From contig NZ_LT702999.1 of assembly GCF_900149685.1 (NCBI RefSeq), positions 1,116,001 to 1,180,000 on the forward strand: a DNA stretch of 64,000 nt, written 5' to 3'. Below are positions 1-64,000 of this stretch, in pieces. Numbering within the stretch: position 1 is the first letter of the stretch; every line of letters starts with the position of its first letter. Below the pieces are notes generated by a model. It did no database searches. It saw nothing but the letters and a program-made list of their open reading frames with translations, and was not told where the DNA came from. Position numbers and translations under genes: made by a program. The stretch is from Erythrobacter sp. Alg231-14 (lineage in GTDB: Bacteria > Pseudomonadota > Alphaproteobacteria > Sphingomonadales > Sphingomonadaceae).

Positions 1-182
1 GCGCCTTCGATCTCGGCTTTCACTTGATCGCCCGTGTTGAAATGCACCTCCATAATGAGGCCGGAAAGCGTGTTGCCCTGCCCGCCGAAACGCGCCTTGA
101 ACGGCGTTTCTCCGATTTCAGCAGACGATGAATAGGAATAGCTTCCCTGCCAGAGCCCTTTGAGGTCTGTTGCATCGGTCAT
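1..182 (-). CDS. Unknown protein, N-terminal part only
   Basis: An open frame read on the minus strand starts at an ATG at 182-180 and runs off the left edge after about 60 codons. The visible start reads MTDATDLKGLWQGSYSY and continues with a short glycine- and serine-rich stretch without membrane segments or signal peptide. I do not recognise the family. It lies downstream of crtZ in the same direction, 77 bases away, so it could be the last member of that transcript, but no Shine-Dalgarno sequence is obvious before its ATG. Function unknown; only its existence as a coding frame is supported. Confidence 0.5.
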   Translation of the reverse strand, partial: MTDATDLKGLWQGSYSYSSSAEIGETPFKARFGGQGNTLSGLIMEVHFNTGDQVKAEIEG

Positions 183-259
183 TGTGTATCAGCCATCTGG
201 ATTAACGTTCCCATGACGTTGGTAGTTGTCATTGCGCGTCGCTCTAATCGAACCGATAC

Positions 260-763
260 CTATTGCAACGCTGCACTATCCCTCAGTTCCGCCAGCCCCG
301 CTTTGCGCTGCGCAGCCAATTCAGCCTTCAATTTTAAAGGATCGCGGGCGAACACAAATCCGAAACTCACCCCACCTTCTTTGCCAATCGTTGCATGATG
401 CAGCTTGTGCGCCTGGACCAATCGCTTGGCGTAACCGCGCTTTGGAACAAAACGGAAGAACCGTTGATGGACCAATCCATCGTGGACGATGGCATACAAC
501 ACCCCGTACAAATTGACGCCCAACGCGGCCCACCAAAGAGCCTCTGAATAAAGAGAGCCGACAATGTACATGCCTGCATTGATCGCACCAAAAACAACGG
601 CGAATAAATCGTTCTTTTCAAACGTGTTATCGTGAGGTTCATGGTGATCGCGGTGCCATCCCCACGCCCATCCGTGCATGATGTATTTGTGTGCGTACCA
701 CGCAAATATCTCCATCCCGACAAGCGCGGCCATTGTCACAGCGAAGCATTCGAACCAGGTCAC
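260..763 (-). CDS. crtZ: Beta-carotene 3-hydroxylase CrtZ
   Basis: This 167-residue integral membrane di-iron enzyme adds hydroxyl groups at C3/C3' of beta-ionone rings, giving zeaxanthin, or astaxanthin when combined with a ketolase. The histidine boxes of the fatty-acid-hydroxylase fold are visible: H25-x4-H30 in AHKYIMHG, H37-x2-HH in HRDHH, then HDGLVH and HKLHH in the C-terminal half. Length fits CrtZ (about 160-175). The start codon is GTG at 763-761 and overlaps the crtW stop as GTGA, so translation is probably coupled to the ketolase gene. Family assignment is firm; the actual product spectrum depends on CrtW and the host pathway. Confidence 0.95.
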   Translation of the reverse strand: MTWFECFAVTMAALVGMEIFAWYAHKYIMHGWAWGWHRDHHEPHDNTFEKNDLFAVVFGAINAGMYIVGSLYSEALWWAALGVNLYGVLYAIVHDGLVHQRFFRFVPKRGYAKRLVQAHKLHHATIGKEGGVSFGFVFARDPLKLKAELAAQRKAGLAELRDSAALQ

Positions 764-1590
764 GTTACACTCTCAGCCTTCTGCTGTTTTTGTTCGGTTG
801 GAAAAGCATCCGCATCCGCCAAGCCAGAGGTTTCTGCGTCGAGGCCAAGCCCCGCCCTTTTTGCCCGCGGAAGCGCCCACCACGGCACATCCGGGCGTCT
901 ATGGTGTTCAAGGTGATAGCCGAAATGGAAACAACTGGCGAGGCTCGCCAGCAAACCAAAATCGTTGGATCGCGCGTTGTGGTGATCAAAAAATGGCTTA
1001 TCCGGCGCATGGTGGTGCGGGCGATAGGTTCCGAAATAGAACAATTGCAGCGAAGACAGCAATGCAGGTGCACCATAAAGCAGCACGATCTGAACCATCG
1101 GAACGCCGATAATGAGCCAGTAGATCCCAACCACTGCGTGTACAAACACCAATGATTGCCATCCGAAATACCGTTTAAAGAACGTCCAATACCAAGTGAG
1201 AAGGTTCGACGGGTTGTTTTCGTCAAAATCAGGATCACCGGCATGGCCGGACTTCTTGTGATGGGTCAAATGCGCATCGCGCAAGACCCGCCAACGAAAC
1301 CCTGCATACAAGAACAACAACACCGTCCCGATTAGCGCGTTAAGACGTGCCCGACCCGGCGCAAGTGTTCCGTGCATCGCATCGTGACACACAATAAAAA
1401 CGCCCACAGAAAGCCAGCATTGCACCGCACCAATCGCAAGAATCACTGGCCAATTCGTTGCCGTGATTTCAAACACAAACATCGCATAGGCGTGCAATGA
1501 TAACCACGCACCAGCGATCAACGCCGCCAACGTCAGGCCGATGGCGCTTTGCCTTGGATGGATCGTGTCGGAGCGGTGCAATTGGGTCAT
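760..1590 (-). CDS. crtW: Beta-carotene ketolase CrtW
   Basis: CrtW oxidises C4/C4' of beta-ionone rings, making echinenone and canthaxanthin, and with CrtZ astaxanthin. The 276-residue membrane protein carries the fatty-acid-desaturase-like histidine clusters: HDAMH (about residues 69-73), HLTHH (107-111) followed by the CrtW-typical GHAGDPDF, and HLEHHRRPDVPWW near the C-terminus. A longer frame reaches 1653 but begins with TTG; the ATG at 1590 gives the usual N-terminus length. Its stop overlaps the crtZ start, so the two enzymes are made together. No other crt genes are in the window. Assignment is firm, the start slightly uncertain. Confidence 0.94.
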   Translation of the reverse strand: MTQLHRSDTIHPRQSAIGLTLAALIAGAWLSLHAYAMFVFEITATNWPVILAIGAVQCWLSVGVFIVCHDAMHGTLAPGRARLNALIGTVLLFLYAGFRWRVLRDAHLTHHKKSGHAGDPDFDENNPSNLLTWYWTFFKRYFGWQSLVFVHAVVGIYWLIIGVPMVQIVLLYGAPALLSSLQLFYFGTYRPHHHAPDKPFFDHHNARSNDFGLLASLASCFHFGYHLEHHRRPDVPWWALPRAKRAGLGLDAETSGLADADAFPTEQKQQKAESVT

Positions 1591-1662
1591 TGTGTTAGAT
1601 ACGCCAAGAACTTGCGTTTGGCCGCTTATAATCTCGATCCCTTGCCACGCCAAGTTGCGCCA

Positions 1663-2496
1663 TTAGCGCGCGTCCGTCGTTGAGATTCGGGGTTTTCCCT
1701 CATCGATCTCAATTGTCCAACTCTGATCGTTGTCCATTGTCATGACCGTTACAGGCACTCCCGCAGCGAACATCGAGAAAACGTGAATTTCGGTGGGTGT
1801 AGGATCCAACACGTGCGTTACATAAATGGCGACCGGTTGTTCTCCATTTGACGTTGTGCTGCTCACTGTAAGACAGGAATTGGTGAAAGCCCGATCGGCC
1901 ACAACGTTACCGTCGCGCACTTCAAATCGGTAATGCCCGCCAAACGGGATTTCATTCATGGCCGGCTGTGGGACGAGGAAATAGACGAAGAAACCGCCAT
2001 CATCCTTGCCCGTTGGCAATACAACCCGATTAAACGATTGCCGCGAACACCGGGCCAATTCCGCCGTGTTCTCAAGAGGGGCGGAACCCGCCCTCACCAT
2101 TGCCGTTTCTTCTTGAGTAAAAGCGCGCTCACCGGGATCATAAGTGTTGGTGTTTCGGACCCTGTTCCCGTCATATACGCCGGACCAAACCGCTTCGAAA
2201 CCATCGCGCGTTGGGCGATAGAAAACCGCCTCTAACCCACCATCGATCGTGTTGATGATCCATCCGCGAATGCCCGTTGCGCCCAGATCGTTAAAGTCTT
2301 CGCGCAGCGCATCGGTGGTGTGCCAGGCCGCCTGATCATAGCGGTATATCGCTTCACCCAGAAAGAGCGCCTGATCAATTGCGACGGCGTCTTGCGAGGA
2401 GATTGTGTTGCCATCGTCAGCGTCGGTTTGGGCATGGACCATGGTTGGATGAGCCAAAGTCAACAATGCGCCAGCCAAAAGCAATACAGTTCGCAT
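1663..2496 (-). CDS. Exported protein of unknown function
   Basis: The protein has 277 residues. The chosen ATG at 2496 gives a clean Sec signal peptide (MRTVLLLAGALLTLAHPTMVHAQ, cleavage probably after HAQ); a longer reading frame to 2592 would overlap the thioesterase gene and bury the signal. The mature part is rich in beta-type sequence with two cysteines in the C-terminal half (CSRQSF and TNSCLT) that could form a disulfide. No catalytic motif is recognisable. It sits between the thioesterase and crtW on the same strand, so it may be co-transcribed with the carotenoid genes. Periplasmic location is inferred from the signal peptide; function is unknown. Confidence 0.75.
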   Translation of the reverse strand: MRTVLLLAGALLTLAHPTMVHAQTDADDGNTISSQDAVAIDQALFLGEAIYRYDQAAWHTTDALREDFNDLGATGIRGWIINTIDGGLEAVFYRPTRDGFEAVWSGVYDGNRVRNTNTYDPGERAFTQEETAMVRAGSAPLENTAELARCSRQSFNRVVLPTGKDDGGFFVYFLVPQPAMNEIPFGGHYRFEVRDGNVVADRAFTNSCLTVSSTTSNGEQPVAIYVTHVLDPTPTEIHVFSMFAAGVPVTVMTMDNDQSWTIEIDEGKPRISTTDAR

Positions 2497-2548
2497 AACA
2501 AACACCCCTGATTTCAAGGCAGAAACACCTGGAAACAACGGTAGTGGA

Positions 2549-2950
2549 TCAATTGCCTTCGGGAAAGAAGAACTCGCGCAAATGATCGCCAATGCGGGCC
2601 GGTCGCAGTGTTTTGGCGTCGATACAACACCAACTCGATTGAACTTCCGCCAAAACTTCTTCGCCGCGACTTATGACGGTGCGATAAAATGCACGGGCAC
2701 CATTGTACCGTTCCAAAACGGTTTGCGCGATCACATCGTCTTCAAGAAAGGCCGGCTTTCGATAGGTGATTTCGTGCTTCAACGCGACCCAAGCTTTGGC
2801 CGCAACCTCTTCATCCGGCGCGACCTTGTTCCAATGCGCCAACACTGCATCCTGAACCCAATTCAGATAGCGCGCGTTGTTGACGTGCCCCATGAAATCG
2901 ATGTCTTCGGGCAGGACGGTGATCGGAAAACGGAATGGCGTTGCTGACAT
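2549..2950 (-). CDS. Acyl-CoA thioesterase, 4HBT hotdog family
   Basis: A 133-residue single hotdog-fold protein. The helix-start signature DIDFMGHVNNARYLNW (residues 16-31) is the classical 4-hydroxybenzoyl-CoA thioesterase (4HBT/YbgC/FadM-like) pattern, with the catalytic Asp/His-Asn region at D18, H22 and N24-N25. Such enzymes hydrolyse acyl-CoA or aromatic acyl-CoA thioesters in the cytoplasm; the substrate cannot be read from the sequence. It is divergent from leuC across a 148-base interval that contains a perfect operator-like palindrome. It ends 52 bases before the start of the exported unknown protein on the same strand. Confidence 0.85.
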   Translation of the reverse strand: MSATPFRFPITVLPEDIDFMGHVNNARYLNWVQDAVLAHWNKVAPDEEVAAKAWVALKHEITYRKPAFLEDDVIAQTVLERYNGARAFYRTVISRGEEVLAEVQSSWCCIDAKTLRPARIGDHLREFFFPEGN

Positions 2951-2983
2951 AAATGTAAGTTAAGCGAAACTTGCATTCATTTC

Positions 2984-3010
2984 CATGACAAAGTGGCACC
3001 ATTTGTCATG
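2984..3010. promoter_or_regulatory. Perfect 9-bp inverted repeat, probable operator between thioesterase and leuC
   Basis: CATGACAAA at 2984-2992 and its exact reverse complement TTTGTCATG at 3002-3010 flank a 9-base spacer. The spacing places the arm centres 18 bp apart, fitting a dimeric regulator binding nearly two helical turns on one DNA face. It lies in the only promoter-sized gap of this neighbourhood, 34 bp before the thioesterase gene and 88 bp before leuC, so it could control either or both. No T-run follows, so it is not a terminator. The binding factor is not identifiable by eye. Confidence 0.5.
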
Positions 3011-3098
3011 GCGGCTTGCCAGTGTGGCATCGACGCCGCTAATCGGGGTCACTACCTCCAAATTCCCACCGCTTTAAAGTTCAAGAGAAGAACACCTG

Positions 3099-4529
3099 AT
3101 GGCCAGCAAGCCCCGCACACTTTACGCCAAAATCTGGGACGATCACGTCGTTGAAACACGCGAAGATGGCACATCGCTTATCTATATCGATCGGCATCTT
3201 GTCCATGAAGTGACCAGCCCACAGGCTTTCGAAGCGTTGCGCATGGCAAGGCGGCCGGTGCGTCGCCCCGAATTGACCTTAGCGGTGCCGGATCACAATT
3301 TGCCGACTACCGCGCGGCTCGACGCCAAAGGTGCGAGGCTGCCCATCGCCGATCCGCAAAGCGCGGCGCAATTGGCAGCGCTGGAACGCAACGCTCCTGA
3401 ATTTGGCATCCGCTATATTAATGCAACCGCCGCCGAACAGGGGATTGTGCATGTTGTAGGGCCCGAACAGGGGTTTTCCCTTCCAGGCACAACCATTGTT
3501 TGCGGCGACTCGCACACCGCGTGTCATGGCGGTCTGGGTGCGTTGGCATTCGGCATCGGCACAAGCGAAGTTGAACATGTGCTCGCGACGCAAACCTTGT
3601 TGCTGCAACAATCCAAAGCGATGGAAGTCCGGGTCGAAGGCGATCTTGGCCCTGGCATCACCGCCAAAGATCTGATCCTTCATATCATCGGAGAAATCGG
3701 CGCCGCAGGCGGTTCGGGTCATGTGATCGAGTATCGCGGGGATGTCTTCGAACGAATGACCGTCGAAGAGCGTTTGACCGTTTGCAATATGAGCATCGAG
3801 GCTGGCGCACGCGCGGGATTAATCGCGCCTGATGAAACCGTTTTCGCCTATTTGAAAGGGCGCCCGATGTCGCCAAAAGGCGAAGAATGGGATGCAGCGG
3901 TGGCGTATTGGAAAACACTGCACACCGACGCAGACGCCCAGTTCGATAAATCGGTGACCATCGATGCAAGCACGATCGCGCCAACCGTTACATGGGGCAC
4001 CAGCCCGGAAGACGTCGTCTCCATCAACGGTACCGTTCCGGCACCCGATAGCTTTGCCGATGAATCAAAACGTGTAGCCGTCGCGAAAAGCCTCGATTAC
4101 ATGGGCCTCACCCCCGGCACAGCGATGACCGACGTTCCCATTGAAAACATTTTCATTGGCAGCTGCACCAACAGCCGCATCGAAGATCTGCGATCGGCAG
4201 CGTCGGTGTTGAAAGGACGTAGCAAAGCCAGCAACGTTCGGTGGGCCATCGTTGTGCCCGGATCGGGCTTGGTAAAACTTCAGGCAGAAAAAGAAGGGCT
4301 CGACCAAATCTTCATCGATGCTGGGTTTGAGTGGAGAGAGCCCGGATGCTCGGCATGTTTGGGGATGAACCCGGATAAAGTCCCACCATCAGAACGGTGT
4401 GCGTCGACATCCAACCGAAATTTCGTTGGCCGTCAGGGGCCCGGTGCACGCACGCACCTACTTTCCCCCGCCATGGCCGCGGCAGCGGCAATTACTGGTC
4501 GGCTGACGGATGTGAGGGAACTGTCTTAA
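3099..4529 (+). CDS. leuC: 3-isopropylmalate dehydratase large subunit
   Basis: LeuC with LeuD isomerises 2-isopropylmalate to 3-isopropylmalate in leucine synthesis. The 476 residues match the full family length. The aconitase-type [4Fe-4S] ligands are visible: C356 in GSCTNSR, and C417 and C420 in [13 protein letters not shown]. The N-terminal DHNLPT and the [19 protein letters not shown] motifs are also present. The start at 3099 follows an AAGAGAAGA purine-rich stretch. The stop TAA overlaps the next ATG by one base (TAATG), so the GFA-family gene is translationally coupled, and leuD lies 775 bases downstream after two inserted genes. Confidence 0.97.
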
Positions 4530-4948
4530 TGGAGGCGAACTGCCATTGCGGTCTCGTTTCAATCACCCTCGATACACCGCCCGATTTCATCAACCTTTGC
4601 GATTGCACTTTGTGCCTCAAATCGGGCGCCGCGTGGGGATATTTTGCCTCTGAACAAGTGCAAGTCCTTGGCCGAACAAGCGGCTATCAACGCGTAGATT
4701 ACGACAACGCGGCGGTCGAAGTTCAATTTTGTCCCAAATGCGGGTCTACCACGCATTGGGTCCTAACCGAAAGCTATATGGCTACAAACAAGGACGGTGA
4801 CCGAATGGGCGTGAACATGCGATTGTTTGATCCTGCTGAATTGAGTGGGATCGAAGGGCGCACCCTTGATGGTCGCAATTGGTTTGGCGATACTGCCGCC
4901 GCACATCGCCGCCCACCGGGTAAGATTGGCACCGATTTGCACCTATGA
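4529..4948 (+). CDS. GFA/CENP-V family zinc-binding protein
   Basis: The 139-residue protein has the Cys pattern of the GFA (glutathione-dependent formaldehyde-activating enzyme)/CENP-V fold: C5-x-C7 in CHCG, a CDCTLC triad after FINL, and FCPKCGSTT further on. These cysteines form the zinc sites of the beta-tent fold. Some relatives bind S-hydroxymethylglutathione, but most members, including this short one, have no proven activity, so the formaldehyde role is only a family-level possibility. The ATG overlaps the leuC stop. Why a GFA protein should be coupled to leuC is not evident; it may be simple operon co-residence. Confidence 0.85.
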   Translation: MEANCHCGLVSITLDTPPDFINLCDCTLCLKSGAAWGYFASEQVQVLGRTSGYQRVDYDNAAVEVQFCPKCGSTTHWVLTESYMATNKDGDRMGVNMRLFDPAELSGIEGRTLDGRNWFGDTAAAHRRPPGKIGTDLHL

Positions 4949-5041
4949 ACGTCCGATAGAAAACACCCTTTAAACACCCCCGTATGACTTGCGATGATTG
5001 TAAGTCTTGCAAACCCCGCAAACGCATCACATGAGACTCCG

Positions 5042-5260
5042 ATGACAGACAAGACCCCTACAGATAAACCCGAAGAAAAAGGCAAAAACTCCGCTGCGCG
5101 CACCGCCGCCATTGGCGCGGCCGCTACGATCGGCTCTGCCGCAGTCGCTGCCGCCCTGTTGTACGCTGGCAAACGCTTTCGGAAAAAACCCGATGACAGT
5201 GCAATTGGATCGGATCAGGCCGCCACGCCGCCATCGGGCGAACCCCCGGAAACCGACTGA
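5042..5260 (+). CDS. Small single-pass membrane protein
   Basis: Seventy-two residues: a charged N-terminus ([16 protein letters not shown]), an Ala/Gly-rich hydrophobic segment at about residues 20-41 ending in [11 protein letters not shown], and a Pro-rich polar tail. The positive cluster after the segment suggests the C-terminus stays in the cytoplasm. I do not recognise a family. The gene lies between the GFA gene and leuD in the leu operon direction, 93 bases after the former and 44 before the latter. Composition and position suggest a real small gene, but function is unknown and the ATG lacks a strong ribosome-binding site. Confidence 0.55.
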
Positions 5261-5304
5261 GGCACGCCGCTCAAAGCCTGCTTTTTGAACAAGGATTGAT
5301 CACT

Positions 5305-5904
5305 ATGGATGCCATTTCGCGGGTAAAAGGCCGCGCCATTGCGTTCGGGGCGAAAAATGTCGACACCGACATCATCATCCCAGCAAAATGGCTAAAAACC
5401 ATCACCCGAGACGGTTTGGGCAAAGGGGCTTTTGAAACGATCCGTGAAAACCCGGATAACATTTTTGACGCGCCGGGAAACAAAGATGCGCCGATCCTCA
5501 TTGCGGGCGACAATTTCGGTTGCGGATCGAGCCGTGAGCACGCGGCCTGGGCGATCCTAGACCTTGGCATTCACGCGGTCATCGCACCCAGCTATTCGGA
5601 TATCTTTTCCGGAAACGCGGTCAAAAATGGCATATTGCCTATCATCCTCCCGCAAGAGGCGATCGACCGCCTAATGGAGGTTGCCCGTGAGGGACATGAC
5701 ATCGACATTGACCTAGACACGCAAACAGTCACCACGCCATTTCAAGATCGCTTTGCCTTCGATATCGATCCGTTCCGCAAACATTGCCTTTTGAACGGAT
5801 TGGACGAAGTAGCCCTCACGTTAGAGCGGCAAGCGGCCATCGGAAAATTCGAACACAACCGCACAACAGCGCAAAGCTGGGTGTCGGCTGGCACACAAGT
5901 TTAA
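5305..5904 (+). CDS. leuD: 3-isopropylmalate dehydratase small subunit
   Basis: LeuD is the swivel-domain partner of LeuC. The 199 residues match the family; the conserved [13 protein letters not shown] region near the N-terminus and [15 protein letters not shown] with the substrate-binding SSREHA loop are present. ATG at 5305 is preceded by AAGGA; a TTG nine bases upstream is in frame but less likely. It is 14 bases before the quinone oxidoreductase ATG. LeuC and LeuD are here split by a GFA gene and a small membrane protein, while leuB is not in the window. Confidence 0.96.
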
Positions 5905-5918
5905 GGGAGACACACGCC

Positions 5919-6917
5919 ATGAAAGCCATCCAAACTCACGAAGTGGGCGGACCAGAATCACTCACGCTCGACGAAATTGAGACACCCACTCCTGGCAAAG
6001 GCGAAGTTCTCGTCAATGTGAAAGCATGCGCGATCAACTACCCCGACACGTTGATGATCCGCGATTTGTATCAGTTCAAACCCGAACGTCCCTATTCCCC
6101 AGGCGGAGAGATCGCTGGCGTTGTTGAAGCGGTTGGCGAAGGTGTCGACAATTATAAGGTCGGCGACACTGTCATGGCCGGCATGGGCAATGGCGGATTG
6201 CGCGAAAAGGCGATTGTGCCTGCCAATCGTATGTTCCCCGTTCCCGATGGCGTACCCTTCGAAAAGGCCGCGTCATTGTTGATGACATACGGCACAACGA
6301 TTCATGGCCTAAAGGATCGCGGTCACATCAAAGAAGGCGACGTTGTCTTGGTCTTGGGCGCGGCCGGCGGCGTTGGTTTGTCCGCTGTTGAATTGGCCAA
6401 AGCATACGGCGCGCGCGTCGTCGCCGCTGTTTCCAGCGAAGCCAAAGGCGAAGTCGCTCGCAAAGCGGGCGCGGATGAAGTCGTCATCTATCCCCGTGAA
6501 GAGATGGACAAGGCCGCTTCGAAAGAGCTGGCCGGTGCGTTTAAAGCTGCGTGTGGCCCAACCGGCGCAAACATTGTTTACGACATTGTTGGTGGCCAAT
6601 ATTCCGAGCCTGCATTGCGCTCCATCGCGTGGGAGGGTCGGTTCCTTGTTGTCGGTTTCCCGGCAGGGATCGCGAAGATGCCGCTCAATCTGACATTGCT
6701 CAAAAGCTGCGACATTTGCGGCGTGTTCTGGGGCGCATTCACCGCAAGAGAGCCGGCAAAATTCGTCGCGCAGGTCAATGAACTGTTCGCTTTGATGAAA
6801 GAAGGGAAGATCGACCCGCTTGTGTCCGAAACCTTCCCATTGGAACGCGCCGGCGATGCGATTGCAAAACTGGAAAACCGCGAAGCGGTTGGCAAACTTG
6901 TCGTGACTATGGATTGA
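5919..6917 (+). CDS. Zinc-independent NAD(P)H:quinone oxidoreductase (MDR family)
   Basis: A 332-residue medium-chain dehydrogenase/reductase. The N-terminal GroES-like domain contains KACAINYPDTLMIRDLY, typical of the quinone-oxidoreductase branch that lacks the catalytic and structural zinc cysteines, and the Rossmann domain has GAAGGVGLSAVELAKAYGARV. Members reduce quinones or enoyl/enone substrates with NADPH in the cytoplasm; the exact substrate is open. ATG at 5919 has GGGAGA eleven bases upstream, and the longer upstream frame overlaps leuD so was rejected. It follows leuD by only 14 bases and is probably in the same transcript. Confidence 0.88.
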   Translation: MKAIQTHEVGGPESLTLDEIETPTPGKGEVLVNVKACAINYPDTLMIRDLYQFKPERPYSPGGEIAGVVEAVGEGVDNYKVGDTVMAGMGNGGLREKAIVPANRMFPVPDGVPFEKAASLLMTYGTTIHGLKDRGHIKEGDVVLVLGAAGGVGLSAVELAKAYGARVVAAVSSEAKGEVARKAGADEVVIYPREEMDKAASKELAGAFKAACGPTGANIVYDIVGGQYSEPALRSIAWEGRFLVVGFPAGIAKMPLNLTLLKSCDICGVFWGAFTAREPAKFVAQVNELFALMKEGKIDPLVSETFPLERAGDAIAKLENREAVGKLVVTMD

Positions 6918-7034
6918 GAAAGAAAATTGCCGCAAGTTTTTTGATGCCGCAAAAATGGACGCGGTGGCACGTAGCGCTTGTCGCACGCCCTGCCCGCCCC
7001 TATTTCGCAAGATAGACAGTTCAAAGGGACACAC

Positions 7035-7358
7035 ATGACCGATTTTAAAGATCGCCAACGCGGCGAAGAAGCCAAATTCGCAATGGACGAAGAAACCGCC
7101 TTTAAAGTTGCGGCGCGCCGCAATCGTTTGCTGGGTGAATGGGCCGCCGGCGTCATGAATCTGACGACCGAAGAAACCGACGCCTATAAGAAAGCTGTTG
7201 TGCAAGCCGATTTCGAAGAAGCCGGTGATGAAGATGTGATCCGCAAATTGCTGGGCGATCTAACTGCTGCGGAAACCAACGTTACCGAAGCCGAAATCCG
7301 CACCAAGCTTGAAGAAATGTCGGTTGAGGCGAAACGCCAGCTGATGAGCGAAAGCTGA
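7035..7358 (+). CDS. F1-ATPase zeta subunit (DUF1476 family)
   Basis: The 107-residue helical, highly charged protein begins MTDFKDRQRGEEAKFAMDEE and continues FKVAARRNRLLGEWAAGVM, the conserved start of DUF1476. In Paracoccus denitrificans this family is the zeta subunit, a natural inhibitor that blocks reverse rotation (ATP hydrolysis) of the F1FO-ATP synthase through its N-terminal inhibitory helix. That role is known from the family, not shown here. The start is preceded by AAAGGGACACAC. No atp genes are nearby; instead bolA and a glutaredoxin follow on the same strand at short spacing. Confidence 0.85.
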   Translation: MTDFKDRQRGEEAKFAMDEETAFKVAARRNRLLGEWAAGVMNLTTEETDAYKKAVVQADFEEAGDEDVIRKLLGDLTAAETNVTEAEIRTKLEEMSVEAKRQLMSES

Positions 7359-7379
7359 TCCTTTAAAGGAGCCCGAACT

Positions 7380-7613
7380 ATGCCGATGGCAGGACCAGAT
7401 ATCGAAGCCGCAATTCTTGCTGCCCTACCCGGGGCGACGGTGGAATTGCGCGATCTTGCCGGCGATGACGATCATTGGGCAGCGACGGTTACTGCCCCTC
7501 AATTCGCAGGCAAGAACCGAGTTCAGCAGCACAAAATGGTCTATGCTGCGTTGGGAGACAAAATGGGCGGCGTACTGCATGCCTTGCAAGTCACCACCGT
7601 GGTCCCCAACTAA
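7380..7613 (+). CDS. BolA family protein
   Basis: A 77-residue protein with the BolA fold signature: an N-terminal [26 protein letters not shown] segment and the helix-turn region with [20 protein letters not shown]. BolA proteins pair with monothiol CGFS glutaredoxins to bind or transfer [2Fe-2S] clusters and to signal iron status. The next gene is exactly such a glutaredoxin, 38 bases downstream, supporting a functional pair. A strong AAAGGAG lies eleven bases before the ATG. The short form resembles the BolA2/YrbA-like subgroup rather than stress-induced BolA1. Confidence 0.88.
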
Positions 7614-7651
7614 AACGCATCATATTTCACTCGATACCAAAGGCCCCAATT

Positions 7652-7984
7652 ATGGCTGATATCAACACCCGTATTTCCAGTGTCGTCAGCGACAACGACG
7701 TTGTCTTGTTTATGAAGGGCACGCCGCTCTTTCCGCAATGCGGATTTTCAAGCCGCGCGGTCGCCATCCTTGATCATTGCGGTGTCGCTTATGAAAGCGT
7801 CGACGTGTTGCAAGATATGGAAATCCGTCAGGGGATCAAAACATTCTCTGACTGGCCCACCATTCCTCAACTATACGTCAAAGGCGAATTTGTTGGCGGC
7901 AGTGATATCATGATGGAAATGTTTGAAGCTGGCGAATTGAAACAATTGATGGACGATCAAAACGTCGCAAAAATGGAAGGTTGA
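7652..7984 (+). CDS. grxD: Monothiol glutaredoxin, Grx4/GrxD family
   Basis: A 110-residue single-domain glutaredoxin with active-site CGFS at C30-S33 preceded by MKGTPLFPQ, and with [23 protein letters not shown] carrying the cis-Pro and glutathione-binding GG-D motif. CGFS glutaredoxins act as [2Fe-2S] carriers coordinated by glutathione, not as general thiol reductants. Together with the adjacent BolA gene it likely forms the cytoplasmic Grx4-BolA iron-sulfur complex. A long stem-loop 110 bases downstream ends the plus-strand transcript. Confidence 0.95.
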
Positions 7985-8090
7985 GCGGTCGCGCCCGGCT
8001 TCATCCCGGCGCCGCTCCATCGCTTTTGACGCTATAGATTTGCGATCCAACAGTCGCCCTTAGGCATACTTTCCGATCAGGACGGCAAAA

Positions 8091-8205
8091 AAGAAGCCGC
8101 CTCGCTGTACCAGGCGAGGCGGCTCTTTTAATACGGGGAGGTAGGACCAGAGACCAGGAAGGTCGTACCTCATTTGAAGACCACTTTCTTCGTGTATCAC
8201 TATGC
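8091..8205 (-). ncRNA. Candidate Hfq-type small RNA ending in the shared terminator hairpin
   Basis: Read on the minus strand, the 360-base gene-free interval has the order expected of a trans-acting small RNA. A possible promoter lies near 8227-8200 (TTGG-type -35 and CATAGT -10, weak). It is followed by an imperfect stem between AGGTACGACC and GGTCCTACCT with a CT-rich loop, an unpaired CCUACCUCCCCGU stretch complementary to ribosome-binding sites, and a 10-bp GC-rich hairpin directly followed by TTCTTTTTT. Boundaries are estimates, no significant ORF with a ribosome-binding site is present, and transcription is inferred only. Confidence 0.35.
8095..8129 (+). terminator. Strong rho-independent terminator after grxD, bidirectional
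   Basis: AGCCGCCTCG at 8095-8104 pairs perfectly with CGAGGCGGCT at 8115-8124 around a 10-base loop and is followed by CTTTT on the plus strand. On the minus strand the same stem is followed by TTCTTTTTT, so it can stop transcripts in both directions. It closes the leuC-grxD gene run. Confidence 0.85.
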
Positions 8206-8246
8206 ACCAGACGTGCCAAAAACCAACACCGCATGATTTTCAGCAA

Positions 8247-8288
8247 CTTACATGGTTTCAGTGAGTTAACCATCGTTGGAAATGTAAG
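8247..8288. promoter_or_regulatory. Inverted heptamers upstream of the Nudix gene
   Basis: CTTACAT at 8247-8253 and its exact complement ATGTAAG at 8282-8288 stand 35 bases apart (start to start), 57-98 bases before the Nudix start codon. Between them GTTAAC and, just behind, GATATA could form a weak -35/-10 pair about 17 bases apart. The arrangement suggests a regulated promoter for the Nudix gene, but a seven-base repeat can occur by chance. Confidence 0.25.
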
Positions 8289-8344
8289 ATATACCGACAG
8301 CGTGCCCCCTACCACTTGGCAAGAGCGCAAGAGAGGGGCATCAC

Positions 8345-9154
8345 ATGACAATGAGCTCCGAATCCGAAACGAAAAATGCCGCGCCTGAGGGCATCCCAGC
8401 CGCGACAATCATCATTTATCGCGATTGCCCAGATGGTGGCGCGCCTCAAATTCTTATCACTGTGCGGTCACGCAATATGGCATTTGCTGGTGGTATGGCG
8501 GTCTTCCCCGGCGGACGCGTGGACCCGGCCGATTTCGCACTTGGTGAAACAGTCGCCGCGCAGACCGCGGGATCCATCGATGCGGATGAAGCCGCACACC
8601 AAATCGCCGCCATTCGCGAAACTCTGGAAGAGACCGGATTGGCTTTGGGCCTTTCGGGAGACATCAACGCGGACAACGCCGCAAAGGCCCGCGCGATGTT
8701 GGAAGAGAAAAACGAAATCGCTCCGGTGCTGGATGCGTTTGGGTGGTCAATTGACCTCGCACAAATCACGCCATTTGCGCGGTGGTATCCAAAAAACGAA
8801 AATCTCTCGAGAGTGTATGACACTCGCTTCTACCTTGCCAATTTGGGCACTGGAGAGGTCGACGTCTCAATCGACAATTCCGAAAATACGCGGTTATTCT
8901 GGACAAGCGCCCAAGGCGCATTGGACGCAGCAGAAACCGGAGAGATCAAGTTGATCTTTCCAACAAGGCGCAATCTCGAACGTCTCGCCATGTTCGACAG
9001 TTTCGAAGCAGCCCGCGCGCAGGCAGAAGCCATTCCAGTCAAGACTATCGTTCCACAGATCGATCCCAATGGCGGCAATCCCATGCTGACGATTATGAAA
9101 GATGCCGGATATCCGGTTACGGCCGAATTGTTGGAGTCAGTCGCACGCGGGTGA
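8345..9154 (+). CDS. Nudix hydrolase with internal insertion (NUDT19-like)
   Basis: A 269-residue Nudix-fold pyrophosphohydrolase. FPGGRVD (residues 54-60) begins the Nudix region, and the catalytic RETLEETG (91-98), which binds metal through the glutamates, follows after an insertion of about 30 residues, so the Nudix box is split relative to the 23-residue consensus. This split layout is known from NUDT19/RP2-type acyl-CoA or CoA diphosphatases, so a CoA-ester substrate is plausible but not shown. It stands alone, has its own promoter region and is followed by a hairpin terminator at 9173. Confidence 0.85.
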   Translation: MTMSSESETKNAAPEGIPAATIIIYRDCPDGGAPQILITVRSRNMAFAGGMAVFPGGRVDPADFALGETVAAQTAGSIDADEAAHQIAAIRETLEETGLALGLSGDINADNAAKARAMLEEKNEIAPVLDAFGWSIDLAQITPFARWYPKNENLSRVYDTRFYLANLGTGEVDVSIDNSENTRLFWTSAQGALDAAETGEIKLIFPTRRNLERLAMFDSFEAARAQAEAIPVKTIVPQIDPNGGNPMLTIMKDAGYPVTAELLESVARG

Positions 9155-9172
9155 CCCTGTCTGTGCGATACG

Positions 9173-9192
9173 CATTGCCCAGCAATGTTTTT
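9173..9192 (+). terminator. Short rho-independent terminator after the Nudix gene
   Basis: CATTGC at 9173-9178 and GCAATG at 9182-9187 form a 6-bp stem with a 3-base loop, followed directly by TTTTT. It lies 19 bases after the Nudix stop codon. Confidence 0.65.
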
Positions 9193-9337
9193 GATTCACT
9201 TGAGGCAGTGTTGGATCAATTTGCGTCACCCCAGTGATTCATCAAAGACGATGAGCTTTTTCTCTTTCATTGGCACAGCCGGACGCATCCGAGATTTCGG
9301 ATCAATCCATTGTTTTTATTTTTCTTTTCAATGAAAA

Positions 9338-9414
9338 TGGCGCGCCCTGCAGGATTCGAACCTGCGGCCTCAGGATTAGAAGTCCCGTGCTCTATCCAGC
9401 TGAGCTAAGGGCGC
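9338..9414 (-). tRNA. tRNA-Arg, anticodon TCT
   Basis: The minus strand folds into a complete 77-nt cloverleaf. The 7-bp acceptor stem is GCGCCCT/AGGGCGC with discriminator G and an encoded CCA end, and the D-arm is CTCAGCTGGATAGAG. The anticodon stem is CGGGA/TCCTG with loop CTTCTAA (anticodon TCT), and the T-arm GGTTCGAATCC is canonical. It decodes AGA/AGG arginine codons. No attachment-site duplication or integrase is seen next to it. Confidence 0.97.
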
Positions 9415-9471
9415 GTCGCCTCGCCAATAGCGCGCTTTGCGCAGCATTCAAATCACGCTAAACGCGAAGCG

Positions 9472-10251
9472 ATGGAAAAGAACGCAACAGAAGCACAAAC
9501 GCCCCTCGATCCAGGGGCACAATTTGACGATAACCCGCATGATGGCATCGCCGCAACAAGCCATGCTCCTGCGAATTTCCGATATTACGAATATGTAATG
9601 GCGGCCTTTGTCGCGATCTTGCTGCTATCCAACATTATTGGCGCGGCAAAATTATCGACCGTTGCGGGTTTCACTTTTGGCGCCGGCATCCTCTTCTTTC
9701 CGGTCAGCTATGTGATTGGCGACGTTCTGACCGAGGTCTATGGCTATGCACGCGCGCGCCGGGTCATCTGGACCGGGTTCGCAGCCCTCATCTTCATGGC
9801 TTTTATGAGCTACGTCGTCGTAGCCATGCCCGCCGCAGAAAGCTGGGATGGTCAATCTGCCTATGAGCAGGTTTTCGGAAGCACATGGCGCATTGTGCTG
9901 GCGTCTATCATCGCTTTTTGGGCGGGAGAATTCGTCAATTCCTTCATCCTTGCCAAGATGAAGGTTTGGACCAAGGGCAAGGCATTGTGGTCGCGCACCA
10001 TCGGCTCCACCATTTTCGGGCAAGGCGTCGACAGCATCATATTCTATCCCATCGCGTTCCTAGGGATTTGGGAAACCCAAGATGTATTGACCGTGATCGT
10101 CACGAACTGGCTTTTGAAGGTCCTATGGGAAGCTGCCCTAACCCCGGTAACCTACGCCGTGGTGGGACGATTGAAAAAGGCCGAAGGCATCGATCTCTAC
10201 GACACGGAAACCGACTTTTCTCCCTTTGGGGGGAAGAAGCCGCAATCCTAG
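9472..10251 (+). CDS. Queuosine precursor transporter, YhhQ family
   Basis: A 259-residue inner-membrane protein with a soluble N-terminus of about 37 residues and six hydrophobic segments. Family features of YhhQ/DUF165 (Vut_1) are visible: LLLSNIIGAAKL in the first segment, FPVSYVIGDVLTEVYGYARARRVIW, and GSTIFGQGVDSIIFYPIAF. YhhQ of E. coli takes up 7-deazaguanine precursors (preQ0/preQ1) for queuosine in tRNA; that role is inferred here from the family. It stands alone, divergent from the tRNA gene and convergent with ppx, and its ATG lacks a strong ribosome-binding site. Confidence 0.9.
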   Translation: MEKNATEAQTPLDPGAQFDDNPHDGIAATSHAPANFRYYEYVMAAFVAILLLSNIIGAAKLSTVAGFTFGAGILFFPVSYVIGDVLTEVYGYARARRVIWTGFAALIFMAFMSYVVVAMPAAESWDGQSAYEQVFGSTWRIVLASIIAFWAGEFVNSFILAKMKVWTKGKALWSRTIGSTIFGQGVDSIIFYPIAFLGIWETQDVLTVIVTNWLLKVLWEAALTPVTYAVVGRLKKAEGIDLYDTETDFSPFGGKKPQS

Positions 10252-10287
10252 TACATCTCTCCACCTTTCTACTTTGGCCGGCAGAGG

Positions 10288-11847
10288 TCACTCACCCACG
10301 TTAGAAATCAATTCATCATCGGGCACGATTGCCACCGCCCAATCAATTCCGAGCCGGCCGGCAAGAAGCTTCATATCCTTCTCGGTTGGTACGCCGAAAA
10401 GCGCCGCGTGGCTTGCCGCTAGGGTCAGAACGAGCGTGCCGTCAACCACTTGCAATCGGCTAACTCTAAGCGACCGCGCCGTTCGCGCGCCAAGTCGCCG
10501 AGCAAGGCGCACCGCCAGCCCCCAACAGATCGCTTCTTCCAATGCTTCTTTGCTTGCCAACGCCTGCACATCGCTGGGCAAGTCGAGCGCATTGCCGTTT
10601 GCTGCGATCGCCGCCGCCAGCATGGCGCGATCTGCCCCATCAACTGCGATCCAACGTTTGTGCATCGCCCAATCGATCGCCTGAGGCAGACGGATGTTCG
10701 GCTCAATCTGCATCGATGCTAATGCCAACATCGTTGCCGCCAAACGTAGCCGTTCGGTGCCGTGCTTGCGCGGTGGGATGGCATCCACCGTCCACGCCGC
10801 GATCCGTGTTGCTAAGGTCGGTGGCGCACCGCGCTGCGTCGCAAATATCGACACCCCCGCCAACAACGGGTCCTGCGTTTTCCCGTGATCCTCCAACCGA
10901 TCGTAGAGCAACCCTTCGCGAAGACCCCATGAAGAAAACACGATGCCACTTGGCGCGAGTTGGGCCAACAACGCCTGAAGCAATATCGCCGCATCGGGCA
11001 GCTTTTCGGCACGCATCGAAGAAATCCGCCGACGACCTTTCAAACTGTCTTGCGTTTCCATGACCAGCATTTCGGTCAACTCTTGCGCTTCACTGGAGCT
11101 CAATTCGAACCCGTGCGGGTCCGATAGTGGGTGCCCGCGCAATTGCATCGCGAACACGGCCATTGCGCGCCATGTGCCACCCACAAGATACAAAGGCGAT
11201 GGTGTGTGCCCCGCTCTGCCGGAAAGGCCCCACCCACCTTTGCGAACCGCTTTCTCCAAGCGTTTGCGCATATCAGCGTCAGCATGCTTATCGGACTTCT
11301 GGCGATAGTCCGGAAGACGCAATGCTCCCAACGGAAGCGACACAGGATCGCCCATTTCACCATCACTGACACGCACCAATTCGAGGCTGCCTCCGCCAAG
11401 ATCGACAACACTGCCACAAGCTCCGGGAAACGCGCCCAAGACACCGCTTGCGCTAAGGCATGCCTCTTCTTCGCCAGACAGAATGCGCGGTTCAAATCCC
11501 AAATCGCGAAGCTTTGCGACGAAATCGGGGCCATTGCTGGCCTCGCGCACGGCGGCGGTTGCGACCGTTTCAACGTCATCGATTTCCAAGTCGTTGAGGA
11601 GCAAGGCAAACCGTTCTAGACCACGCATGGCCAGCGCCACGGCCTCATCCGCCAACATCCCATTTTCGGATATGTCGCGGCCGAGCTTGGCCGTTACCTT
11701 TTCATTCAACAAAACGGTCGGTGCCCGCATCGACCCGCCATAAACAACCAAACGCACCGTGTTGGAGCCGATGTCGATAATCGCACGTTCCGGTGTGTTT
11801 CCGGCGAAAACGCCATGACGGTCCACCCGCTTGCGTTTCAAACTCAT
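10288..11847 (-). CDS. ppx: Exopolyphosphatase/GppA-type phosphatase
   Basis: A 519-residue member of the Ppx/GppA branch of the ASKHA fold, which removes terminal phosphates from polyphosphate or hydrolyses pppGpp. Visible motifs are IIDIGSNTVRLVVY near the N-terminus (phosphate 1 loop), ATAAVREASNGPDF, the GEEEACLSASG segment and VVDLGGGSLELV (phosphate 2 loop). A frame extending to 11949 exists, but the ATG at 11847 overlaps the ppk stop as ATGA, the standard coupling of ppk-ppx. The C-terminal third is an HD-like helical region as in long Ppx enzymes. Polyphosphate is the likely substrate because of its partner. Confidence 0.92.
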   Translation of the reverse strand: MSLKRKRVDRHGVFAGNTPERAIIDIGSNTVRLVVYGGSMRAPTVLLNEKVTAKLGRDISENGMLADEAVALAMRGLERFALLLNDLEIDDVETVATAAVREASNGPDFVAKLRDLGFEPRILSGEEEACLSASGVLGAFPGACGSVVDLGGGSLELVRVSDGEMGDPVSLPLGALRLPDYRQKSDKHADADMRKRLEKAVRKGGWGLSGRAGHTPSPLYLVGGTWRAMAVFAMQLRGHPLSDPHGFELSSSEAQELTEMLVMETQDSLKGRRRISSMRAEKLPDAAILLQALLAQLAPSGIVFSSWGLREGLLYDRLEDHGKTQDPLLAGVSIFATQRGAPPTLATRIAAWTVDAIPPRKHGTERLRLAATMLALASMQIEPNIRLPQAIDWAMHKRWIAVDGADRAMLAAAIAANGNALDLPSDVQALASKEALEEAICWGLAVRLARRLGARTARSLRVSRLQVVDGTLVLTLAASHAALFGVPTEKDMKLLAGRLGIDWAVAIVPDDELISNVGE

Positions 11848-14105
11848 CCTCCACGGCCTTTGCGCAAAGACAGCTTGGGCACCCCGCCCGCTTCCAATGC
11901 GCCACCCCGCCCAGACAGCGATGGATTGGTCATGAAATACCGATGGCAATTAAAGGATTTGCCTTCTTCCTCCACCCGCGAATATGTGCCGTCTGGTTGC
12001 AACCACCAACTCTGTTGAGTGTCGAGCATGTTGGCCAACAAGACCTGTTGAAGGATTTGATCGTGAACCGTCCGATTGATGATTGGGATCAAGGATTCCA
12101 CGCGCCGATCCAAATTTCGTCCCATCAAATCTGCCGAAGAAATGAAGACAGCCGCATCCGGGCTGGGCATGGCGTGGCCATTGGCAAATGCGTAAATCCG
12201 GCTGTGTTCTAGAAACCGGCCAATGATCGATTTGACCCGAATGTTCTCACTCAAACCGGCAACACCCGGCCGCAAACAACAAATACCGCGCACCACCAGC
12301 TCTACGGTCACACCAGCATTGCTGGCGGCGTATAGGCGATCAATGATGCCGCCATCGGTGATTTGATTGCATTTCATCCAAATCGCCGCAGGCTTACCCG
12401 ATTGAGCGTTCGCGATCTCGACATCGATCCGACGATACACTTCTTCTCTTAGATCGAGCGGCGCGATTGCAATCAATTCCAAGCCATGCGGTTCTACATA
12501 GCCGGTCACGAAATTCATCATTTTCGCAGCGTCCCGCCCCAATCTGGGATCTGCGGTGAAGAAGCTCATATCGGTGTAAATTTTGGCGGTCACTGGGTGG
12601 TAGTTGCCGGTCCCAAAATGACAATATGTCCGAAAGCCGTCGTCCTCTCGACGAACGACCATGGCGACCTTTGCGTGCGTTTTCCAATCGGTGAAGCCAT
12701 AGATGACCTGCACGCCCGCCCGTTCCAACTTGGTTGCCCATTTTAGGTTTTGCTCTTCGTCAAAACGGGCTTTCAATTCTACAACGGCGGTTACACTGAT
12801 GCCGGCTTCGGCGGCCTCGATCAGGGCGTTGATAACGGCCGATTGAGAACCGGCGCGGTACAGCGTTTGTTTGATAGCCACCACATCGGGATCGACGGCT
12901 GCTTGACGAATGAAATCGACCACCACTTCGAAACTTTCGTAAGGGTGATGGATGACAATGTCTTTTTCGCGGATGGCGGAAAAGAGGTCGCCGTCATGTT
13001 CGCGGACACGTTCGGGATAGCGCGGTGAATATGCATCAAATTTAAGGTCAGGTCGGTCTTCCGATGCAATTTCGGAAAGTCCATCGATCCCGATCATACC
13101 ATCCGTTTTGATAACGGCGGCTTCATGAACGCCAATCTGTTTCAACAACACCGCTTCGGCAATCGGATCGAAGTCTTCTTCCAACTCAAGTTGGATCACT
13201 TGGCCACGGCGGCGTCTTTGGATCGCGCTTCGGAACGTCCGGACAAGATCCTCTGCCTCTTCCTCAATTTCGATGTCGCTGTCGCGCAACACTCGGAATA
13301 GGCCATCACCCTCTATCGTAAAGCCTGGGAATAGCCGGTGAGCGTATCTTTGTATGAGGCTGGCGATGGAGATGTACATCGCTTCGCCAACGCCCTCTGC
13401 ACTGCCAGTGTGATTATCAGGCACACGCACAAAACGCGGCAACGCCGTGGGGATCAAGATCATCTCGATGATCTGTTCCTGATCGGCGTCACGTGTGAGC
13501 GTAAAGAGAAGGCCCATCCCTTCGTTATGGACAAAAGGAAAAGGATGCGCCGGATCAAGGGCCTGTGGTGTAATCACCGGCAAGATCTCTTCGAGGAAGA
13601 ACGCCTCCAGCCATGAATGCGCAGCAGGATTGACGCGTTGTTCATCGGCGATGTGAATGTCTGCATGCGCAAGGGCAATGTGCACATCGCTCCAGATATC
13701 TTGTTGAAGCGCGGACAATTCGGCCAATTTTTCGCGGATCGCCGACAATTGCTGCGATGGGGTCCGACCGTCGATTGCCGGTCTATCAATGCCGCGTTGC
13801 ACCTGCCCCACCAATCCGGCGACGCGGATCATCATAAATTCGTCAAGGTTGCTGCCGGAAATGGACAAGAAACGCAGTCGTTCAAGCAACGGATATCGTT
13901 CGTTGCACGCTTCGGCGAGAACACGTTCATTAAACGCGAGCCACGACAATTCCCGATTGAAATATCGCTCCCCGCCCGGCGCGATTGTGGCGTGCGGCGC
14001 GGAAGGTGGCGATGCGGTTGATGGCGCGGCGGTGTGCGAAGGTTTTGAACCGTCGGACTGTTTGACCGGAGTGTCGTTTGTTGTCGTGATCGGTTGACTG
14101 CTCAT
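11844..14105 (-). CDS. ppk1: Polyphosphate kinase 1
   Basis: PPK1 reversibly transfers the gamma phosphate of ATP to polyphosphate. The 753-residue protein has the four-domain layout: an N-terminal RELSWLAFNERVLAEA, a middle PHX-like domain, and two phospholipase-D-like C-terminal domains with HHPYESFEVVVDFIRQAA, KARFDEEQNLKWA and CHFGTGNYH, whose first His corresponds to the autophosphorylated residue. ATG at 14105 is preferred over a TTG at 14144. The gene is translationally coupled to ppx. The upstream 170 bases contain a PHO-box-like repeat on the opposite strand. Confidence 0.97.
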   Translation of the reverse strand: MSSQPITTTNDTPVKQSDGSKPSHTAAPSTASPPSAPHATIAPGGERYFNRELSWLAFNERVLAEACNERYPLLERLRFLSISGSNLDEFMMIRVAGLVGQVQRGIDRPAIDGRTPSQQLSAIREKLAELSALQQDIWSDVHIALAHADIHIADEQRVNPAAHSWLEAFFLEEILPVITPQALDPAHPFPFVHNEGMGLLFTLTRDADQEQIIEMILIPTALPRFVRVPDNHTGSAEGVGEAMYISIASLIQRYAHRLFPGFTIEGDGLFRVLRDSDIEIEEEAEDLVRTFRSAIQRRRRGQVIQLELEEDFDPIAEAVLLKQIGVHEAAVIKTDGMIGIDGLSEIASEDRPDLKFDAYSPRYPERVREHDGDLFSAIREKDIVIHHPYESFEVVVDFIRQAAVDPDVVAIKQTLYRAGSQSAVINALIEAAEAGISVTAVVELKARFDEEQNLKWATKLERAGVQVIYGFTDWKTHAKVAMVVRREDDGFRTYCHFGTGNYHPVTAKIYTDMSFFTADPRLGRDAAKMMNFVTGYVEPHGLELIAIAPLDLREEVYRRIDVEIANAQSGKPAAIWMKCNQITDGGIIDRLYAASNAGVTVELVVRGICCLRPGVAGLSENIRVKSIIGRFLEHSRIYAFANGHAMPSPDAAVFISSADLMGRNLDRRVESLIPIINRTVHDQILQQVLLANMLDTQQSWWLQPDGTYSRVEEEGKSFNCHRYFMTNPSLSGRGGALEAGGVPKLSLRKGRGG

Positions 14106-14180
14106 TGCTTTACTGCCGATCTCCCAACGTCGAAAGCGGGCCAATATTGTTCAATTGCTCGCGGAAAAACGCATAACCCA

Positions 14181-14202
14181 CTGTATCGACACTGTCATAC
14201 AA
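14181..14202 (+). promoter_or_regulatory. Weak PHO-box-like direct repeat upstream of ppk
   Basis: CTGTATCGACA and CTGTCATACAA are adjacent 11-bp half-sites; the second matches the PhoB consensus CTGTCAT-N4 well, the first only in CTGT. The orientation is opposite to ppk, whose ATG is 76 bases away, while activating PHO boxes normally read in the direction of the gene. I therefore regard it as a possible but weak site. Confidence 0.25.
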
Positions 14203-14278
14203 TTCTCAAATTTTCGTGTCTGTGCCGACCGTTTTACGCTTCGCCACTATGGACTGCGCTGCTCTGCGAAGGAACAAT

Positions 14279-15307
14279 TCAAACTAGAGATCGGCTGTCC
14301 GCTATTGCGGTGATCCCGCGTTTGCCGTTGGCGTCGCGGCCCAATTGCACGATCACGTCGATCACACTGGCAGCGTAAGCGATCGTGTCGGACCGAGTAA
14401 GGCCAATGCCGGTTTGCATCACCATAAGCGACAATTGCTCCAACGCGCCGCGCAGAGAATTTGCGTGAATGGTTGAAAAACTGCCGGGATGCCCGGTATT
14501 AATTGCGCGCAAGAATGAAACGCTTTCCTGACCCCGCAATTCGCCCAGGACGATGCGATCCGGACGCAATCGAAGGGCGGCTTGAAGCAATTCGTTCGGC
14601 GTGACTTTGGCTTCGCCCAACTCTCCCTTAACCGCGACAAGACCAACGGAATTTTCGCCGGGGAATTTCAATTCCGGCGTGTCTTCGACCAAAACCACGC
14701 GTTCTTGTTGTGGGATTTCGCCCAACATCGCGTTGAGAAATGTCGTCTTACCCGTGCTGGTCCCACCAGATATCAAAATGGTGCGTCGATGTCGTATGGC
14801 TTCGCGAAGATAAGCGATGGGCTCAAATTGTGGATCGGGCATATCAATCGCGACTTCTCCCGCCAAAGGCCCGGTGTCATACGCATCCAGCGGCAAGTCC
14901 AGTCGCCGATGCCGTCGGATTGCCATAACCCAGTGTTTGCGGCTTGCCGGTGGACCGCAAAATTGAATGCGCGCGCCATCGGGCAATGTCGCCCCCAATA
15001 AGGGGTGTTCGCGATTGATCCCTTGATGGCTCACCCGCGCCACTTGCTCGGCAAGGCGTTGAACCAGCCTATCGTCGATATCGGGCGTGATAATTTTCTT
15101 GATGCCGGGATCGGATGCGTCCTCAACCCACACTTCGCCCGGTTCATTGACCATAATTTCGGTAACGGTATCGCGATCCAACCACCGTTTGAACGGCGCA
15201 AGATACGCGTCGAGATAGACGCTGCGTTCGCCATCAATGGCGCTGCCGGATGGGTCGCCTATCGAAGAGTCGGTGCCAGAGGGCAAAGGGTGAATATCCG
15301 CGGTCAT
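14279..15307 (-). CDS. virB11: Type IV secretion ATPase VirB11
   Basis: A 342-residue hexameric traffic ATPase that powers pilus biogenesis or substrate transfer from the cytoplasmic face. Walker A GGTSTGKTTF is at 181-190, followed by VEDTPEL, the Asp box, LRLRPDRIVLGELRG (Walker B region) and the His box NTGHPGSFSTIHANS. The N-terminal domain contains TEIMVNEPGEVWVE as in VirB11/TrbB. It is the last gene of the virB operon, 24 bases after virB10. Length and motifs are complete, so the motor is probably functional. Confidence 0.96.
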   Translation of the reverse strand: MTADIHPLPSGTDSSIGDPSGSAIDGERSVYLDAYLAPFKRWLDRDTVTEIMVNEPGEVWVEDASDPGIKKIITPDIDDRLVQRLAEQVARVSHQGINREHPLLGATLPDGARIQFCGPPASRKHWVMAIRRHRRLDLPLDAYDTGPLAGEVAIDMPDPQFEPIAYLREAIRHRRTILISGGTSTGKTTFLNAMLGEIPQQERVVLVEDTPELKFPGENSVGLVAVKGELGEAKVTPNELLQAALRLRPDRIVLGELRGQESVSFLRAINTGHPGSFSTIHANSLRGALEQLSLMVMQTGIGLTRSDTIAYAASVIDVIVQLGRDANGKRGITAIADSRSLV

Positions 15308-15331
15308 TGTATCGTTTCCGCTAACGCGCCC

Positions 15332-16486
15332 TTATTCTGTGACCGTGCTGAAATCGAGATCACGCGCGACATAAACCCGCAGCGGCTCACCCATAGAAAC
15401 GCGGATCGTCGGGCCAATTTGACCGTCTTGTTGCGCGGCAATGCTAGCGGCGCCTTGCCCAGCTCCGCCTAAGACAACTGAAGTACCACCCGATGCAATC
15501 GCACCCAATCCACCAATGACGGACAACAACATGGATGATCCAAATCTGCGAAAGAAGTGATTGTCCACATCGCCGGCCAAACCAGTCGTGCCATCAAACG
15601 CGACGGCGGGCGAAGCGATGTTAACGGACGCACCATCAGGGCGTATCACACGCGTCCAGATGACATAGGCGCGCGTCTGACCTTGCTGTACGCCCGATTG
15701 ATATTGCCCGATCAAACGCGAAGACCGTGGGATAAGCACACGCGTCCCATCAAAACTGCGCACGTCTTGGCTTACGACTGCACGAACATAACCCGGCACA
15801 TCGGTGTTGATCGCGGTTTCCAGAATTGCCGGGATCATTGTGCCTTCGGTGACGGTCATGGTTGGATTGACCATGGGGCGTGCTTGCGCAGGTGCTCCGC
15901 CAACTCCACCCAGCCGGCTGGCGAAAGCAGCTGCAGCGCCGCTCGCTCCGGAATCCCCAGTAGCACTGCCGGTCGCCGGCGCAGCGCCCGGTGCAGCTTC
16001 GGCGGCCCTCGCATTTTGTGCACGGCCGCTAAAATCGACGGTCAAGACTGGCGAATTGAGAGGGTTCGCAGCAGGGCCAGTTGCCGCCCGGGGCGGATTG
16101 GCCAAAATTGGTGCTGGCGCCGGGTCAGGGCGTGCGGCTGGCGGTGGAACCGTGGGTCGCGGCGCAGGCGCTTCGGCTGGCGCGGCAGCCTGAACTGGCT
16201 GCGATTGTTGCGCACCGGCCGCCTGCGTTGCGGGTGGGTTATCCGCCGCGGTCATGGCCCAATAGGAAACGGCCCCCAATAGAACGACAATCACAGCGCC
16301 AGCGGCAAGCCCCAACCCTTCAATTTTGGACTTGCGTTCAACCACGGATGAAAAGCCGGTCCGGCTCGCCAGATCAATGACCTCTGCACTTTCGGTTTCG
16401 CGCGGATCATTGGCGTTGTTGTCGCCGGAATCTGCGGCGCTTTGATCGCCCTTCTTAGGCGGAAGTCGCATGGCAAGACGCATCAT
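15332..16486 (-). CDS. virB10: Type IV secretion channel protein VirB10
   Basis: A 384-residue protein with VirB10/TrbI layout: a cytoplasmic tail of about 57 residues, one membrane segment (about 58-77), a long Pro/Ala-rich periplasmic linker (about 88-140) and a C-terminal beta-barrel domain containing GTMIPAILETAINTDVPGYV and the antenna region before DNHFFRRFGSS. VirB10 spans both membranes and relays energy signals to the outer-membrane pore with VirB9. The ATG follows GGGAGATGAA. It starts 34 bases after virB9 and precedes virB11. VirB7, the usual lipoprotein of this core complex, is not visible in the operon. Confidence 0.95.
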   Translation of the reverse strand: MMRLAMRLPPKKGDQSAADSGDNNANDPRETESAEVIDLASRTGFSSVVERKSKIEGLGLAAGAVIVVLLGAVSYWAMTAADNPPATQAAGAQQSQPVQAAAPAEAPAPRPTVPPPAARPDPAPAPILANPPRAATGPAANPLNSPVLTVDFSGRAQNARAAEAAPGAAPATGSATGDSGASGAAAAFASRLGGVGGAPAQARPMVNPTMTVTEGTMIPAILETAINTDVPGYVRAVVSQDVRSFDGTRVLIPRSSRLIGQYQSGVQQGQTRAYVIWTRVIRPDGASVNIASPAVAFDGTTGLAGDVDNHFFRRFGSSMLLSVIGGLGAIASGGTSVVLGGAGQGAASIAAQQDGQIGPTIRVSMGEPLRVYVARDLDFSTVTE

Positions 16487-16520
16487 TTCATCTCCCGATT
16501 AGAATGTCCGGTGCGGTTCA

Positions 16521-17384
16521 TCATGATCCCAATTGCTCCGCATTGTCAGCGCGCGCGCTTTGCGCACGATTGTCTAAAGGCGAAGGGCCGTTGTTCGTTA
16601 GTGTGGCGGTGTCGCGGCCCGAACGCAGAATGATTTGCGCAGGAACACTGTCCAACACGACCGTTTCACCGCGTACCGTGAAATTCACTGGCCCTTCGTC
16701 GCCGGCGGCGTTGGTCACCAATATCGCCGGGATTGCTGTGTCCGTGGGCCACGTCAAAAACACGGCTTGTCCGTTGTCATAGGCGCGCGACGGCAACAGA
16801 TCCCGATCGCCGTCACCGGCCCACTGAAAATTCAGCGCAGCCGGATCGCTAACGGCGTATGGGTCGTTGGCCGCAGCGATTTCGATGGCGTTGGCCTCCA
16901 TTTCTATCGCGTCTTGCGCGGCAGCCAAAGCGGCGGCGGCCTCTGCGGCTTCCAATTCTGGATAACGAAATTGCAGCACGTAAATCGGGTCGTTCCGCGG
17001 CGACGCTACTAGGTCAAACAAATATGTGCGGCGCGATGTCACAACCGTCATATTGGTGCGCGCGTTAGTCTCCAACGGTTTGACGAATAGGATCGTTGCC
17101 GCCTGATTGGGCTGGATTTGCCAAACCGCGCTGTCGCCAACCGCAACGTTCTCAATCGATTCATCGGGCGCGAATTTGATCGCGGTTTGAACCCGGGTTT
17201 TGCCGTTGATCGTGAACACGCGGCTTTCATCAAAGACTTCTGTGAGAAGCCGTGGATCGTTGGCGCGGGTATCTTCGACCGTCTCGGTTGCAATGGGGGC
17301 TTCCTGCGCAAAAATTGCCGATGGCGATCCAACCGCCAAAATACAGCCGAATGCGGCAAACCGAAAACGGTTGGCGCGGATCAT
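16521..17384 (-). CDS. virB9: Type IV secretion protein VirB9
   Basis: A 287-residue periplasmic protein of the VirB9/TrbG/CagX family. A Sec signal peptide ends near AIFAQEAP (about residue 27). The N-terminal beta domain contains RVFTINGKTRVQTAIKFAPDE and NMTVVTSRRTYLFDL; the C-terminal domain (FQWAGDGDRDLLPSRAYDNGQAVFLTWP) forms the outer-membrane O-layer with VirB10. Its ATG overlaps the virB6 stop as ATGA, so no virB8 gene lies between them, unlike in standard VirB operons. Confidence 0.94.
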   Translation of the reverse strand: MIRANRFRFAAFGCILAVGSPSAIFAQEAPIATETVEDTRANDPRLLTEVFDESRVFTINGKTRVQTAIKFAPDESIENVAVGDSAVWQIQPNQAATILFVKPLETNARTNMTVVTSRRTYLFDLVASPRNDPIYVLQFRYPELEAAEAAAALAAAQDAIEMEANAIEIAAANDPYAVSDPAALNFQWAGDGDRDLLPSRAYDNGQAVFLTWPTDTAIPAILVTNAAGDEGPVNFTVRGETVVLDSVPAQIILRSGRDTATLTNNGPSPLDNRAQSARADNAEQLGS

Positions 17385-18601
17385 GTTGATTTCTCCGATT
17401 TTGTTGCGGTGGCGCCCATTGCGCTCGCCGTCGAATGGGTGCCTTTGACAGAGCGGAAACGATTGCCAATACCGTGCGTGCGCGATGTTGATGAATTGGT
17501 CGGCGATGCCTGACCATTTCCTGAAGACGCGGCATATACCTTTGTCTCGCGAATGGTGGTGGTGCCAGCTGCGCCGATGTCGTTGGCGGCCATCGCTACC
17601 GGCGTGGCCACATCTATTCGCCTTTGCCCAACGGTGTTCGCGGATGGTGGTGCGACTTGCGCGGCGCGCCCGGGCGCAGCTGCGGCTTGAGCGGCCGCAT
17701 CCGCCCGATCTGCACGCGCTAAATCAGCTGGCCTATCATCTGCAACGTTGGGCGATGCGAGACCAAAAACAGTCCATCCTGCGACCATGTTTGAGGCGAC
17801 TTTCAACACCATCAACATCAACAAAACATGGACAAACCCGACCACGAAAAACGCCATAGCCGCCTGTTGATCGATTTGTCCGGGGACGGCGACCAAAGCG
17901 GCAAGGATCGGGACCGCCATCTCCAACATGATGGATCCACCAACCACAGCGAACAATGGGGCAAGCGCCAACATTACGACGCCCTTGAGCCATCCAACAA
18001 ACAGCCCGCGTGTGCCATCAAACAATGCGAGCACCACAAAAATCGGCCCGATCGCAAGCAGCAGGGCGAGCCCAATGCGCGCGGTCACCAACAATCCCAC
18101 TGTCCCCAACAGCAAAAGCATCGCGCCAAGCCACATCATACCCGGCGGCGAGAACATGCTGATGTTTTCTTGCCCGGTGCTGGCCTGTTGAACAGCGACA
18201 AAAACAATATCGAGCTTTGTCGCAAAGGTCGCGGTTGCCGAACCGTCATTTTCCGTCACCTGTCCAGCGACCCAATCGGGGCCGAGCACGAAAAAATTAT
18301 AGAATACACTTTGATAGGCCACAAAGCTGGTCACGAATGTGAGGACCAAACCGATCATCATCATACGCGGAACCATCGATCGGATCGACAGGTTCGACCG
18401 GCCCAGCATCAAGCTGATGCCTAAAAACGCGACATACATCGTCAACAATATGATCAAGGCGGCGATTAAAGCGCCATCGCTTCCAAACAAGCGTTCAAAC
18501 GCTTGTTCGCTGACCTGACTGGCGATGCAATCGACGGCCGTCAAAGCGGCTGCGACGCCCGTTCCCATATCTTGGGATGCAAGATCGCAGCTTGTCGTCA
18601 T
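17381..18601 (-). CDS. virB6: Type IV secretion inner-membrane protein VirB6
   Basis: A 406-residue polytopic protein of the TrbL/VirB6 family, part of the inner-membrane translocation channel. Several hydrophobic segments lie between residues 40 and 300 (for example LIAALIILLTMYVAFLGIS and the paired segments around ARIGLALLLAIGPIFVVLALF, the best conserved part). The last 100 residues are an Ala/Pro/Ser-rich, probably disordered tail. The ATG at 18601 overlaps the virB4 stop as ATGA; the longer frame to 18700 was rejected. The tight overlap with virB9 leaves no space for virB7 or virB8. Confidence 0.92.
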   Translation of the reverse strand: MTTSCDLASQDMGTGVAAALTAVDCIASQVSEQAFERLFGSDGALIAALIILLTMYVAFLGISLMLGRSNLSIRSMVPRMMMIGLVLTFVTSFVAYQSVFYNFFVLGPDWVAGQVTENDGSATATFATKLDIVFVAVQQASTGQENISMFSPPGMMWLGAMLLLLGTVGLLVTARIGLALLLAIGPIFVVLALFDGTRGLFVGWLKGVVMLALAPLFAVVGGSIMLEMAVPILAALVAVPGQIDQQAAMAFFVVGFVHVLLMLMVLKVASNMVAGWTVFGLASPNVADDRPADLARADRADAAAQAAAAPGRAAQVAPPSANTVGQRRIDVATPVAMAANDIGAAGTTTIRETKVYAASSGNGQASPTNSSTSRTHGIGNRFRSVKGTHSTASAMGATATKSEKST

Positions 18602-21066
18602 TCGGCAGCCTGCCAAACAGGCAAACCGTTTCCATCGGTTGCTGTAGGATCGCCCATCGCGCCATCGGGCCATGGACGATTGGTGAGCGCGGGATACCAT
18701 GCGCTCGGTTCATCGCCCACCGCCTCTCGCAAGAGATCAAGCCGCCTCACCGACGCTTCGCGGCCGGATAATATCGTCAACACCTCGGGCGCACCCGAAA
18801 GGTCCAACCGCACAACGACGCTGGCATCGGGTTGCCGCACAAGGAAGCAGCGCGAATGCGCAGGCAACGTGCGGATCAAGGCGAGCTCGTGCTGAGTCAG
18901 TCCAAACCCGTCGCAATAATCCTCTACCCGCGCGCGGCTGTTGGGCATGAAGACCATGGTGGCAGTCTGTTCGACCAAGGCGGTCGATATCCGGCTTTCC
19001 AACGCGTCTCGCGCCGATTGGGTCGCAAATCCAACCAAGGCGTTGCGTTTGCGCAAAGTCTTTAGCCAATCACGAATGCGTGCGGCGAAGACCTCATCAT
19101 CCAACGCTTTCCACCCTTCGTCGATAAGGATCATCGTCGGTTCACCATCGAGACGTTCGTCAATCCGATGGAAGAGATACATCATTGTCGGCGTGCGCAG
19201 TCGCGGATTTTCAAGCAATTGGGTCATATCAAAACCCAAAACTCGCGTATCCAAATCCAAAGCATCGTGCTCATTATCAAACAGCCAAGCGTGTTCCCCG
19301 CCATCGCCATTGGAATTGCCGATCCACGCGCTCAACCGATCCGCCAAATCGCCTGCCTCGGGGCGTCGAGCGCCGGCCAGCAATTCTTTGAAATGCCGCA
19401 GTCGGCGCAGGCTCGCATCGTTTGCGTAGGCGGCGTCTACGGCCGCGCTGATCAATGCCAATTCTTCCGGACCATCCGCTGCGAGCAGCACGCCCAACCA
19501 ATCGCGCAAGAACGCCTTGTTGCTCGGCGTGTCCGGTAGGGCCAATGGATTGAAGCCGGTGGGCTCACCCGGATTGATCCGATCATATCGACCGCCAATT
19601 CCACGGATAAACAATTCTGCGCCGCGATCCTTATCGAACAAAATGGTGCGCGGTTTGAATTTCTGCGCCTGTGCGGCGAGGAAGTTCATGACCACGGTCT
19701 TGCCTGATCCGGAAGGGCCAATCACAGAGAAATTGCCCAGATCGCCATGGTGGAAATTGAAGAAGAATGGCGTCGCGCTCGTCGTTTCAAGCAACGTGAC
19801 CGCCTCGCCCCAATGGTTGCCCGATGCTTGTCCCAGTGCAAATCCATGGAAGCTGCCAAAGCTGGCCATATTGGCAGAAGAGATCAGCGCGCGTCGCACC
19901 ACAAATTCCTCATTGCCGGGGAACTGTGCCCAGAATGACGGTTCCAGATTGGTGTCCTCTCGAACCGCAATCGCGCCGGTATCGGCCAATGCTGCGGAAC
20001 AGGCGGCCGTTGCATCATCCAAACGATCCAATGATCGTTCACGAACGAGGACAGTCAAATGGTGGTCACCAAAGCCAACATTACCATTGCCCAACGCATC
20101 GCGCGCGCTCATCATATCTGCGCGTTCTGCCGCGGCCTCTTCATCAACGGATCGCGACCGGCGCAGCGCCAAATCAATGCGTTCGCGAGCCGTCGTCCGC
20201 TCATTGGGGGCATAGCTCTCGGTCAGAACCATTTCATACGGCAAGCGAAGCAACCCATCGAGCAAACCGGGTGACGTAGCTTCTGGATAGTCTTTCAGAC
20301 CCAAAATGGCGGAAAAATCGGGTTTACCCGACCCGCTCAATTCCATCGCGTCCAGACCAAAGCTGGCGCGGCGATAGGGGATCATATGGCCAATATCGGT
20401 GTCGGGATCGGGCCGTCGCACGGGGCGCATTTCGCCGTTATACAGCGCGGACAACAACTCCAACATTTCGGAATTCGTCCCATTGGAACGACCTTGATCG
20501 CCCGGAACTTCGTAATCGCCCAGCACGGCAGCACCATAGGACGACAGCGAAGCGACAAGCCCCGTGACCGCCGATTTCAGGTTGCGAATATCTTTCGGAT
20601 CCGCCTCAAGTTCTTCTTTGCCCTGACGTGAAAAGAACTTTGAAATCCGTTCCGGTAATCCGGTTTTTCCGCGCGCAGGGCGGCGGATTAGCGTGACGAA
20701 CTGATCGTTGATGAACAAAGATCCGCCGGCCAATCGCTCTTTCCATCGCGCATCCATATGGCGCGACAAAGCATCTGGAAATTCTGAATCCAATTCCACT
20801 TCGACCCGGCGACGAATGACGTGATGGTACAGTACAAATCGCGCATCCAACGTTGATCGCAACACCACTTCGCGCGTGGCGGCATGGGCATTCAATGCGT
20901 CGGAATCTTCCGTTTCAAACAACAATCCAGGGACTTGGATCGCGCTCATCACCGATCCATCGCGCAGCAAGACGGTGCTTTCGTCGATCAGCCGTTCATA
21001 CGGCAGACGATCGCCAACGCGCGCTTCCCTTGCGCTCCACGATGCAGGTCCGATCCAATTCACCAT
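18598..21066 (-). CDS. virB4: Type IV secretion ATPase VirB4
   Basis: The 822-residue VirB4/TrbE/CagE ATPase is the largest motor of the secretion machine. Walker A GPSGSGKTVVMNF lies near residue 455; TMILIDEGWKAL is the Walker B region, and the motif FATQSARDALES follows. The N-terminal domain contains the conserved VMSAIQVPGLLFET and a long GKTG-containing region typical of CagE. Length matches the family, with no frameshift. It starts 47 bases after virB3 and is coupled to virB6. Confidence 0.97.
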   Translation of the reverse strand: MVNWIGPASWSAREARVGDRLPYERLIDESTVLLRDGSVMSAIQVPGLLFETEDSDALNAHAATREVVLRSTLDARFVLYHHVIRRRVEVELDSEFPDALSRHMDARWKERLAGGSLFINDQFVTLIRRPARGKTGLPERISKFFSRQGKEELEADPKDIRNLKSAVTGLVASLSSYGAAVLGDYEVPGDQGRSNGTNSEMLELLSALYNGEMRPVRRPDPDTDIGHMIPYRRASFGLDAMELSGSGKPDFSAILGLKDYPEATSPGLLDGLLRLPYEMVLTESYAPNERTTARERIDLALRRSRSVDEEAAAERADMMSARDALGNGNVGFGDHHLTVLVRERSLDRLDDATAACSAALADTGAIAVREDTNLEPSFWAQFPGNEEFVVRRALISSANMASFGSFHGFALGQASGNHWGEAVTLLETTSATPFFFNFHHGDLGNFSVIGPSGSGKTVVMNFLAAQAQKFKPRTILFDKDRGAELFIRGIGGRYDRINPGEPTGFNPLALPDTPSNKAFLRDWLGVLLAADGPEELALISAAVDAAYANDASLRRLRHFKELLAGARRPEAGDLADRLSAWIGNSNGDGGEHAWLFDNEHDALDLDTRVLGFDMTQLLENPRLRTPTMMYLFHRIDERLDGEPTMILIDEGWKALDDEVFAARIRDWLKTLRKRNALVGFATQSARDALESRISTALVEQTATMVFMPNSRARVEDYCDGFGLTQHELALIRTLPAHSRCFLVRQPDASVVVRLDLSGAPEVLTILSGREASVRRLDLLREAVGDEPSAWYPALTNRPWPDGAMGDPTATDGNGLPVWQAAE

Positions 21067-21113
21067 ATCCGGCCCTCCTTAAGAGGCCAATTCACAGGCG
21101 TGACGCCGATGTC

Positions 21114-21398
21114 TCAAGGTGCGTAGCTGTTGCAGCCCCACCGACGAAAATTTGGCACGCGAGGGCATTTTGACACTTTGGTGATCCAAAGATCGAAAAC
21201 ACGCGGTTCGCGCAGCGAAGCAAAATAGCCGATAATGTGCATCACCACCGGCACCACGATCATCAGAAAGCTGTCCAGAATCAGGAACGCGATCGTCGTC
21301 ACCATCAAATTGATGATGAAGAAATTCATCGTGACCCCAAAAAACATCTGAGGCCGGGTCAGCGTTCGATAAACAGGATGGCGGACAAGATCAGTCAT
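21114..21398 (-). CDS. virB3: Type IV secretion protein VirB3
   Basis: A 94-residue inner-membrane protein with the family start TDLVRHPVYRTLTRPQMFFGV and two adjacent hydrophobic segments (about 22-64). VirB3 associates with VirB4 and is needed for pilus assembly. It lies nine bases after virB2 and just before virB4, the canonical order. The C-terminus WITKVSKCPRVPNFRRWG is polar and probably cytoplasmic. Confidence 0.92.
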   Translation of the reverse strand: MTDLVRHPVYRTLTRPQMFFGVTMNFFIINLMVTTIAFLILDSFLMIVVPVVMHIIGYFASLREPRVFDLWITKVSKCPRVPNFRRWGCNSYAP

Positions 21399-21407
21399 GG
21401 TTGTCGA

Positions 21408-21725
21408 TCAAAACCCGCCGATTGAGGCGACCAGTCGTGGAGCACCGAAGATGATGAACACGCCAACAATCACGGTGCCGCCATATCGCCAATTCATCCG
21501 GCCCGTCAGCATCATAAACCCAACACCGGCGACCGCCATAACGGCCAAGCTGGTGGCGATGGGCCCCAACAAAATGCTCTGCATCCATTGCAGTGCTGCT
21601 GTGATCGGGTCGGCGCCGGTGGCGTTGCCCGCTTGTGGGTTGGTTTGCGCAAAAGCCGCCGCCGGCAAAAGCGCGGCAATCAAAAGCAAAGGGTAACGAA
21701 AAAACGACATCATAATTGGATCCAT
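21408..21725 (-). CDS. virB2: Type IV secretion major pilin VirB2
   Basis: A 105-residue TrbC/VirB2-type pilin precursor. A signal peptide (FFRYPLLLIAALLPAAAFAQ, cleavage after FAQ) is followed by a mature part of about 75 residues with two hydrophobic segments (ILLGPIATSLAVMAVAGVGFMML and YGGTVIVGVFIIFGAPRLV) joined by the short TGRMNWR loop, as in conjugative pilins. The ATG at 21725 has AAGGACA before it; a second ATG at 21713 is possible. Its position between virB1 and virB3 is standard. Confidence 0.92.
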   Translation of the reverse strand: MDPIMMSFFRYPLLLIAALLPAAAFAQTNPQAGNATGADPITAALQWMQSILLGPIATSLAVMAVAGVGFMMLTGRMNWRYGGTVIVGVFIIFGAPRLVASIGGF

Positions 21726-21771
21726 TGTCCTTCAACTAAGGCGCCACGCGCAATCATTTCGTATTCGCGCA

Positions 21772-22416
21772 TCACTGCACGCCCGATGGTGATCGTTCAG
21801 GGCGAGAATGATCGGCCAACCGCCCCATGATGGCGGCAACATAATTTTGTGTTTCACGAATATTGGGAATGCCATCGGCGCGCAGGACTCGGCCTGGGCC
21901 AGCATTGTACGCGGCAAGAGCTTTTTCCAAATCCCCGTCAAACAGATCGAGCTGCTCGCGCAGATAACGCGCGCCGCCCTCCAAATTTTGCATCGGGTCA
22001 TCGGGATCAACACCCAGATATTCCGCGGTGCCGGGCATCAACTGCGCCAATCCGCGCGCGCCTGCATGCGAAACGGCGTCTTCGCGCCAACGGCTTTCTT
22101 GCCATACCACCGCCTCAAGCAAGCTGGCGCTGAGATCAAAACGGCGCGCCAATTCTTGAATCTTTGCGGCGTATTGCGGGGGAACGTCCGACGCGTGCGC
22201 TGCCATATTCCCAACGATCCGATCGGGAATCTCCAATGCAGCCAGATTGATGCTTTCGTTGGGATTCTCACCGGAGACTTCGCCCACGTCAGAGGGGCCG
22301 CCGGCGACCCAACGGGCGCCAGTGTCGTCAATCACCATCACATCGGCATGCGCGATCGATGCGCTCAATACTAACGCGATGACTATGCCATATCTACTCG
22401 CGGTGGCGAGAATCAT
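21772..22416 (-). CDS. virB1: Lytic transglycosylase, VirB1-like
   Basis: A 214-residue exported SLT-type muramidase that opens peptidoglycan for the secretion apparatus. The signal peptide runs to SIAHADV. The catalytic domain has the Glu in AVVWQESRWRED, then GARGLAQLMPGTAEYLGVDPDDP and the ending ALAAYNAGPGRV, all hallmarks of family 1 lytic transglycosylases. It is the first gene of the virB operon, has GGAGGG nine bases before its ATG, and a near-perfect PHO box 38-55 bases upstream. A free-standing murein-recycling role is possible but less likely in this context. Confidence 0.93.
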   Translation of the reverse strand: MILATASRYGIVIALVLSASIAHADVMVIDDTGARWVAGGPSDVGEVSGENPNESINLAALEIPDRIVGNMAAHASDVPPQYAAKIQELARRFDLSASLLEAVVWQESRWREDAVSHAGARGLAQLMPGTAEYLGVDPDDPMQNLEGGARYLREQLDLFDGDLEKALAAYNAGPGRVLRADGIPNIRETQNYVAAIMGRLADHSRPERSPSGVQ

Positions 22417-22453
22417 TCCGGGCCCTCCAGAAGCTCCCTATTGTCTACCGCAA

Positions 22454-22471
22454 ATGACAGGTAAGTGACAG
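22454..22471 (-). promoter_or_regulatory. PHO box (PhoB site) upstream of the virB operon
   Basis: On the minus strand, CTGTCAC-TTAC-CTGTCAT reads in the direction of virB1. The two 7-base half-sites are 11 bp apart and differ from the alphaproteobacterial consensus (CTGTCAT-N4-CTGTCAT) at one base. A GACAAT -10-like hexamer follows eight bases after the second half-site, as in known PhoB-activated promoters, and the virB1 ATG is 38 bases away. Recognised by eye; phosphate-starvation control of the secretion system is inference. Confidence 0.6.
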
Positions 22472-22586
22472 AGATCGCTGAAACTGGCTCCTATCTCTAT
22501 ATTCGGTAGCGACCAATCCATTGTCCGCCCGCTCTATTTACGGGGGCTGAAGGTCGTCCGAATACGGCGACAGGCCTGGCCCGATG

Positions 22587-23024
22587 TTATTGTTGGTTCA
22601 GCGACAACCGGCCAGAATTTCTGGCGGCATTTCCGAATGCACCACGGTCCAGCATAGACAATGCCCGGCGGGCAACCCGGCGGGAATCCATTGTTGCACC
22701 GTCGGCAGTTTCCAGATCGATCGCATGACGGCTCGACATGGCGGCCTCAAACGCGCTGCGGGCTTCGCCTGCATCGCCCGCTTGCGCATAAGCAATTCCA
22801 AGGTTGATGAGCAGCGCTGAATCGCCGGGATACTGCTCCAATTCAGCGCGCAGCATTGTGATGGCGCGATCACTTTCCCCGTTTGACAGTGGTACGGCCG
22901 CGAGGCCAGCGTCCGTCGGTGCACCAGACGATGCCTTGACGGGTGCCCCAACAGGCTGCGCAATCGCGGCGGTCGCAGCAAACAGCGCGGTGAGTGCGAT
23001 TGGTGTTTTGATCAACAGATTCAT
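22587..23024 (-). CDS. Periplasmic TPR protein, function unknown
   Basis: A 145-residue exported protein with signal peptide MNLLIKTPIALTALFAATAA(IAQ). The mature part contains tetratricopeptide-like helices (SDRAITMLRAELEQYPGDSALLINLGIAYAQAGDAGEARSAFEAA split over residues 55-100), suggesting a protein-binding adaptor. The ATG at 23024 has GAGGGAGG upstream. It lies on the same strand as and 170 bases before the virB operon, but the PHO-box promoter in between suggests separate transcription. A similar short TPR protein is often left as hypothetical; no function is claimed. Confidence 0.75.
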   Translation of the reverse strand: MNLLIKTPIALTALFAATAAIAQPVGAPVKASSGAPTDAGLAAVPLSNGESDRAITMLRAELEQYPGDSALLINLGIAYAQAGDAGEARSAFEAAMSSRHAIDLETADGATMDSRRVARRALSMLDRGAFGNAARNSGRLSLNQQ

Positions 23025-23084
23025 GCCGATGCCCTCCCTCAAAATGTTACAGTAAGCTGACTCAAATTTCATTTGATTGCAATG

Positions 23085-23269
23085 AAAATGTCACATTTGT
23101 CATATTTTTGAAATTTAGAGGGGTTTAGCTCTATTTTTCAATGCTTTAACTGGACAGCGTAGGTCACTAAATGTGACATTTTGATGGTGATTCAATGACT
23201 CAAGTGTCGCAATCTTGTAATGTGACAAGCCTGTCGCACAAATCGCAATTCCGCAGAAATTTTGTCACA
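23085..23269. promoter_or_regulatory. Inverted TGTCACA/TGTGACA array in the lipoprotein promoter region
   Basis: The 319-base gap between the TPR protein and the lipoprotein is AT-rich and holds four heptamers: TGTCACA at 23089 and 23263, TGTGACA at 23172 and 23221. The first and second lie in exact 14-base complements, AAAATGTCACATTT (23085-23098) and AAATGTGACATTTT (23169-23182). This looks like multiple operator sites for one dimeric regulator, possibly looping. Each half resembles a CRP/FNR-type TGTGA core, but no standard 16-bp CRP palindrome is formed. No gene or terminator is visible in the gap. Confidence 0.45.
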
Positions 23270-23343
23270 CAGCAACCCTAGCGAGACCTCGCGAACCAAA
23301 TCGCGATCAACCGATTCTCAGGTTTTTTAGGGGACCACTCGCT

Positions 23344-24900
23344 GTGAAAAACATTCAACGCACTCTCATTCTTGGCGCCAGCATCGTTGCTCTTGCTGGC
23401 TGCGGCGCAGATGAAATTGTATCACCCGGCAGCACCGGCGACATCATCATCAACAACCCGACACCAACGCCGACCCCAACGCCCACAGCCACCGGCGGCG
23501 CAACGGTCACGGCGGCGGCTGGATGCCCTACGATCGCATCAACCGGGGGCCTCACCGATCTGGGCACGATCGACGGCACGCCGACCGGTGATTACCGGGT
23601 TTGCGAATTGCCCACGACTTTTAACGCGGACGACAATCTGCCGTTTGTTTCAGGTCTTCTTTATCAAATCACCGGCCGGGTGAATGTCGGCACCGATCAA
23701 GGTTTTTCTAGCACCGGCACCGATGTGACCGTTTCGATTGAGCCCGGCGTAATCTTGTTCGCACAAGGTGAATCGTTCTTTGTGGTTAATCGCGGCAACA
23801 CAATCGAATCCAACGGCACAGAGACAATGCCAATCATCTGGACCAGCCGCGACAACGTGCTTGGCATTGCAACCGACGCGAGCGACGCACAATGGGGCGG
23901 CGTTGTCCTATTGGGCCGTGCGCCGGTTTCCGATTGTTCCGACGGCACGTTCAACACCGCTGCCGCGCCGAACGCCAACCCGACATGCCAACAACAATTG
24001 GAGGGCACATCGGTTGTGACCCCATTTGGCGGTACAGATTCGGCCGATTCCTCCGGATCATTCACATTCAATCAAATCCGCTTCTCCGGCTTTGAACTTC
24101 AGCAATCGAACGAATTGCAATCACTCACCACGGGCGGTGTTGGATCGGGCACTGTCATCAGCAATCTGATGTCGTTCAACAGCTCGGACGATGGCGTCGA
24201 ATTCTTCGGCGGGTCGGTGAATGTCAAAAACTTGGCGGTAATCGGCGCATCCGACGATTCTTTGGATGTAGACACCGGCGCACAGGCCAACGTTGAAACC
24301 GTTGTGGTCGCACAGCGTACAAACACCGGCGACAGCATCATTGAGCTGGATTCGCCAGGCGGCGAACAAGGCACACCGGGCACCGCGCTTCCGCAAACCG
24401 TGCTTCAGATCAACAACGCCACATTCCTTCAACGCTCTTCATCATCAGGGCAAGCGGTTCGTGCCCGCGGTGGTGCGGCGATCGGCCTCACCAACACCGT
24501 CATCGATGTGGACACTGCCGACGATGTTTGCATCCGGATCGATGAACAGATCACTTTGGATGCAATCGTTGGGATCGACTCTGTCGTGTGTGACGGCGTG
24601 ACCCGGCCGGTTCGCGGTTCTGGCCCATCAGATGCCGACGTCCAGGCGGTTGTCGATGCCGGCACCAACAACAATTTGATGGCGATGCTTACGTTGACTT
24701 CTTCATTCGTGAACGGCGCCAACGAGAACGCAGTGACCGCATTTGATGCAACCGCACGGTCGACCTTCTTCTCAAACATCGGCTTTATCGGGGCCGAGGA
24801 TGACGCGATCGCTGACAATTTCGGTGATTGGACGTGCAATTCGTCGATCCTCGACTTTGGCAGTGCAAGCGGCGCCTGCACCTCGCTGCCGGTCAACTGA
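23344..24900 (+). CDS. Surface lipoprotein with beta-helix-like body
   Basis: A 518-residue protein starting with GTG after AGGGGACC. The signal peptide ends in a lipobox (VALAGC, Cys about 20), followed by a NPTPTPTPTPT linker that would extend the body from the membrane. The rest has repeated short beta segments with EPGVILFAQGESFFVVNRG, MPIIWTSRDN, QWGGVVLLGRAP and VKNLAVIGASDDSLDV, suggesting a right-handed parallel beta-helix, and several Cys pairs. Similar lipoproteins are known beside TonB-dependent receptors, and one follows here 127 bases downstream. A substrate-capturing role for the receptor is inference; no enzyme motif is seen. Confidence 0.7.
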   Translation: MKNIQRTLILGASIVALAGCGADEIVSPGSTGDIIINNPTPTPTPTPTATGGATVTAAAGCPTIASTGGLTDLGTIDGTPTGDYRVCELPTTFNADDNLPFVSGLLYQITGRVNVGTDQGFSSTGTDVTVSIEPGVILFAQGESFFVVNRGNTIESNGTETMPIIWTSRDNVLGIATDASDAQWGGVVLLGRAPVSDCSDGTFNTAAAPNANPTCQQQLEGTSVVTPFGGTDSADSSGSFTFNQIRFSGFELQQSNELQSLTTGGVGSGTVISNLMSFNSSDDGVEFFGGSVNVKNLAVIGASDDSLDVDTGAQANVETVVVAQRTNTGDSIIELDSPGGEQGTPGTALPQTVLQINNATFLQRSSSSGQAVRARGGAAIGLTNTVIDVDTADDVCIRIDEQITLDAIVGIDSVVCDGVTRPVRGSGPSDADVQAVVDAGTNNNLMAMLTLTSSFVNGANENAVTAFDATARSTFFSNIGFIGAEDDAIADNFGDWTCNSSILDFGSASGACTSLPVN

Positions 24901-25027
24901 TCCGACTGTGTGGAGCAAGGGAGGCGAGCGCGTTTTGCGGTCGCCTCCCTTCTCTCATTTCTCTGAGCGGGCGCAACTCCGGCTCAATCACAATTCTCAG
25001 GCCTATTTCATGAGGGGGTCTTTCACT

Positions 25028-27742
25028 ATGTCGACCGGCACACGTCTCGCAGGGCTGCTGCTTCTCACCACATCTCTTACGTTCCCTGTGGCTGTTCATG
25101 CGCAATCTGCGGATGAAACGAACGCTGATCCAGAGGGCACCGTTCAAGGGACACCCGAAGAAGAGGGTGATGACTATCAGGGACCGGAAATCTCAGTTCC
25201 CGGTGGCTCTGGCATTATCGTAACCGGACGCCGCAACCGCAATCCGGAGCGGTCCTCAACTCAGGTTTTGAGCGTCCTATCCGAAGAAGATATTGCCCGC
25301 ACTGGCGAAAGCGACATTGCCGGCGCATTGGGCCGCGTTTCGGGGCTTTCATTGGTTGGTGATGGCCGGGTGTTTGTGCGCGGCCTTGGCGATCGGTATT
25401 CGTTGGCGCTTCTCAACGGCCTCCCCCTGCCCAGCCCAGAGCCATTAAGCCGCGTCGTACCGCTCGACATTTTTCCGACCAATGTGATCTCATCATCCTT
25501 GGTCCAAAAGACATATTCGGCAAACTATCCCGGTGAATTTGGCGGCGGCGTGATCAACCTCACCACCAAAGCCGTTCCGGTCGAAGATTTCCTATCCGTC
25601 AGCTTCGGCGCGAGCGGTGACACCGAAACCACCTTCAGCAACGGTCTGACTTATTTCGGTTCCAACTTGGATTCGTTCGGTTTCGACAACGGCAATCGCG
25701 ACGTGCCATCCAATCTTCAAGCGTTCCTTGACAGCGGAGAACGCATCGGTTCCGTTCCGATCGAAGTGTCCGAAGGGATCGCGAGCCAGCTTTTCCCGAT
25801 CAATCTTGTGACCCTCCAAAAAGACAATTCGCAACGGCCGAACTTTTCAGGCTCGATCACGGGCGGCGCCTCATTCGAAGTGGGCGAGGATGCGTTCCTT
25901 GGCGTGATCGCGACCGCATCGATTAAAAACAGCCTGCGCAATCGCAGCGTTCTAAGTCAGCGCGGCAGCAACGACCTTTCCGAAGTGTTTCAACAGGACG
26001 AGACATTCATCACGGACGAATCCATCCTTGTGAACGGTTTGGTTAGTGTCGGGCTTGATTTTGGTGAAAACACCATCCGTTGGACCAATCTGTTCATCCG
26101 CGACACGTTGAAAACGGCGCGGTTGTCAGAAGGGTTCGACGTGTTCCCGGGCGAAACCGGTTTCGATTTCATCAATCAACAGACCGCTTGGTTTGAACGT
26201 CAATTGATGGACACTCAGATTGTTGCCGAGCTTGAATTTGACCGACTTGGTGTGGATCTGCGCGGGGGCTATGCGCGAACAGACCGCGAAGCGCCGTTCA
26301 ACTCCAGCTTCAGCTACACTCGCACCAACTTTTCGGGCAACCAATTCGGCGACCTCTTTGTTGCCTATTTCAATCAGCTTTCCGATGCCGGCATCTCAAC
26401 GGTGTCTTTCGATGATCTCCAAGAAGAGCTTTGGTACGGCGGCATTGATCTTGGCTACGAAGTTGCGGACACATTCGAAATCACTGTTGGCTATGCCTAC
26501 ACCGACACAGATCGCCGTTCGGAAAGCCGAGAATTCCGTCCCTTTATCTCCGTTGATCCCAACAACCCTGCTGGCGGTTCGTTGAACGATACGGCCGCCG
26601 TCGCGCTCGGCCTGCGCCAACCCGGATCGATCTTTACCGACGCGGCGCTTGCTGGGTTCAATGTAAGTTTGACCGAGGCAACGCCGTTCCCAGTGTTCGA
26701 CGCAGCGTTAGAAGTGCAAGCCGGTTATGGCCTGTTCCGATGGCTTCCGACCGACACTTTGACCGTAGAAATGGGTGTTCGTTACGAAGACGCAACACAG
26801 CTCGTATCGCTCGATCAAACCTTGTTCAACACGCCGATCGCCGGGGCAACGCCAACGAACATCGCCAACGATTACTTCCTCCCCGGAGGCACTATCACGT
26901 GGGAACCGATCGACGATCTTCAATTGCGCGCGTCGGCATCGCAAACCATTGCTCGACCGCAGTTCCGCGAGTTGATCGAGCAACGCTTCTTCGACCCGGA
27001 ATCCAACCGCCTGTTCCAAGGCAACCCACTGTTGCAAGACAGTGAATTGATCAACGCTGAAGTGCGCGCCGAACATTATATGGGCGGTCCAAACCGAGTA
27101 AGCTTGGCTGGTTTCTATAAGAAGATCGACAACCCGATTGAAAACACGTTCAACGTGGCGTCGGGCCAAATCTTCACCAGCTTTGCCAATGCACCAGAAG
27201 CCGAATTGTACGGGATTGAATTCGACACGGTGTACGGCATCGATTTGTATGGATTGGGCGGCACGTTCTTTGAGACGAAGCAATTGCTGATCATGGCGAA
27301 TTACACCTACACCCAATCGCAAATCTCGGTTGGCGAAGGCGACATTGCCCCCACCCCATTGAACCCGAATCAACTGGCCAGCTTGATCTTTGAAGATGGC
27401 GATCGACTTGTCGGGCAATCGGATCACGTGGCCAACGTCACAATCGGCATCGAAGACACCGAGAAAACGCAGCAAGTCAGTTTTCTCTTCAACTATGCCA
27501 GTGAACGGGTGACACAGCGATCCGGCATTCAGCCTGACTTTGTCGAAGACCCCGGCCTCACGGTGGATTTCGTTGCGCGTTCGGAAATCAAACTCGGCGT
27601 TCCGATGGAATTGAGCTTTGAGGTGCGCAACATCTTTGGCCGCGACAATTTTGAATTTCAGGATAACGGCGTGAACCGTCTGGAATTTAACACCTACCAA
27701 GTCGGGACATCGGTGTCGTTCGGCATTTCTGCCGACTTCTGA
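25028..27742 (+). CDS. TonB-dependent outer-membrane receptor
   Basis: A 904-residue receptor. The ATG at 25028 has GAGGGGG upstream and starts a signal peptide (MSTGTRLAGLLLLTTSLTF...VHAQ). The plug domain shows GSGIIVTGRR, VLSEEDIARTGESDIAGALGRV, VFVRGLGDRYSLALLNGLPL and GGGVINLTTKA, followed by a barrel with the family-typical IARPQFRELIEQRFFDPES and a C-terminal Phe. No TonB box is certain. The transported compound is unknown; the adjoining surface lipoprotein suggests a two-part uptake system and both may share the operator array upstream. A strong terminator follows. Confidence 0.92.
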   Translation: MSTGTRLAGLLLLTTSLTFPVAVHAQSADETNADPEGTVQGTPEEEGDDYQGPEISVPGGSGIIVTGRRNRNPERSSTQVLSVLSEEDIARTGESDIAGALGRVSGLSLVGDGRVFVRGLGDRYSLALLNGLPLPSPEPLSRVVPLDIFPTNVISSSLVQKTYSANYPGEFGGGVINLTTKAVPVEDFLSVSFGASGDTETTFSNGLTYFGSNLDSFGFDNGNRDVPSNLQAFLDSGERIGSVPIEVSEGIASQLFPINLVTLQKDNSQRPNFSGSITGGASFEVGEDAFLGVIATASIKNSLRNRSVLSQRGSNDLSEVFQQDETFITDESILVNGLVSVGLDFGENTIRWTNLFIRDTLKTARLSEGFDVFPGETGFDFINQQTAWFERQLMDTQIVAELEFDRLGVDLRGGYARTDREAPFNSSFSYTRTNFSGNQFGDLFVAYFNQLSDAGISTVSFDDLQEELWYGGIDLGYEVADTFEITVGYAYTDTDRRSESREFRPFISVDPNNPAGGSLNDTAAVALGLRQPGSIFTDAALAGFNVSLTEATPFPVFDAALEVQAGYGLFRWLPTDTLTVEMGVRYEDATQLVSLDQTLFNTPIAGATPTNIANDYFLPGGTITWEPIDDLQLRASASQTIARPQFRELIEQRFFDPESNRLFQGNPLLQDSELINAEVRAEHYMGGPNRVSLAGFYKKIDNPIENTFNVASGQIFTSFANAPEAELYGIEFDTVYGIDLYGLGGTFFETKQLLIMANYTYTQSQISVGEGDIAPTPLNPNQLASLIFEDGDRLVGQSDHVANVTIGIEDTEKTQQVSFLFNYASERVTQRSGIQPDFVEDPGLTVDFVARSEIKLGVPMELSFEVRNIFGRDNFEFQDNGVNRLEFNTYQVGTSVSFGISADF

Positions 27743-27764
27743 TTCTGCGCGAATCCCAAAACAC

Positions 27765-27796
27765 AAAAGGCCGCTCCATGATTGGAGCGGCCTTTT
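27765..27796. terminator. Bidirectional terminator between TonB receptor and aldo/keto reductase
   Basis: AAAAGGCCGCTCC (27765-27777) pairs perfectly with GGAGCGGCCTTTT (27784-27796) around the loop ATGATT. The A-run and T-run at either side make it usable from both convergent genes, the TonB receptor (plus) and the aldo/keto reductase (minus). Confidence 0.9.
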
Positions 27797-27820
27797 ATTT
27801 TGGTCGTCAAACGCCTCGCG

Positions 27821-28840
27821 TCACGATTTGACCGTCACTTTATCCATACCCGGCATCGCCATGCCCATGCCGGTGGGCCATTTGGGCAGGTAGGGCGCCT
27901 CAATCGCGGCAACCTCTTCCGGCGTTAGCTCAATATCCAACGCCGCGACCGCGGCCTTAATATGATGCTCTTTGGTGGCACCGATAATTGGGCCGGCAAC
28001 GGATGGCTTGGTGAAATGCCACGCCAATGCGAGGCTTGCCATCGGGGTACCGCGTTGTTGGGAAAGGTCGGAAAGTGCAGAGATGGTCGCGTCATCGGCC
28101 GCCGCTTCTGGGTAGATGACTTTGCCAAAACCATCGGTCTTGCTGCGCACTGTCTCTTCACCCAACGGGCGCGCCAATCGACCGCGCGCCAATGGGCTCC
28201 ACGGGATCACGCCCACTCCTTCTGCTTCGCAAAGGGGCAGCATTTCGCGCTCCTCTTCGCGGTAAAGCAAATTGAGTTGGTTCTGCATCGATATGAACCG
28301 CGTCCAGCCGTTGCTGCGCGCGGTCTCCTGCGCCTTTGCAAACTGCCATGCATACATGCTGGACGCGCCGATATAGCGCGCCTTGCCCGCCTTCACGATG
28401 TCGTGCAGCGCCTCCATGGTTTCCTCGATCGGTGTCGCATCATCCCAGCGATGGATCTGGAACAGATCGATGTAATCCATGTTCAGCCGGTTGAGACTGT
28501 CATCAACCGCCTGCATCAGACTTTTGCGCGACAATCCGCCCGTATTGGGGGCGTTTCGCCAAGGGATAAATGCCTTTGTCGCGACCACAATTTCATCGCG
28601 GTTCGCCATCTCATTCAGAAGCTTACCGGTGATCTCTTCCGATGTTCCGCCCGAATATCCATTCGCCGTGTCGAAGAAATTGATCCCCGCTTCCAACGCT
28701 TGGCGAAAGAATGGACGGCTATCTTCTTCTCCCAAGAGCCAGTCACCGTGCCATCCCTTTGTCGTGTCGCCATAGCTCATGCAGCCCAGGCAAAGCCGCG
28801 AAACTGAAAGGCCAGATTGGCCGAGACGGGTGAATTTCAT
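27821..28840 (-). CDS. Aldo/keto reductase
   Basis: A 339-residue TIM-barrel NADPH oxidoreductase of the AKR superfamily. The catalytic Asp-Tyr pair lies in FFDTANGYSGGTSEE, the Lys in VATKAFIPW and the His in DLFQIHRWD; the C-terminal cofactor loop PIIGATKEHHIKAA is intact. It resembles the YajO/general-stress branch (EQAMEALHDIVKAGKARYIGASS-type segment). The carbonyl substrate cannot be deduced. It ends a minus-strand run with SDR upstream (15 bases apart), suggesting the two reductases are co-transcribed. Confidence 0.9.
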   Translation of the reverse strand: MKFTRLGQSGLSVSRLCLGCMSYGDTTKGWHGDWLLGEEDSRPFFRQALEAGINFFDTANGYSGGTSEEITGKLLNEMANRDEIVVATKAFIPWRNAPNTGGLSRKSLMQAVDDSLNRLNMDYIDLFQIHRWDDATPIEETMEALHDIVKAGKARYIGASSMYAWQFAKAQETARSNGWTRFISMQNQLNLLYREEEREMLPLCEAEGVGVIPWSPLARGRLARPLGEETVRSKTDGFGKVIYPEAAADDATISALSDLSQQRGTPMASLALAWHFTKPSVAGPIIGATKEHHIKAAVAALDIELTPEEVAAIEAPYLPKWPTGMGMAMPGMDKVTVKS

Positions 28841-28855
28841 GGCGCAAATATCCTA

Positions 28856-29602
28856 TTATGAAAGGGTGAGACCGCCATCAACCACCAGGGTTTGACCGGT
28901 CATATAGGCGGAAAGCGAAGAGGCCAGGAACAGCGCGGCGCCAGCCATATCTTCGGGCGTGCCCATCCGACGCAGCGGGATAGCGCGCAAGCTTGCTTCC
29001 AATCGTTCCGGATGGTCGGTTGTGACACTGGTGAGTTTGGTTGGGACGAGACCCGGCGCGATACCGTTCACCCGGACACCATCGCGCGCCCATGCTTCGC
29101 CCAACGATTTTACGAGGCTCGCCGCACCCGCTTTTGACGCAGCATAGGCGGGCGTGCCCATCGTGGATTTGAACGCCGCAACAGAAGAAACGATCACCAT
29201 GGATCCGCCCCGCTCTTTGAGGCCCGGATGGAACGCGCGCGCCGCATCCATAACCGAATTTAGGTTCACATCGACGACCGCATCCCACCCATCGCGCTCA
29301 AATTCCTGCCGTTTATAACGCACAACCCCTTGGCTTTGGATTAGAGCGTCGATCGGCCCGATTGTCCCGGCCAGAGCGTCGACGGCATCGCGTTCGGCCC
29401 CGTTCAATTGGTGATAGTTCAGGCCGCGAAGATCGCTGTCTTCAGCCTCTAGATAATCGCCGCTGTCGGGGCGCGTGCCAGTGACAATAACGTCGGCCCC
29501 GCGCGCGCGAAATCCTTGCGCGATGCCATTGCCGATTCCACTCGACCCACCGATCACGACGACGCGCCTATTGGTGAAATCAATCGGGTCAGTCATCGCC
29601 AT
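28856..29602 (-). CDS. Short-chain dehydrogenase/reductase
   Basis: A 248-residue classical SDR: the cofactor motif GGSSGIGNGIA near residue 19, the NNAG position replaced by the rarer QSQGV, catalytic Ser in VIVSSVAAF and YAASKAG with Tyr-x3-Lys, and C-terminal YMTGQTLVVDGGLTLS. It probably uses NAD(H) because D/E follows the second strand poorly and a Thr (VTGTRP) is present, so cofactor choice is open. ATG at 29602 follows GCGAGGCC; ATG at 29596 is also possible. It is followed by the aldo/keto reductase after 15 bases. Confidence 0.9.
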   Translation of the reverse strand: MAMTDPIDFTNRRVVVIGGSSGIGNGIAQGFRARGADVIVTGTRPDSGDYLEAEDSDLRGLNYHQLNGAERDAVDALAGTIGPIDALIQSQGVVRYKRQEFERDGWDAVVDVNLNSVMDAARAFHPGLKERGGSMVIVSSVAAFKSTMGTPAYAASKAGAASLVKSLGEAWARDGVRVNGIAPGLVPTKLTSVTTDHPERLEASLRAIPLRRMGTPEDMAGAALFLASSLSAYMTGQTLVVDGGLTLS

Positions 29603-29760
29603 AATTTGCGGCCTCGCATTTTTTCAGGAGGCTGCAATTCACGGCATTCTGGCGCGAAAGTAAAGCAGGAAGCGGCCAAGCCGACGTGCAAGCCAGCGGG
29701 CCGATGCGAAGCGGGGAAACAGGCGCAGATCGAGCGGCTAAAGCGATAGCCTAAGCCGAA

Positions 29761-30588
29761 TTACCCAACAAAGGCGCGTTCAATCACAAATTGACCGGGC
29801 TTGTTGTTCGCGCCCTCTTCGAAGCCACGGTTCTCGAGATCAGCGGCGTGATCTTTGATCATCGCCATGCTGCCGCACAACATTACGCGATCTTCTTCGG
29901 GAACGAAGTGTTTGGGGCCTTTGCTGTTCGCAAACAGCCGGCCATCATCGATTAGCGTTTGAATGCGATCGGATGTGTGGAATTCTTCCCGCGTTACAGT
30001 CGGCACATAGATCATACGCGCACGATCTTCGTCTTCAAGCAACGGATCGCCTTCAAGCTTGCTTTCGAGCAATTCGCGATAGGCCAAATCAGCGACGCGC
30101 CGCACCGAATGCACCACGATCACTTCGTCAAACATACCGTACACTTCGGGGTCACGAACGAGGCTCATAAACGGCGCAAGGCCGGTGCCCGTGGACAACA
30201 TAAAGAGGCGTTTCCCCGGCAGCAATGCGTCAGTAACCAGAGTACCGGTCGGTTTCTTGCCCAGATAGATGGGATCGCCGGGTTTGATGTGTTGCAACCG
30301 CGACGTCAGAGGGCCGTCTTGGACGATGATTGAGAGGAATTCGAGCTCTTCATCATAGCTGGGTGAGGCCAGTGAATAGGCGCGCAAAAGCGGCTTTCCA
30401 TCCTCTTTTGGCAGACCGATCATCACAAATTCGCCAGAGCGAAAACGGAAGCTTGCCGGACGGGTCATCTTCAAACTGAAGAGGTCGTCGTTCCATTGTT
30501 CCACGCTGGTGATGGTTTCAATCGAAATGGCCCCGCCTTCTTTGAAAGCATCACGGGGCGGGATCGGCGGATTGATGGTGTCGGTCAA
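29761..30588 (-). CDS. fpr: Ferredoxin--NADP+ reductase
   Basis: A 275-residue FAD protein of the bacterial FPR subfamily. The FAD-binding RAYSLASPSYDEELEF, the GPLTSRLQHIKPGD segment and the NADPH-binding MLSTGTGLAPFMSLVRDPEVY are visible, and the C-terminus ends FVIERAFVG like the Rhodobacter/Azotobacter enzymes. It exchanges electrons between NADPH and ferredoxin or flavodoxin, often in oxidative defence or Fe-S assembly. The apparent start is TTG at 30588 with AAGG upstream; no ATG is available nearby. It stands 172 bases after the SDR gene and upstream hairpin DNA separates it from fbpA. Confidence 0.92.
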   Translation of the reverse strand: MTDTINPPIPPRDAFKEGGAISIETITSVEQWNDDLFSLKMTRPASFRFRSGEFVMIGLPKEDGKPLLRAYSLASPSYDEELEFLSIIVQDGPLTSRLQHIKPGDPIYLGKKPTGTLVTDALLPGKRLFMLSTGTGLAPFMSLVRDPEVYGMFDEVIVVHSVRRVADLAYRELLESKLEGDPLLEDEDRARMIYVPTVTREEFHTSDRIQTLIDDGRLFANSKGPKHFVPEEDRVMLCGSMAMIKDHAADLENRGFEEGANNKPGQFVIERAFVG

Positions 30589-30711
30589 AACAATGCCTTA
30601 CACAAAAAATTGGGTCTCAAACGAAACGCGGCGCGCCACGATGCGCGCCTTTGTTGACGCCGCAAATGGACGTTCCACTGCGTCGCTTCAAGGTAGATTA
30701 GTGATAAGGCC

Positions 30712-30786
30712 TGAAAGCGCGCCTTGGCCGTTGCGGCGACGATCCACCTCGACCCATCGCCGCAAGAGCCATTTGGCGCGCTTTCA
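30712..30786. repeat. Long nested hairpin just downstream of fbpA
   Basis: TGAAAGCGCGCC (30712-30723) and GGCGCGCTTTCA (30775-30786) are perfect 12-bp complements; inside them TTGCGGCGA (30731-30739) and TCGCCGCAA (30757-30765) form a second perfect 9-bp stem, joined by a partly paired TTGGCC/GCCA region around a 17-base loop. The structure ends 10 bases past the fbpA stop. No T-run follows in either direction, so it is not a typical terminator; it resembles a REP-like or 3'-end stabilising element. No second copy was seen in the window. Confidence 0.7.
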
Positions 30787-30795
30787 ACCCAATGA

Positions 30796-31833
30796 TCAGT
30801 TCCAGCCGGCGCGATCGAAAATCTCGACCGCCTCGCGTTGGTTGCGGCCAATCTCGGCGGCGTTCAACGTGTCGGGCTTGAACTCACCCAATTGTTCCAC
30901 TGCCGAATTCGCGGCGACATCGGTGACCGCGGGATATTCATTGTTGCCGTTGGCGAAATATTGCTGAGCGCTTTCAGATGTCAGATATTCGAGGAAAGCG
31001 ATCGCATTTTCGCGGTTCGGCGCGTTGGTTACGACACCGGCGCCGCTGATGTTGATGTGGGTACCGTTGCCCGTTTGATCAGGGAAAATTACGCCGAGAT
31101 TGTCAAAGATCGCCCGTTGCTCTTCATCACCGCCGGCAAAACGCGCGAGGTAATAGGTGTTCACTACGCCGATACGACATTCACCGGCGGACACCGCCTC
31201 AATCTGCGCAGTGTCGTTGCCTTGTGGGTCGCGCGCAAAGTTGGCGACGACACCGCTGGCCCAGTTTTCTGCGGCCTCTGCGCCCTCGTTCGCAATAATG
31301 CTGGAGAGGAGCGAGATGTTGTAAATGTTGGACGAAGAACGGATGCAAATGTCACCGCGAAACGCCGGATCGGCGAGATCGGCATAGGTTTCGAGACCTT
31401 CGGGCGTTCCGGCCGCCGTGTTGTAAATCACAACCCGCGCGCGGGTGGATAGACCGAACCAAAGCCCATCGGGATGACGCAGATAATCGGGCAAGCGTTC
31501 GTTGAGAGTTTCGGACTCAACCGAAGCGAGGATCCCCGCCTCTTCGGCGCGCCAAAGGCGGCCCGCATCCACCGTGACCAACAAATCAGCCGGCGAATAT
31601 TCGCCTTCGCTGGAAATCCGCTCAATCAACGCGTCCGCATCCGCCTCAATCCGGTTGACGGTGATGCCGGTTTGTTCGGTGAAATCGTCGTACAATGCCA
31701 AATCGGTGTCATAATGACGGGAGGAATAGATATTCACTTCACCCGACGCGCCGGCTTCTTCGGTTTCCGCACACGCCGCAATGGTCAAAGAAAGGGGGAG
31801 CAGCATCGCCGTGCTGATAATCAAACGCTTCAT
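30796..31833 (-). CDS. fbpA: Iron(III) ABC transporter substrate-binding lipoprotein
   Basis: A 345-residue class of periplasmic ferric-binding protein. A lipobox (LTIAAC, Cys about 21) follows the signal sequence, so it is membrane-tethered. The body begins VNIYSSRHYDTDLALYDDF, a hallmark of FbpA/FutA/SfuA proteins, and carries the paired tyrosines in VVNTYYLARF that coordinate Fe3+. ATG at 31833 has AAGGACTTTCC before it. fbpC follows upstream in the same direction (60 bases), and fbpB is divergent. Iron specificity is inferred from the tyrosine pair and the fold family. Confidence 0.92.
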   Translation of the reverse strand: MKRLIISTAMLLPLSLTIAACAETEEAGASGEVNIYSSRHYDTDLALYDDFTEQTGITVNRIEADADALIERISSEGEYSPADLLVTVDAGRLWRAEEAGILASVESETLNERLPDYLRHPDGLWFGLSTRARVVIYNTAAGTPEGLETYADLADPAFRGDICIRSSSNIYNISLLSSIIANEGAEAAENWASGVVANFARDPQGNDTAQIEAVSAGECRIGVVNTYYLARFAGGDEEQRAIFDNLGVIFPDQTGNGTHINISGAGVVTNAPNRENAIAFLEYLTSESAQQYFANGNNEYPAVTDVAANSAVEQLGEFKPDTLNAAEIGRNQREAVEIFDRAGWN

Positions 31834-31893
31834 GGAAAGTCCTTACAGTGTTGTTGCGAATGCGTTGCAATAGTATTTTAAGGAAGGCAAGCG

Positions 31894-32940
31894 TTAATCG
31901 CGCGCAAACGCCAAAACACTCGCATTTTGGGGGACCGGTCGGATCGGCGACGTTGCGTCCAACGCGGCATGGGTCACGGCGGTAATCTCTTCGCCATTGG
32001 CGGTCGCCATCAAAACGCGGTTGGCCGCACCAATCGGATGGACATCGCGGACATTCAATCCATCGGGATCCGCCAAACAGTCCAACCGCTCTGCATAGAT
32101 CAAGAGATCCAATTGCGCGCAATCGGGAGCATCCCCAACGAGGCAAGTCATCGGCCAATTGCCAAAGGGGGTGCGCATTGCGTCCCCTTCGCGTTGAGCT
32201 GGAACGATTTGAGCCCCTCCAAAAATCGCGCCGACAGAGGCCGCCTGTGGGTAATCGTGCAGTTCTTGAGGAGTGCCAAATTGCACAATCCGCCCACCTT
32301 CCATCACCGCGATCCGATCCGCGATGTCCAAAGCCTCTTCGGGATCATGAGTAACCAGAACGGTGGTCGTCCGCGCCTCCCTCAACAACAGGCGGCAATC
32401 GCGTCTTAGACGGCGGCGCAGCACGATATCGACGCTGGCGAACGGTTCATCCATCAACAGCACTTGCGGATCGGGCGCCATTGCGCGCGCGAGTGCGGCG
32501 CGTTGTTGTTGTCCGCCGGAAAGTTCGTGCGGGTACCGCTCTCCCAATCCGGATAGCCCAATGCGTGTCAGCCATTCATCGACCAAAGCCGACGTTTGGG
32601 CCCGGCCATCTCGCGAACGGTTCAGATCATCCAAACCAAAACCAATATTGCGGGCAATGTTCAAATGCGGGAACAATGCGCCGTCTTGAAAGACCAACCC
32701 AACGGGCCGCGCTTCGGGAGGGGGATCTACGCCCGGTCCCGCCATTTGTGTTCCGTCCACCGAAATGGTCCCTTGCTGTATGGGCAAAAGCCCCGCGGCA
32801 AGATTAAGCAAGGTTGACTTCCCACAGCCGGACGAGCCAAGCAGACAGGTGATTTCCGCAGTGTGCGCCGTGAACGACACATCGCGCAAAGCCGCAACAT
32901 CCGCGTAAGAATGGGCAACATGACTAAATTCAAGGCTCAC
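31894..32940 (-). CDS. fbpC: Iron ABC transporter ATP-binding protein
   Basis: A 348-residue ABC ATPase. Walker A is GSSGCGKST, the signature LSGGQQQRAALARAM and Walker B VLLMDEPFASVD, followed by VLVTHDPEEALDIADR. A C-terminal regulatory domain of about 110 residues is present. A longer frame starts with TTG at 33024 inside the fbpB coding region; GTG at 32940 with AGGACA eight bases ahead is preferred. It precedes fbpA in the same transcript and energises the FbpB permease encoded divergently. Confidence 0.92.
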   Translation of the reverse strand: MSLEFSHVAHSYADVAALRDVSFTAHTAEITCLLGSSGCGKSTLLNLAAGLLPIQQGTISVDGTQMAGPGVDPPPEARPVGLVFQDGALFPHLNIARNIGFGLDDLNRSRDGRAQTSALVDEWLTRIGLSGLGERYPHELSGGQQQRAALARAMAPDPQVLLMDEPFASVDIVLRRRLRRDCRLLLREARTTTVLVTHDPEEALDIADRIAVMEGGRIVQFGTPQELHDYPQAASVGAIFGGAQIVPAQREGDAMRTPFGNWPMTCLVGDAPDCAQLDLLIYAERLDCLADPDGLNVRDVHPIGAANRVLMATANGEEITAVTHAALDATSPIRPVPQNASVLAFARD

Positions 32941-33002
32941 ATGATTGTCCTGTGCGGTGACGGCCCATTCCAAGACCGTCGGATCAGCAATCCCGGGTCG
33001 AC

Positions 33003-34709
33003 GTGCAAAATGGTCCAATTGCAATTGTGAGTCGCTTTACGCAATCCGGTCCGCACACTGCAAGCGCTGGCAATCGTCCGGGTGCGATACCGCATGCCTT
33101 GGACGGTTGGACTTTGGCGGCGTTGGCTTTGGCTGCCACGGCAGCCGTTCCTATCGTCACAATATTGGTGATGGCACCCAGTGGCGGTTTCGAAGCGATC
33201 GCCCATCTCGCTCAGACCGTTCTGGCAAGATATGTGATGAACACGCTGGCCTTCCTGTTGATCGCCGGGGGCATCGCGACCCTATTGGGGGCCGGATGCG
33301 CATGGCTGGTTAGCGCAGCCCGGTTTCCGGGGAGATCCGTTTTGGCGTGGGCGTTGGTCCTGCCACTGGCTGTCCCTGCTTACATTGCGGCCTATGTCTA
33401 TGCCGACCTGCTCGATTTCACGGGCCCAGTTCAATCCGGTTTACGCGGCCTCACCGGATGGAGCTTTGGCGATTATTGGTTCCCGCAAATCCGATCCTTA
33501 GCCGGCGGAGGCTTTGTGCTGGGGATTGTCCTGTACCCCTATGTCTACCTGCTCGCGCGCGGCGCATTCGCCACCCAAAGCCAAAGCCAGTTTCGCGCCG
33601 CCCGCAGCTTGGGCGCGCGACCCTCTAAGGCGTTTTGGCACGTCGCATTGCCCGCCGCGCGTCCGGCAATTTTTGGTGGATTGGTGTTGGTGTTGATGGA
33701 GGTTTTGGCGGATTTTGGCGTCGCCCAGTACTTCGCAATTCCCACGTTCAGCACTGGCATTTTCCGCAGCTGGTTGGCCATGGGTGACAAACAGGCCGCG
33801 TTGAAATTGGCGGCGATGATGTTGGTTTTTGTGGTCGGACTGATCATTTGGGAGGCTCGCACCCGCGCCGGTCGCACCGACAGCAAAGATGGATTGGACC
33901 GAGGCGACCGAGAACCGTTGATTGAATTGTCTGCAACGGGGCAAATGCTGGCGATGCTGGCGTGCCTTGTGCCGGTCTTGCTCGGGTTTCTTGTCCCCGC
34001 GATGCACTTGGCATCTTTGGCGGTTGGCGATCGCGCGATTGCCGCGATTGGGGATCTATGGACATACGCCAGCGGCAGCCTCTGGCTGGGTCTTGCCACG
34101 GCGACTGTGTGTTTGATCACCGCGCTTGTTCTAGCCTTTGCAAAAGCGCGATCCAACAGCCGCGTAGCATCGGCCGCAATTCGTGTTTCAACTCTGGGAT
34201 ACGCTTTGCCCGGCGCTCTTTTGGCCGTGGGTTTGCTGGCACCGCTGGGGGCGTTGGACATTTCGATCACTGGGTTCGCCCGCGATAAATTGGGCTACAG
34301 CGGCGGCTTGCTGCTGACGGGGACAAGCGCGATTTTAATTTATGCGCTGTCCGTCCGTTTCCTGACCGTGGCGTTCAACGCCGTGGATGGCGGCCTTAGC
34401 AAAATCCCACCTTCGCTCGACGCAGCTGCCCGCTCGCTTGGCGCAAAACCAACACGGGTCCTCACGCGCATTTACGCCCCCCTTCTTAGCCCCAGCCTCG
34501 CCACAGCCGCTGCCTTGGTCCTGATCGACACTTTGCGCGAACTGCCAGCCACCCTTATTTTGCGGCCGTTCAATTTGGAAACACTGGCCACTCGCACGTA
34601 CCGTTTGGCCAGCGATGAACGGCTTGTGGAGGCGTCTATACCCGCCTTGATCCTCTTAGCAGTGGGTCTGCTCCCCGTTTTACTCCTGACGCGAACCGGC
34701 AAACGCTAA
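33003..34709 (+). CDS. fbpB: Iron ABC transporter permease (fused two-module)
   Basis: A 568-residue permease with about 12 membrane segments, made of two BPD_transp_1 modules. Each module has the EAA-type coupling loop (AARSLGARPSKAFWHVALPAARP at about residue 200 and AARSLGAKPTRVLTRIYAPLLSP near 480). This fusion is typical of ferric iron FbpB/SfuB permeases. The start is GTG at 33003 or the in-frame GTG at 33027; no ATG is close. It is transcribed away from fbpC-fbpA, so the three subunits are made from two divergent transcripts out of a 60-base gap. Confidence 0.93.
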   Translation: MQNGPIAIVSRFTQSGPHTASAGNRPGAIPHALDGWTLAALALAATAAVPIVTILVMAPSGGFEAIAHLAQTVLARYVMNTLAFLLIAGGIATLLGAGCAWLVSAARFPGRSVLAWALVLPLAVPAYIAAYVYADLLDFTGPVQSGLRGLTGWSFGDYWFPQIRSLAGGGFVLGIVLYPYVYLLARGAFATQSQSQFRAARSLGARPSKAFWHVALPAARPAIFGGLVLVLMEVLADFGVAQYFAIPTFSTGIFRSWLAMGDKQAALKLAAMMLVFVVGLIIWEARTRAGRTDSKDGLDRGDREPLIELSATGQMLAMLACLVPVLLGFLVPAMHLASLAVGDRAIAAIGDLWTYASGSLWLGLATATVCLITALVLAFAKARSNSRVASAAIRVSTLGYALPGALLAVGLLAPLGALDISITGFARDKLGYSGGLLLTGTSAILIYALSVRFLTVAFNAVDGGLSKIPPSLDAAARSLGAKPTRVLTRIYAPLLSPSLATAAALVLIDTLRELPATLILRPFNLETLATRTYRLASDERLVEASIPALILLAVGLLPVLLLTRTGKR

Positions 34710-34803
34710 GCCCGCTTGAGGGGTGAAATGCCCCGTTCGGATGGGTTTTTTGCGGCTTGAACAGGCTGCGCCGCGAAAATTGAATGGACGGGACTGAGTA
34801 TTC

Positions 34804-36060
34804 ATGGCTACCAAGAAATCGGAGGCAATGAGACAACCCATGGATTTCGAAACCTATTTCGCTGACGAGCTGAACAGCGTGCGCGAAGAAGGTCGCTATC
34901 GCGTCTTTACCGACATTAAGCGCCATCGAGGCAAGTTCCCGCATGCGACCCGCTTTGTTGGTGAAGAAACTCAGGCGGTTACCGTGTGGTGTTCCAACGA
35001 TTATCTCGGCATGGGTCAGCATCCGGTGGTAATCGACGCGATGCATTCGGCCTTGGATGAATGCGGCGCGGGCGCAGGCGGAACGCGCAATATTTCGGGC
35101 ACCAATCATTATCATGTTGAATTAGAAGCCGAACTTGCCGATTTGCATGGCAAGGAAAGCGCGCTTTTGTTCACCAGCGGCTATGTCTCAAACTGGGCGG
35201 GGCTTGGCACATTGGCCAGCAAGATTCCCAACTGTGTTGTGTTCTCTGATGCGCTCAACCACGCATCGATGATCGAAGGCATCCGCCACAGCCGCGCGCC
35301 TTACAAAATTTGGCAGCACAACGATCCCGAAGATCTTGACCGGATGCTATCCGAATTTGGACCCGAAGTTCCCAAACTGGTCGCGTTTGAAAGCGTGTAT
35401 TCCATGGATGGCGACATCGCACCTATCAAAGAGATCCTTGATGTGTGTGAGAAGCACGGCGCTATGAGCTACATCGACGAAGTCCACGCAGTGGGGCTTT
35501 ATGGAGCACGCGGCGGCGGTATTGCCGAACGCGAAGGTTTGATGGACCGGATCACCGTTATCGAAGGGACATTGGGTAAGGCATACGGGGTGATGGGCGG
35601 TTACATCGCAGCCAGCCGGAACCTTGTCGATTTCGTGCGCAGTTTCGCGAGCGGCTTTATCTTTTCCACCGCCCTACCCCCAGCGGTTGCCGCCGGAGCC
35701 GCCGCGAGTATCCGGCATTTGAAAAACAGCAGCGAAGAGCGCGAACTGCAACGCGAGCGTGTGGAGCAAGTTCGGCGTAAGCTCGACATCATGGGCATCC
35801 CCCATCTCGCCAATCCCAGCCATATCATCCCAGTGATGGTGGGCGATGCGCATAAGTGCAAATTCATCAGCGATTGGTTGATGGACAATCACGGCATCTA
35901 TGTTCAGCCCATCAATTACCCAACAGTTCCAGTTGGAACGGAGCGGTTGCGACTGACGCCGTCACCCGTGCATGATGACGGCGACATTGATCGTCTGGTC
36001 AACGCCTTGTCGGAAATATGGTCCCAATGTGAGCTGGCGCGGATGGCGTCCGCCGCTTGA
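34804..36060 (+). CDS. hemA: 5-aminolevulinate synthase
   Basis: HemA condenses glycine and succinyl-CoA to 5-aminolevulinate, the first haem (and bacteriochlorophyll) precursor, via the C4 pathway. The PLP lysine is K259 in [35 protein letters not shown] and [14 protein letters not shown] are conserved family blocks. The frame gives 418 residues with ATG at 34804, but family members usually begin near [14 protein letters not shown], so ATG at 34840 is also possible. Lying next to an iron importer, it fits coordinated haem and iron supply for the many cytochromes encoded in this window. Confidence 0.95.
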
Positions 36061-36250
36061 TCGATTGGACGCAATCCAAACGCGCCTTAATCCATCGCTT
36101 CGGTAGTTGCCGCATCAGATAGCGGCACTTTAAAGCCAAAGTGGGCCGCCACCATTGCCAAGCCTAAATCACCCAGCAATTTCGAGACGGTCGAAACTGG
36201 CTGATTTTCAGGCTCGGCTTGGCTAAATCGAAATTGGAAAGGTCAGAAAG

Positions 36251-36709
36251 CTACTGACCGGTTGCCTCCAAAAAGGCGATCAAATCTGCACGAGCCTGTG
36301 CATCCCTGAGGCCCGGATACGCCATGCGAGTACCCGGAAGATATTCGCGCGGTGATTCCAGAAATTCGAATATCACTTCCGATGTCCAAATAATCCCGCT
36401 GTTCGCGTTTGCATCGGTGTAGTTAAACGCATCAACAGCGCCGGCTTTGGCGCCAATGATGCCATACAGCGACGGGCCAACACCATTCCTGCCTTCTTCA
36501 ACAGAATGACAGGCCCGACATTGAACAAAAACCGCCTCACCGGCCGCAGCATCGCCCGTGAGATCAGCGAATGTCAGCTCAACCGCAGGTTCCACCGAAT
36601 CCACCGCAACAGGACCGGTGTCCGCTTTGGGCTCGTCCGAGTTCTCACTGCATGCGGCGACCGCAACAAGGCTGGTGAGCGCAACGGTGCTCAAAACAAT
36701 CTTACGCAT
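36251..36709 (-). CDS. Lipoprotein class I cytochrome c
   Basis: A 152-residue monohaem cytochrome c. The ATG at 36709 gives a signal with lipobox (AVAAC, Cys about 21). The haem motif is CRACH in FVQCRACHSV; downstream GVGPSLYGIIG, FNYTDANANSGIIW and PGTRMAYPG supply the Met ligand of the c2-like fold. It probably shuttles electrons in the periplasm while anchored to the inner membrane, for instance between complex III and an oxidase. A purine-rich GAGGA precedes the start. It is divergent from the DUF1499 membrane gene. Confidence 0.92.
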   Translation of the reverse strand: MRKIVLSTVALTSLVAVAACSENSDEPKADTGPVAVDSVEPAVELTFADLTGDAAAGEAVFVQCRACHSVEEGRNGVGPSLYGIIGAKAGAVDAFNYTDANANSGIIWTSEVIFEFLESPREYLPGTRMAYPGLRDAQARADLIAFLEATGQ

Positions 36710-36978
36710 AATGCTCAAAATTCCTCAAATAGAGTTCGATCAATATCTCTGCCGACGCACGCAAGCCCACAACCTCTTTCACAAGAGCGATCATTGGCGA
36801 AGGCGTCTTTCTCCAGACAAAAGAACGATGTCACGGGTCCAACGTCCCAACATACAAACGGCTTTGAGCGAGGCTGTACACCAACTTGCATCCCTGGACA
36901 TAGCCAGCTTGAGGCGCAATGTGGACATCCAAAACGGTCCAAAGATTGCCTATTGCAGTCTCCGCGTTAAAGAGACTT

Positions 36979-37782
36979 ATGAAAAATTTTCCTTGGCACT
37001 CAAAGCTCGTCCTCGCTCTCATTGTCTTCCTGCCGATCTATTTCATGATCGCGGCGTTGGGCACAAAGATTGGATTGTGGGGTTATGAAATTGGGTTGGG
37101 CGCGCTCGTTATTGTCGCTGGCGCACCCTTGTTAGCAATAGTCGCGGTCGCCGCGATTGTGTCGTTGATCATAGGATTGTTGAAGAAACCACGCCGGAAA
37201 TTGGTCATCGCAATCGCAGCTGTTGGTGTTTTAATTCCGCTTGCCATGATCGCCAGCCTTTTGTCGGTTGGCGGAACGGCCGCTGCGAACCCGATTCACG
37301 ATGTCGCCACCGACACAGCAAACCCTCCGACATTCTCTGCGCAAACCATGACGGCGCGTGCAGAAGCAGAGGCCAACCCTCTTAACGATTATCAAATGCC
37401 ATTGGGTCAAATCGACTTGTTCGCCGGTGTCTCCGAAGAAACAAAAATTAAAAGCCACGCGCAAATCATCAATGACGCATATGCAAACCTTTCGCCGTTG
37501 CCATTGGGAGGCGCGACGAAAGCGGACGCCGTCGCCGCTGTCGCCGCAGCGATGGGTAAAATGGGTTTGAGCGATATTCGCTCCGATGTGGAAGCAGGCC
37601 GCGTCGAAGGCGTTGCAGAGACGTTCTGGTACGGTTTTCAGGATGATGTTGTCGCACGCATTGGCGAGGCAGAGATTGATTTTCGTTCCGTCAGCCGCGT
37701 TGGGCAAAGCGATCTTGGCGCGAACGCCGCACGGATTGCGGAATTGCGCGGGCTGGTTGCGGAACAAATCGGCCAGCGGTGA
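36979..37782 (+). CDS. Membrane protein with DUF1499 domain
   Basis: A 267-residue protein with three N-terminal hydrophobic segments (about residues 10-100) and a C-terminal DUF1499 domain, seen in VEGVAETFWYGFQDDVVARI and IDFRSVSRVGQSDLGANAARI. The domain occurs in many alphaproteobacterial and plastid proteins but its biochemical role is unknown. The ATG lacks a clear Shine-Dalgarno sequence. It is divergent from the cytochrome c gene across a 269-base gap in which I see no recognisable element. Confidence 0.82.
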   Translation: MKNFPWHSKLVLALIVFLPIYFMIAALGTKIGLWGYEIGLGALVIVAGAPLLAIVAVAAIVSLIIGLLKKPRRKLVIAIAAVGVLIPLAMIASLLSVGGTAAANPIHDVATDTANPPTFSAQTMTARAEAEANPLNDYQMPLGQIDLFAGVSEETKIKSHAQIINDAYANLSPLPLGGATKADAVAAVAAAMGKMGLSDIRSDVEAGRVEGVAETFWYGFQDDVVARIGEAEIDFRSVSRVGQSDLGANAARIAELRGLVAEQIGQR

Positions 37783-37792
37783 AGCGCTTACC

Positions 37793-38395
37793 TCATTTGA
37801 ATTGCGAAACGGCCAGCGCGCTACGTTGAACCACGGTTAGTGCGCACAAGCCGGCATAGGTATAGGCGATAACGCCAAACCAAGCCGGAAACAGGCACAT
37901 CGCCACAAAGACGACAATTGTCTCTGCACCTTCGGCCAGACCGGTCGAGTAAAAGAAACTTTTCGTCCCATGCGCCTGCGTCTCTTCGCCGCGGTTGGCC
38001 GCAATTGTGGCAAAGGCGAGGAAGCTGACACCGGTCAACACAAAGCTCGCGATGAGGACCATGGCCGGCAATGTGTTCGATGCCGCTAAGACGCCAAAAC
38101 CCAATGGAATCGAAACATAGAAGGCGAAATCCGCAACGATATCGAAATAGCCGCCCAGATCGGTCGGCTCATTGGCCCGCGCAACGGCGCCATCCAAACC
38201 ATCCAAAACGCGGTTCCCAAGGATTAGAGCTAAGCCAGTCCAAAACGCGCCAAAACCAATTGCGACCGCCCCGCCCAAACCAACAGCTAGACCAACAAAG
38301 GTGAGCGTGTTTGCCGTCACACCCCGCGCCGCCAATGCGCGGCCAATCCGGTTCAATGGTGGATCAATCAGCGGTCGAAGTTTGGCATCGAACAT
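37793..38395 (-). CDS. CDP-alcohol phosphatidyltransferase family protein
   Basis: A 200-residue membrane enzyme. The diagnostic metal-binding motif D-G-x2-A-R-x8-G-x3-D-x3-D is visible as DGLDGAVARANEPTDLGGYFDIVAD. These enzymes transfer a phosphatidyl or phospho group from CDP-alcohol to an alcohol such as serine, glycerol phosphate or inositol phosphate; the acceptor is not readable here. It overlaps neither neighbour and follows the nucleoside transporter on the same strand by 12 bases. Convergent with the DUF1499 gene ten bases away. Confidence 0.88.
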   Translation of the reverse strand: MFDAKLRPLIDPPLNRIGRALAARGVTANTLTFVGLAVGLGGAVAIGFGAFWTGLALILGNRVLDGLDGAVARANEPTDLGGYFDIVADFAFYVSIPLGFGVLAASNTLPAMVLIASFVLTGVSFLAFATIAANRGEETQAHGTKSFFYSTGLAEGAETIVVFVAMCLFPAWFGVIAYTYAGLCALTVVQRSALAVSQFK

Positions 38396-38407
38396 AGCAA
38401 TCCCGCT

Positions 38408-39691
38408 CTAACCGCCGAACGTCACAAGTCCAATCCATGCTCCAGTCATTGCAGTCGCAATATTGCCCGCAATCCAACTTTTAATGCCAAGACCAGCCGC
38501 CTCTGCGCGGCGCTCTGGACACAATGTCCCGATGGTGGAAACCAACAGGCCGACGCTGGCCAAATTCGCGACACCGCACAGTGCATAGGTGACGATGAGC
38601 AAACTGCGCTCGCCCAAGGTGCCATCGGGAAGTGCGGCCAATTCGAGGTAGGCGACATATTCGTTGAGGATCGCTTTCGTCCCCATCAATCCACCGGCGG
38701 CCTGCGCCTCCGCCCATGGAACCCCTATTAACCACATAACGGGAGCGAACAACCAACCAAAAATCCGTTTCAGCGTTAGCGGCTCATCTCCCACCAACGG
38801 GAGCAACGCCAACACTTGATCGCTCAATGCGACGAGAGCGAAAATCACGATGATCACCGCAATGACCGCCAGAAACAACTGCATTCCGTCCATTGTGCCT
38901 TTGACGATCGCATCAATGCTGTTTGCGTATTTTAGCCCCGGTTCACTTTCGTCGGTCGCGGTGCCATCTTCTTCGATATCGCCGGGAACCATCATCTTCG
39001 CGATCAACAACGCCGCCGGCAACGATACCAGCGACGCCGAAATCATATGACCCACCGCATCGGGCACGGTGTCGCGCAGTGTCGTCGCGTAAAGGATCAA
39101 GATTGCGCCACTGATTGTGGCCATGGCCAACACCATGACCTGAAACAATTCGGCCCGGCTGATCCGCGTAAAATAGGCGCGCACCACCAATGGGCTTTCA
39201 ACCACGCCCAAAAACATGTTGGCGCCACCGGATAAGCCGACCACGCCGCTCACGCCCAAAGTCCGGCGCAATAGAAATGATAGACCGTTCACCAACAATC
39301 TCAGCACCCCCCAATGCCACAACAGCGCGGCAAGCGCCGAAAAGACGATAACAAGCGGCAAAATCTGAAAGGCAATGATCAGGGGCGGTTGCGCGCCGCC
39401 CTCGATCGCAAAGGGCAGCGGCCCTCCGCCTAAGTACCCGAACATGTAGGATGATCCGGCCAATGTTGCCTGTTCAACCGCTGTTACCGCGGCATTGGCG
39501 TATGACATCAAATCCCAAACAAACGGCACCCGCACGATCAAAACCGCCAAGGCGCCCTGCAAAGCCAAAGCCCCCAAAATCCATTTCATGCTAGGCCGAC
39601 CAGCGCGATCTTCGCTTATCGCCCAAGCCACAGCAATCAGAAGAGCGATACCCAAGACACCGCGAAATTGATCAAACAGTTCCAAATTCAA
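38408..39691 (-). CDS. Concentrative nucleoside transporter, NupC/CNT family
   Basis: A 427-residue polytopic membrane protein with about ten segments. CNT signatures are GGANMFLGVVESPLVVRAYF (nucleoside-binding re-entrant region) and TLAGSSYMFGYLGGGPLPF. CNT proteins import nucleosides with H+ or Na+. No ATG lies near the N-terminus: TTG at 39691 or, better spaced from GGGG, TTG at 39685 is the likely start. It ends 12 bases before the phosphatidyltransferase gene and follows the TVP38-FAD fusion gene by 9 bases, so the three may form one transcript. Confidence 0.9.
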   Translation of the reverse strand: MNLELFDQFRGVLGIALLIAVAWAISEDRAGRPSMKWILGALALQGALAVLIVRVPFVWDLMSYANAAVTAVEQATLAGSSYMFGYLGGGPLPFAIEGGAQPPLIIAFQILPLVIVFSALAALLWHWGVLRLLVNGLSFLLRRTLGVSGVVGLSGGANMFLGVVESPLVVRAYFTRISRAELFQVMVLAMATISGAILILYATTLRDTVPDAVGHMISASLVSLPAALLIAKMMVPGDIEEDGTATDESEPGLKYANSIDAIVKGTMDGMQLFLAVIAVIIVIFALVALSDQVLALLPLVGDEPLTLKRIFGWLFAPVMWLIGVPWAEAQAAGGLMGTKAILNEYVAYLELAALPDGTLGERSLLIVTYALCGVANLASVGLLVSTIGTLCPERRAEAAGLGIKSWIAGNIATAMTGAWIGLVTFGG

Positions 39692-39700
39692 AACCCCGGA

Positions 39701-41839
39701 TCATCCGCGACGCCAGTCATGATATTTCTCGATATAGCTGAGAAGCTTTTCCGGCTTGCGCGCTTTCTTCCATTCACCCGCAGCAAACTTGTTGCCCTCT
39801 GCCATCGTGGGATAGGGATGGATCGTGCCCAAAATCTTGTTGAGGCCCAGCTTGTGCTTCATCGCCAGCGTGTATTCGGCCAACATCTCACCTGCATTAT
39901 GTCCAACAATGGTCGCACCAAGGATGGTGTCCTTGCCCGGTTTGGTGAGCACTTTCACAAAGCCTTTGGTCTCGTGTTCTGCAATTGCGCGATCAAGCTG
40001 ATTGAGGCCGTATTGGGTCACTTCATACGCAATGCCTTGCTCCGTCGCTTCGGTCTCGTTGAGGCCAACACGGGCCACTTCGGGGTCGAGGAAGGTCACC
40101 GCCGGGATGACTGAGTAATCGGCTTTGAATTTCTTGAATTGGCCGAACAGTGCGTTGACCGACGCGAACCAGGCCTGATGGCTTGCCGTGTGAGTGAATT
40201 GATACGGACCCGCGACATCCCCGCATGCAAAGATGTTGGGGAATTTGGTTGCAAGGAATTCATCCGTGACCACAGTCTTAGCTGTGTCGATGCCCAACTC
40301 TTCCAATCCGTAACCAGAAAGACGCGCCGCACGACCAACGGCCACAATCAAAGCATCATACGGAATTTCAACCTCAGCATCGCCATGCTTTGCCAAGACG
40401 GCGCCGCCATCGGCCTTGACCGCCATATGGCCGGTAAGAACCGCGACACCAGATTCTTCGAGAGACGCTTGCGCAAGTGCAGAGACTTCAGGATCTTCAC
40501 GCCCCATAATCCGATCCATCATCTCAATCTGAGTGACTTTGGACCCAAGCCGCGCAAGGCTTTGTGCGATTTCACAACCAATCGGACCGCCACCTAGGAT
40601 CGCAACGCGCGCCGGCGGGCTGTCCATTTCGGCGAAGGCATCCCACATCGTATCGGACGTTAGATATTCGCTGTCCTTCAACCCCTCGATTGGGGGAACA
40701 AACGGAGCGGCACCCGCCGCGATCACTATTGAACGCGTGGTCAATCGCTGCGTTTCGCCGTCATTGCGGGCAATCTCTACCGTCCATGGGTCGATGACCT
40801 TGGCATAACCCTCAACCACATCAACACCCAGCCCCGTATAGCGTTCGACGCTGTCATGAGGCTCAATCGTCTTGACCGCATCCATGACGCGCGCGATCGT
40901 GTGCTTAAAGGGCACTTTGGGTTCGTGGCTTTCGAGGCCGTATTTGTCGGCGTTGCGCATCTGGCTTGCGACCTTCGCGCTCTTTATCAACGCTTTGGAA
41001 GGGACACAGCCGGTGTTGAGGCAATCACCGCCCATCTTGTGGGATTCGACCAGTGTGACTTTGGCCTTTACCGTTGAGGCAATCAGAGACGAAACCAAAC
41101 CCGCCGCGCCTGCGCCGATCACAACCATATTGCGGTCAAAGCTTTTGGGCTTTGTGAACCCGGCATAGACTTTGCGGCGCTGGATCCAGCCGACAACAGC
41201 CTTTGCAATCCATGGGACAATCGCGAGCAGAACGAGCGCGCTGAGAATCTCAGGCGAAAGGATGCCCTCAAGACTGTCGAGTTCCGACAATCGCTGTCCT
41301 GCATAGACAAAGGCGATGGTGCCCAACAGCATGCCGATCTGGCTGACCCACGCAAATGTCCAAGTCTTAATCCGGGTTAAACCCATGACGAGGTTAATCA
41401 CGAAAAACGGAACCGCCGGGATCATGCGCAACGTGAACAAATAAAATGCGCCGTCGCGCTCCAACCCTTCATTGATGCTCTTCAATCGGTCTCCGAACTT
41501 AGCCTCGATGCTGTCGCGCAGGACATAGCGCGATGCGAGGAATGCCAAAGTCGCGCCAAGGGTGGAGGCAAAGGAGACAAAAATTGTCCCCACAACCAAA
41601 CCGAACAATGCGCCCGCGGCCAATGTCATAATGGCCGCGCCGGGGAGCGAAGCGGCGGTCACAACGACATAGATGGCAAAGAAACCTGCCAGAACCGCAA
41701 TCGGATTTTCGGCATAAAACGCACGCGCATCGGTTACCCGTTCCTGCACCGCAGCCAGCGTAAGGTACTCGCCCAGATCAAAGATGAAATAGGCGCCAAT
41801 CAACGCGGCCAAGACGGCGATGATGAGAATTTTCTTCAT
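39701..41839 (-). CDS. TVP38/DedA-like membrane domain fused to FAD pyridine nucleotide-disulfide oxidoreductase
   Basis: A 712-residue two-domain protein. The N-terminal 230 residues have about five hydrophobic segments with ASTLGATLAFLASRYVLRDSIEAKFG, the VTT (TVP38/TMEM64/DedA) signature. The rest is a dihydrolipoamide-dehydrogenase/mercuric-reductase-like enzyme: FAD motif GAGAAGLVSSL, redox disulfide CLNTGC, NAD site GGGPIGCEIAQSL and the C-terminal HPYPTMAEGNKF. The vicinal C-terminal Cys pair of mercuric reductase is absent, so Hg(II) reduction is unlikely. ATG at 41839 is preceded by GGGG. Membrane-tethered NAD(P)H-disulfide chemistry is inferred; substrate unknown. Confidence 0.88.
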   Translation of the reverse strand: MKKILIIAVLAALIGAYFIFDLGEYLTLAAVQERVTDARAFYAENPIAVLAGFFAIYVVVTAASLPGAAIMTLAAGALFGLVVGTIFVSFASTLGATLAFLASRYVLRDSIEAKFGDRLKSINEGLERDGAFYLFTLRMIPAVPFFVINLVMGLTRIKTWTFAWVSQIGMLLGTIAFVYAGQRLSELDSLEGILSPEILSALVLLAIVPWIAKAVVGWIQRRKVYAGFTKPKSFDRNMVVIGAGAAGLVSSLIASTVKAKVTLVESHKMGGDCLNTGCVPSKALIKSAKVASQMRNADKYGLESHEPKVPFKHTIARVMDAVKTIEPHDSVERYTGLGVDVVEGYAKVIDPWTVEIARNDGETQRLTTRSIVIAAGAAPFVPPIEGLKDSEYLTSDTMWDAFAEMDSPPARVAILGGGPIGCEIAQSLARLGSKVTQIEMMDRIMGREDPEVSALAQASLEESGVAVLTGHMAVKADGGAVLAKHGDAEVEIPYDALIVAVGRAARLSGYGLEELGIDTAKTVVTDEFLATKFPNIFACGDVAGPYQFTHTASHQAWFASVNALFGQFKKFKADYSVIPAVTFLDPEVARVGLNETEATEQGIAYEVTQYGLNQLDRAIAEHETKGFVKVLTKPGKDTILGATIVGHNAGEMLAEYTLAMKHKLGLNKILGTIHPYPTMAEGNKFAAGEWKKARKPEKLLSYIEKYHDWRRG

Positions 41840-41909
41840 GAATGCCCCGATCAATAAATATGCTGTGCAGCCGGTTCGCTGAGAGCATGGTAGTGGTTAC
41901 GGCCAGAAC

Positions 41910-43037
41910 CTAGCCGCCGCGTGCCAATTTGGCGTATTTCGAAATCCAACGATTGTCGATCCAACGTTTTAGCCTGCCGACCCATCGTCCCTTTGCGCAC
42001 AACCTTCCATAACTGGCAATTGCGCCGCCGTCGCCAGTCGCAATCAAATAAAGGCTGTTGGAACGGGGATGGTAAGTTTGCTTGGGAATATCGCCTTTGG
42101 CGACCGCACGCAGGTTCTGAGCTAGGATTGGTCCTGCCATCACCGCGTGCACACCAGAATGCGGAACCACGCGGTCCTGTCGCGCAGCAACATCTCCAAT
42201 CGCAAAAATACTTGGGTGAGAAATCGAACATTGATGCGCGTCCACGGCGATAAAGCCGTCCGCATCGCAAGCAAGTCCGCCCTTGCCCGGCCATTCCGGC
42301 GCGCCAGACCCCATCGCGGCGACGATGATGTCTATGTCCTGCAAAGTGGTTCGTGATGCCCTGATCAGACCGCCTTCAATCCTCGCATTGGCTCCTAAAA
42401 ATCCCATACCCTGCCGCGACAGCTCGTTGCCGACCATGTCCACCACGTCTTGCGAAAACCCCGGAAGCAATCCGGCATCTCCTGTGATGAACTCAATATT
42501 GGGTTGATACTCAAGCCCGCGACAATTGCGCAAAGCAAACGCCAATTCGACGCCGCCGGCGCCCCCTCCAATCACGGCGATCTGAGCGGGGCGCCCAGTC
42601 GATTGCTTCAATTGCGCAATATCCTTGGCCAATTGGTCCACAAATGCGTCAATCGGTCTCACGTCCATTAGGCGCGGATCATCGCCCAAAAGGCGCGCTG
42701 CTTGGCCTACTCCGCCTACATCAATCGACGCGATGTCAAACGAGGCAACCCCGTTTTGCATGGTTAGAACCGTGCGCGTTTCGGGATCAATCGCCGCGCA
42801 TTTGTCCAGCAGCAATTCTGCGCCGGCTCGCCGAGCCAATGCAGCGAGATCGACAGTTCCCGCAGCGCGCGCATATTGCCCAGCGATCCAGCCCGGAACC
42901 ATGCCTGAATACCGCAAGTGCTGTGTCGGAGTGAGCAAAGTGGCGCGCTTGCTTGGCAAACCGCGCTTTATCCAATCTGCCAGAACGGCCACATGCGCAT
43001 GGCCGCCCCCGATCAGCAGAACGTGGTCAGATTGCAT
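41910..43037 (-). CDS. FAD/NAD(P)-binding protein of the Nterm_to_SelD type, stand-alone
   Basis: A 375-residue flavoprotein resembling the domain (TIGR03169, Nterm_to_SelD) that precedes selenophosphate synthetase in some bacteria. Visible: VLLIGGGHAHVAVLADWIKRG, TQHLRYSGMVPGWIAGQYARAAG, the second dinucleotide site AVIGGGAGGVELAFAL and FAIGDVA. No SelD domain follows; the frame ends in RWISKYAKLARGG. It resembles type-2 NADH dehydrogenases in fold, so a membrane-associated quinone-linked role is possible. It is 14 bases from the acs gene and 70 from the fusion gene, all on the minus strand. Confidence 0.8.
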   Translation of the reverse strand: MQSDHVLLIGGGHAHVAVLADWIKRGLPSKRATLLTPTQHLRYSGMVPGWIAGQYARAAGTVDLAALARRAGAELLLDKCAAIDPETRTVLTMQNGVASFDIASIDVGGVGQAARLLGDDPRLMDVRPIDAFVDQLAKDIAQLKQSTGRPAQIAVIGGGAGGVELAFALRNCRGLEYQPNIEFITGDAGLLPGFSQDVVDMVGNELSRQGMGFLGANARIEGGLIRASRTTLQDIDIIVAAMGSGAPEWPGKGGLACDADGFIAVDAHQCSISHPSIFAIGDVAARQDRVVPHSGVHAVMAGPILAQNLRAVAKGDIPKQTYHPRSNSLYLIATGDGGAIASYGRLCAKGRWVGRLKRWIDNRWISKYAKLARGG

Positions 43038-43051
43038 GGCTTGTGCGCCGC

Positions 43052-44989
43052 TTACGTGGACTGCCGACCTTCGATCAGTCGATCGACCAATGACGGGTCA
43101 GCCAACGTCGACGTGTCACCCAACGAACCGTAATCATTCTCTGCCACTTTGCGCAGGATACGCCGCATGATCTTTCCGGACCGCGTTTTGGGCAGACCGT
43201 CGGTGAATTGAATGTGATCCGGCGTAGCGATTGGCCCAATTTCGGCCCGAACATGGTTGCGCAATTCTTTATAAAGCGCGTCCGATCCATCAACGCCCGC
43301 GTTCAACGTGACGTAGCAATAGATGCCCTGCCCTTTGATATCATGCGGATAGCCAACCACGGCAGCCTCTGCGACCAAGTCATGCAAGACCAATGCGCTT
43401 TCGACCTCAGCCGTGCCCATGCGATGACCCGACACATTGATCACATCATCGACGCGTCCGGTGATCCAATAATACCCGTCCTCATCACGCTTGCACCCAT
43501 CGCCAGTGAAATATTTGCCAGCATAGGTGCTGAAATAGGTCTGCTTGAACCGCTCATGATCGCCATAGACGCTGCGCGCTTGTCCCGGCCAACTATGCGT
43601 GATGCAGAGATTTCCTTCGGCTGCATTGCCTAAGTCTTGGTCTAGAACCGCGCCATCATTGTCGACCAATTGTGGGCGAATACCGAACATAGCCAATCCG
43701 GCGCTGCCCGGTTTCATGTCATGCGCGCCCGGAAGCGTGGTGATCATGACACCGCCGGTTTCCGTCTGCCACCATGTGTCGACAATCGGGCAACGCCCCT
43801 CGCCCACCACATCATAATACCAACGCCATGCCTCTGGATTGATGGGTTCCCCCACTGATCCCAATAAGCGCAGTGAAGAGCGATCGCGGCTGGTAACGTA
43901 ATCATTGCCTTCACGCATCAATGCACGGATGGCCGTGGGCGCCGTGTACAGAATGTTGACCTTGTGTTTTGCAACCACATCCCAAAACCGGCCGAAATCA
44001 GGATAGTTGGGCACGCCCTCGAAGACTACGCTGGTCGCGGCATTGAGCAAGGGGCCATAGACAAGATAGCTGTGCCCTGTGACCCAGCCAATATCCGCCG
44101 TGCACCAAAAGACTTCGCCTTCAGCGTAATCAAAGATGTTCTCAAAAGTCGTTGCGGTCCAAACACCGTATCCGCCGGTTGTGTGCAGAACCCCTTTTGG
44201 CTTTCCGGTCGAACCGGATGTGTAAAGAATGAACAAAGGATCCTCTGCGGCCATAATTTCGCAGGGACAATCCGCATTGGATTTTGCATCATGAAACCAA
44301 TGGTCGCGCGCGTCGATCATTGGCACATCAAGCCCGGTGTGTTTCACAACCAAAACACCATCAACCGCAACGCCATCGCGTTCCAACGCGGCGTCAACAT
44401 TGGCTTTGAGCGGGACGCTTTTGGTGCCGCGCAAACCTTCATCGGCGGTGATGACAAAACGGCTTTCGCAATCGACGATCCGCCCGGCCAGCGCCTCTGG
44501 TGAGAACCCACCGAAGACTACCGAATGAATGGCACCGATGCGTGCGCAAGCAAGCATCGCCGTTACGCCTTCAACAATGTTGGGCATATAGATCGTGACT
44601 CGATCCCCTTTTGCCACTCCCATTGATTTGAGCGCATTGGCCATTTCGACAACTTCGCGATGCAAATCGCGGTACGTCAGGGTGCGCCCGTCATTGGCAG
44701 GATCATCGGGCTCAAAGATAATAGCAATCGCATCGCCGCGTGTTTCCAAATGGCGATCAACCGCGTTGTGACAGAGGTTAAGGGAACCATCAGAGAACCA
44801 TTCAATCTCAACCGGATCATAGCTCCAATCGCCACCTTTTGTCGGCTTTGTAATCCAATCGAGCCGGTCCGCTTGACCCAGCCAAAATGCGTCAGGATCT
44901 GCAACCGATCGCGCATATTCAGTCGCGTATTGTTCAGCGGTGCAATGTGTCGCGCGATCGGTGGCAGGGCGCTGGACGAATTGGTTCAA
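43052..44989 (-). CDS. acs: Acetate--CoA ligase
   Basis: AcsA activates acetate to acetyl-CoA via acetyl-AMP. The 645 residues match the family. Motifs include [19 protein letters not shown] (ATP/P-loop), [10 protein letters not shown], the hinge [18 protein letters not shown] and [16 protein letters not shown], with the regulatory lysine acetylated in homologues. The start is TTG at 44989, preceded by AGGAG at the right distance, so a low-efficiency start is likely. It would let cells use acetate or recycle overflow. The following flavoprotein is 14 bases away. Confidence 0.97.
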
Positions 44990-45082
44990 CTTTATTCTCC
45001 TCTTAGCCCAGCACTTAAAAGCGTGGGAGGCCCCCTGTCTATGACTTCTGTCTATGATTTCTAATGGGCTTTTGCGCCCGCC

Positions 45083-45658
45083 TTAGGAATCAGGGGCATA
45101 TTGTTTGAGCGCATCTGGCGTGTCGATATCGATCAACCATTCAGGTGGGCAATCAACAACGACGCCACGCGATAAGATCGCACGCGCCCCAAAGTCTCCC
45201 TCAAGCGCGGCCAAAGCACTGAAATGAAATGACCCAAACATCGCAGGCGGCAAACGAATGTCTCCCCTTTGCGATGCAGCAATGACCGTAGGCGTTTTCA
45301 CTGCTGCGATGAGCGCGTCAAAATGGAGCTTTGGGACCATCGGCATATCGGCAAGCGCGATGAGCAAAGCATCCAAGCCAGCCATCTGCGCGCGTTGCAT
45401 AGCAAGGGCGACCGATGTGCCCATCCCTTCATCGGCGCGTTCATTAATGACAGGCTCAAATCCAGAATTCTGCCACACATCCATGCACGGATGGTCGCTT
45501 TGGGCGGTTATTACCCAAGCGCAATCAAATCGAGCGCGGGGAATCGCCATCGCAACATGTTCGCCCAGCCGGAACTCACCAAACGCTTGTGCCAATTTGT
45601 CGGCATCGCCAAAACGCCGCGAGGCGCCCGCCGCCAACAATGCCACGCCCAATCGCAT
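45083..45658 (-). CDS. MobA/MocA-like nucleotidyltransferase
   Basis: A 191-residue NTP-transferase of the MobA/MocA family. The N-terminal LLAAGASRRFGDADKL is the nucleotide-binding signature, and LLIALADMPMVPKLHFDAL contains the metal-binding Asp; GARAILS follows. MocA adds CMP to molybdopterin to make the cytosine dinucleotide used by the xanthine-oxidase family. Its place downstream of xdhC (4 bases) and near an aldehyde-oxidase-type enzyme argues for MocA rather than MobA, because that enzyme family uses MCD. Nucleotide specificity is inferred from context. Confidence 0.88.
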   Translation of the reverse strand: MRLGVALLAAGASRRFGDADKLAQAFGEFRLGEHVAMAIPRARFDCAWVITAQSDHPCMDVWQNSGFEPVINERADEGMGTSVALAMQRAQMAGLDALLIALADMPMVPKLHFDALIAAVKTPTVIAASQRGDIRLPPAMFGSFHFSALAALEGDFGARAILSRGVVVDCPPEWLIDIDTPDALKQYAPDS

Positions 45659-45662
45659 CCGC

Positions 45663-46607
45663 TTAGGTCAACGCCGCTGAGAAATCGGTTTGATCATAGG
45701 TTCTGATCACTTCGGCTAGGGTCGAAAGCGCCAATGTTTGAGGATCACGCGACGAATGAAAAAGGCCAATTGGCGCGTGCATTGCGTCCAATTGATCGGG
45801 TGTTGCACCGCGCCGCAGCAAAGCCTCTTTGCGTTGATCATGCGCCTGTCGTCCACCCATCGCGCCAAGATAAAAATGCGGCAGGGAAAGCGCGTGCGCC
45901 ATCAATTCAGTTTCCCAATCATGGTCGTGAAACAGAAAGATGATCGCGGTCCAAGGGTCGCTTTCAAGCGCATCGGTCTGAGACACGCGATCGAGCATCG
46001 AAACGTCCACGTCGCGCTCTGCTAACTCGTTGTAGACCGCCCGGTCCGGGGTCAACGCATTCACGGCGCATCCCATCGTCGCAGCCAATCCCGACAAGGC
46101 CCCTACCCCTGCCCCATGACCAACGATCACCAGCCGCGGATCGGGCCAATGACCAAACACACCCGATTGCGCGGAATGATCAAAGTGGGTTGGAGCCCAG
46201 TTTCCATTGAAACTCACGCTGCTTTCTTCAATGCAAATGGCGAATGGCATTCGACCTGCAATCGCCCCAAGGCATTGTTGAACCACCGGCGATGATCCGA
46301 TCGGCGCAAAATGCAGGTCTAGCCCCCCACCACAGGGCAGCTTTATATCGAGATAGGGCGATCCTTTGCCGAACCGCACCAAGCGAAATACCTCGGTCTG
46401 TATGACCTCCAACGCTTCGGCAACTACCGCGCTTTCGATGCACCCGCCGGAAAGAGATCCAGCGTACCGGCCATCCTCTGCCACCCCCATGATCGTTCCG
46501 GGGTTGCGCATGGATGACCCATCAACCGCGCAAACGGTGACGAGCACGCAGGCCTGACCACGCGAGTGACAATCGTTCAAAAATCGGAGGACCGCTTCAG
46601 TGTCCAT
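45663..46607 (-). CDS. XdhC/CoxI family molybdenum-cofactor maturation protein
   Basis: A 314-residue chaperone that binds Mo-cofactor and helps insert or sulfurate it in xanthine-oxidase-family enzymes. Conserved segments are the N-terminal SCVLVTVCAVDGSSMRNPG-like stretch, SLSGGCIESAVVAEAL with the important Cys, and a C-terminal Rossmann-like domain (RLVIVGHGAGVGALSGLAATMG). ATG at 46607 is used; the frame to 46610 needs TTG. It is followed by mocA and lies 22 bases after the cytochrome c gene, completing a molybdenum-enzyme operon. Confidence 0.92.
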   Translation of the reverse strand: MDTEAVLRFLNDCHSRGQACVLVTVCAVDGSSMRNPGTIMGVAEDGRYAGSLSGGCIESAVVAEALEVIQTEVFRLVRFGKGSPYLDIKLPCGGGLDLHFAPIGSSPVVQQCLGAIAGRMPFAICIEESSVSFNGNWAPTHFDHSAQSGVFGHWPDPRLVIVGHGAGVGALSGLAATMGCAVNALTPDRAVYNELAERDVDVSMLDRVSQTDALESDPWTAIIFLFHDHDWETELMAHALSLPHFYLGAMGGRQAHDQRKEALLRRGATPDQLDAMHAPIGLFHSSRDPQTLALSTLAEVIRTYDQTDFSAALT

Positions 46608-46628
46608 CAAAGCAATCCACTGTTCGGA

Positions 46629-47114
46629 TTATTCGTCAAACGCTGTCGGTTTGCTCGCTAGATAGGCGATAATCGCGGCGCGCGCTTCGTCGTCACGCAC
46701 GGCCCCTGCGAGCATATCTGTGCCCGGCAAATAGCCAGATGGATCAGCTAGGAATTGGTCGAGATTCTCTTCGTCCCAAACTGCATCAGACGCCGTCAAT
46801 GCGTCGGAATAAGAATACCCGTCCAGATCACCAATCACTCGGCCAAGCACGCCGTGCAAATTCGGGCCAGCCGTGGAACGCGCACCTGCATCAACAACAT
46901 GACAAGCAGTGCACATCTGGAACGCATCTTCGCCCATCGCGATCAAATCAACCGCGCCCGCGTCTTCTACCGCTGGATCGGATGTTGCCGTTGGCGCGGG
47001 TTCGTCGCGGTCACGCACAACGATTTGCTCCACGACTTCAGGTTGTTCGGATGAACCGCAAGCGGTCATCATGACAGTCAACAATGCGGCAGCTAGGATG
47101 GCGCGATTGCGCAT
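46629..47114 (-). CDS. Lipoprotein monohaem cytochrome c, likely partner of the molybdenum dehydrogenase
   Basis: A 161-residue cytochrome c with lipobox (MMTAC, Cys about 19), an acidic, low-complexity linker of about 35 residues and a haem motif CTACH in FQMCTACHVV. TAGPNLHGVLG, the YSYSDALT block and PGTDMLAGAV (Met ligand) mark a class I c-type domain. Encoded 55 bases after the molybdopterin subunit gene, it most likely takes electrons from that enzyme's Fe-S subunit and passes them to the respiratory chain. It resembles the other lipoprotein cytochrome at 36251-36709. Confidence 0.9.
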   Translation of the reverse strand: MRNRAILAAALLTVMMTACGSSEQPEVVEQIVVRDRDEPAPTATSDPAVEDAGAVDLIAMGEDAFQMCTACHVVDAGARSTAGPNLHGVLGRVIGDLDGYSYSDALTASDAVWDEENLDQFLADPSGYLPGTDMLAGAVRDDEARAAIIAYLASKPTAFDE

Positions 47115-47169
47115 AATTTGGGTCCTCTTTTATCCGTCTGTGACGGTGTATTGCTTTGGGCGATCCGGT

Positions 47170-49434
47170 TCAGGAGAACCGTTTTGCAATGGGCAATTCA
47201 CGCAAGCGTTCACCGCTTGCCGCGAAAATCGCATTGGCCAATGCCGGCGCAGCTGGTGGCAGCCCCGGTTCACCGGCACCTCCGACTGGAACATCGCCGC
47301 TGTTGATGAGGGCAACTTCAATGTTGGGCACCTCGTTCATCCGCAGCATCTGGTAATCGTGGAAATTGCTTTGAACGATTGCACCGCCCTCCAATTCCAA
47401 TTCGCCGTACATTGCCGCGGTCAAACCAAAGACAATGCCCCCTTCGATTTGGTTTCGGAAACCATCGGGGTTCATTACATAACCCGCATCGCAAACCGCC
47501 CAAACGTTGGTCATTTTGGGTTTGCCAGAATTCATATCGACTTCGATAACTTCGGCGACAATTGTCCCAAAGCTTTCGACAATGGCAACGCCTTTTGCGA
47601 CGCCATCCGCGCTTGGCTCACGCCAATTGCTGATCTCTGCGACCTTTTCCAGAACCGCCTTATGCCGCGGTGCATTGGCCAACATCGACAGACGATAATC
47701 CAACGGATCCGCGCCCGCAGCCTCAGCCGCTTCGTCAATGAAGCTCTCAATGAAGAAGCCTTGTTGTGAATGATCGACCGATCGCCATGCCTGAAACGGC
47801 AGGTGCAGTTCCGACTCCGCAACGCGGATCGACGTGTTCGCAATGTCATACATCGCGGGAACACACGCCTCGGCGGGATCGTGGCGTTGAGTAAACACGC
47901 TGTCATAGGCGATCAACGCGCCGCCTTCGTCGAGACCGGCGCGCATCCGCGACATATCCGCGCAACGATAAAGCGCCTTTTGCGTGTCTTCCTCACGGCT
48001 CCAAATCATCTTGATTGGATAACCCGTTGCCTGTGCAACACGGGCAGCCATTGCGACGTATTCGCTGCCCAACCTGCGGCCAAAAGCACCGCCCAAATAG
48101 GGGTGATGAATGGTGATATCATCTGCGCCAATGCCGATCGTGCTCGCCACTTCACTGCGCGCCATCAAAGGCACCTGTGTGCTGGTCCAGATGTCGCATT
48201 TTCCATCTGCGACGCGGGCCGTGCAATTGAGTGGCTCCATCGGAGCGTGAGCAAGATAGGGCGCACGATATTCTGCATCGATGGTCATTGAAGCATCCGC
48301 AAACGCAGCTGCGGCTTCGCCCCGGGCGGCGGCTTGATCGCCACCGGCATTGCCTGCGGCATCCAAAGCCGATTCAAAAACCGCGAATTGGTCATCCATC
48401 GTTTTAACGGGGCTGTCGGATTGGCTCCACTCAATCGCCACGGTGTTCATCGCCTGTTGCGCTTGCCAATAACTGTCCGCAACCACCGTAACGAAATTGC
48501 CCATGTTTAGGATTTGCAAAACGCCGGACATGCCTTCGGCGCGATTGGCATCCATCGAAACAACGCGCGTTCCCGGAACCGGAGGACGCACCACAGCAGC
48601 ATACGACAATTCGAGACCTTCGGGCTGAGCATCGATCCCGAATTCCGCCGTTCCGTTGATCTTTGCTGGAATGTCGGTCCGCGCCTTGCTGCGGCCCATC
48701 AGACGATATTGATCGCGAGTCTTCAAAGTCGGCGTGTGATCCATCGGCTGTTCTGCCGCTTGGGTTGCGAACTCAGAAAACGGCGCGGATTTACCCGACG
48801 CTTCATGCAAAAGCATGCTGTCGCGGGCAATGACTTCACTTTCCGGCACATCCCAAGCTTCGGCAGCCGCCCCGACCAACATCTTACGGGCTGCGGCACC
48901 GGCGATCCGCATCTGATACTGCCCGGTTGACCTAATGGAGGAGGAACCGCCCGTGATGAGCAAGTCCATCGATTTGCCAAGCTTTTGGAACAACCCATCC
49001 CATGTCGGCTCGAGCCAATCGGCTGCATTCAACGTAAAGGGAGCGGCAAACATGCGTGCCGTGTCGGTCACGATATAGCTGCCGTCGGCAGGCGCCTGCA
49101 TAACGCGGACGTTGTCCCATGCAGCGTCCAATTCATCGGCGAGCATTTGCGCCAGAACCGAATGCGCGCCCTGTCCCATTTCACAGTGCGGAACGATCGC
49201 CGTGACGATGTTGTTGGTGTCGATCTTGACCCAACTGTTGACCAATTGCTCTCCGGCGCCTGGGGCGACTTTGGAAGCAAGTGAACCGATCGGATTGCCC
49301 GGACGCACGCCGATGCCAATCAACAGGCCACCGCCGGCAAGAACGCCCGCGCCGATGAAACCGCGACGGCTCCACTTGGCAAGTTTTGATTTTGGCGCGG
49401 CGGCTTGCTTATCTTCGGGAGACATATCGTTCAT
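47170..49434 (-). CDS. Molybdopterin-binding aldehyde/N-heterocycle oxidoreductase large subunit (IorB-like)
   Basis: A 754-residue member of the xanthine-oxidase superfamily, of the isoquinoline 1-oxidoreductase IorB type that lacks the FAD domain. The N-terminus has a twin-arginine signal (SRRGFIGAG, residues 22-30) followed by a hydrophobic stretch, so the enzyme is exported folded. Mo-cofactor regions are visible as GAFGRRLGSEYVAMAA, PFQAWRSVDHSQQGFFIESFIDEAA and the C-terminal GGAGEPGLPPAAPALANAIF with the catalytic Glu. It probably oxidises aldehydes or aromatic N-heterocycles; substrate unknown. GGAGG lies ahead of the ATG; the 2Fe-2S subunit gene ends 3 bases before. Confidence 0.93.
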   Translation of the reverse strand: MNDMSPEDKQAAAPKSKLAKWSRRGFIGAGVLAGGGLLIGIGVRPGNPIGSLASKVAPGAGEQLVNSWVKIDTNNIVTAIVPHCEMGQGAHSVLAQMLADELDAAWDNVRVMQAPADGSYIVTDTARMFAAPFTLNAADWLEPTWDGLFQKLGKSMDLLITGGSSSIRSTGQYQMRIAGAAARKMLVGAAAEAWDVPESEVIARDSMLLHEASGKSAPFSEFATQAAEQPMDHTPTLKTRDQYRLMGRSKARTDIPAKINGTAEFGIDAQPEGLELSYAAVVRPPVPGTRVVSMDANRAEGMSGVLQILNMGNFVTVVADSYWQAQQAMNTVAIEWSQSDSPVKTMDDQFAVFESALDAAGNAGGDQAAARGEAAAAFADASMTIDAEYRAPYLAHAPMEPLNCTARVADGKCDIWTSTQVPLMARSEVASTIGIGADDITIHHPYLGGAFGRRLGSEYVAMAARVAQATGYPIKMIWSREEDTQKALYRCADMSRMRAGLDEGGALIAYDSVFTQRHDPAEACVPAMYDIANTSIRVAESELHLPFQAWRSVDHSQQGFFIESFIDEAAEAAGADPLDYRLSMLANAPRHKAVLEKVAEISNWREPSADGVAKGVAIVESFGTIVAEVIEVDMNSGKPKMTNVWAVCDAGYVMNPDGFRNQIEGGIVFGLTAAMYGELELEGGAIVQSNFHDYQMLRMNEVPNIEVALINSGDVPVGGAGEPGLPPAAPALANAIFAASGERLRELPIAKRFS

Positions 49435-49437
49435 GGC

Positions 49438-49929
49438 TTATGCCTCCTCGCCTGCTTGTTCGGTTCGCGATTGTTCAATGCCCGCTGCCACTTTGATTGC
49501 CCGGCGGATGCGAGTGTAAGTTCCACAACGGCAAATGTTACCGGACATCGCTGCATCAATATCATCATCGCTTGGCGATGGGTTGTCACGCAACAAAGCG
49601 GTCGCGCTCATAATCTGGCCAGACTGGCAATATCCGCATTGTGGGACCTGTTCGCTGATCCATGCCTTTTGAACATTGGACAGTTCCCCATCGGGGCCAG
49701 CGACGCCTTCGATTGTCGTCACTTCCCGACCCTCTGCTTGAGAGATTGCCGTTGAACAACTGCGCACCGGTTGCCCGTCAAGATGCACCGTGCACGCACC
49801 GCATTGCGCGATGCCACAGCCAAATTTTGTCCCCGAAAGGCCTGCCTTCTCGCGAACTGCCCAAAGGATGGGCATTGCTGGATCAGCGTCGATCGTAATC
49901 GGCTCTCCGTTGAGGGTAAAACTGGCCAT
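49438..49929 (-). CDS. (2Fe-2S)-binding subunit of the molybdenum dehydrogenase (IorA-like)
   Basis: A 163-residue two-cluster iron-sulfur subunit. The plant-type cluster is bound by [21 protein letters not shown]; the second, in the helical domain, by CGYCQSGQ and [13 protein letters not shown]. It relays electrons from molybdenum to the cytochrome partner. The start is ATG at 49929 after AGGAATTTTGACC; a longer frame to 49971 was rejected. No own Tat signal is seen, so it would be co-exported with the large subunit encoded 3 bases downstream. Confidence 0.94.
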
Positions 49930-50065
49930 GGTCAAAATTCCTGTGAAGTCGTTCTCAGTTGCACAACGCAATCTATCTCAACGAAGCAGTCTTGCAAAGG
50001 GCAATCGGATTTGCGCCGCCCCACCCAACCATTGATCGCGCATCGAAAACTTCTATCGTTCGGCA

Positions 50066-50404
50066 ATGACCATGATTGCATTCGAAGAGTTTATGGCGGT
50101 TGATATCCGCGCCGGCACAGTCATCGCGGCCAACCCTTTCCCCGAAGCTCGCAAACCGGCGATTAAGTTGCGGGTCGATTTTGGCGAAGACATCGGCGTT
50201 AAGAAAAGTTCGGCGCAAATCACCGATCATTATACGCCAGAACAATTGATCGGGCGCACAGTTATGGCGGTCGTGAATTTCCCGCCGCGTCAAATCGGAC
50301 CGTTCATGTCGGAAGTTTTGGTGTTGGGCTTTCCCGATAATGATGGCGCGATTGTCTTAGCCGCTCCAGACCACTCGGTGCCGGATGGTGCCCGGCTGGC
50401 CTAG
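50066..50404 (+). CDS. csaA: tRNA-binding/chaperone-like protein CsaA
   Basis: A 112-residue single OB-fold protein of the CsaA family, related to the tRNA-binding domain of methionyl-tRNA synthetases. Signature segments are VDIRAGTVIAANPFPEARKPAIKLRVDFGED, QITDHYTPEQLIGRTVMAVVNFPPRQIG and SEVLVLGFPDNDG. CsaA binds tRNA-like substrates and suppresses secretion defects in Bacillus; its role here is open. ATG at 50066 or 50072. It stands alone between the divergent molybdenum operon and gdh. Confidence 0.92.
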   Translation: MTMIAFEEFMAVDIRAGTVIAANPFPEARKPAIKLRVDFGEDIGVKKSSAQITDHYTPEQLIGRTVMAVVNFPPRQIGPFMSEVLVLGFPDNDGAIVLAAPDHSVPDGARLA

Positions 50405-50550
50405 AGAAGCTCGCATTCAATTGTACAAGAACGTCAATTACGCCGGTTCCTTCACACAGCACTTGCGCATGGGCCGCTTTGCGGGGATAGAAGAAGGCAC
50501 GCCAACACAAAGATGCATTGATCGCATTGTTCCTATGGGGGGAGAAATCA

Positions 50551-51903
50551 ATGGCCGTATCCGATCACGTAGACCTTGAAACATTCATGGCCGGCGTTGC
50601 TAAACGCAACCCGGGTCAGACCGAATTCATCCAAGCTGTGCACGAAGTGGCACAGGACATTTTTGAATTCATGGAAGACAAGGTTCATTACCACGAAGCG
50701 CAAATCCTGCGCCGCATGGCAGAGCCAGACCGCGTCATTTCCTTCCGCGTTTGCTGGGAAGACGATAACCACAACATCCGCGTTCAGCGCGGCTGGCGTG
50801 TTCAAAACAACAACGCAATTGGCCCATACAAGGGCGGCATCCGTTTCCACCCTAGCGTGACCGAAAGCGTACTGAAGTTCCTCGCCTTTGAGCAGACCTT
50901 CAAAAACTCGCTAACCGGCCTGCCTATGGGCGGCGGTAAAGGCGGCGCAAACTTCAATCCGAAGGGCAAGTCCGACGCAGAAGTGATGCGTTTCTGCCAA
51001 AGCTTCATGTCAGAACTCTATCGCCACATTGGCCCCAACACCGACGTTCCTGCGGGCGACATTGGCGTTGGCGGACGCGAAATTGGCTATATGTTCGGCC
51101 AATACAAGCGACTGACCAACCGTTGGGAAGGCGTTCTGACCGGCAAGGGTCAGGAATATGGCGGCTCAGAAATGCGTCCCGAAGCAACCGGCTACGGCGC
51201 GGTCTACTTCCTGCAAAATATGCTCAAGCATCAAGGCATGGATGTCGAAGGCCACACGGCAGTCATCTCTGGTTCGGGCAATGTGGCAACACACGCTGCG
51301 GAGAAGATCACGCAACTGGGCGGTAAAGTGCTCACACTTTCGGATTCAGGTGGCTTCATCCACGATCCGGACGGCATCAGCCAAGAGAAAATCGATTGGG
51401 TCAAGCACCTTAAGACGGTCAAGCGCGGTCGCATCAGCGAGTATGTCGATGAGTTCAGCGGCGCGACCTTCCACGAAGGCCGTCCATGGGGCGTCGCCGC
51501 AGACCTCGCTCTACCATGCGCCACTCAAAATGAGTTGAATGAAGGCGAAGCCAAGTCCTTGGTTGGAAACGGCGTTAAAGGCGTTTCCGAAGGCGCGAAT
51601 ATGCCGACCACTCTCGAAGGCGTAAAAGTCTTCCACGATGCCAAGATCATGTACGGTCCGGGCAAAGCGGCGAATGCCGGTGGTGTTGCGGTGTCTGGTT
51701 TGGAAATGAGCCAGAACTCAGAGCGCATCAGCTGGAATTCTGAGCGTCTCGGCGACATGCTGACCGATTTGATGGAAGGCATCCACGGCAAGTGCACCGA
51801 ATATGGCCAACAAGAAGGCGGCTATGTTGACTATGTGAAAGGTGCGAACATTGCAGGCTTTAAGAAAGTCGCAGACGCAATGATGGCGTTTGGTGTCGTT
51901 TAA
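50551..51903 (+). CDS. gdhA: NADP-specific glutamate dehydrogenase
   Basis: A 450-residue GDH of the hexameric NADP type. The active-site lysines lie in YKGGIRFHPSV and FKNSLTGLPMGGGKGGANF; PTDVPAGDIGVGGREIGYMF-like and GSGNVATHAAEKITQLG (cofactor site) are intact, and the length fits the 50-kDa family. It makes glutamate from 2-oxoglutarate and ammonium. ATG at 50551 is preceded by GGGGGGAG. A long perfect hairpin terminates the transcript 28 bases after the stop. The gene is monocistronic. Confidence 0.96.
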   Translation: MAVSDHVDLETFMAGVAKRNPGQTEFIQAVHEVAQDIFEFMEDKVHYHEAQILRRMAEPDRVISFRVCWEDDNHNIRVQRGWRVQNNNAIGPYKGGIRFHPSVTESVLKFLAFEQTFKNSLTGLPMGGGKGGANFNPKGKSDAEVMRFCQSFMSELYRHIGPNTDVPAGDIGVGGREIGYMFGQYKRLTNRWEGVLTGKGQEYGGSEMRPEATGYGAVYFLQNMLKHQGMDVEGHTAVISGSGNVATHAAEKITQLGGKVLTLSDSGGFIHDPDGISQEKIDWVKHLKTVKRGRISEYVDEFSGATFHEGRPWGVAADLALPCATQNELNEGEAKSLVGNGVKGVSEGANMPTTLEGVKVFHDAKIMYGPGKAANAGGVAVSGLEMSQNSERISWNSERLGDMLTDLMEGIHGKCTEYGQQEGGYVDYVKGANIAGFKKVADAMMAFGVV

Positions 51904-51931
51904 GCCGATCGCTTAGCCAACACACACTTAC

Positions 51932-51965
51932 AAAATAGGGGCGTCCTTGCGGACGCCCCTATTTT
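51932..51965 (+). terminator. Rho-independent terminator after gdhA
   Basis: AAAATAGGGGCGTCC (51932-51946) pairs over 15 bp with GGACGCCCCTATTTT (51951-51965) around a 4-base loop. The symmetric A- and T-ends allow it to serve the convergent TPR gene as well. Confidence 0.92.
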
Positions 51966-51991
51966 CGTTTGAACTATTGCCTGAGGCAGAA

Positions 51992-52981
51992 TTATTGAAT
52001 GCCGAGTTGCGCCGCTTGCGCTCGCAATTCGTCGGCTTCATCTGGGTTGGCCGCGATGGCTTTTTCCAATGCGTCGCGCGCTCTGCCCATTTCACCCAAT
52101 GTTGCTCTGCTGCGAACCAGCATAACCCATCCATCAAGATCCTGAGGATTGTCTTCCAATCGCGCCTCAAGGCTGGCGACCATTCCGGCAACCATGCTTT
52201 CTTGTTCACCCGGCGTCATCCGACTTGCGTCGGCAACTTGTTGAGCCGTTGGCCCACGAAGAGTGCCCGATGCGGCCTCGCCCGCGACTTCGCCGGATCC
52301 GGGCAAGACGACCTGCGGTGTTCGCGCTTCGACAACCGTGGCCAATCTTTGTTCAACATCAATATCGTTGATCGCACCGACCTGTTGAATTGTGCGAACA
52401 AGGTCGCTTTCCCAAGGGGCACCCGGTGGTGTATCCGAAAGAAGGGCAAGCCAAGATGAGATCGCGCCTTCGTGATCCTCATTCAAATCTTGCTTTACCG
52501 CCATGAAATAACGCGCACGCGGATCACCGGGATCCAGTTCCAGCGCTTTTTCAAACGACTCCAAAGCCGCCGGAGGAAGCGGGTCGCGCGCACTCGCATA
52601 CACCTGCGCCTCACCCAATGCAGACCACAAAACCGCTTCGCTCGGGTCAATCTCGACCGCGCGTTCATATGCGGCAACGGCATCGCTGTATTCTTCGGTG
52701 TTGTAGTAAGCGAATGCGAGCTCAGTCCATGGCCGCGCATCGTCGCTTGATGCCTCTGCAGCGGCGACCAATTCATCGATTGACGCAGCCTCTTCGGCCC
52801 CGGCTGTGGATTCGGTTTCCGCCGCACCACCCGAATAAACATTAAAGCCAATCGATCCCGCGGCCAAAATTGCAGCGGCTCCTAGCAAGAGCCATCCGGC
52901 CTTGCCTCCCGATCCGCTGTCGTTCTCAGTCGATTTGGTGTCTAAATCCGCGTTTCGCGTGTCATTTGCATCAGTTGTCAT
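51992..52981 (-). CDS. CcmI/NrfG-like TPR protein for cytochrome c assembly
   Basis: A 329-residue inner-membrane protein: N-terminal acidic tail, a membrane segment (about 28-48, GWLLLGAAAILAAGSIGFNV), and a periplasmic region with several TPR units (for example RPWTELAFAYYNTEEYSDAVAAYERAVEIDPSEAVLW). The last part, MVAGMVASLEARLEDNPQDLDGWVMLVRSRATLGE, matches the C-terminal motif of CcmI/CycH, which holds apocytochrome c for haem ligation. It lies divergently 80 bases from the redox operon with multihaem cytochromes, which need such assembly help. ATG at 52981 has no clear Shine-Dalgarno sequence. Function inferred. Confidence 0.75.
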   Translation of the reverse strand: MTTDANDTRNADLDTKSTENDSGSGGKAGWLLLGAAAILAAGSIGFNVYSGGAAETESTAGAEEAASIDELVAAAEASSDDARPWTELAFAYYNTEEYSDAVAAYERAVEIDPSEAVLWSALGEAQVYASARDPLPPAALESFEKALELDPGDPRARYFMAVKQDLNEDHEGAISSWLALLSDTPPGAPWESDLVRTIQQVGAINDIDVEQRLATVVEARTPQVVLPGSGEVAGEAASGTLRGPTAQQVADASRMTPGEQESMVAGMVASLEARLEDNPQDLDGWVMLVRSRATLGEMGRARDALEKAIAANPDEADELRAQAAQLGIQ

Positions 52982-53061
52982 AAGTTTTTCACTAGCAACT
53001 GGTGCAGAAAACGGCAATTGTCTCTGGCATTGATGAGCGCTTTCTTTATGGTGGTGTTTGT

Positions 53062-55608
53062 ATGGAATCTATCCAAGGGGGGGATGGATTGGGGGATTTG
53101 TATAAAGTCGCCATAGTTGGCTCCGGCCCTGCCGGGATGAGCGCTGCTGGTCAGGCCGCGGCGCGAGGGATGTCGCACGTCCTGCTCGAAAAGACAGACC
53201 ATCTTTCAGACACGATTTTCAAATACCAAAAGGGCAAGCACGTCATGGCTACGCCCTCTGACTTGCAGTTGCGGGCCGGTGGTTATGAAGAAGGCGGCCT
53301 TGAGGGGATGGAGTTCGAAGAAGGCACGCGAGAGCGAATTCTCGGTGTCTGGAACAAGCATTGCGGCATCGAAGACGAGCGCATGCCCACCTATGAGGGT
53401 GACGTTCAGACCTTCGAAATTAACACCAAGCTCAACGCCGAAGTCACCAAAGTGGAAGGTGAAAAGGGTAACTTTACGATCACCCTGAAAAGCGGCGATG
53501 TGGTCAGAGCGGAAACGATCGTTCTGGCGATAGGAACCCAAGGTAATCCCAATAAGTTGCGTTGCCCTGGTGCTGACCACCCGATGATTACGCCTCAGCT
53601 TGATGACCCGGAAGATCACGTCGACAAAAACATCGTTGTCGTCGGAACCGGCGATGCGGGTATCGAAAACGCATTGGGGCTCGCGACCGATTCGGCACTT
53701 GGCAACAACGTCACGATTTTGAACCGCGGCAAAGACTTCGCCAAAGCGAAAATCAAGAACGCGACAGACCTTGAGAACGCCAATGGCGAAGGTCACTTAA
53801 GGATCGCCTATCGCACATCGCCCGCCGAAGTTCGTGACGGCGAAATGGTCGTCGAGACAGAGACCGGACAAGAAATCATCCCTTGCGAGATGATCATTGC
53901 GCGGATTGGTTCGCAACCTCCGCGCAAATTCATCGAAAGCATGGGAGTTGAGTTTACTAGCGAAGATCGCAGCGCCTTCCCCAAACTTTCTGCAGAGTTT
54001 GAGACAACGAACGCAGGCATCTTCGTCATCGGCGCGCTCGCCGGATATCCTTTGATTAAGCACTGTATGAATCAGGGCTATGATGTCATCGAATATCTAG
54101 AGACGGGCAACGCCGTGAAACCGGCCGATGAACCCCTGTTGGAACGGGTTTTTGCCAATCTTCCAGGTGGCAAAAGCGTCGATCACTGGCTCGAAGTGTA
54201 CCGCACGCAAATCAGCATTTTCCGCGGCCTTTCGACCTTGCAGATGCGAGAGCTTATGCTCGACAGTATTTGCAGTGCCTTCGCACCGGGAGAGCCAATC
54301 TTCCGTCGTGACGAACCGGGGTCATCTTTGTTCGCGATTGCCCAAGGGACAGTTGCGGTTGAAGTGAACCCCAACAATCCTTCGATTACGGTGCCGATTC
54401 AACAAGGATCGATCTTTGGTGAAGTTGGTTTGATTTCTGGCCGTCGTCGTGGCGCGACCATTCGCGCCGCAGAAGACGTTGTGGTCGTCGAATTGTCACG
54501 CAAAGCGGCGCTCAAGCTGATCAAATCTTCACCCGAAGCCGAAGCCGAAGTAACGCGGATTTCGATTGAACGGCAAATTCTGCAAATCTTTGGCTCGGGA
54601 CTAACTCCCGAAGATATTGGCCCCTTGGTCGACAGTGCGGAAATGAAGGAAATTCGCGCTGGCGAGACGGTTATTGCCGAGGGCGATGATGACAAGGATC
54701 TCTATATCTGCCGCGTCGGTTCGATGAAGGTGGAGAAAGAGATCGACGGGAAATCGGTCTTCCTTTCTTTGATACCGGCCGGCAATTTCTTTGGTGAAAT
54801 GGCCGTGATTGACGGATCTGAGCGCACCTCTACCGTGAGTGCATCGATCAAATCGGAGGTCATCCGTTTACCGGGTGAAGGCTTCCTCGCATTGCTCGAT
54901 AAGAAACCGCAATTGCGCGAACGGGCATTGGAAGTGATGGCGGAGCGACGTCGTTCCAATGAGGAAATCGAAAGCCAGCAAAGCAAAGCTGATAATGCGT
55001 TGGATAATTTTTCTGGTACGGCTGCGTTCCTTTTTGACCAAGGTATGGGCGAAGCAACCGACGCGCTGTTGATTGACGAGCGCCTTTGCATTGGTTGTGA
55101 CAATTGCGAAAAAGCATGTGCAGATTCGCATGACGGACTGTCCCGGCTCGATCGCGAAGCCGGTAAGAGCTTTGCATATCTACATGTTCCAACATCGTGC
55201 CGGCATTGCGAACATCCCCATTGCATGACCGATTGTCCGCCAAACGCGATTCAACGCGGGTCCGATGGCGAAGTTTCGATCAACACAGAAACATGCATTG
55301 GTTGCGGCAATTGTAAGACATATTGCCCTTACGGCGTTATCAATATGGAACCCGTGCCGCCTGAAAAACCCAACCTTTTGAAATGGTTGATGTTCGGCAG
55401 TGGTCCTGGCCCTGGTCAAGCATCCTATTCTTGGCGCAAGGAGAATTCCGAACCGAACGTCGCGAAGAAGGCTGTGAAGTGCGACATGTGCGCTGGGATC
55501 GATGGAGGTCCGTCCTGCGTTCGCGCATGTCCAACCGGGGCTGCCATTCGCGTCGCACCCGATAAATTCATCAATTTCGCCAAGCTGACAGAGGACGTCG
55601 AAGACTGA
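53062..55608 (+). CDS. Flavin reductase-cNMP sensor-ferredoxin fusion protein
   Basis: An 848-residue cytoplasmic fusion. Residues 1-360 are a two-dinucleotide-site FAD/NAD(P) module (G20-x-G-x2-G25 and GTGDAG at 195-200) resembling thioredoxin reductase/YpdA but without the CxxC disulfide. Two cyclic-nucleotide-binding domains follow (about 375-490 and 500-620), each with a phosphate-binding cassette: FGEVGL..RRGATIRA (452 on) and FGEMAV..RTSTVSA (577 on). The C-terminus carries four [4Fe-4S] cysteine groups (C676-686, C713-725, C745-755, C807-823) in the HybA/DmsB/NrfC pattern. ATG at 53062 is assumed. It heads the operon and overlaps the next gene; predicted role is electron input gated by cNMP. 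Confidence 0.9.
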   Translation: MESIQGGDGLGDLYKVAIVGSGPAGMSAAGQAAARGMSHVLLEKTDHLSDTIFKYQKGKHVMATPSDLQLRAGGYEEGGLEGMEFEEGTRERILGVWNKHCGIEDERMPTYEGDVQTFEINTKLNAEVTKVEGEKGNFTITLKSGDVVRAETIVLAIGTQGNPNKLRCPGADHPMITPQLDDPEDHVDKNIVVVGTGDAGIENALGLATDSALGNNVTILNRGKDFAKAKIKNATDLENANGEGHLRIAYRTSPAEVRDGEMVVETETGQEIIPCEMIIARIGSQPPRKFIESMGVEFTSEDRSAFPKLSAEFETTNAGIFVIGALAGYPLIKHCMNQGYDVIEYLETGNAVKPADEPLLERVFANLPGGKSVDHWLEVYRTQISIFRGLSTLQMRELMLDSICSAFAPGEPIFRRDEPGSSLFAIAQGTVAVEVNPNNPSITVPIQQGSIFGEVGLISGRRRGATIRAAEDVVVVELSRKAALKLIKSSPEAEAEVTRISIERQILQIFGSGLTPEDIGPLVDSAEMKEIRAGETVIAEGDDDKDLYICRVGSMKVEKEIDGKSVFLSLIPAGNFFGEMAVIDGSERTSTVSASIKSEVIRLPGEGFLALLDKKPQLRERALEVMAERRRSNEEIESQQSKADNALDNFSGTAAFLFDQGMGEATDALLIDERLCIGCDNCEKACADSHDGLSRLDREAGKSFAYLHVPTSCRHCEHPHCMTDCPPNAIQRGSDGEVSINTETCIGCGNCKTYCPYGVINMEPVPPEKPNLLKWLMFGSGPGPGQASYSWRKENSEPNVAKKAVKCDMCAGIDGGPSCVRACPTGAAIRVAPDKFINFAKLTEDVED

Positions 55609-56471
55609 TGGCGAGCGTTCCAAACAAGCGGTTTAAGCAGGATGAGGAGCGGCGTAATGCCGACCACGTCAGCTTTCTAAAATACCGGCATTATCGTTGG
55701 CTGTGGATCGCGATTTTCCTGAGCGTGGTAAGTGCTCTTGGCTATTGGATGATCGATCAAGAGCCCCGCCCCAATGGCGGCAGTTGGTATGGTTATATCC
55801 TCGGTACAATCGGTTTGCTTTTGATTGTCTGGCTCTCTCTTTTGGGCCTGCGCAAACGTAAGATATCCGAAGGCAGCTGGAGCCTAAAGGCTTGGACGAG
55901 CGCACACATCTATTTGGGCCTTGCCCTTATTGTGGTCGGAACGCTGCACACCGGGTTTCAAATCGGCTGGAATGTGCACACACTCGCTTACATTCTTATG
56001 TTGCTCGTCATCATCAGCGGCATCTATGGCGTGATCGTTTACACAAAGCTTCCCAAAACGCTGTCTTCAAACCGCAAGGAAATGACGCGGGCGGATATGC
56101 TCGATGAACTTGCGGTAATCGATCGCCAGCTTGACGCTGCGGCACAGCCATTGGGCCGAAGAGAATGCGATTTGGTGATCGGCGCCTTGGGACAAGACGT
56201 ATTTTCCGGCGGGGCGTTTGGCCGCCTGACTGGCGCCTATCCCGGCTGCAAAACCGCGCGAGCGCTTTCCCAAATTTCGGATGGCGGCAGTGATGCCGAA
56301 CAAAACGTCTACGCATTGTTGACCAAACGCTCAGATCAACTTGGGCAAATTCGTCGCCACCTTCGCAACAAAGCGTTGCTAGAGGTTTGGTTGTTCATTC
56401 ACATTCCGGCGACAATCGCGTTGCTCGCCGCACTGCTCGCGCATGTCGTGAGCGTGTTCTTCTATTGGTGA
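55608..56471 (+). CDS. Probable dihaem b-type membrane protein
   Basis: A 287-residue protein with five hydrophobic segments (about 32-49, 62-81, 98-118, 126-146, 261-285) and a soluble insertion at 150-255. H100 and H114 in the third segment, and H265 and H279 in the last, are each 14 residues apart, the spacing used for two stacked haems b in cytochrome b561/b-type proteins; H124 is extra. It therefore could carry electrons across the inner membrane. The ATG overlaps the previous stop (TGATG), so it is coupled to the Fe-S fusion protein, its likely electron donor. No known family is identified with certainty. Confidence 0.72.
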   Translation: MASVPNKRFKQDEERRNADHVSFLKYRHYRWLWIAIFLSVVSALGYWMIDQEPRPNGGSWYGYILGTIGLLLIVWLSLLGLRKRKISEGSWSLKAWTSAHIYLGLALIVVGTLHTGFQIGWNVHTLAYILMLLVIISGIYGVIVYTKLPKTLSSNRKEMTRADMLDELAVIDRQLDAAAQPLGRRECDLVIGALGQDVFSGGAFGRLTGAYPGCKTARALSQISDGGSDAEQNVYALLTKRSDQLGQIRRHLRNKALLEVWLFIHIPATIALLAALLAHVVSVFFYW

Positions 56472-56481
56472 GGTTGGCGTC

Positions 56482-58260
56482 ATGGCATTCCTGATCCGCA
56501 CCATCGCCAAAGCCAAATCCGGTCGAGAAATCGTGCGCGACCGCACGGTAGAGCAAGCCGAATTGGTCATTGGCCGGGCTCCTGATAGCGATATTCACCT
56601 TCCCGACCTCTCGGTCGATTTGCATCATTTGAGCCTGTCCGATGCGGGCGGCGGGATGCTTGTCGCAAAGTCGTTGGACGAATTGCCTTTCAACGTCGAC
56701 GGCGTCTCCGTTTCGGAGAAAATGATTGATCCAAATGCCGGAGCCGAAATTACGGTAGGCCCCGCACAAATGGCGATCACTCGAGATGGTGATGGACCGG
56801 TTCAGATCATCATTCAGAACGTCGACAAAGCAAAAGGGGCCGACGATCCATTGCAGGGCTTTGGTCTTGCCAGCGCCCTGCCGAGCAAGCGCGCGATGGC
56901 TTGGGCTTTTGCCCTAACGATCCTCGTGCTGCTTTTGTCCATTCCGATTATCACGCACCTTACGCGGGAACCGGTGGAAAATGACCCGGAAAACCTCGCT
57001 CAAGGACAGGTCCTATTCGACGCAAGCTGGAGCTCAGGCGAACTCAGCATGGCGCACCACGATTTGGAGGAAAATTGCGAGGCATGTCACGCCACTCCTT
57101 TCGTTTCGGTGCAGGATGAAACCTGCCTAACTTGTCACGAAGAGCTGGGCGATCACGCAGAGATGCCGCGCCTAGCCGATGGCATGGCGCCCCTGAGCAC
57201 CGGCGATTCAATTCAATGGCAAATCGCCGAAACGCTGGGCAAGGAAGGCCCTTTGGGCTGCGTTTCCTGCCACTCAGAGCACGAAGGACCGGTCGTTCTA
57301 GAGGCGGCGACCGAGCAATTCTGTTCGGATTGTCACAATGAACTCGACACCCGTTTGACCGATGTGTCTTTTGGAAACGCTGCCGACTTTGGTGAGAAGC
57401 ACCCACAATTCCGCCCACAAATCTACACCGCACATTTCGACGCCGAGCCGACCCGCGTGTCGCTCGACAACGACGTTACCGAGATGAGCGGTCTGATCTT
57501 CCCCCATGACATCCATATGCAAAGCGATGGCGGTGTCGCACGTATGGCCGAAAGCCTCGGTGATTATGGCGCGCCATTGGAATGCAGCAATTGTCACGCG
57601 GAAGAAGAAGACCGCGTGGGCTTTGCTCCTGTTGAAATGGAGCCCGCATGCGAAAGCTGTCACAGCCTCGTTTTCGACCGGAACGGACCGAACTTTCGGT
57701 CGCTGCGTCATGGCGACGTGGACGATCTGATGGCGGATCTGGCAACGATGGACCGAGGACCGCGTGCTGCCGTTGTATCTGGCCGTGGACGTCCCGGTCA
57801 ATTTGCCCGAGGCGGCGCATACTTCTCTAACTTTGGTCGTCCGATGAGCGCTTATATCGCAATCAATCGCGCACTGGAGCCCACAGGCGTTTGCGGCGAA
57901 TGCCACATCCCTACTAGCACCAACGGGCGTCGCGACTTGACGCCAGTGAACCTGCCGGATCGGTTCTTATTGGGCGGATATTTCGATCATGCCGCTCACG
58001 GTGATGATGTGGCCGAATGCACAGATTGTCACGCAACCGGCACTTCGGGTGAAGCAACAGACTTGCTGATCCCAGATCTGAACAGCTGCCGCGACTGTCA
58101 CTTGGGCGAAACTGCGGCCAAAACCGAAGAGATCACGCCATCCAGCTGTGCAATGTGCCACGGCTATCACACTCCCACGATGCCGTGGCGCCCAGAAGAT
58201 CACCCCGAAAATGGCGGTAATGACTCTGTTGCTACGATCCTGAGTAGTCTAAGACGCTAA
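56482..58260 (+). CDS. FHA-like domain-anchored decahaem cytochrome c
   Basis: A 592-residue protein. Residues 1-100 resemble a forkhead-associated domain (LVIGRAPDSDIHLPD, then VDLHHLSL), though the usual Ser and Arg before the His are not present. One membrane segment lies at 138-160. The remaining periplasmic part has ten CxxCH haem motifs (CEACH, CLTCH, CVSCH, CSDCH, CSNCH, CESCH, CGECH, CTDCH, CRDCH, CAMCH) between about 199 and 560. It lacks a cleavable signal, so the FHA-like part should face the cytoplasm. Likely receives electrons from the haem-b protein and crosses the periplasm. ATG at 56482 follows GAGG. Confidence 0.9.
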   Translation: MAFLIRTIAKAKSGREIVRDRTVEQAELVIGRAPDSDIHLPDLSVDLHHLSLSDAGGGMLVAKSLDELPFNVDGVSVSEKMIDPNAGAEITVGPAQMAITRDGDGPVQIIIQNVDKAKGADDPLQGFGLASALPSKRAMAWAFALTILVLLLSIPIITHLTREPVENDPENLAQGQVLFDASWSSGELSMAHHDLEENCEACHATPFVSVQDETCLTCHEELGDHAEMPRLADGMAPLSTGDSIQWQIAETLGKEGPLGCVSCHSEHEGPVVLEAATEQFCSDCHNELDTRLTDVSFGNAADFGEKHPQFRPQIYTAHFDAEPTRVSLDNDVTEMSGLIFPHDIHMQSDGGVARMAESLGDYGAPLECSNCHAEEEDRVGFAPVEMEPACESCHSLVFDRNGPNFRSLRHGDVDDLMADLATMDRGPRAAVVSGRGRPGQFARGGAYFSNFGRPMSAYIAINRALEPTGVCGECHIPTSTNGRRDLTPVNLPDRFLLGGYFDHAAHGDDVAECTDCHATGTSGEATDLLIPDLNSCRDCHLGETAAKTEEITPSSCAMCHGYHTPTMPWRPEDHPENGGNDSVATILSSLRR

Positions 58261-58262
58261 GG

Positions 58263-59132
58263 ATGAAGAGCGATAAAGGCGGTGTGCTTATTGCACAGAT
58301 CACCGATACGCATGTGGGCTTTGAGCCTGAGGCGGGTGAGAACGAATTCAACTTCGTGCGGTTTCGCAATGTCCTAGGACATTTGCTGAGCCAACCGGTC
58401 ATGCCCGATATGCTGATCCTGTCAGGCGACCTTGCCGATGGTGGTCTGGTCGATTCCTACGCGCGAATCCGATCGCTTGTCGAAGAATGTCCGTTCCCCG
58501 TTCACGTCATTCCCGGCAACCACGACGATCGAGAGGCGATGCTCAAGGCATTTCCGGAATGTCCAACTGCCGATGGCTTCGCGCAATATGCCATTGAATG
58601 CGATGGGCTACGGATATTGTGCCTGGACTCGTTTGAGCCAGGACGTCACGGCGGCGCATTTTGTGAAACGCGCGCGGCATGGCTCTCTGAACAGCTCGAC
58701 GAGCATCCTGACACGCCGACGGTCCTTTTCGTCCATCATCCACCTGTGGTTGCGGGCATCGATTGGATGGATCCAAAGCCGCATGAAGCGTGGTTCAAAC
58801 GGTTTCATGACACCGTTGCCGGACACAAGCAGATTATCTCTATCCAGGCGGGTCACTTGCACCGCCCGTTGCACTCAACGGTAGAAGGTATTCCCTTGTG
58901 CGTCACTCCGGCTGTAGCGCCGGCCGTTGCTCTTGATCTGAGACCGATGGATATCGACATTGCGGATCAGCGCCCCATCGTTGCGGCGGAACCGCCATTT
59001 TACAGCCTGCATCTTTGGAAGGATGGAACGCTCGTTTCCCACTTCCAGCCTGTCGGCCATTGGCAAACATTGGCTCGGTTTGAAGACCACCTTAAGCCTA
59101 TGATGCAGGGGCTCTTTGCTGAGCGCGATTGA
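58263..59132 (+). CDS. Calcineurin-like phosphodiesterase, CpdA/Icc type
   Basis: A 289-residue binuclear metallophosphoesterase. Motifs in order: ITDTH (13-17), GDLAD (about 55), GNHDD (about 86), VHHPP and GHLHRP, the set of class III cyclic nucleotide phosphodiesterases (CpdA, hydrolysing cAMP). The gene starts 2 bases after the decahaem gene stop, so it belongs to the same operon as the two-cNMP-domain fusion protein. Removal of the ligand sensed by that protein is a natural inference. Other phosphodiester substrates cannot be excluded from sequence. Confidence 0.88.
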   Translation: MKSDKGGVLIAQITDTHVGFEPEAGENEFNFVRFRNVLGHLLSQPVMPDMLILSGDLADGGLVDSYARIRSLVEECPFPVHVIPGNHDDREAMLKAFPECPTADGFAQYAIECDGLRILCLDSFEPGRHGGAFCETRAAWLSEQLDEHPDTPTVLFVHHPPVVAGIDWMDPKPHEAWFKRFHDTVAGHKQIISIQAGHLHRPLHSTVEGIPLCVTPAVAPAVALDLRPMDIDIADQRPIVAAEPPFYSLHLWKDGTLVSHFQPVGHWQTLARFEDHLKPMMQGLFAERD

Positions 59133-59277
59133 CCGACGATTAGACGTTCACGGAACGTTTAAGGCACACCATTGTCCACCAAACTTGTTGTTCGACTGCG
59201 CTGATGTTTGCGCCGTGCGATGCCGTCGGCTCAATCGCCACGGGCCGATGCAAGATCGGCACCGTGATGATTGTGAA

Positions 59278-62200
59278 CTATTCTCCGCCTAAGGATGGAT
59301 CTTCAACGCCGGCTTCCAAATCGGCGTTCCGTCGCGCCGGGCCTACGCCGCGGCCGACCCAACGATCCATGTCGATCTCATCGGTCACCCTCCACGGAAC
59401 ACCAGAACGCGTCATAAACAATCGTTCCATTTCCGCACGAGTGAAGGGTCGTGATCCTAGTCGCCCAAACACAGCCATTTGGCCGCCGGTTTCATCGACT
59501 GCGCGATCACGATCGATACCTTTCGACAGCGCGATCGCCGGCGTCGGTGTCTCTGCGAAGGCGATCAATTCCGGAACCGGCGCCGGGCTGAAGCCATAGA
59601 AGTTACGCTGGCTCTCCGGGCTTGTGAGTTGAAGAACCTTCATCCCGTTGCGTCCGTCGGCGACGTAAGCAAACAGCGATGCGTTCGTCGATGCGACAAT
59701 AACGTCCTCTGCATCATTCAACGTGCCGTTCAACGTTACCTTTTCTTGAAGCACTGGCGCCCTTGGATTTTCCACGTCGAGGATGACCAAGCCATCCCCT
59801 TTCGCAGCAACGTAAGCGTATGTGCGAGCAACGTAGATCCGACGAGCATCTGCAAGAGGATATGTCGCCTCTGGTACAGCGATAGGATCGCGCAAATCAG
59901 TCACATCAAACAGCTTCACACCCTCGGCATCACTGACCCAAAGGTAGCGGAACTGGATCGCGCTAGCCCTTGCATCGGTCAATGTCCTGACAGCAGTCAC
60001 TTGCGGTGATTTCGGATCGGAAAGATCCACCACAACCAAACCGCGATCCGCCGTAATATAGGCGACCTCACCAGCCAAATGAATGTGGTTCGCGCCATTT
60101 AGAACGCCATCTGGGTTCCATGCATCGGACCCGTCAGAATATTCCAAACGCTCGAAGAAGTTGTCGCGGAATTCGCCATCAGCCAACGTGTTCACGTCGA
60201 CCATGATCAATCCTTCGACCGCATCGGTCACCGCCGCATAGTTGTAGATCGGCAAGAACGGTTGCTCTTGGTTCACTTCGCGCATTTGCGGTGTGTTGCG
60301 CTCTGGCGCGATGGGTTGGTTGGTCGCCAACGCCATGCAAGTCGCGTTCTCGGTATCGACATGTGTGTCATGACCCAAAGGTGAGAATGGCGCGGTGATG
60401 ATCCGTTCAGACACACCTTTGTTGGCGATTGAGGCAACATCGTAGGCCCGGAAGCCACCGCGGCCTTCGGCGACGAACAGATATTCCCCGCGCAATTGCA
60501 AGCAACCGACGCGACCCGGAGTGCCCTCGTGCACGTTCACAAATTCCTCGAACGGATGAGTTTCACCCGAAAGGTCTTCGTCAAACGCGTATCCGCGCAC
60601 CCAGTTTTTCAATTCTCGACCATTGTCCTCAACATGCATCTGCCAATAATCTGGCGTTGAATAGCGATGCAGATAAGAACCGATCACAGCTTGCGGTTCG
60701 TCATATTCGGTCACACGGACCGCCGTCAGACCGCCTTCGAGACCGGTCCACGCATGCATGCCGACGAAGTTTACATAGTTCGTGCCGAGCAAAAGCAACT
60801 GCGACATGATGGCGTTGTTGTCTTCGGCTTCGGACAAGTGACAGTCGGTACACGTCTTCGTTTCATTCAAACGAACAGTGTGCGGGAAGTGGGGCGCAAA
60901 TGCCTGGCTTGAAAAACCAATCGCAGAGATCGGCGGTTGCTGAACATAGATCCGTTCCCGGTTGATATTTGTCGATGACAAAACAAGAGCGGAGGACGAA
61001 CGAACCGGAGCAGTTTGATTGCCTTTGGTCGTTTGATGCACACCCAATTGGAACATCTGATCGCGCGCGACTTGAGGGTTGTAGCTTGCGAAGTTGCGAG
61101 TGGAGCCACCTTCATAACGATGCGACTTGGTTTTCCAGTTGGCCTCAATTGGCAGGTGGCACCCGCCGCATGATGTCGTCCAGGACAAGTGACATGTGAA
61201 GCAAGCCATTTCTTCGTCTTGGTGTGCCCGGTCGCCTTGCTCGATACCCGTTCCAAATTCGAAATTACCGGTTTCTGCGCCATAACGACTCATCAATTTG
61301 GATCGCGCAGCACGGGCATTGAAGACCGGTGTCGCTGGATCCACGGAATCGCGAACGAGGCTCATTTCCCACTGCAGTTCAGGATCAACGAGCGACCGTT
61401 GGATCAAAACGCGGCGGCCTTCTTCGTTCTCCATCCATTCAAACCGGCGTTGACCATCGGGGTTGCGCAAGAGGGCAAGGTTGTGCCCTTCTGGCGGCGC
61501 AGCAGGTCCACTGGTGCGGAGCGTCGGATATTCGTCGGCGGTGCCGTGGCAATCTTTACAACCGATCTCAATCGCATTCGCGACTTCGCCATAGATAAGT
61601 CCGTTGCCATGCGTGTCTTGTTCAAAGTGGCAATCAACGCATTGCATACCGACTTCGGCGTGGATGCTCATCATATGGACGGATTCACCCGGGTTTGTGC
61701 CCGGTTCAACGAATTGACCTTCGCCATCGCGGCGCCAACGCTGACGCCAACGTTCGTCATGATATTCGGCTTCTTCTTCGGTGTCGCCTTCTTGCGAAGG
61801 GCGCAAGATTTCGCCTTCCGCGTCCAGCATATTGCCGTCGCGATCTCTCTTAAAGATGGCGCGGAAATTCCAACCGTGGCCGTGATAATCGGCAAATTGC
61901 GTGTGTTCGAGTTCTGGATTTAGGTCGTACACATTACGCAAGAAATCGAGATCACCCCATAGGCCCTTTGCCGCTGCGGCTTCAGGATTGCGATCAAGGA
62001 TTGCACGAATTTCTTCAGACGTAGGGAACCGTTGAGTTTGGTAGAACTCTTCGTATTCCGCATCGCTCATACCTTCTGGTCGCGGCGTCTGGTTTTCAGG
62101 CCCCGGCCACATAAACGGCGCATCGCTTTCATAATCCCACATCGTGTATCCGAGGTAGGAGTTCAGGAAGATGTTAGGCTGGTGCATGTGGCACGACATG

Positions 62201-63591
62201 CATTGCGATGTTGGAATTGATCGCGTGAAGACGTGTTGCAAGGGATGACCGGATTCCCGCACCGGAACCTCACCATGGCCATCGCCATTGTGATCATCAT
62301 AGCTCTCGCCCGGTTGCCTTAAACCGCCGTGACCACTCGCTCCATCGCTCGCATGTCCATCATCAGAACCATGGCCACCATAACCATGATCTTCCTGCAT
62401 TTGCGTGTTAATGGTCGGATCAACGGTGATCGTCTGACCGTCGCGCCCATATTGAGCATAGACCAATGAATGGCGCGGTTCGCGATCATTGGCGTAGACG
62501 ACATGGCAACTGGCACAGCCGGAGTGACGGTAATCACCCGGTTGATCGTTGGTTCCCATGAACCACGTAAACGGATCGTTGAGACGCGTCTTGTGGATGT
62601 TCAAAGCAGGGATCGCAACCCGCAGGCCGGTGCCTGGGCCGCGGTTTGATTGTTTAAGGTCGGGGCGCCCTGGTTCTTCAAGGCGCTGGATCAGGCCGGT
62701 CGGATTGGGGATACCAATCTCTGGGAATTGCGACAGGATCGTGCGACCACCACGTTCAAACACCCGGAAAACGTCAGCGGGTGGGATCACATGCCACGTG
62801 GGCAATGGGTACAACTCAGAAAGCACGCCGCGCGCACGTTGAGCGTCGCTCAACTCACCATCTTCGCCATCACCGGGCGATGAAATGACATTGGCTTGGC
62901 CACTGATGACCGCAGGATCGCCACTCCGCGTATAGGCTTCGCCGAGCATGTAGTTTTTGAAGGGCAAAATCCCGTTATTGTAGGTGGCCCCTCCCCACAA
63001 CATCGCACCCGTAGCCATAATCGAACGCTCTGCGGCTTCGATCGATTGGATGTGGCATGATCCGCATGCCTCGCGCGCGACCCGATAGTCCGACGGGTTT
63101 ACGAACTTCACGAACTCAGGAGATTCCTGGTTCAGCAATGCATAGGAACGCTGTGGATTGGCGGATGATGGGAAGTGCCAGCTGTCGGGATATTTCGGCA
63201 GGACGTGCGCACTGTCACGCGCGGCGACATATTCGGGATGGTCTTGTGGAAGATCAGAATTGCCTCGCACACTGGCATTGCCGCCATGGCAATCCGTGCA
63301 CCCCAATCGCACGGCGGGCGTTGTGTGCATCGTAGGAGCATCAGTTTGAAGGTGGCAAGTATAACAACCCTCTGATTTAGCGTCCATTTCTGCCTGAGAC
63401 TGGCGGGCCGGTGCCGGCGGAGCGATGACCAAACTGTAATCTCGATAAGTCGGCGTCTCTTTATCCGCCGCCTGCGTTTCCGATTGAAAAACAGAAACCC
63501 CCAGCAACAAAGCCGCGACCGCAAGCAGCGCATAGCGCGGCGAAAAGCCGGTCGAAAATCGCGTGTATGTCGAGATCAAATTTTCTTGCAT
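59278..63591 (-). CDS. Large decahaem cytochrome c with LVIVD-type repeats
   Basis: A 1437-residue exported protein, with a signal peptide cleaved near residue 41. Ten CxxCH motifs occur between residues 76 and about 917 (CYTCH, CTDCH, CGSCH, CASCH, CMSCH, CVDCH, CKDCH, CFTCH, CGGCH, CTDCH). Between haems 4 and 5 lies a His/Gly/Asp-rich insert (about 398-440). The C-terminal 400 residues contain propeller-like repeats such as AYITADRGLVVVDLSDPKSPQ and AYVAAKGDGLVILDVENPRAP, typical of LVIVD proteins. It follows an outer-membrane barrel gene with a TGATG overlap, suggesting an outer-membrane-associated terminal reductase or conduit. Substrate unknown. Confidence 0.88.
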   Translation of the reverse strand: MQENLISTYTRFSTGFSPRYALLAVAALLLGVSVFQSETQAADKETPTYRDYSLVIAPPAPARQSQAEMDAKSEGCYTCHLQTDAPTMHTTPAVRLGCTDCHGGNASVRGNSDLPQDHPEYVAARDSAHVLPKYPDSWHFPSSANPQRSYALLNQESPEFVKFVNPSDYRVAREACGSCHIQSIEAAERSIMATGAMLWGGATYNNGILPFKNYMLGEAYTRSGDPAVISGQANVISSPGDGEDGELSDAQRARGVLSELYPLPTWHVIPPADVFRVFERGGRTILSQFPEIGIPNPTGLIQRLEEPGRPDLKQSNRGPGTGLRVAIPALNIHKTRLNDPFTWFMGTNDQPGDYRHSGCASCHVVYANDREPRHSLVYAQYGRDGQTITVDPTINTQMQEDHGYGGHGSDDGHASDGASGHGGLRQPGESYDDHNGDGHGEVPVRESGHPLQHVFTRSIPTSQCMSCHMHQPNIFLNSYLGYTMWDYESDAPFMWPGPENQTPRPEGMSDAEYEEFYQTQRFPTSEEIRAILDRNPEAAAAKGLWGDLDFLRNVYDLNPELEHTQFADYHGHGWNFRAIFKRDRDGNMLDAEGEILRPSQEGDTEEEAEYHDERWRQRWRRDGEGQFVEPGTNPGESVHMMSIHAEVGMQCVDCHFEQDTHGNGLIYGEVANAIEIGCKDCHGTADEYPTLRTSGPAAPPEGHNLALLRNPDGQRRFEWMENEEGRRVLIQRSLVDPELQWEMSLVRDSVDPATPVFNARAARSKLMSRYGAETGNFEFGTGIEQGDRAHQDEEMACFTCHLSWTTSCGGCHLPIEANWKTKSHRYEGGSTRNFASYNPQVARDQMFQLGVHQTTKGNQTAPVRSSSALVLSSTNINRERIYVQQPPISAIGFSSQAFAPHFPHTVRLNETKTCTDCHLSEAEDNNAIMSQLLLLGTNYVNFVGMHAWTGLEGGLTAVRVTEYDEPQAVIGSYLHRYSTPDYWQMHVEDNGRELKNWVRGYAFDEDLSGETHPFEEFVNVHEGTPGRVGCLQLRGEYLFVAEGRGGFRAYDVASIANKGVSERIITAPFSPLGHDTHVDTENATCMALATNQPIAPERNTPQMREVNQEQPFLPIYNYAAVTDAVEGLIMVDVNTLADGEFRDNFFERLEYSDGSDAWNPDGVLNGANHIHLAGEVAYITADRGLVVVDLSDPKSPQVTAVRTLTDARASAIQFRYLWVSDAEGVKLFDVTDLRDPIAVPEATYPLADARRIYVARTYAYVAAKGDGLVILDVENPRAPVLQEKVTLNGTLNDAEDVIVASTNASLFAYVADGRNGMKVLQLTSPESQRNFYGFSPAPVPELIAFAETPTPAIALSKGIDRDRAVDETGGQMAVFGRLGSRPFTRAEMERLFMTRSGVPWRVTDEIDMDRWVGRGVGPARRNADLEAGVEDPSLGGE

Positions 63592-64000
63592 CAGTAGGCC
63601 AATGTCACGTTTGCGAGAATGGAATAGAACGCGGTGCCATCACCGCGATTGTCGAACAGGTCCTGAAACCCGTCACCACCCAAAAGCGTGGCGCCCGACA
63701 AACGGAAAACGATATTTTGATTGGCCTTAGGCCGCCAGATAGCCGACGCAGAGAGATCGTAGCCGATATCACTTGGGATCGTCCCTTCGATGCGCAGGTT
63801 CTCAAGCGTCGTTGTATCTTCAAACCAAAGATGATTGGCATTGGCGCTAATGCGGAATTCTGGAGTGAGATCAAAGTCTGCCCCGACCCCCACGAGCCAA
63901 AGGCCGGGATTGTTGAAATTCGATTGGCCTTGCTCTTTAGAAGACCGCAAATTGTTCAAAATACCGTTGCGACCATTCACCGAAACGGCGCGTCCACCGC
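63591..64000 (-). CDS. Outer-membrane beta-barrel protein, C-terminal part only
   Basis: The frame is open to the right edge; about 135 C-terminal residues are visible. They show alternating amphipathic strands (LWLVGVGADFDLTPEFRISANANHL, DIGYDLSASAIWRP, NIVFRLSGATLL, FYSILANVTLAY) and a terminal Tyr, the signature of a barrel protein recognised by BamA. The stop overlaps the ATG of the decahaem gene (TGATG). A porin-cytochrome pair as in Mtr/Pio-type conduits is suspected, but the diagnostic N-terminus with CxxC is outside the window. Alternatively an ordinary porin. Confidence 0.65.
   Translation of the reverse strand, partial: GGRAVSVNGRNGILNNLRSSKEQGQSNFNNPGLWLVGVGADFDLTPEFRISANANHLWFEDTTTLENLRIEGTIPSDIGYDLSASAIWRPKANQNIVFRLSGATLLGGDGFQDLFDNRGDGTAFYSILANVTLAY

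Follow-up and report, generated by a model that had tools for sequence, protein, structure and literature searches.

A conserved gene set in an Erythrobacter-like bacterium that probably moves electrons from inside across both membranes towards the surface

The locus raises the question of whether two neighbouring operons encode a single path for electrons from the cytoplasm to the cell surface. Most known trans-envelope electron conduits come from anaerobic bacteria that reduce metals and from iron oxidisers, and the Sphingomonadales include many culturable aerobes. We analyzed a window of 64,000 nt from Erythrobacter sp. Alg231-14 (GCF_900149685.1, NZ_LT702999.1:1,116,001-1,180,000, forward strand), and found that this Erythrobacter-like host has a conserved gene set that probably moves electrons from inside across both membranes towards the surface. 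Features outside the window are given in L003 numbering, in which the L003 position plus 60000 carries the window numbering on.

51992..53017, minus strand: CcmI/CycH/NrfG-like TPR protein (PF23914, 57.8 bits against a cut-off of 42)
53002..55608, plus strand: candidate electron-entry flavoprotein (Pfam and NCBIfam domains; conserved Cys and Glu/Arg)
55608..56471, plus strand: five-helix inner membrane protein (two WX3HX13H and SGIYG; hydropathy scan)
56482..58260, plus strand: decahaem cytochrome (10 CXXCH, one helix, FHA/YscD-like N-terminal domain)
58263..59132, plus strand: SpdA/CpdA-like metallophosphoesterase (PF00149 over cut-off)
59278..63591, minus strand: large decahaem cytochrome, 1437 aa (10 CXXCH; PF08309, LVIVD)
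63591..64000, minus strand: 3' end of a barrel-like protein (last 135 codons in the window; full gene 630 aa, L003:3591-5483)
L003:5486-7435, minus operon, outside the window: tandem HbpS/GlcG-like lipoprotein (PF03928)
L003:7438-8934, minus operon, outside the window: c554-like cytochrome (PF13435; 4 CXXCH and 1 CX4CH)

Domain searches and motif counts placed the five genes of the initial annotation (flavoprotein, membrane protein, two decahaem cytochromes and barrel) at about the positions it had given. Its parts list lacked the cNMP-binding domains, the FHA-like domain, the phosphodiesterase and the minus-operon genes beyond the window. The plus operon has four genes, in the order flavoprotein, five-helix membrane protein, decahaem cytochrome and phosphodiesterase-like protein. 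The convergent minus operon extends beyond the window and comprises the genes for the c554-like cytochrome, the HbpS-like lipoprotein, the barrel-like protein and the 1437-aa cytochrome. Genes overlap by one base at 55608 and, as TGATG, at 63591, and the other gaps are 2-10 bp; this spacing suggests two transcripts. A promoter and terminator scan between the two operons gave results at chance level. The TPR gene, which more likely starts at the ATG of codon 13, is divergent from the flavoprotein gene. Of 80 named loci, 76 have a match to it, on the strand opposite to the flavoprotein. Five further places in the host genome match its family, one of them above cut-off. The TPR protein is possibly a cytochrome-maturation chaperone.

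Among 147 Sphingomonadales genomes, 32 have the flavoprotein, and exactly these 32 also have the large cytochrome. The distance between the two halves was about 10 kb or less in 17 of these genomes and 19 and 25 kb in two; in the remaining 13 they were on different contigs or separated by more than 300 kb. Such separation in relatives, which the initial annotation had named as evidence against a link, favors two unrelated neighbouring operons; yet presence was identical, and elsewhere the genes formed a single operon. In a sample of 289 genomes of the class, the flavoprotein was found in 26 and the large cytochrome in 20, all 20 within the 26. We examined the 17 alphaproteobacterial genomes among these 20 that have no closer kinship than 'same class'. 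Fourteen of them have the genes pointing in one direction and in the order flavoprotein, membrane protein, decahaem, glcG, barrel and large cytochrome, and the HbpS-like gene was present in all 14 colinear loci. Among plasmid records with the large cytochrome, 12 of 13 also carry the flavoprotein, approximately 4-6 kb away. Both halves are carried by a plasmid of Sphingobium herbicidovorans MH. Although these counts ignore shared descent, the joint presence in 32 genomes, the colinear order and the plasmid records make unrelated operons extremely improbable, and we rejected that reading on the first two. As judged by comparative genomics, both operons belong together, and the proposal that they form one inner-to-outer-membrane path is well supported.

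The same flavoprotein core also occurs beside another outer module, that of PCC4, a proposed porin-cytochrome conduit (He et al. 2017, PMC5566968). The 26 flavoprotein genomes divide into 19 with the outer module of the window only, five with the PCC4 module only, one with both and one with neither. A PCC4-type pair was found in five of the six that lack the large cytochrome, which suggests that the core serves to supply a cytochrome and barrel at the outer membrane. In three genomes of another class the core was present and neither outer module was found.

The flavoprotein contains a Pyr_redox domain (FAD/NAD(P) reductase), two cNMP_binding domains and a HydN/DmsB-like module whose four Cys groups would bind [4Fe-4S] clusters, as detected with Pfam and NCBIfam. 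The match to PF13247 scored 42.4 bits (cut-off 26.2), and the protein more likely starts at the ATG at 53062. We rejected a thioredoxin/bacillithiol-type disulfide reductase, since the flavin domain has no conserved Cys in the aligned rows and the YpdA score of 126.5 is far under the cut-off of 339.9. The 16 Fe-S Cys and the Glu/Arg pairs E474/R483 and E599/R608 were invariant in all 125 aligned rows, 114 of which are different. We counted the invariant pairs in favor of cyclic-nucleotide gating, and the entry flavoprotein looks switchable by a cyclic nucleotide signal. The SpdA/CpdA-like protein is probably a cyclic-nucleotide phosphodiesterase; its match to NF050112 (141.7 bits) is below the cut-off of 400. 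Its gene lies downstream of the decahaem gene in named Sphingomonadales loci, and none was seen beside the core outside the Sphingomonadales or in the Sphingomonadales loci L130 and L135. FNR-type boxes (at least 8 of 10 bases) upstream of the flavoprotein gene were in weak excess (18 of 116 stretches, compared to 7 of 116 in one shuffle), with no fixed position. Upstream of the c554 gene, they were found in 4 of 34 stretches and in 4 of 34 after shuffling. The scan thus gave no support for oxygen control.

A simple hydropathy scan found five hydrophobic helices in the inner membrane protein. It has WX3HX13H motifs on helices 3 and 5 (W96-H114 and W261-H279) and SGIYG at 137 on helix 4. The two HX13H pairs are kept in 119 of 119 rows, and two b-haems are predicted. 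The match to PF01292 (21.3 bits) is below its cut-off of 30.1. As stated in excerpts of PMC5566968, ferric reductases and NAD(P)H oxidases likewise have HX13H pairs on helices 3 and 5. This pattern would fit a trans-envelope NAD(P)H oxidase, with O2 at the surface as the final acceptor and superoxide as the product. Against this, the protein had no match to the ferric reductase transmembrane family at E 0.001 and nothing ties the gene set to measured superoxide, and we consider such an oxidase very unlikely. The plus-operon decahaem has a single helix at residues 139-157, with the haem part after it and the FHA/YscD-like domain (32.6 bits, just under the cut-off of 33.2) before it. All 10 CXXCH were present in 112 of 114 rows, and nine in the other two.

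The large cytochrome has a hydrophobic N-terminus and C-terminal LVIVD repeats (propeller). Of its ten CXXCH, nine are conserved in all 38 aligned rows and the first in 37 of them, and a lipobox was absent from all 63 rows. Single-sequence and profile searches of the PDB with the large cytochrome and the barrel found no recognizable solved relative; the best match (E 0.09) was a lipoprotein. A stretch of the large cytochrome resembling nitrite reductase was not significant (E 0.71). The barrel-like protein has no hydrophobic helix in our scan and no Pfam match of its own at E 0.01. Its homologues of 500-900 aa end in Tyr or Phe in 65 of 65 cases. When 41 aligned relatives were searched against Pfam at E 1, four families were found with one match each, including Alginate_exp in 1 of 41. 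The barrel assignment is based on the terminal aromatic residue, the absent hydrophobic helix and the Alginate_exp match; the count of amphipathic strands (28) was hardly above that in shuffles (24.9, sd 2.2). The HbpS-like protein has a lipobox pattern in 15 of 30 homologues, and the c554-like haem pattern was found in 27 of 28 rows of 380-600 aa.

With approximately one haem per 140 residues, the large cytochrome may be more like an enzyme than a wire. This low density, and the HbpS-like gene in every colinear locus, would suit a periplasmic or outer-membrane reductase. The LVIVD-decahaem would then use NAD(P)H to reduce a specific small substrate or an HbpS-bound haem or cofactor, and the barrel would be the substrate channel. 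However, of the 51 named loci that matched the large cytochrome at all, 48 also matched the barrel gene, and the other three (L059, L068 and L079) end in or just past the large cytochrome. In addition, the same core pairs with a different cytochrome-porin pair in PCC4-type genomes. We regard the reductase as unlikely.

We favor, at slightly better than even chances, cyclic-nucleotide-controlled export of NAD(P)H electrons across the envelope, with an inner half as in PCC4 and a different outer half. In this scheme, NAD(P)H would reduce the FAD of the cytoplasmic flavoprotein, and electrons would pass to its four [4Fe-4S] clusters, to the two putative b-haems of the five-helix membrane protein and then to the membrane-anchored decahaem. 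The c554-like cytochrome would help to carry them through the periplasm to the large LVIVD-decahaem, which the barrel and the HbpS-like lipoprotein would hold at the outer membrane. The LVIVD-decahaem would reduce some extracellular or outer-membrane acceptor. The two cNMP-binding domains on the entry protein, encoded near the phosphodiesterase-like gene, would set how much current is admitted. The sequence itself establishes which genes and domains are present, the ligands of haems and clusters, their conservation and the linkage between the two halves; carrier order, outward direction, gating, surface position and acceptor are inferred.

Outward flow is suggested by the NAD(P)-type reductase domain of the entry protein and by the host, in which family searches of the genome found neither the RuBisCO large chain nor a reaction centre (Photo_RC). 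We rejected phototrophic iron oxidation and lithoautotrophy by RuBisCO because those matches were absent. The opposite direction, in which a donor outside the cell, for instance Fe(II) or Mn(II), gives up electrons at the surface and these reach the quinone pool or NAD(P)+, is the He et al. model for the same inner core: in the available parts of PMC5566968, PCC4 is drawn inward, from an external donor to the quinone pool. A Mn(II)-oxidising Erythrobacter strain exists (PMC6247904, excerpts), and the excerpted text of PMC5566968 names a Mn(II)-oxidising Erythrobacter as a carrier of PCC3, not PCC4. We consider inward flow rather unlikely, given the lack of RuBisCO large chain and reaction centre matches in the host and because the entry clusters are fused to a flavin domain of NAD(P) type, which would better suit NAD(P)H oxidation.

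More tentatively, and with the balance of probability against it, export may be part of a conduit gated by a second messenger. In such a conduit, cyclic nucleotide on the flavoprotein, the phosphodiesterase of the operon and perhaps phospho-protein sensing by the FHA-like domain would meter NAD(P)H electrons to the surface of aerobes, and the outer terminus (LVIVD-decahaem or PCC4 module) would be an exchangeable cassette. The association of the PCC4 core with an NAD(P)H-type entry protein that has intact cyclic-nucleotide sites suggests direct allosteric control of electron current by cyclic nucleotide. No paper on direct control of this kind was found among the literature matches listed; the nearest, as excerpted, concerns cyclic di-GMP and genes for extracellular electron transfer in Geobacter (PMC12285248). 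The complete candidate path in 32 of 147 sampled Sphingomonadales genomes, and on some large plasmids, makes function testable by plain deletions.

The locus is like MtrCAB, PioAB and MtoAB in working with multihaem cytochromes and an outer membrane barrel. It differs from all three in its entry, a NAD(P)-flavin-FeS protein rather than a CymA-type quinol dehydrogenase. We rejected membership in MtrCAB/PioAB because neither the barrel nor its 41 homologues had an MtrB/PioB-type Pfam match, and because the plus-operon decahaem scored 18.8 bits against the DmsE-type family TIGR03508 (cut-off 192.2). The available parts of PMC5566968 describe PCC3 with the same inner-membrane motif pattern, a barrel and two multihaem cytochromes. 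The PCC3 cytochromes have a median of 34 and 21 haem sites, at 22-39 residues per haem, unlike the 10, 10 and 5 counted here. In the main text, so far as excerpted, of a survey of outer-membrane multihaem cytochromes (PMC11475568), Sphingo-, Alphaproteobacteria, Erythrobacter and LVIVD do not appear.

The initial annotation had taken the combination to be undescribed. We found that the inner half fits PCC4 (PMC5566968) and the outer half fits clusters in PMC13264449; beyond these papers, no description of the gene set was found among the literature matches listed. The 2026 paper on cave and groundwater MAGs (PMC13264449), as excerpted, reports 11 clusters with a 4-5 kb decahaem gene adjoining a porin, seven with ferredoxin-NADP reductase nearby; 21 of 36 cluster-bearing MAGs are Gammaproteobacteria or Acidobacteriota. 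It argues for outward flow, as carbon fixation is absent in most cluster-bearing MAGs. Compared by the excerpted description only, the large decahaem fits its 'Group 1' porin-cytochrome features. The words LVIVD, beta-propeller and cyclic nucleotide are absent from its text.

As described in excerpts of PMC5566968, PCC4 has a porin, three periplasmic multihaem cytochromes (4, 5 and 10 haem sites), no extracellular cytochrome, and an Fe-S redox protein of the PF13247 family. Its inner membrane protein has five helices, with one WX3HX13H on each of helices 3 and 5, and SGXXG on helix 4. In subgroup II the PF13247 redox protein gene lies upstream of the inner membrane protein gene. No experiments on PCC4 were found in the literature examined. 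By that excerpted account, the window has in common with PCC4 the WX3HX13H/SGXXG membrane protein, the upstream PF13247 protein, the 10-haem and c554-like (4 CXXCH) cytochromes and a porin-like protein. Loci L109, L110 and L149-L156 fit the published content of PCC4 as excerpted, and the core is common to them and the window. The PCC4 5-haem cytochrome, for which a search of the host genome at E 1e-40 gave no match, and the approximately 540-aa porin are replaced here by the HbpS-like protein, the barrel and the LVIVD-decahaem. In hhalign, the barrel profile showed no similarity to two PCC4-type porins, picked by cluster content rather than published accession (probability 0.3%). The LVIVD-decahaem matched the 5-haem cytochrome with a probability of 9.9% (E 0.0032), over 23 columns around one haem motif. 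The inner part thus resembles a previously published proposal for a conduit type, now joined to an entry protein of NAD(P)H type whose cyclic-nucleotide sites are intact, and the outer-membrane part is different. If the outer cassette is indeed exchangeable, it would let one input drive different outside chemistries.

The proposal that a plus-strand and a minus-strand operon, found in the window (C1:1116001-1180000 of the 3.14-Mb host genome) and just beyond it, constitute one electron-transfer system is well supported by comparative sequence data. Within each operon, neighbouring genes share one base or are separated by gaps of 2-10 bases. The genes are listed below; L003 is a fetched locus in which position plus 60000 continues the window numbering.

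53002-55608, plus strand: flavoprotein containing Pyr_redox domains, two cNMP_binding domains and, at its C-terminus, a module akin to HydN/DmsB-type ferredoxins
55608-56471, plus strand: five-helix membrane protein
56482-58260, plus strand: decahaem cytochrome with an FHA/YscD-like domain (FHA-like score slightly under the family cut-off), one helix and ten CXXCH
58263-59132, plus strand: SpdA/CpdA-like phosphoesterase
59278-63591, minus strand: large cytochrome, a 1437-aa LVIVD-decahaem protein
L003:3591-5483, minus strand, partly beyond the window: barrel-like protein, 630 aa
L003:5486-7435, minus strand, beyond the window: HbpS/GlcG-like lipoprotein (glcG)
L003:7438-8934, minus strand, beyond the window: c554-like cytochrome

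By flavoprotein, the closest named relatives among the matches listed are uncultured Erythrobacter assemblies (92-93% identity). The initial annotation had joined both operons in a single inner-to-outer-membrane conduit, and the co-occurrence of the genes in other genomes supports this, but close linkage of the two halves was found in only part of them. Among 147 Sphingomonadales genomes (completeness of 90 or more requested; raw counts, relatedness ignored), flavoprotein and large cytochrome were each found in 32, and these were the identical 32 genomes. The two genes were within ~10 kb of each other in 17 and ~19 and ~25 kb apart in two; in 13 they were on separate contigs or separated by more than 300 kb. 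Four of the eight own-genus genomes listed had both and four had neither. In the class sample (289 genomes; limits of E 1e-100 for the flavoprotein and 1e-30 for the large cytochrome; raw counts, relatedness ignored), the flavoprotein was detected in 26 genomes and the large cytochrome in 20, all inside the 26. Seventeen of these 20 belonged to the same class only, and 14 of the 17 had the order flavoprotein, membrane protein, decahaem, glcG, barrel, large cytochrome, with all genes in the same orientation. The other three had a contiguous but rearranged set on a short contig (G322), a fragmented set (G153), or a locus that was not included (G417).

Named loci were compared for the best 80 of 583 named relatives; these are unequal in length, some ending early. 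Flavoprotein, membrane protein and decahaem occurred together in 77 of the 80, and the divergent TPR protein was matched in 76. Sixty-four loci extend 6.5 kb or more past the decahaem gene, and 47 of these contain a large-cytochrome frame; two of the other 17 (L075 and L076) contain part of the large cytochrome in the other orientation. By a scripted rule, the phosphoesterase lies directly 3' of the decahaem gene in 55 of 68 loci, and the remaining 13 have same-strand phosphoesterase frames whose called start overlaps that gene. The large cytochrome was also found in 13 plasmid records, 12 of them with the flavoprotein ~4-6 kb away (raw counts again). Sphingobium herbicidovorans pMSHV (L164) has the entire set inside 18 kb, and Sphingopyxis indica pMC4 (L165) has the c554-glcG-barrel-large cytochrome half. 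Large Sphingobium plasmids carry the system and a Sphingopyxis plasmid one half; by prediction, 11 of these 13 records are non-mobilizable and two conjugative.

Conservation of the cysteines, haem motifs and Glu/Arg pairs exceeds chance. None of 125 flavoprotein rows (114 different; picked by similarity and a length of 700-1200 aa, with some genomes present under two locus ids) lacks any of the 16 Fe-S cysteines or either Glu/Arg pair of the cyclic-nucleotide sites. We take the 'FGE...R' pattern to be the cyclic-nucleotide contact, as in CRP and PKA. Among membrane protein rows of 220-450 aa, two HX13H were present in 119 of 119, WX3HX13H twice in 118 and SGXXG in 103. Ten CXXCH were found in 112 of 114 decahaem rows (nine in the other two), and four CXXCH plus one CX4CH in 27 of 28 c554-like rows. 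Of the ten haem motifs of the large cytochrome, the first is present in 37 of 38 rows and the other nine in all 38. The last residue of the barrel protein is Tyr or Phe in each of 65 rows; among 41 relatives aligned, one matched Alginate_exp, an outer membrane barrel family.

The carriers of the proposed path and their ligands are present in the predicted proteins; we infer the order, direction and end point. Electrons would pass from NAD(P)H to FAD, four [4Fe-4S] clusters, two b-haems and the decahaem, and from there through the c554-like cytochrome to the large cytochrome at the outer membrane. Inward flow was preferred by He et al. (PMC5566968), in the parts available, for PCC4, their proposed porin-cytochrome cluster type. 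Outward flow is favoured here because the entry domain is of the NAD(P) type, because family searches of the host genome found neither a RuBisCO large chain (control genomes matched in 5/14) nor a photosynthetic reaction centre (1/14), and because the accessible part of PMC13264449 argues likewise for most of its cluster-bearing MAGs. The invariant Glu/Arg pairs, together with the adjoining phosphoesterase in Sphingomonadales, suggest that the entry protein may be gated by cyclic nucleotides. The phosphoesterase gene was not seen in loci outside Sphingomonadales, nor in two loci within that order, L130 and L135.

A glutamate dehydrogenase gene (50518-51903; PF00208/PF02812; pMC4 relative annotated NADP-specific) lies beside the TPR protein. 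Of 65 loci, 28 have a homologue within the ~10 kb upstream of the flavoprotein, and in L121-L124 and L165 one accompanies the c554/large-cytochrome half; a metabolic link through NADPH supply is possible. The CcmI/NrfG-like TPR protein (51992-53017) travels with the module, stays with either half where the halves split, and may be a chaperone dedicated to attaching haem. Adjoining the minus-strand operon (L003:10986-19813) are a CHAT-domain protein and a very large repeat-rich protein, haemagglutinin-like by eye. On pMSHV, a ShlB-type secretion protein and a large hypothetical protein precede the c554 gene, and on pMC4 a (p)ppGpp synthetase/hydrolase gene (L165:14701-16794) adjoins the outer half.

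Six of the 26 flavoprotein genomes in the class sample lacked the large cytochrome. Five of these (G197, G205, G250, G265, G401) have a five-haem cytochrome adjoining a ~540-aa porin-like protein, with a c554-like cytochrome nearby in four; this pair was not found in the sixth, G170 (86% complete). G304 has both kinds of outer module. The five-haem protein occurred in 17 further genomes with no flavoprotein match at E 1e-100. In the seven of these whose loci were compared (L149-L152, L154-L156), the five-haem protein is always accompanied by a 10-haem cytochrome, the porin-like protein and a shorter relative of the flavoprotein, and in six a c554-like cytochrome is also visible; the one relative scanned (L150) has cyclic-nucleotide and Fe-S domains and lacks Pyr_redox. 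This content is that of PCC4, matched by description rather than accession to the available part of PMC5566968. Profile comparison found no similarity between the barrel and the PCC4-type porin-like protein, and between the large and five-haem cytochromes only one haem motif. A quick tree was made of 114 flavoproteins, of which 78 carried an outer-module label (large-cytochrome module in 73, PCC4 module in five); on it the labels required four changes, all forced by starred branches. The labels are hardly clustered, since shuffling gave a mean of 4.9 changes and 36 to 41 of 500 shuffles were equally low. Repeated exchange of the outer module is a lead rather than proof, because branches are long and PCC4 rows number five.

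Beyond the class (299 genomes of the phylum sample, nine matching), the flavoprotein was found in four of the nine. G566 has the membrane protein, decahaem, glcG and barrel as far as near the contig end, and no large cytochrome was found; at the thresholds applied, neither outer module was found in G432, G457 or G565. In one family of another class (L119:3052-6420, L120:9850), the flavoprotein frame continues into a region matching the membrane protein, giving 1118-1123 aa; joined Fe-S and membrane genes were noted in Oceanospirillum in the accessible text of He et al. (PMC5566968).

In the open-access literature, among the matches listed, we found no published description of the present gene set in Sphingomonadales, of cyclic-nucleotide domains on the entry protein or of exchange of the outer module, and no experiments on PCC4 or the present system. 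The words LVIVD, beta-propeller and cyclic nucleotide are absent from the text of PMC13264449. The initial view that the combination was undescribed holds only in part: as far as the available parts of both papers go, the inner half is covered by PCC4 (He et al. 2017, PMC5566968), and cave and groundwater MAGs contain clusters with a large decahaem, a porin and a ferredoxin-NADP reductase (PMC13264449, 2026).
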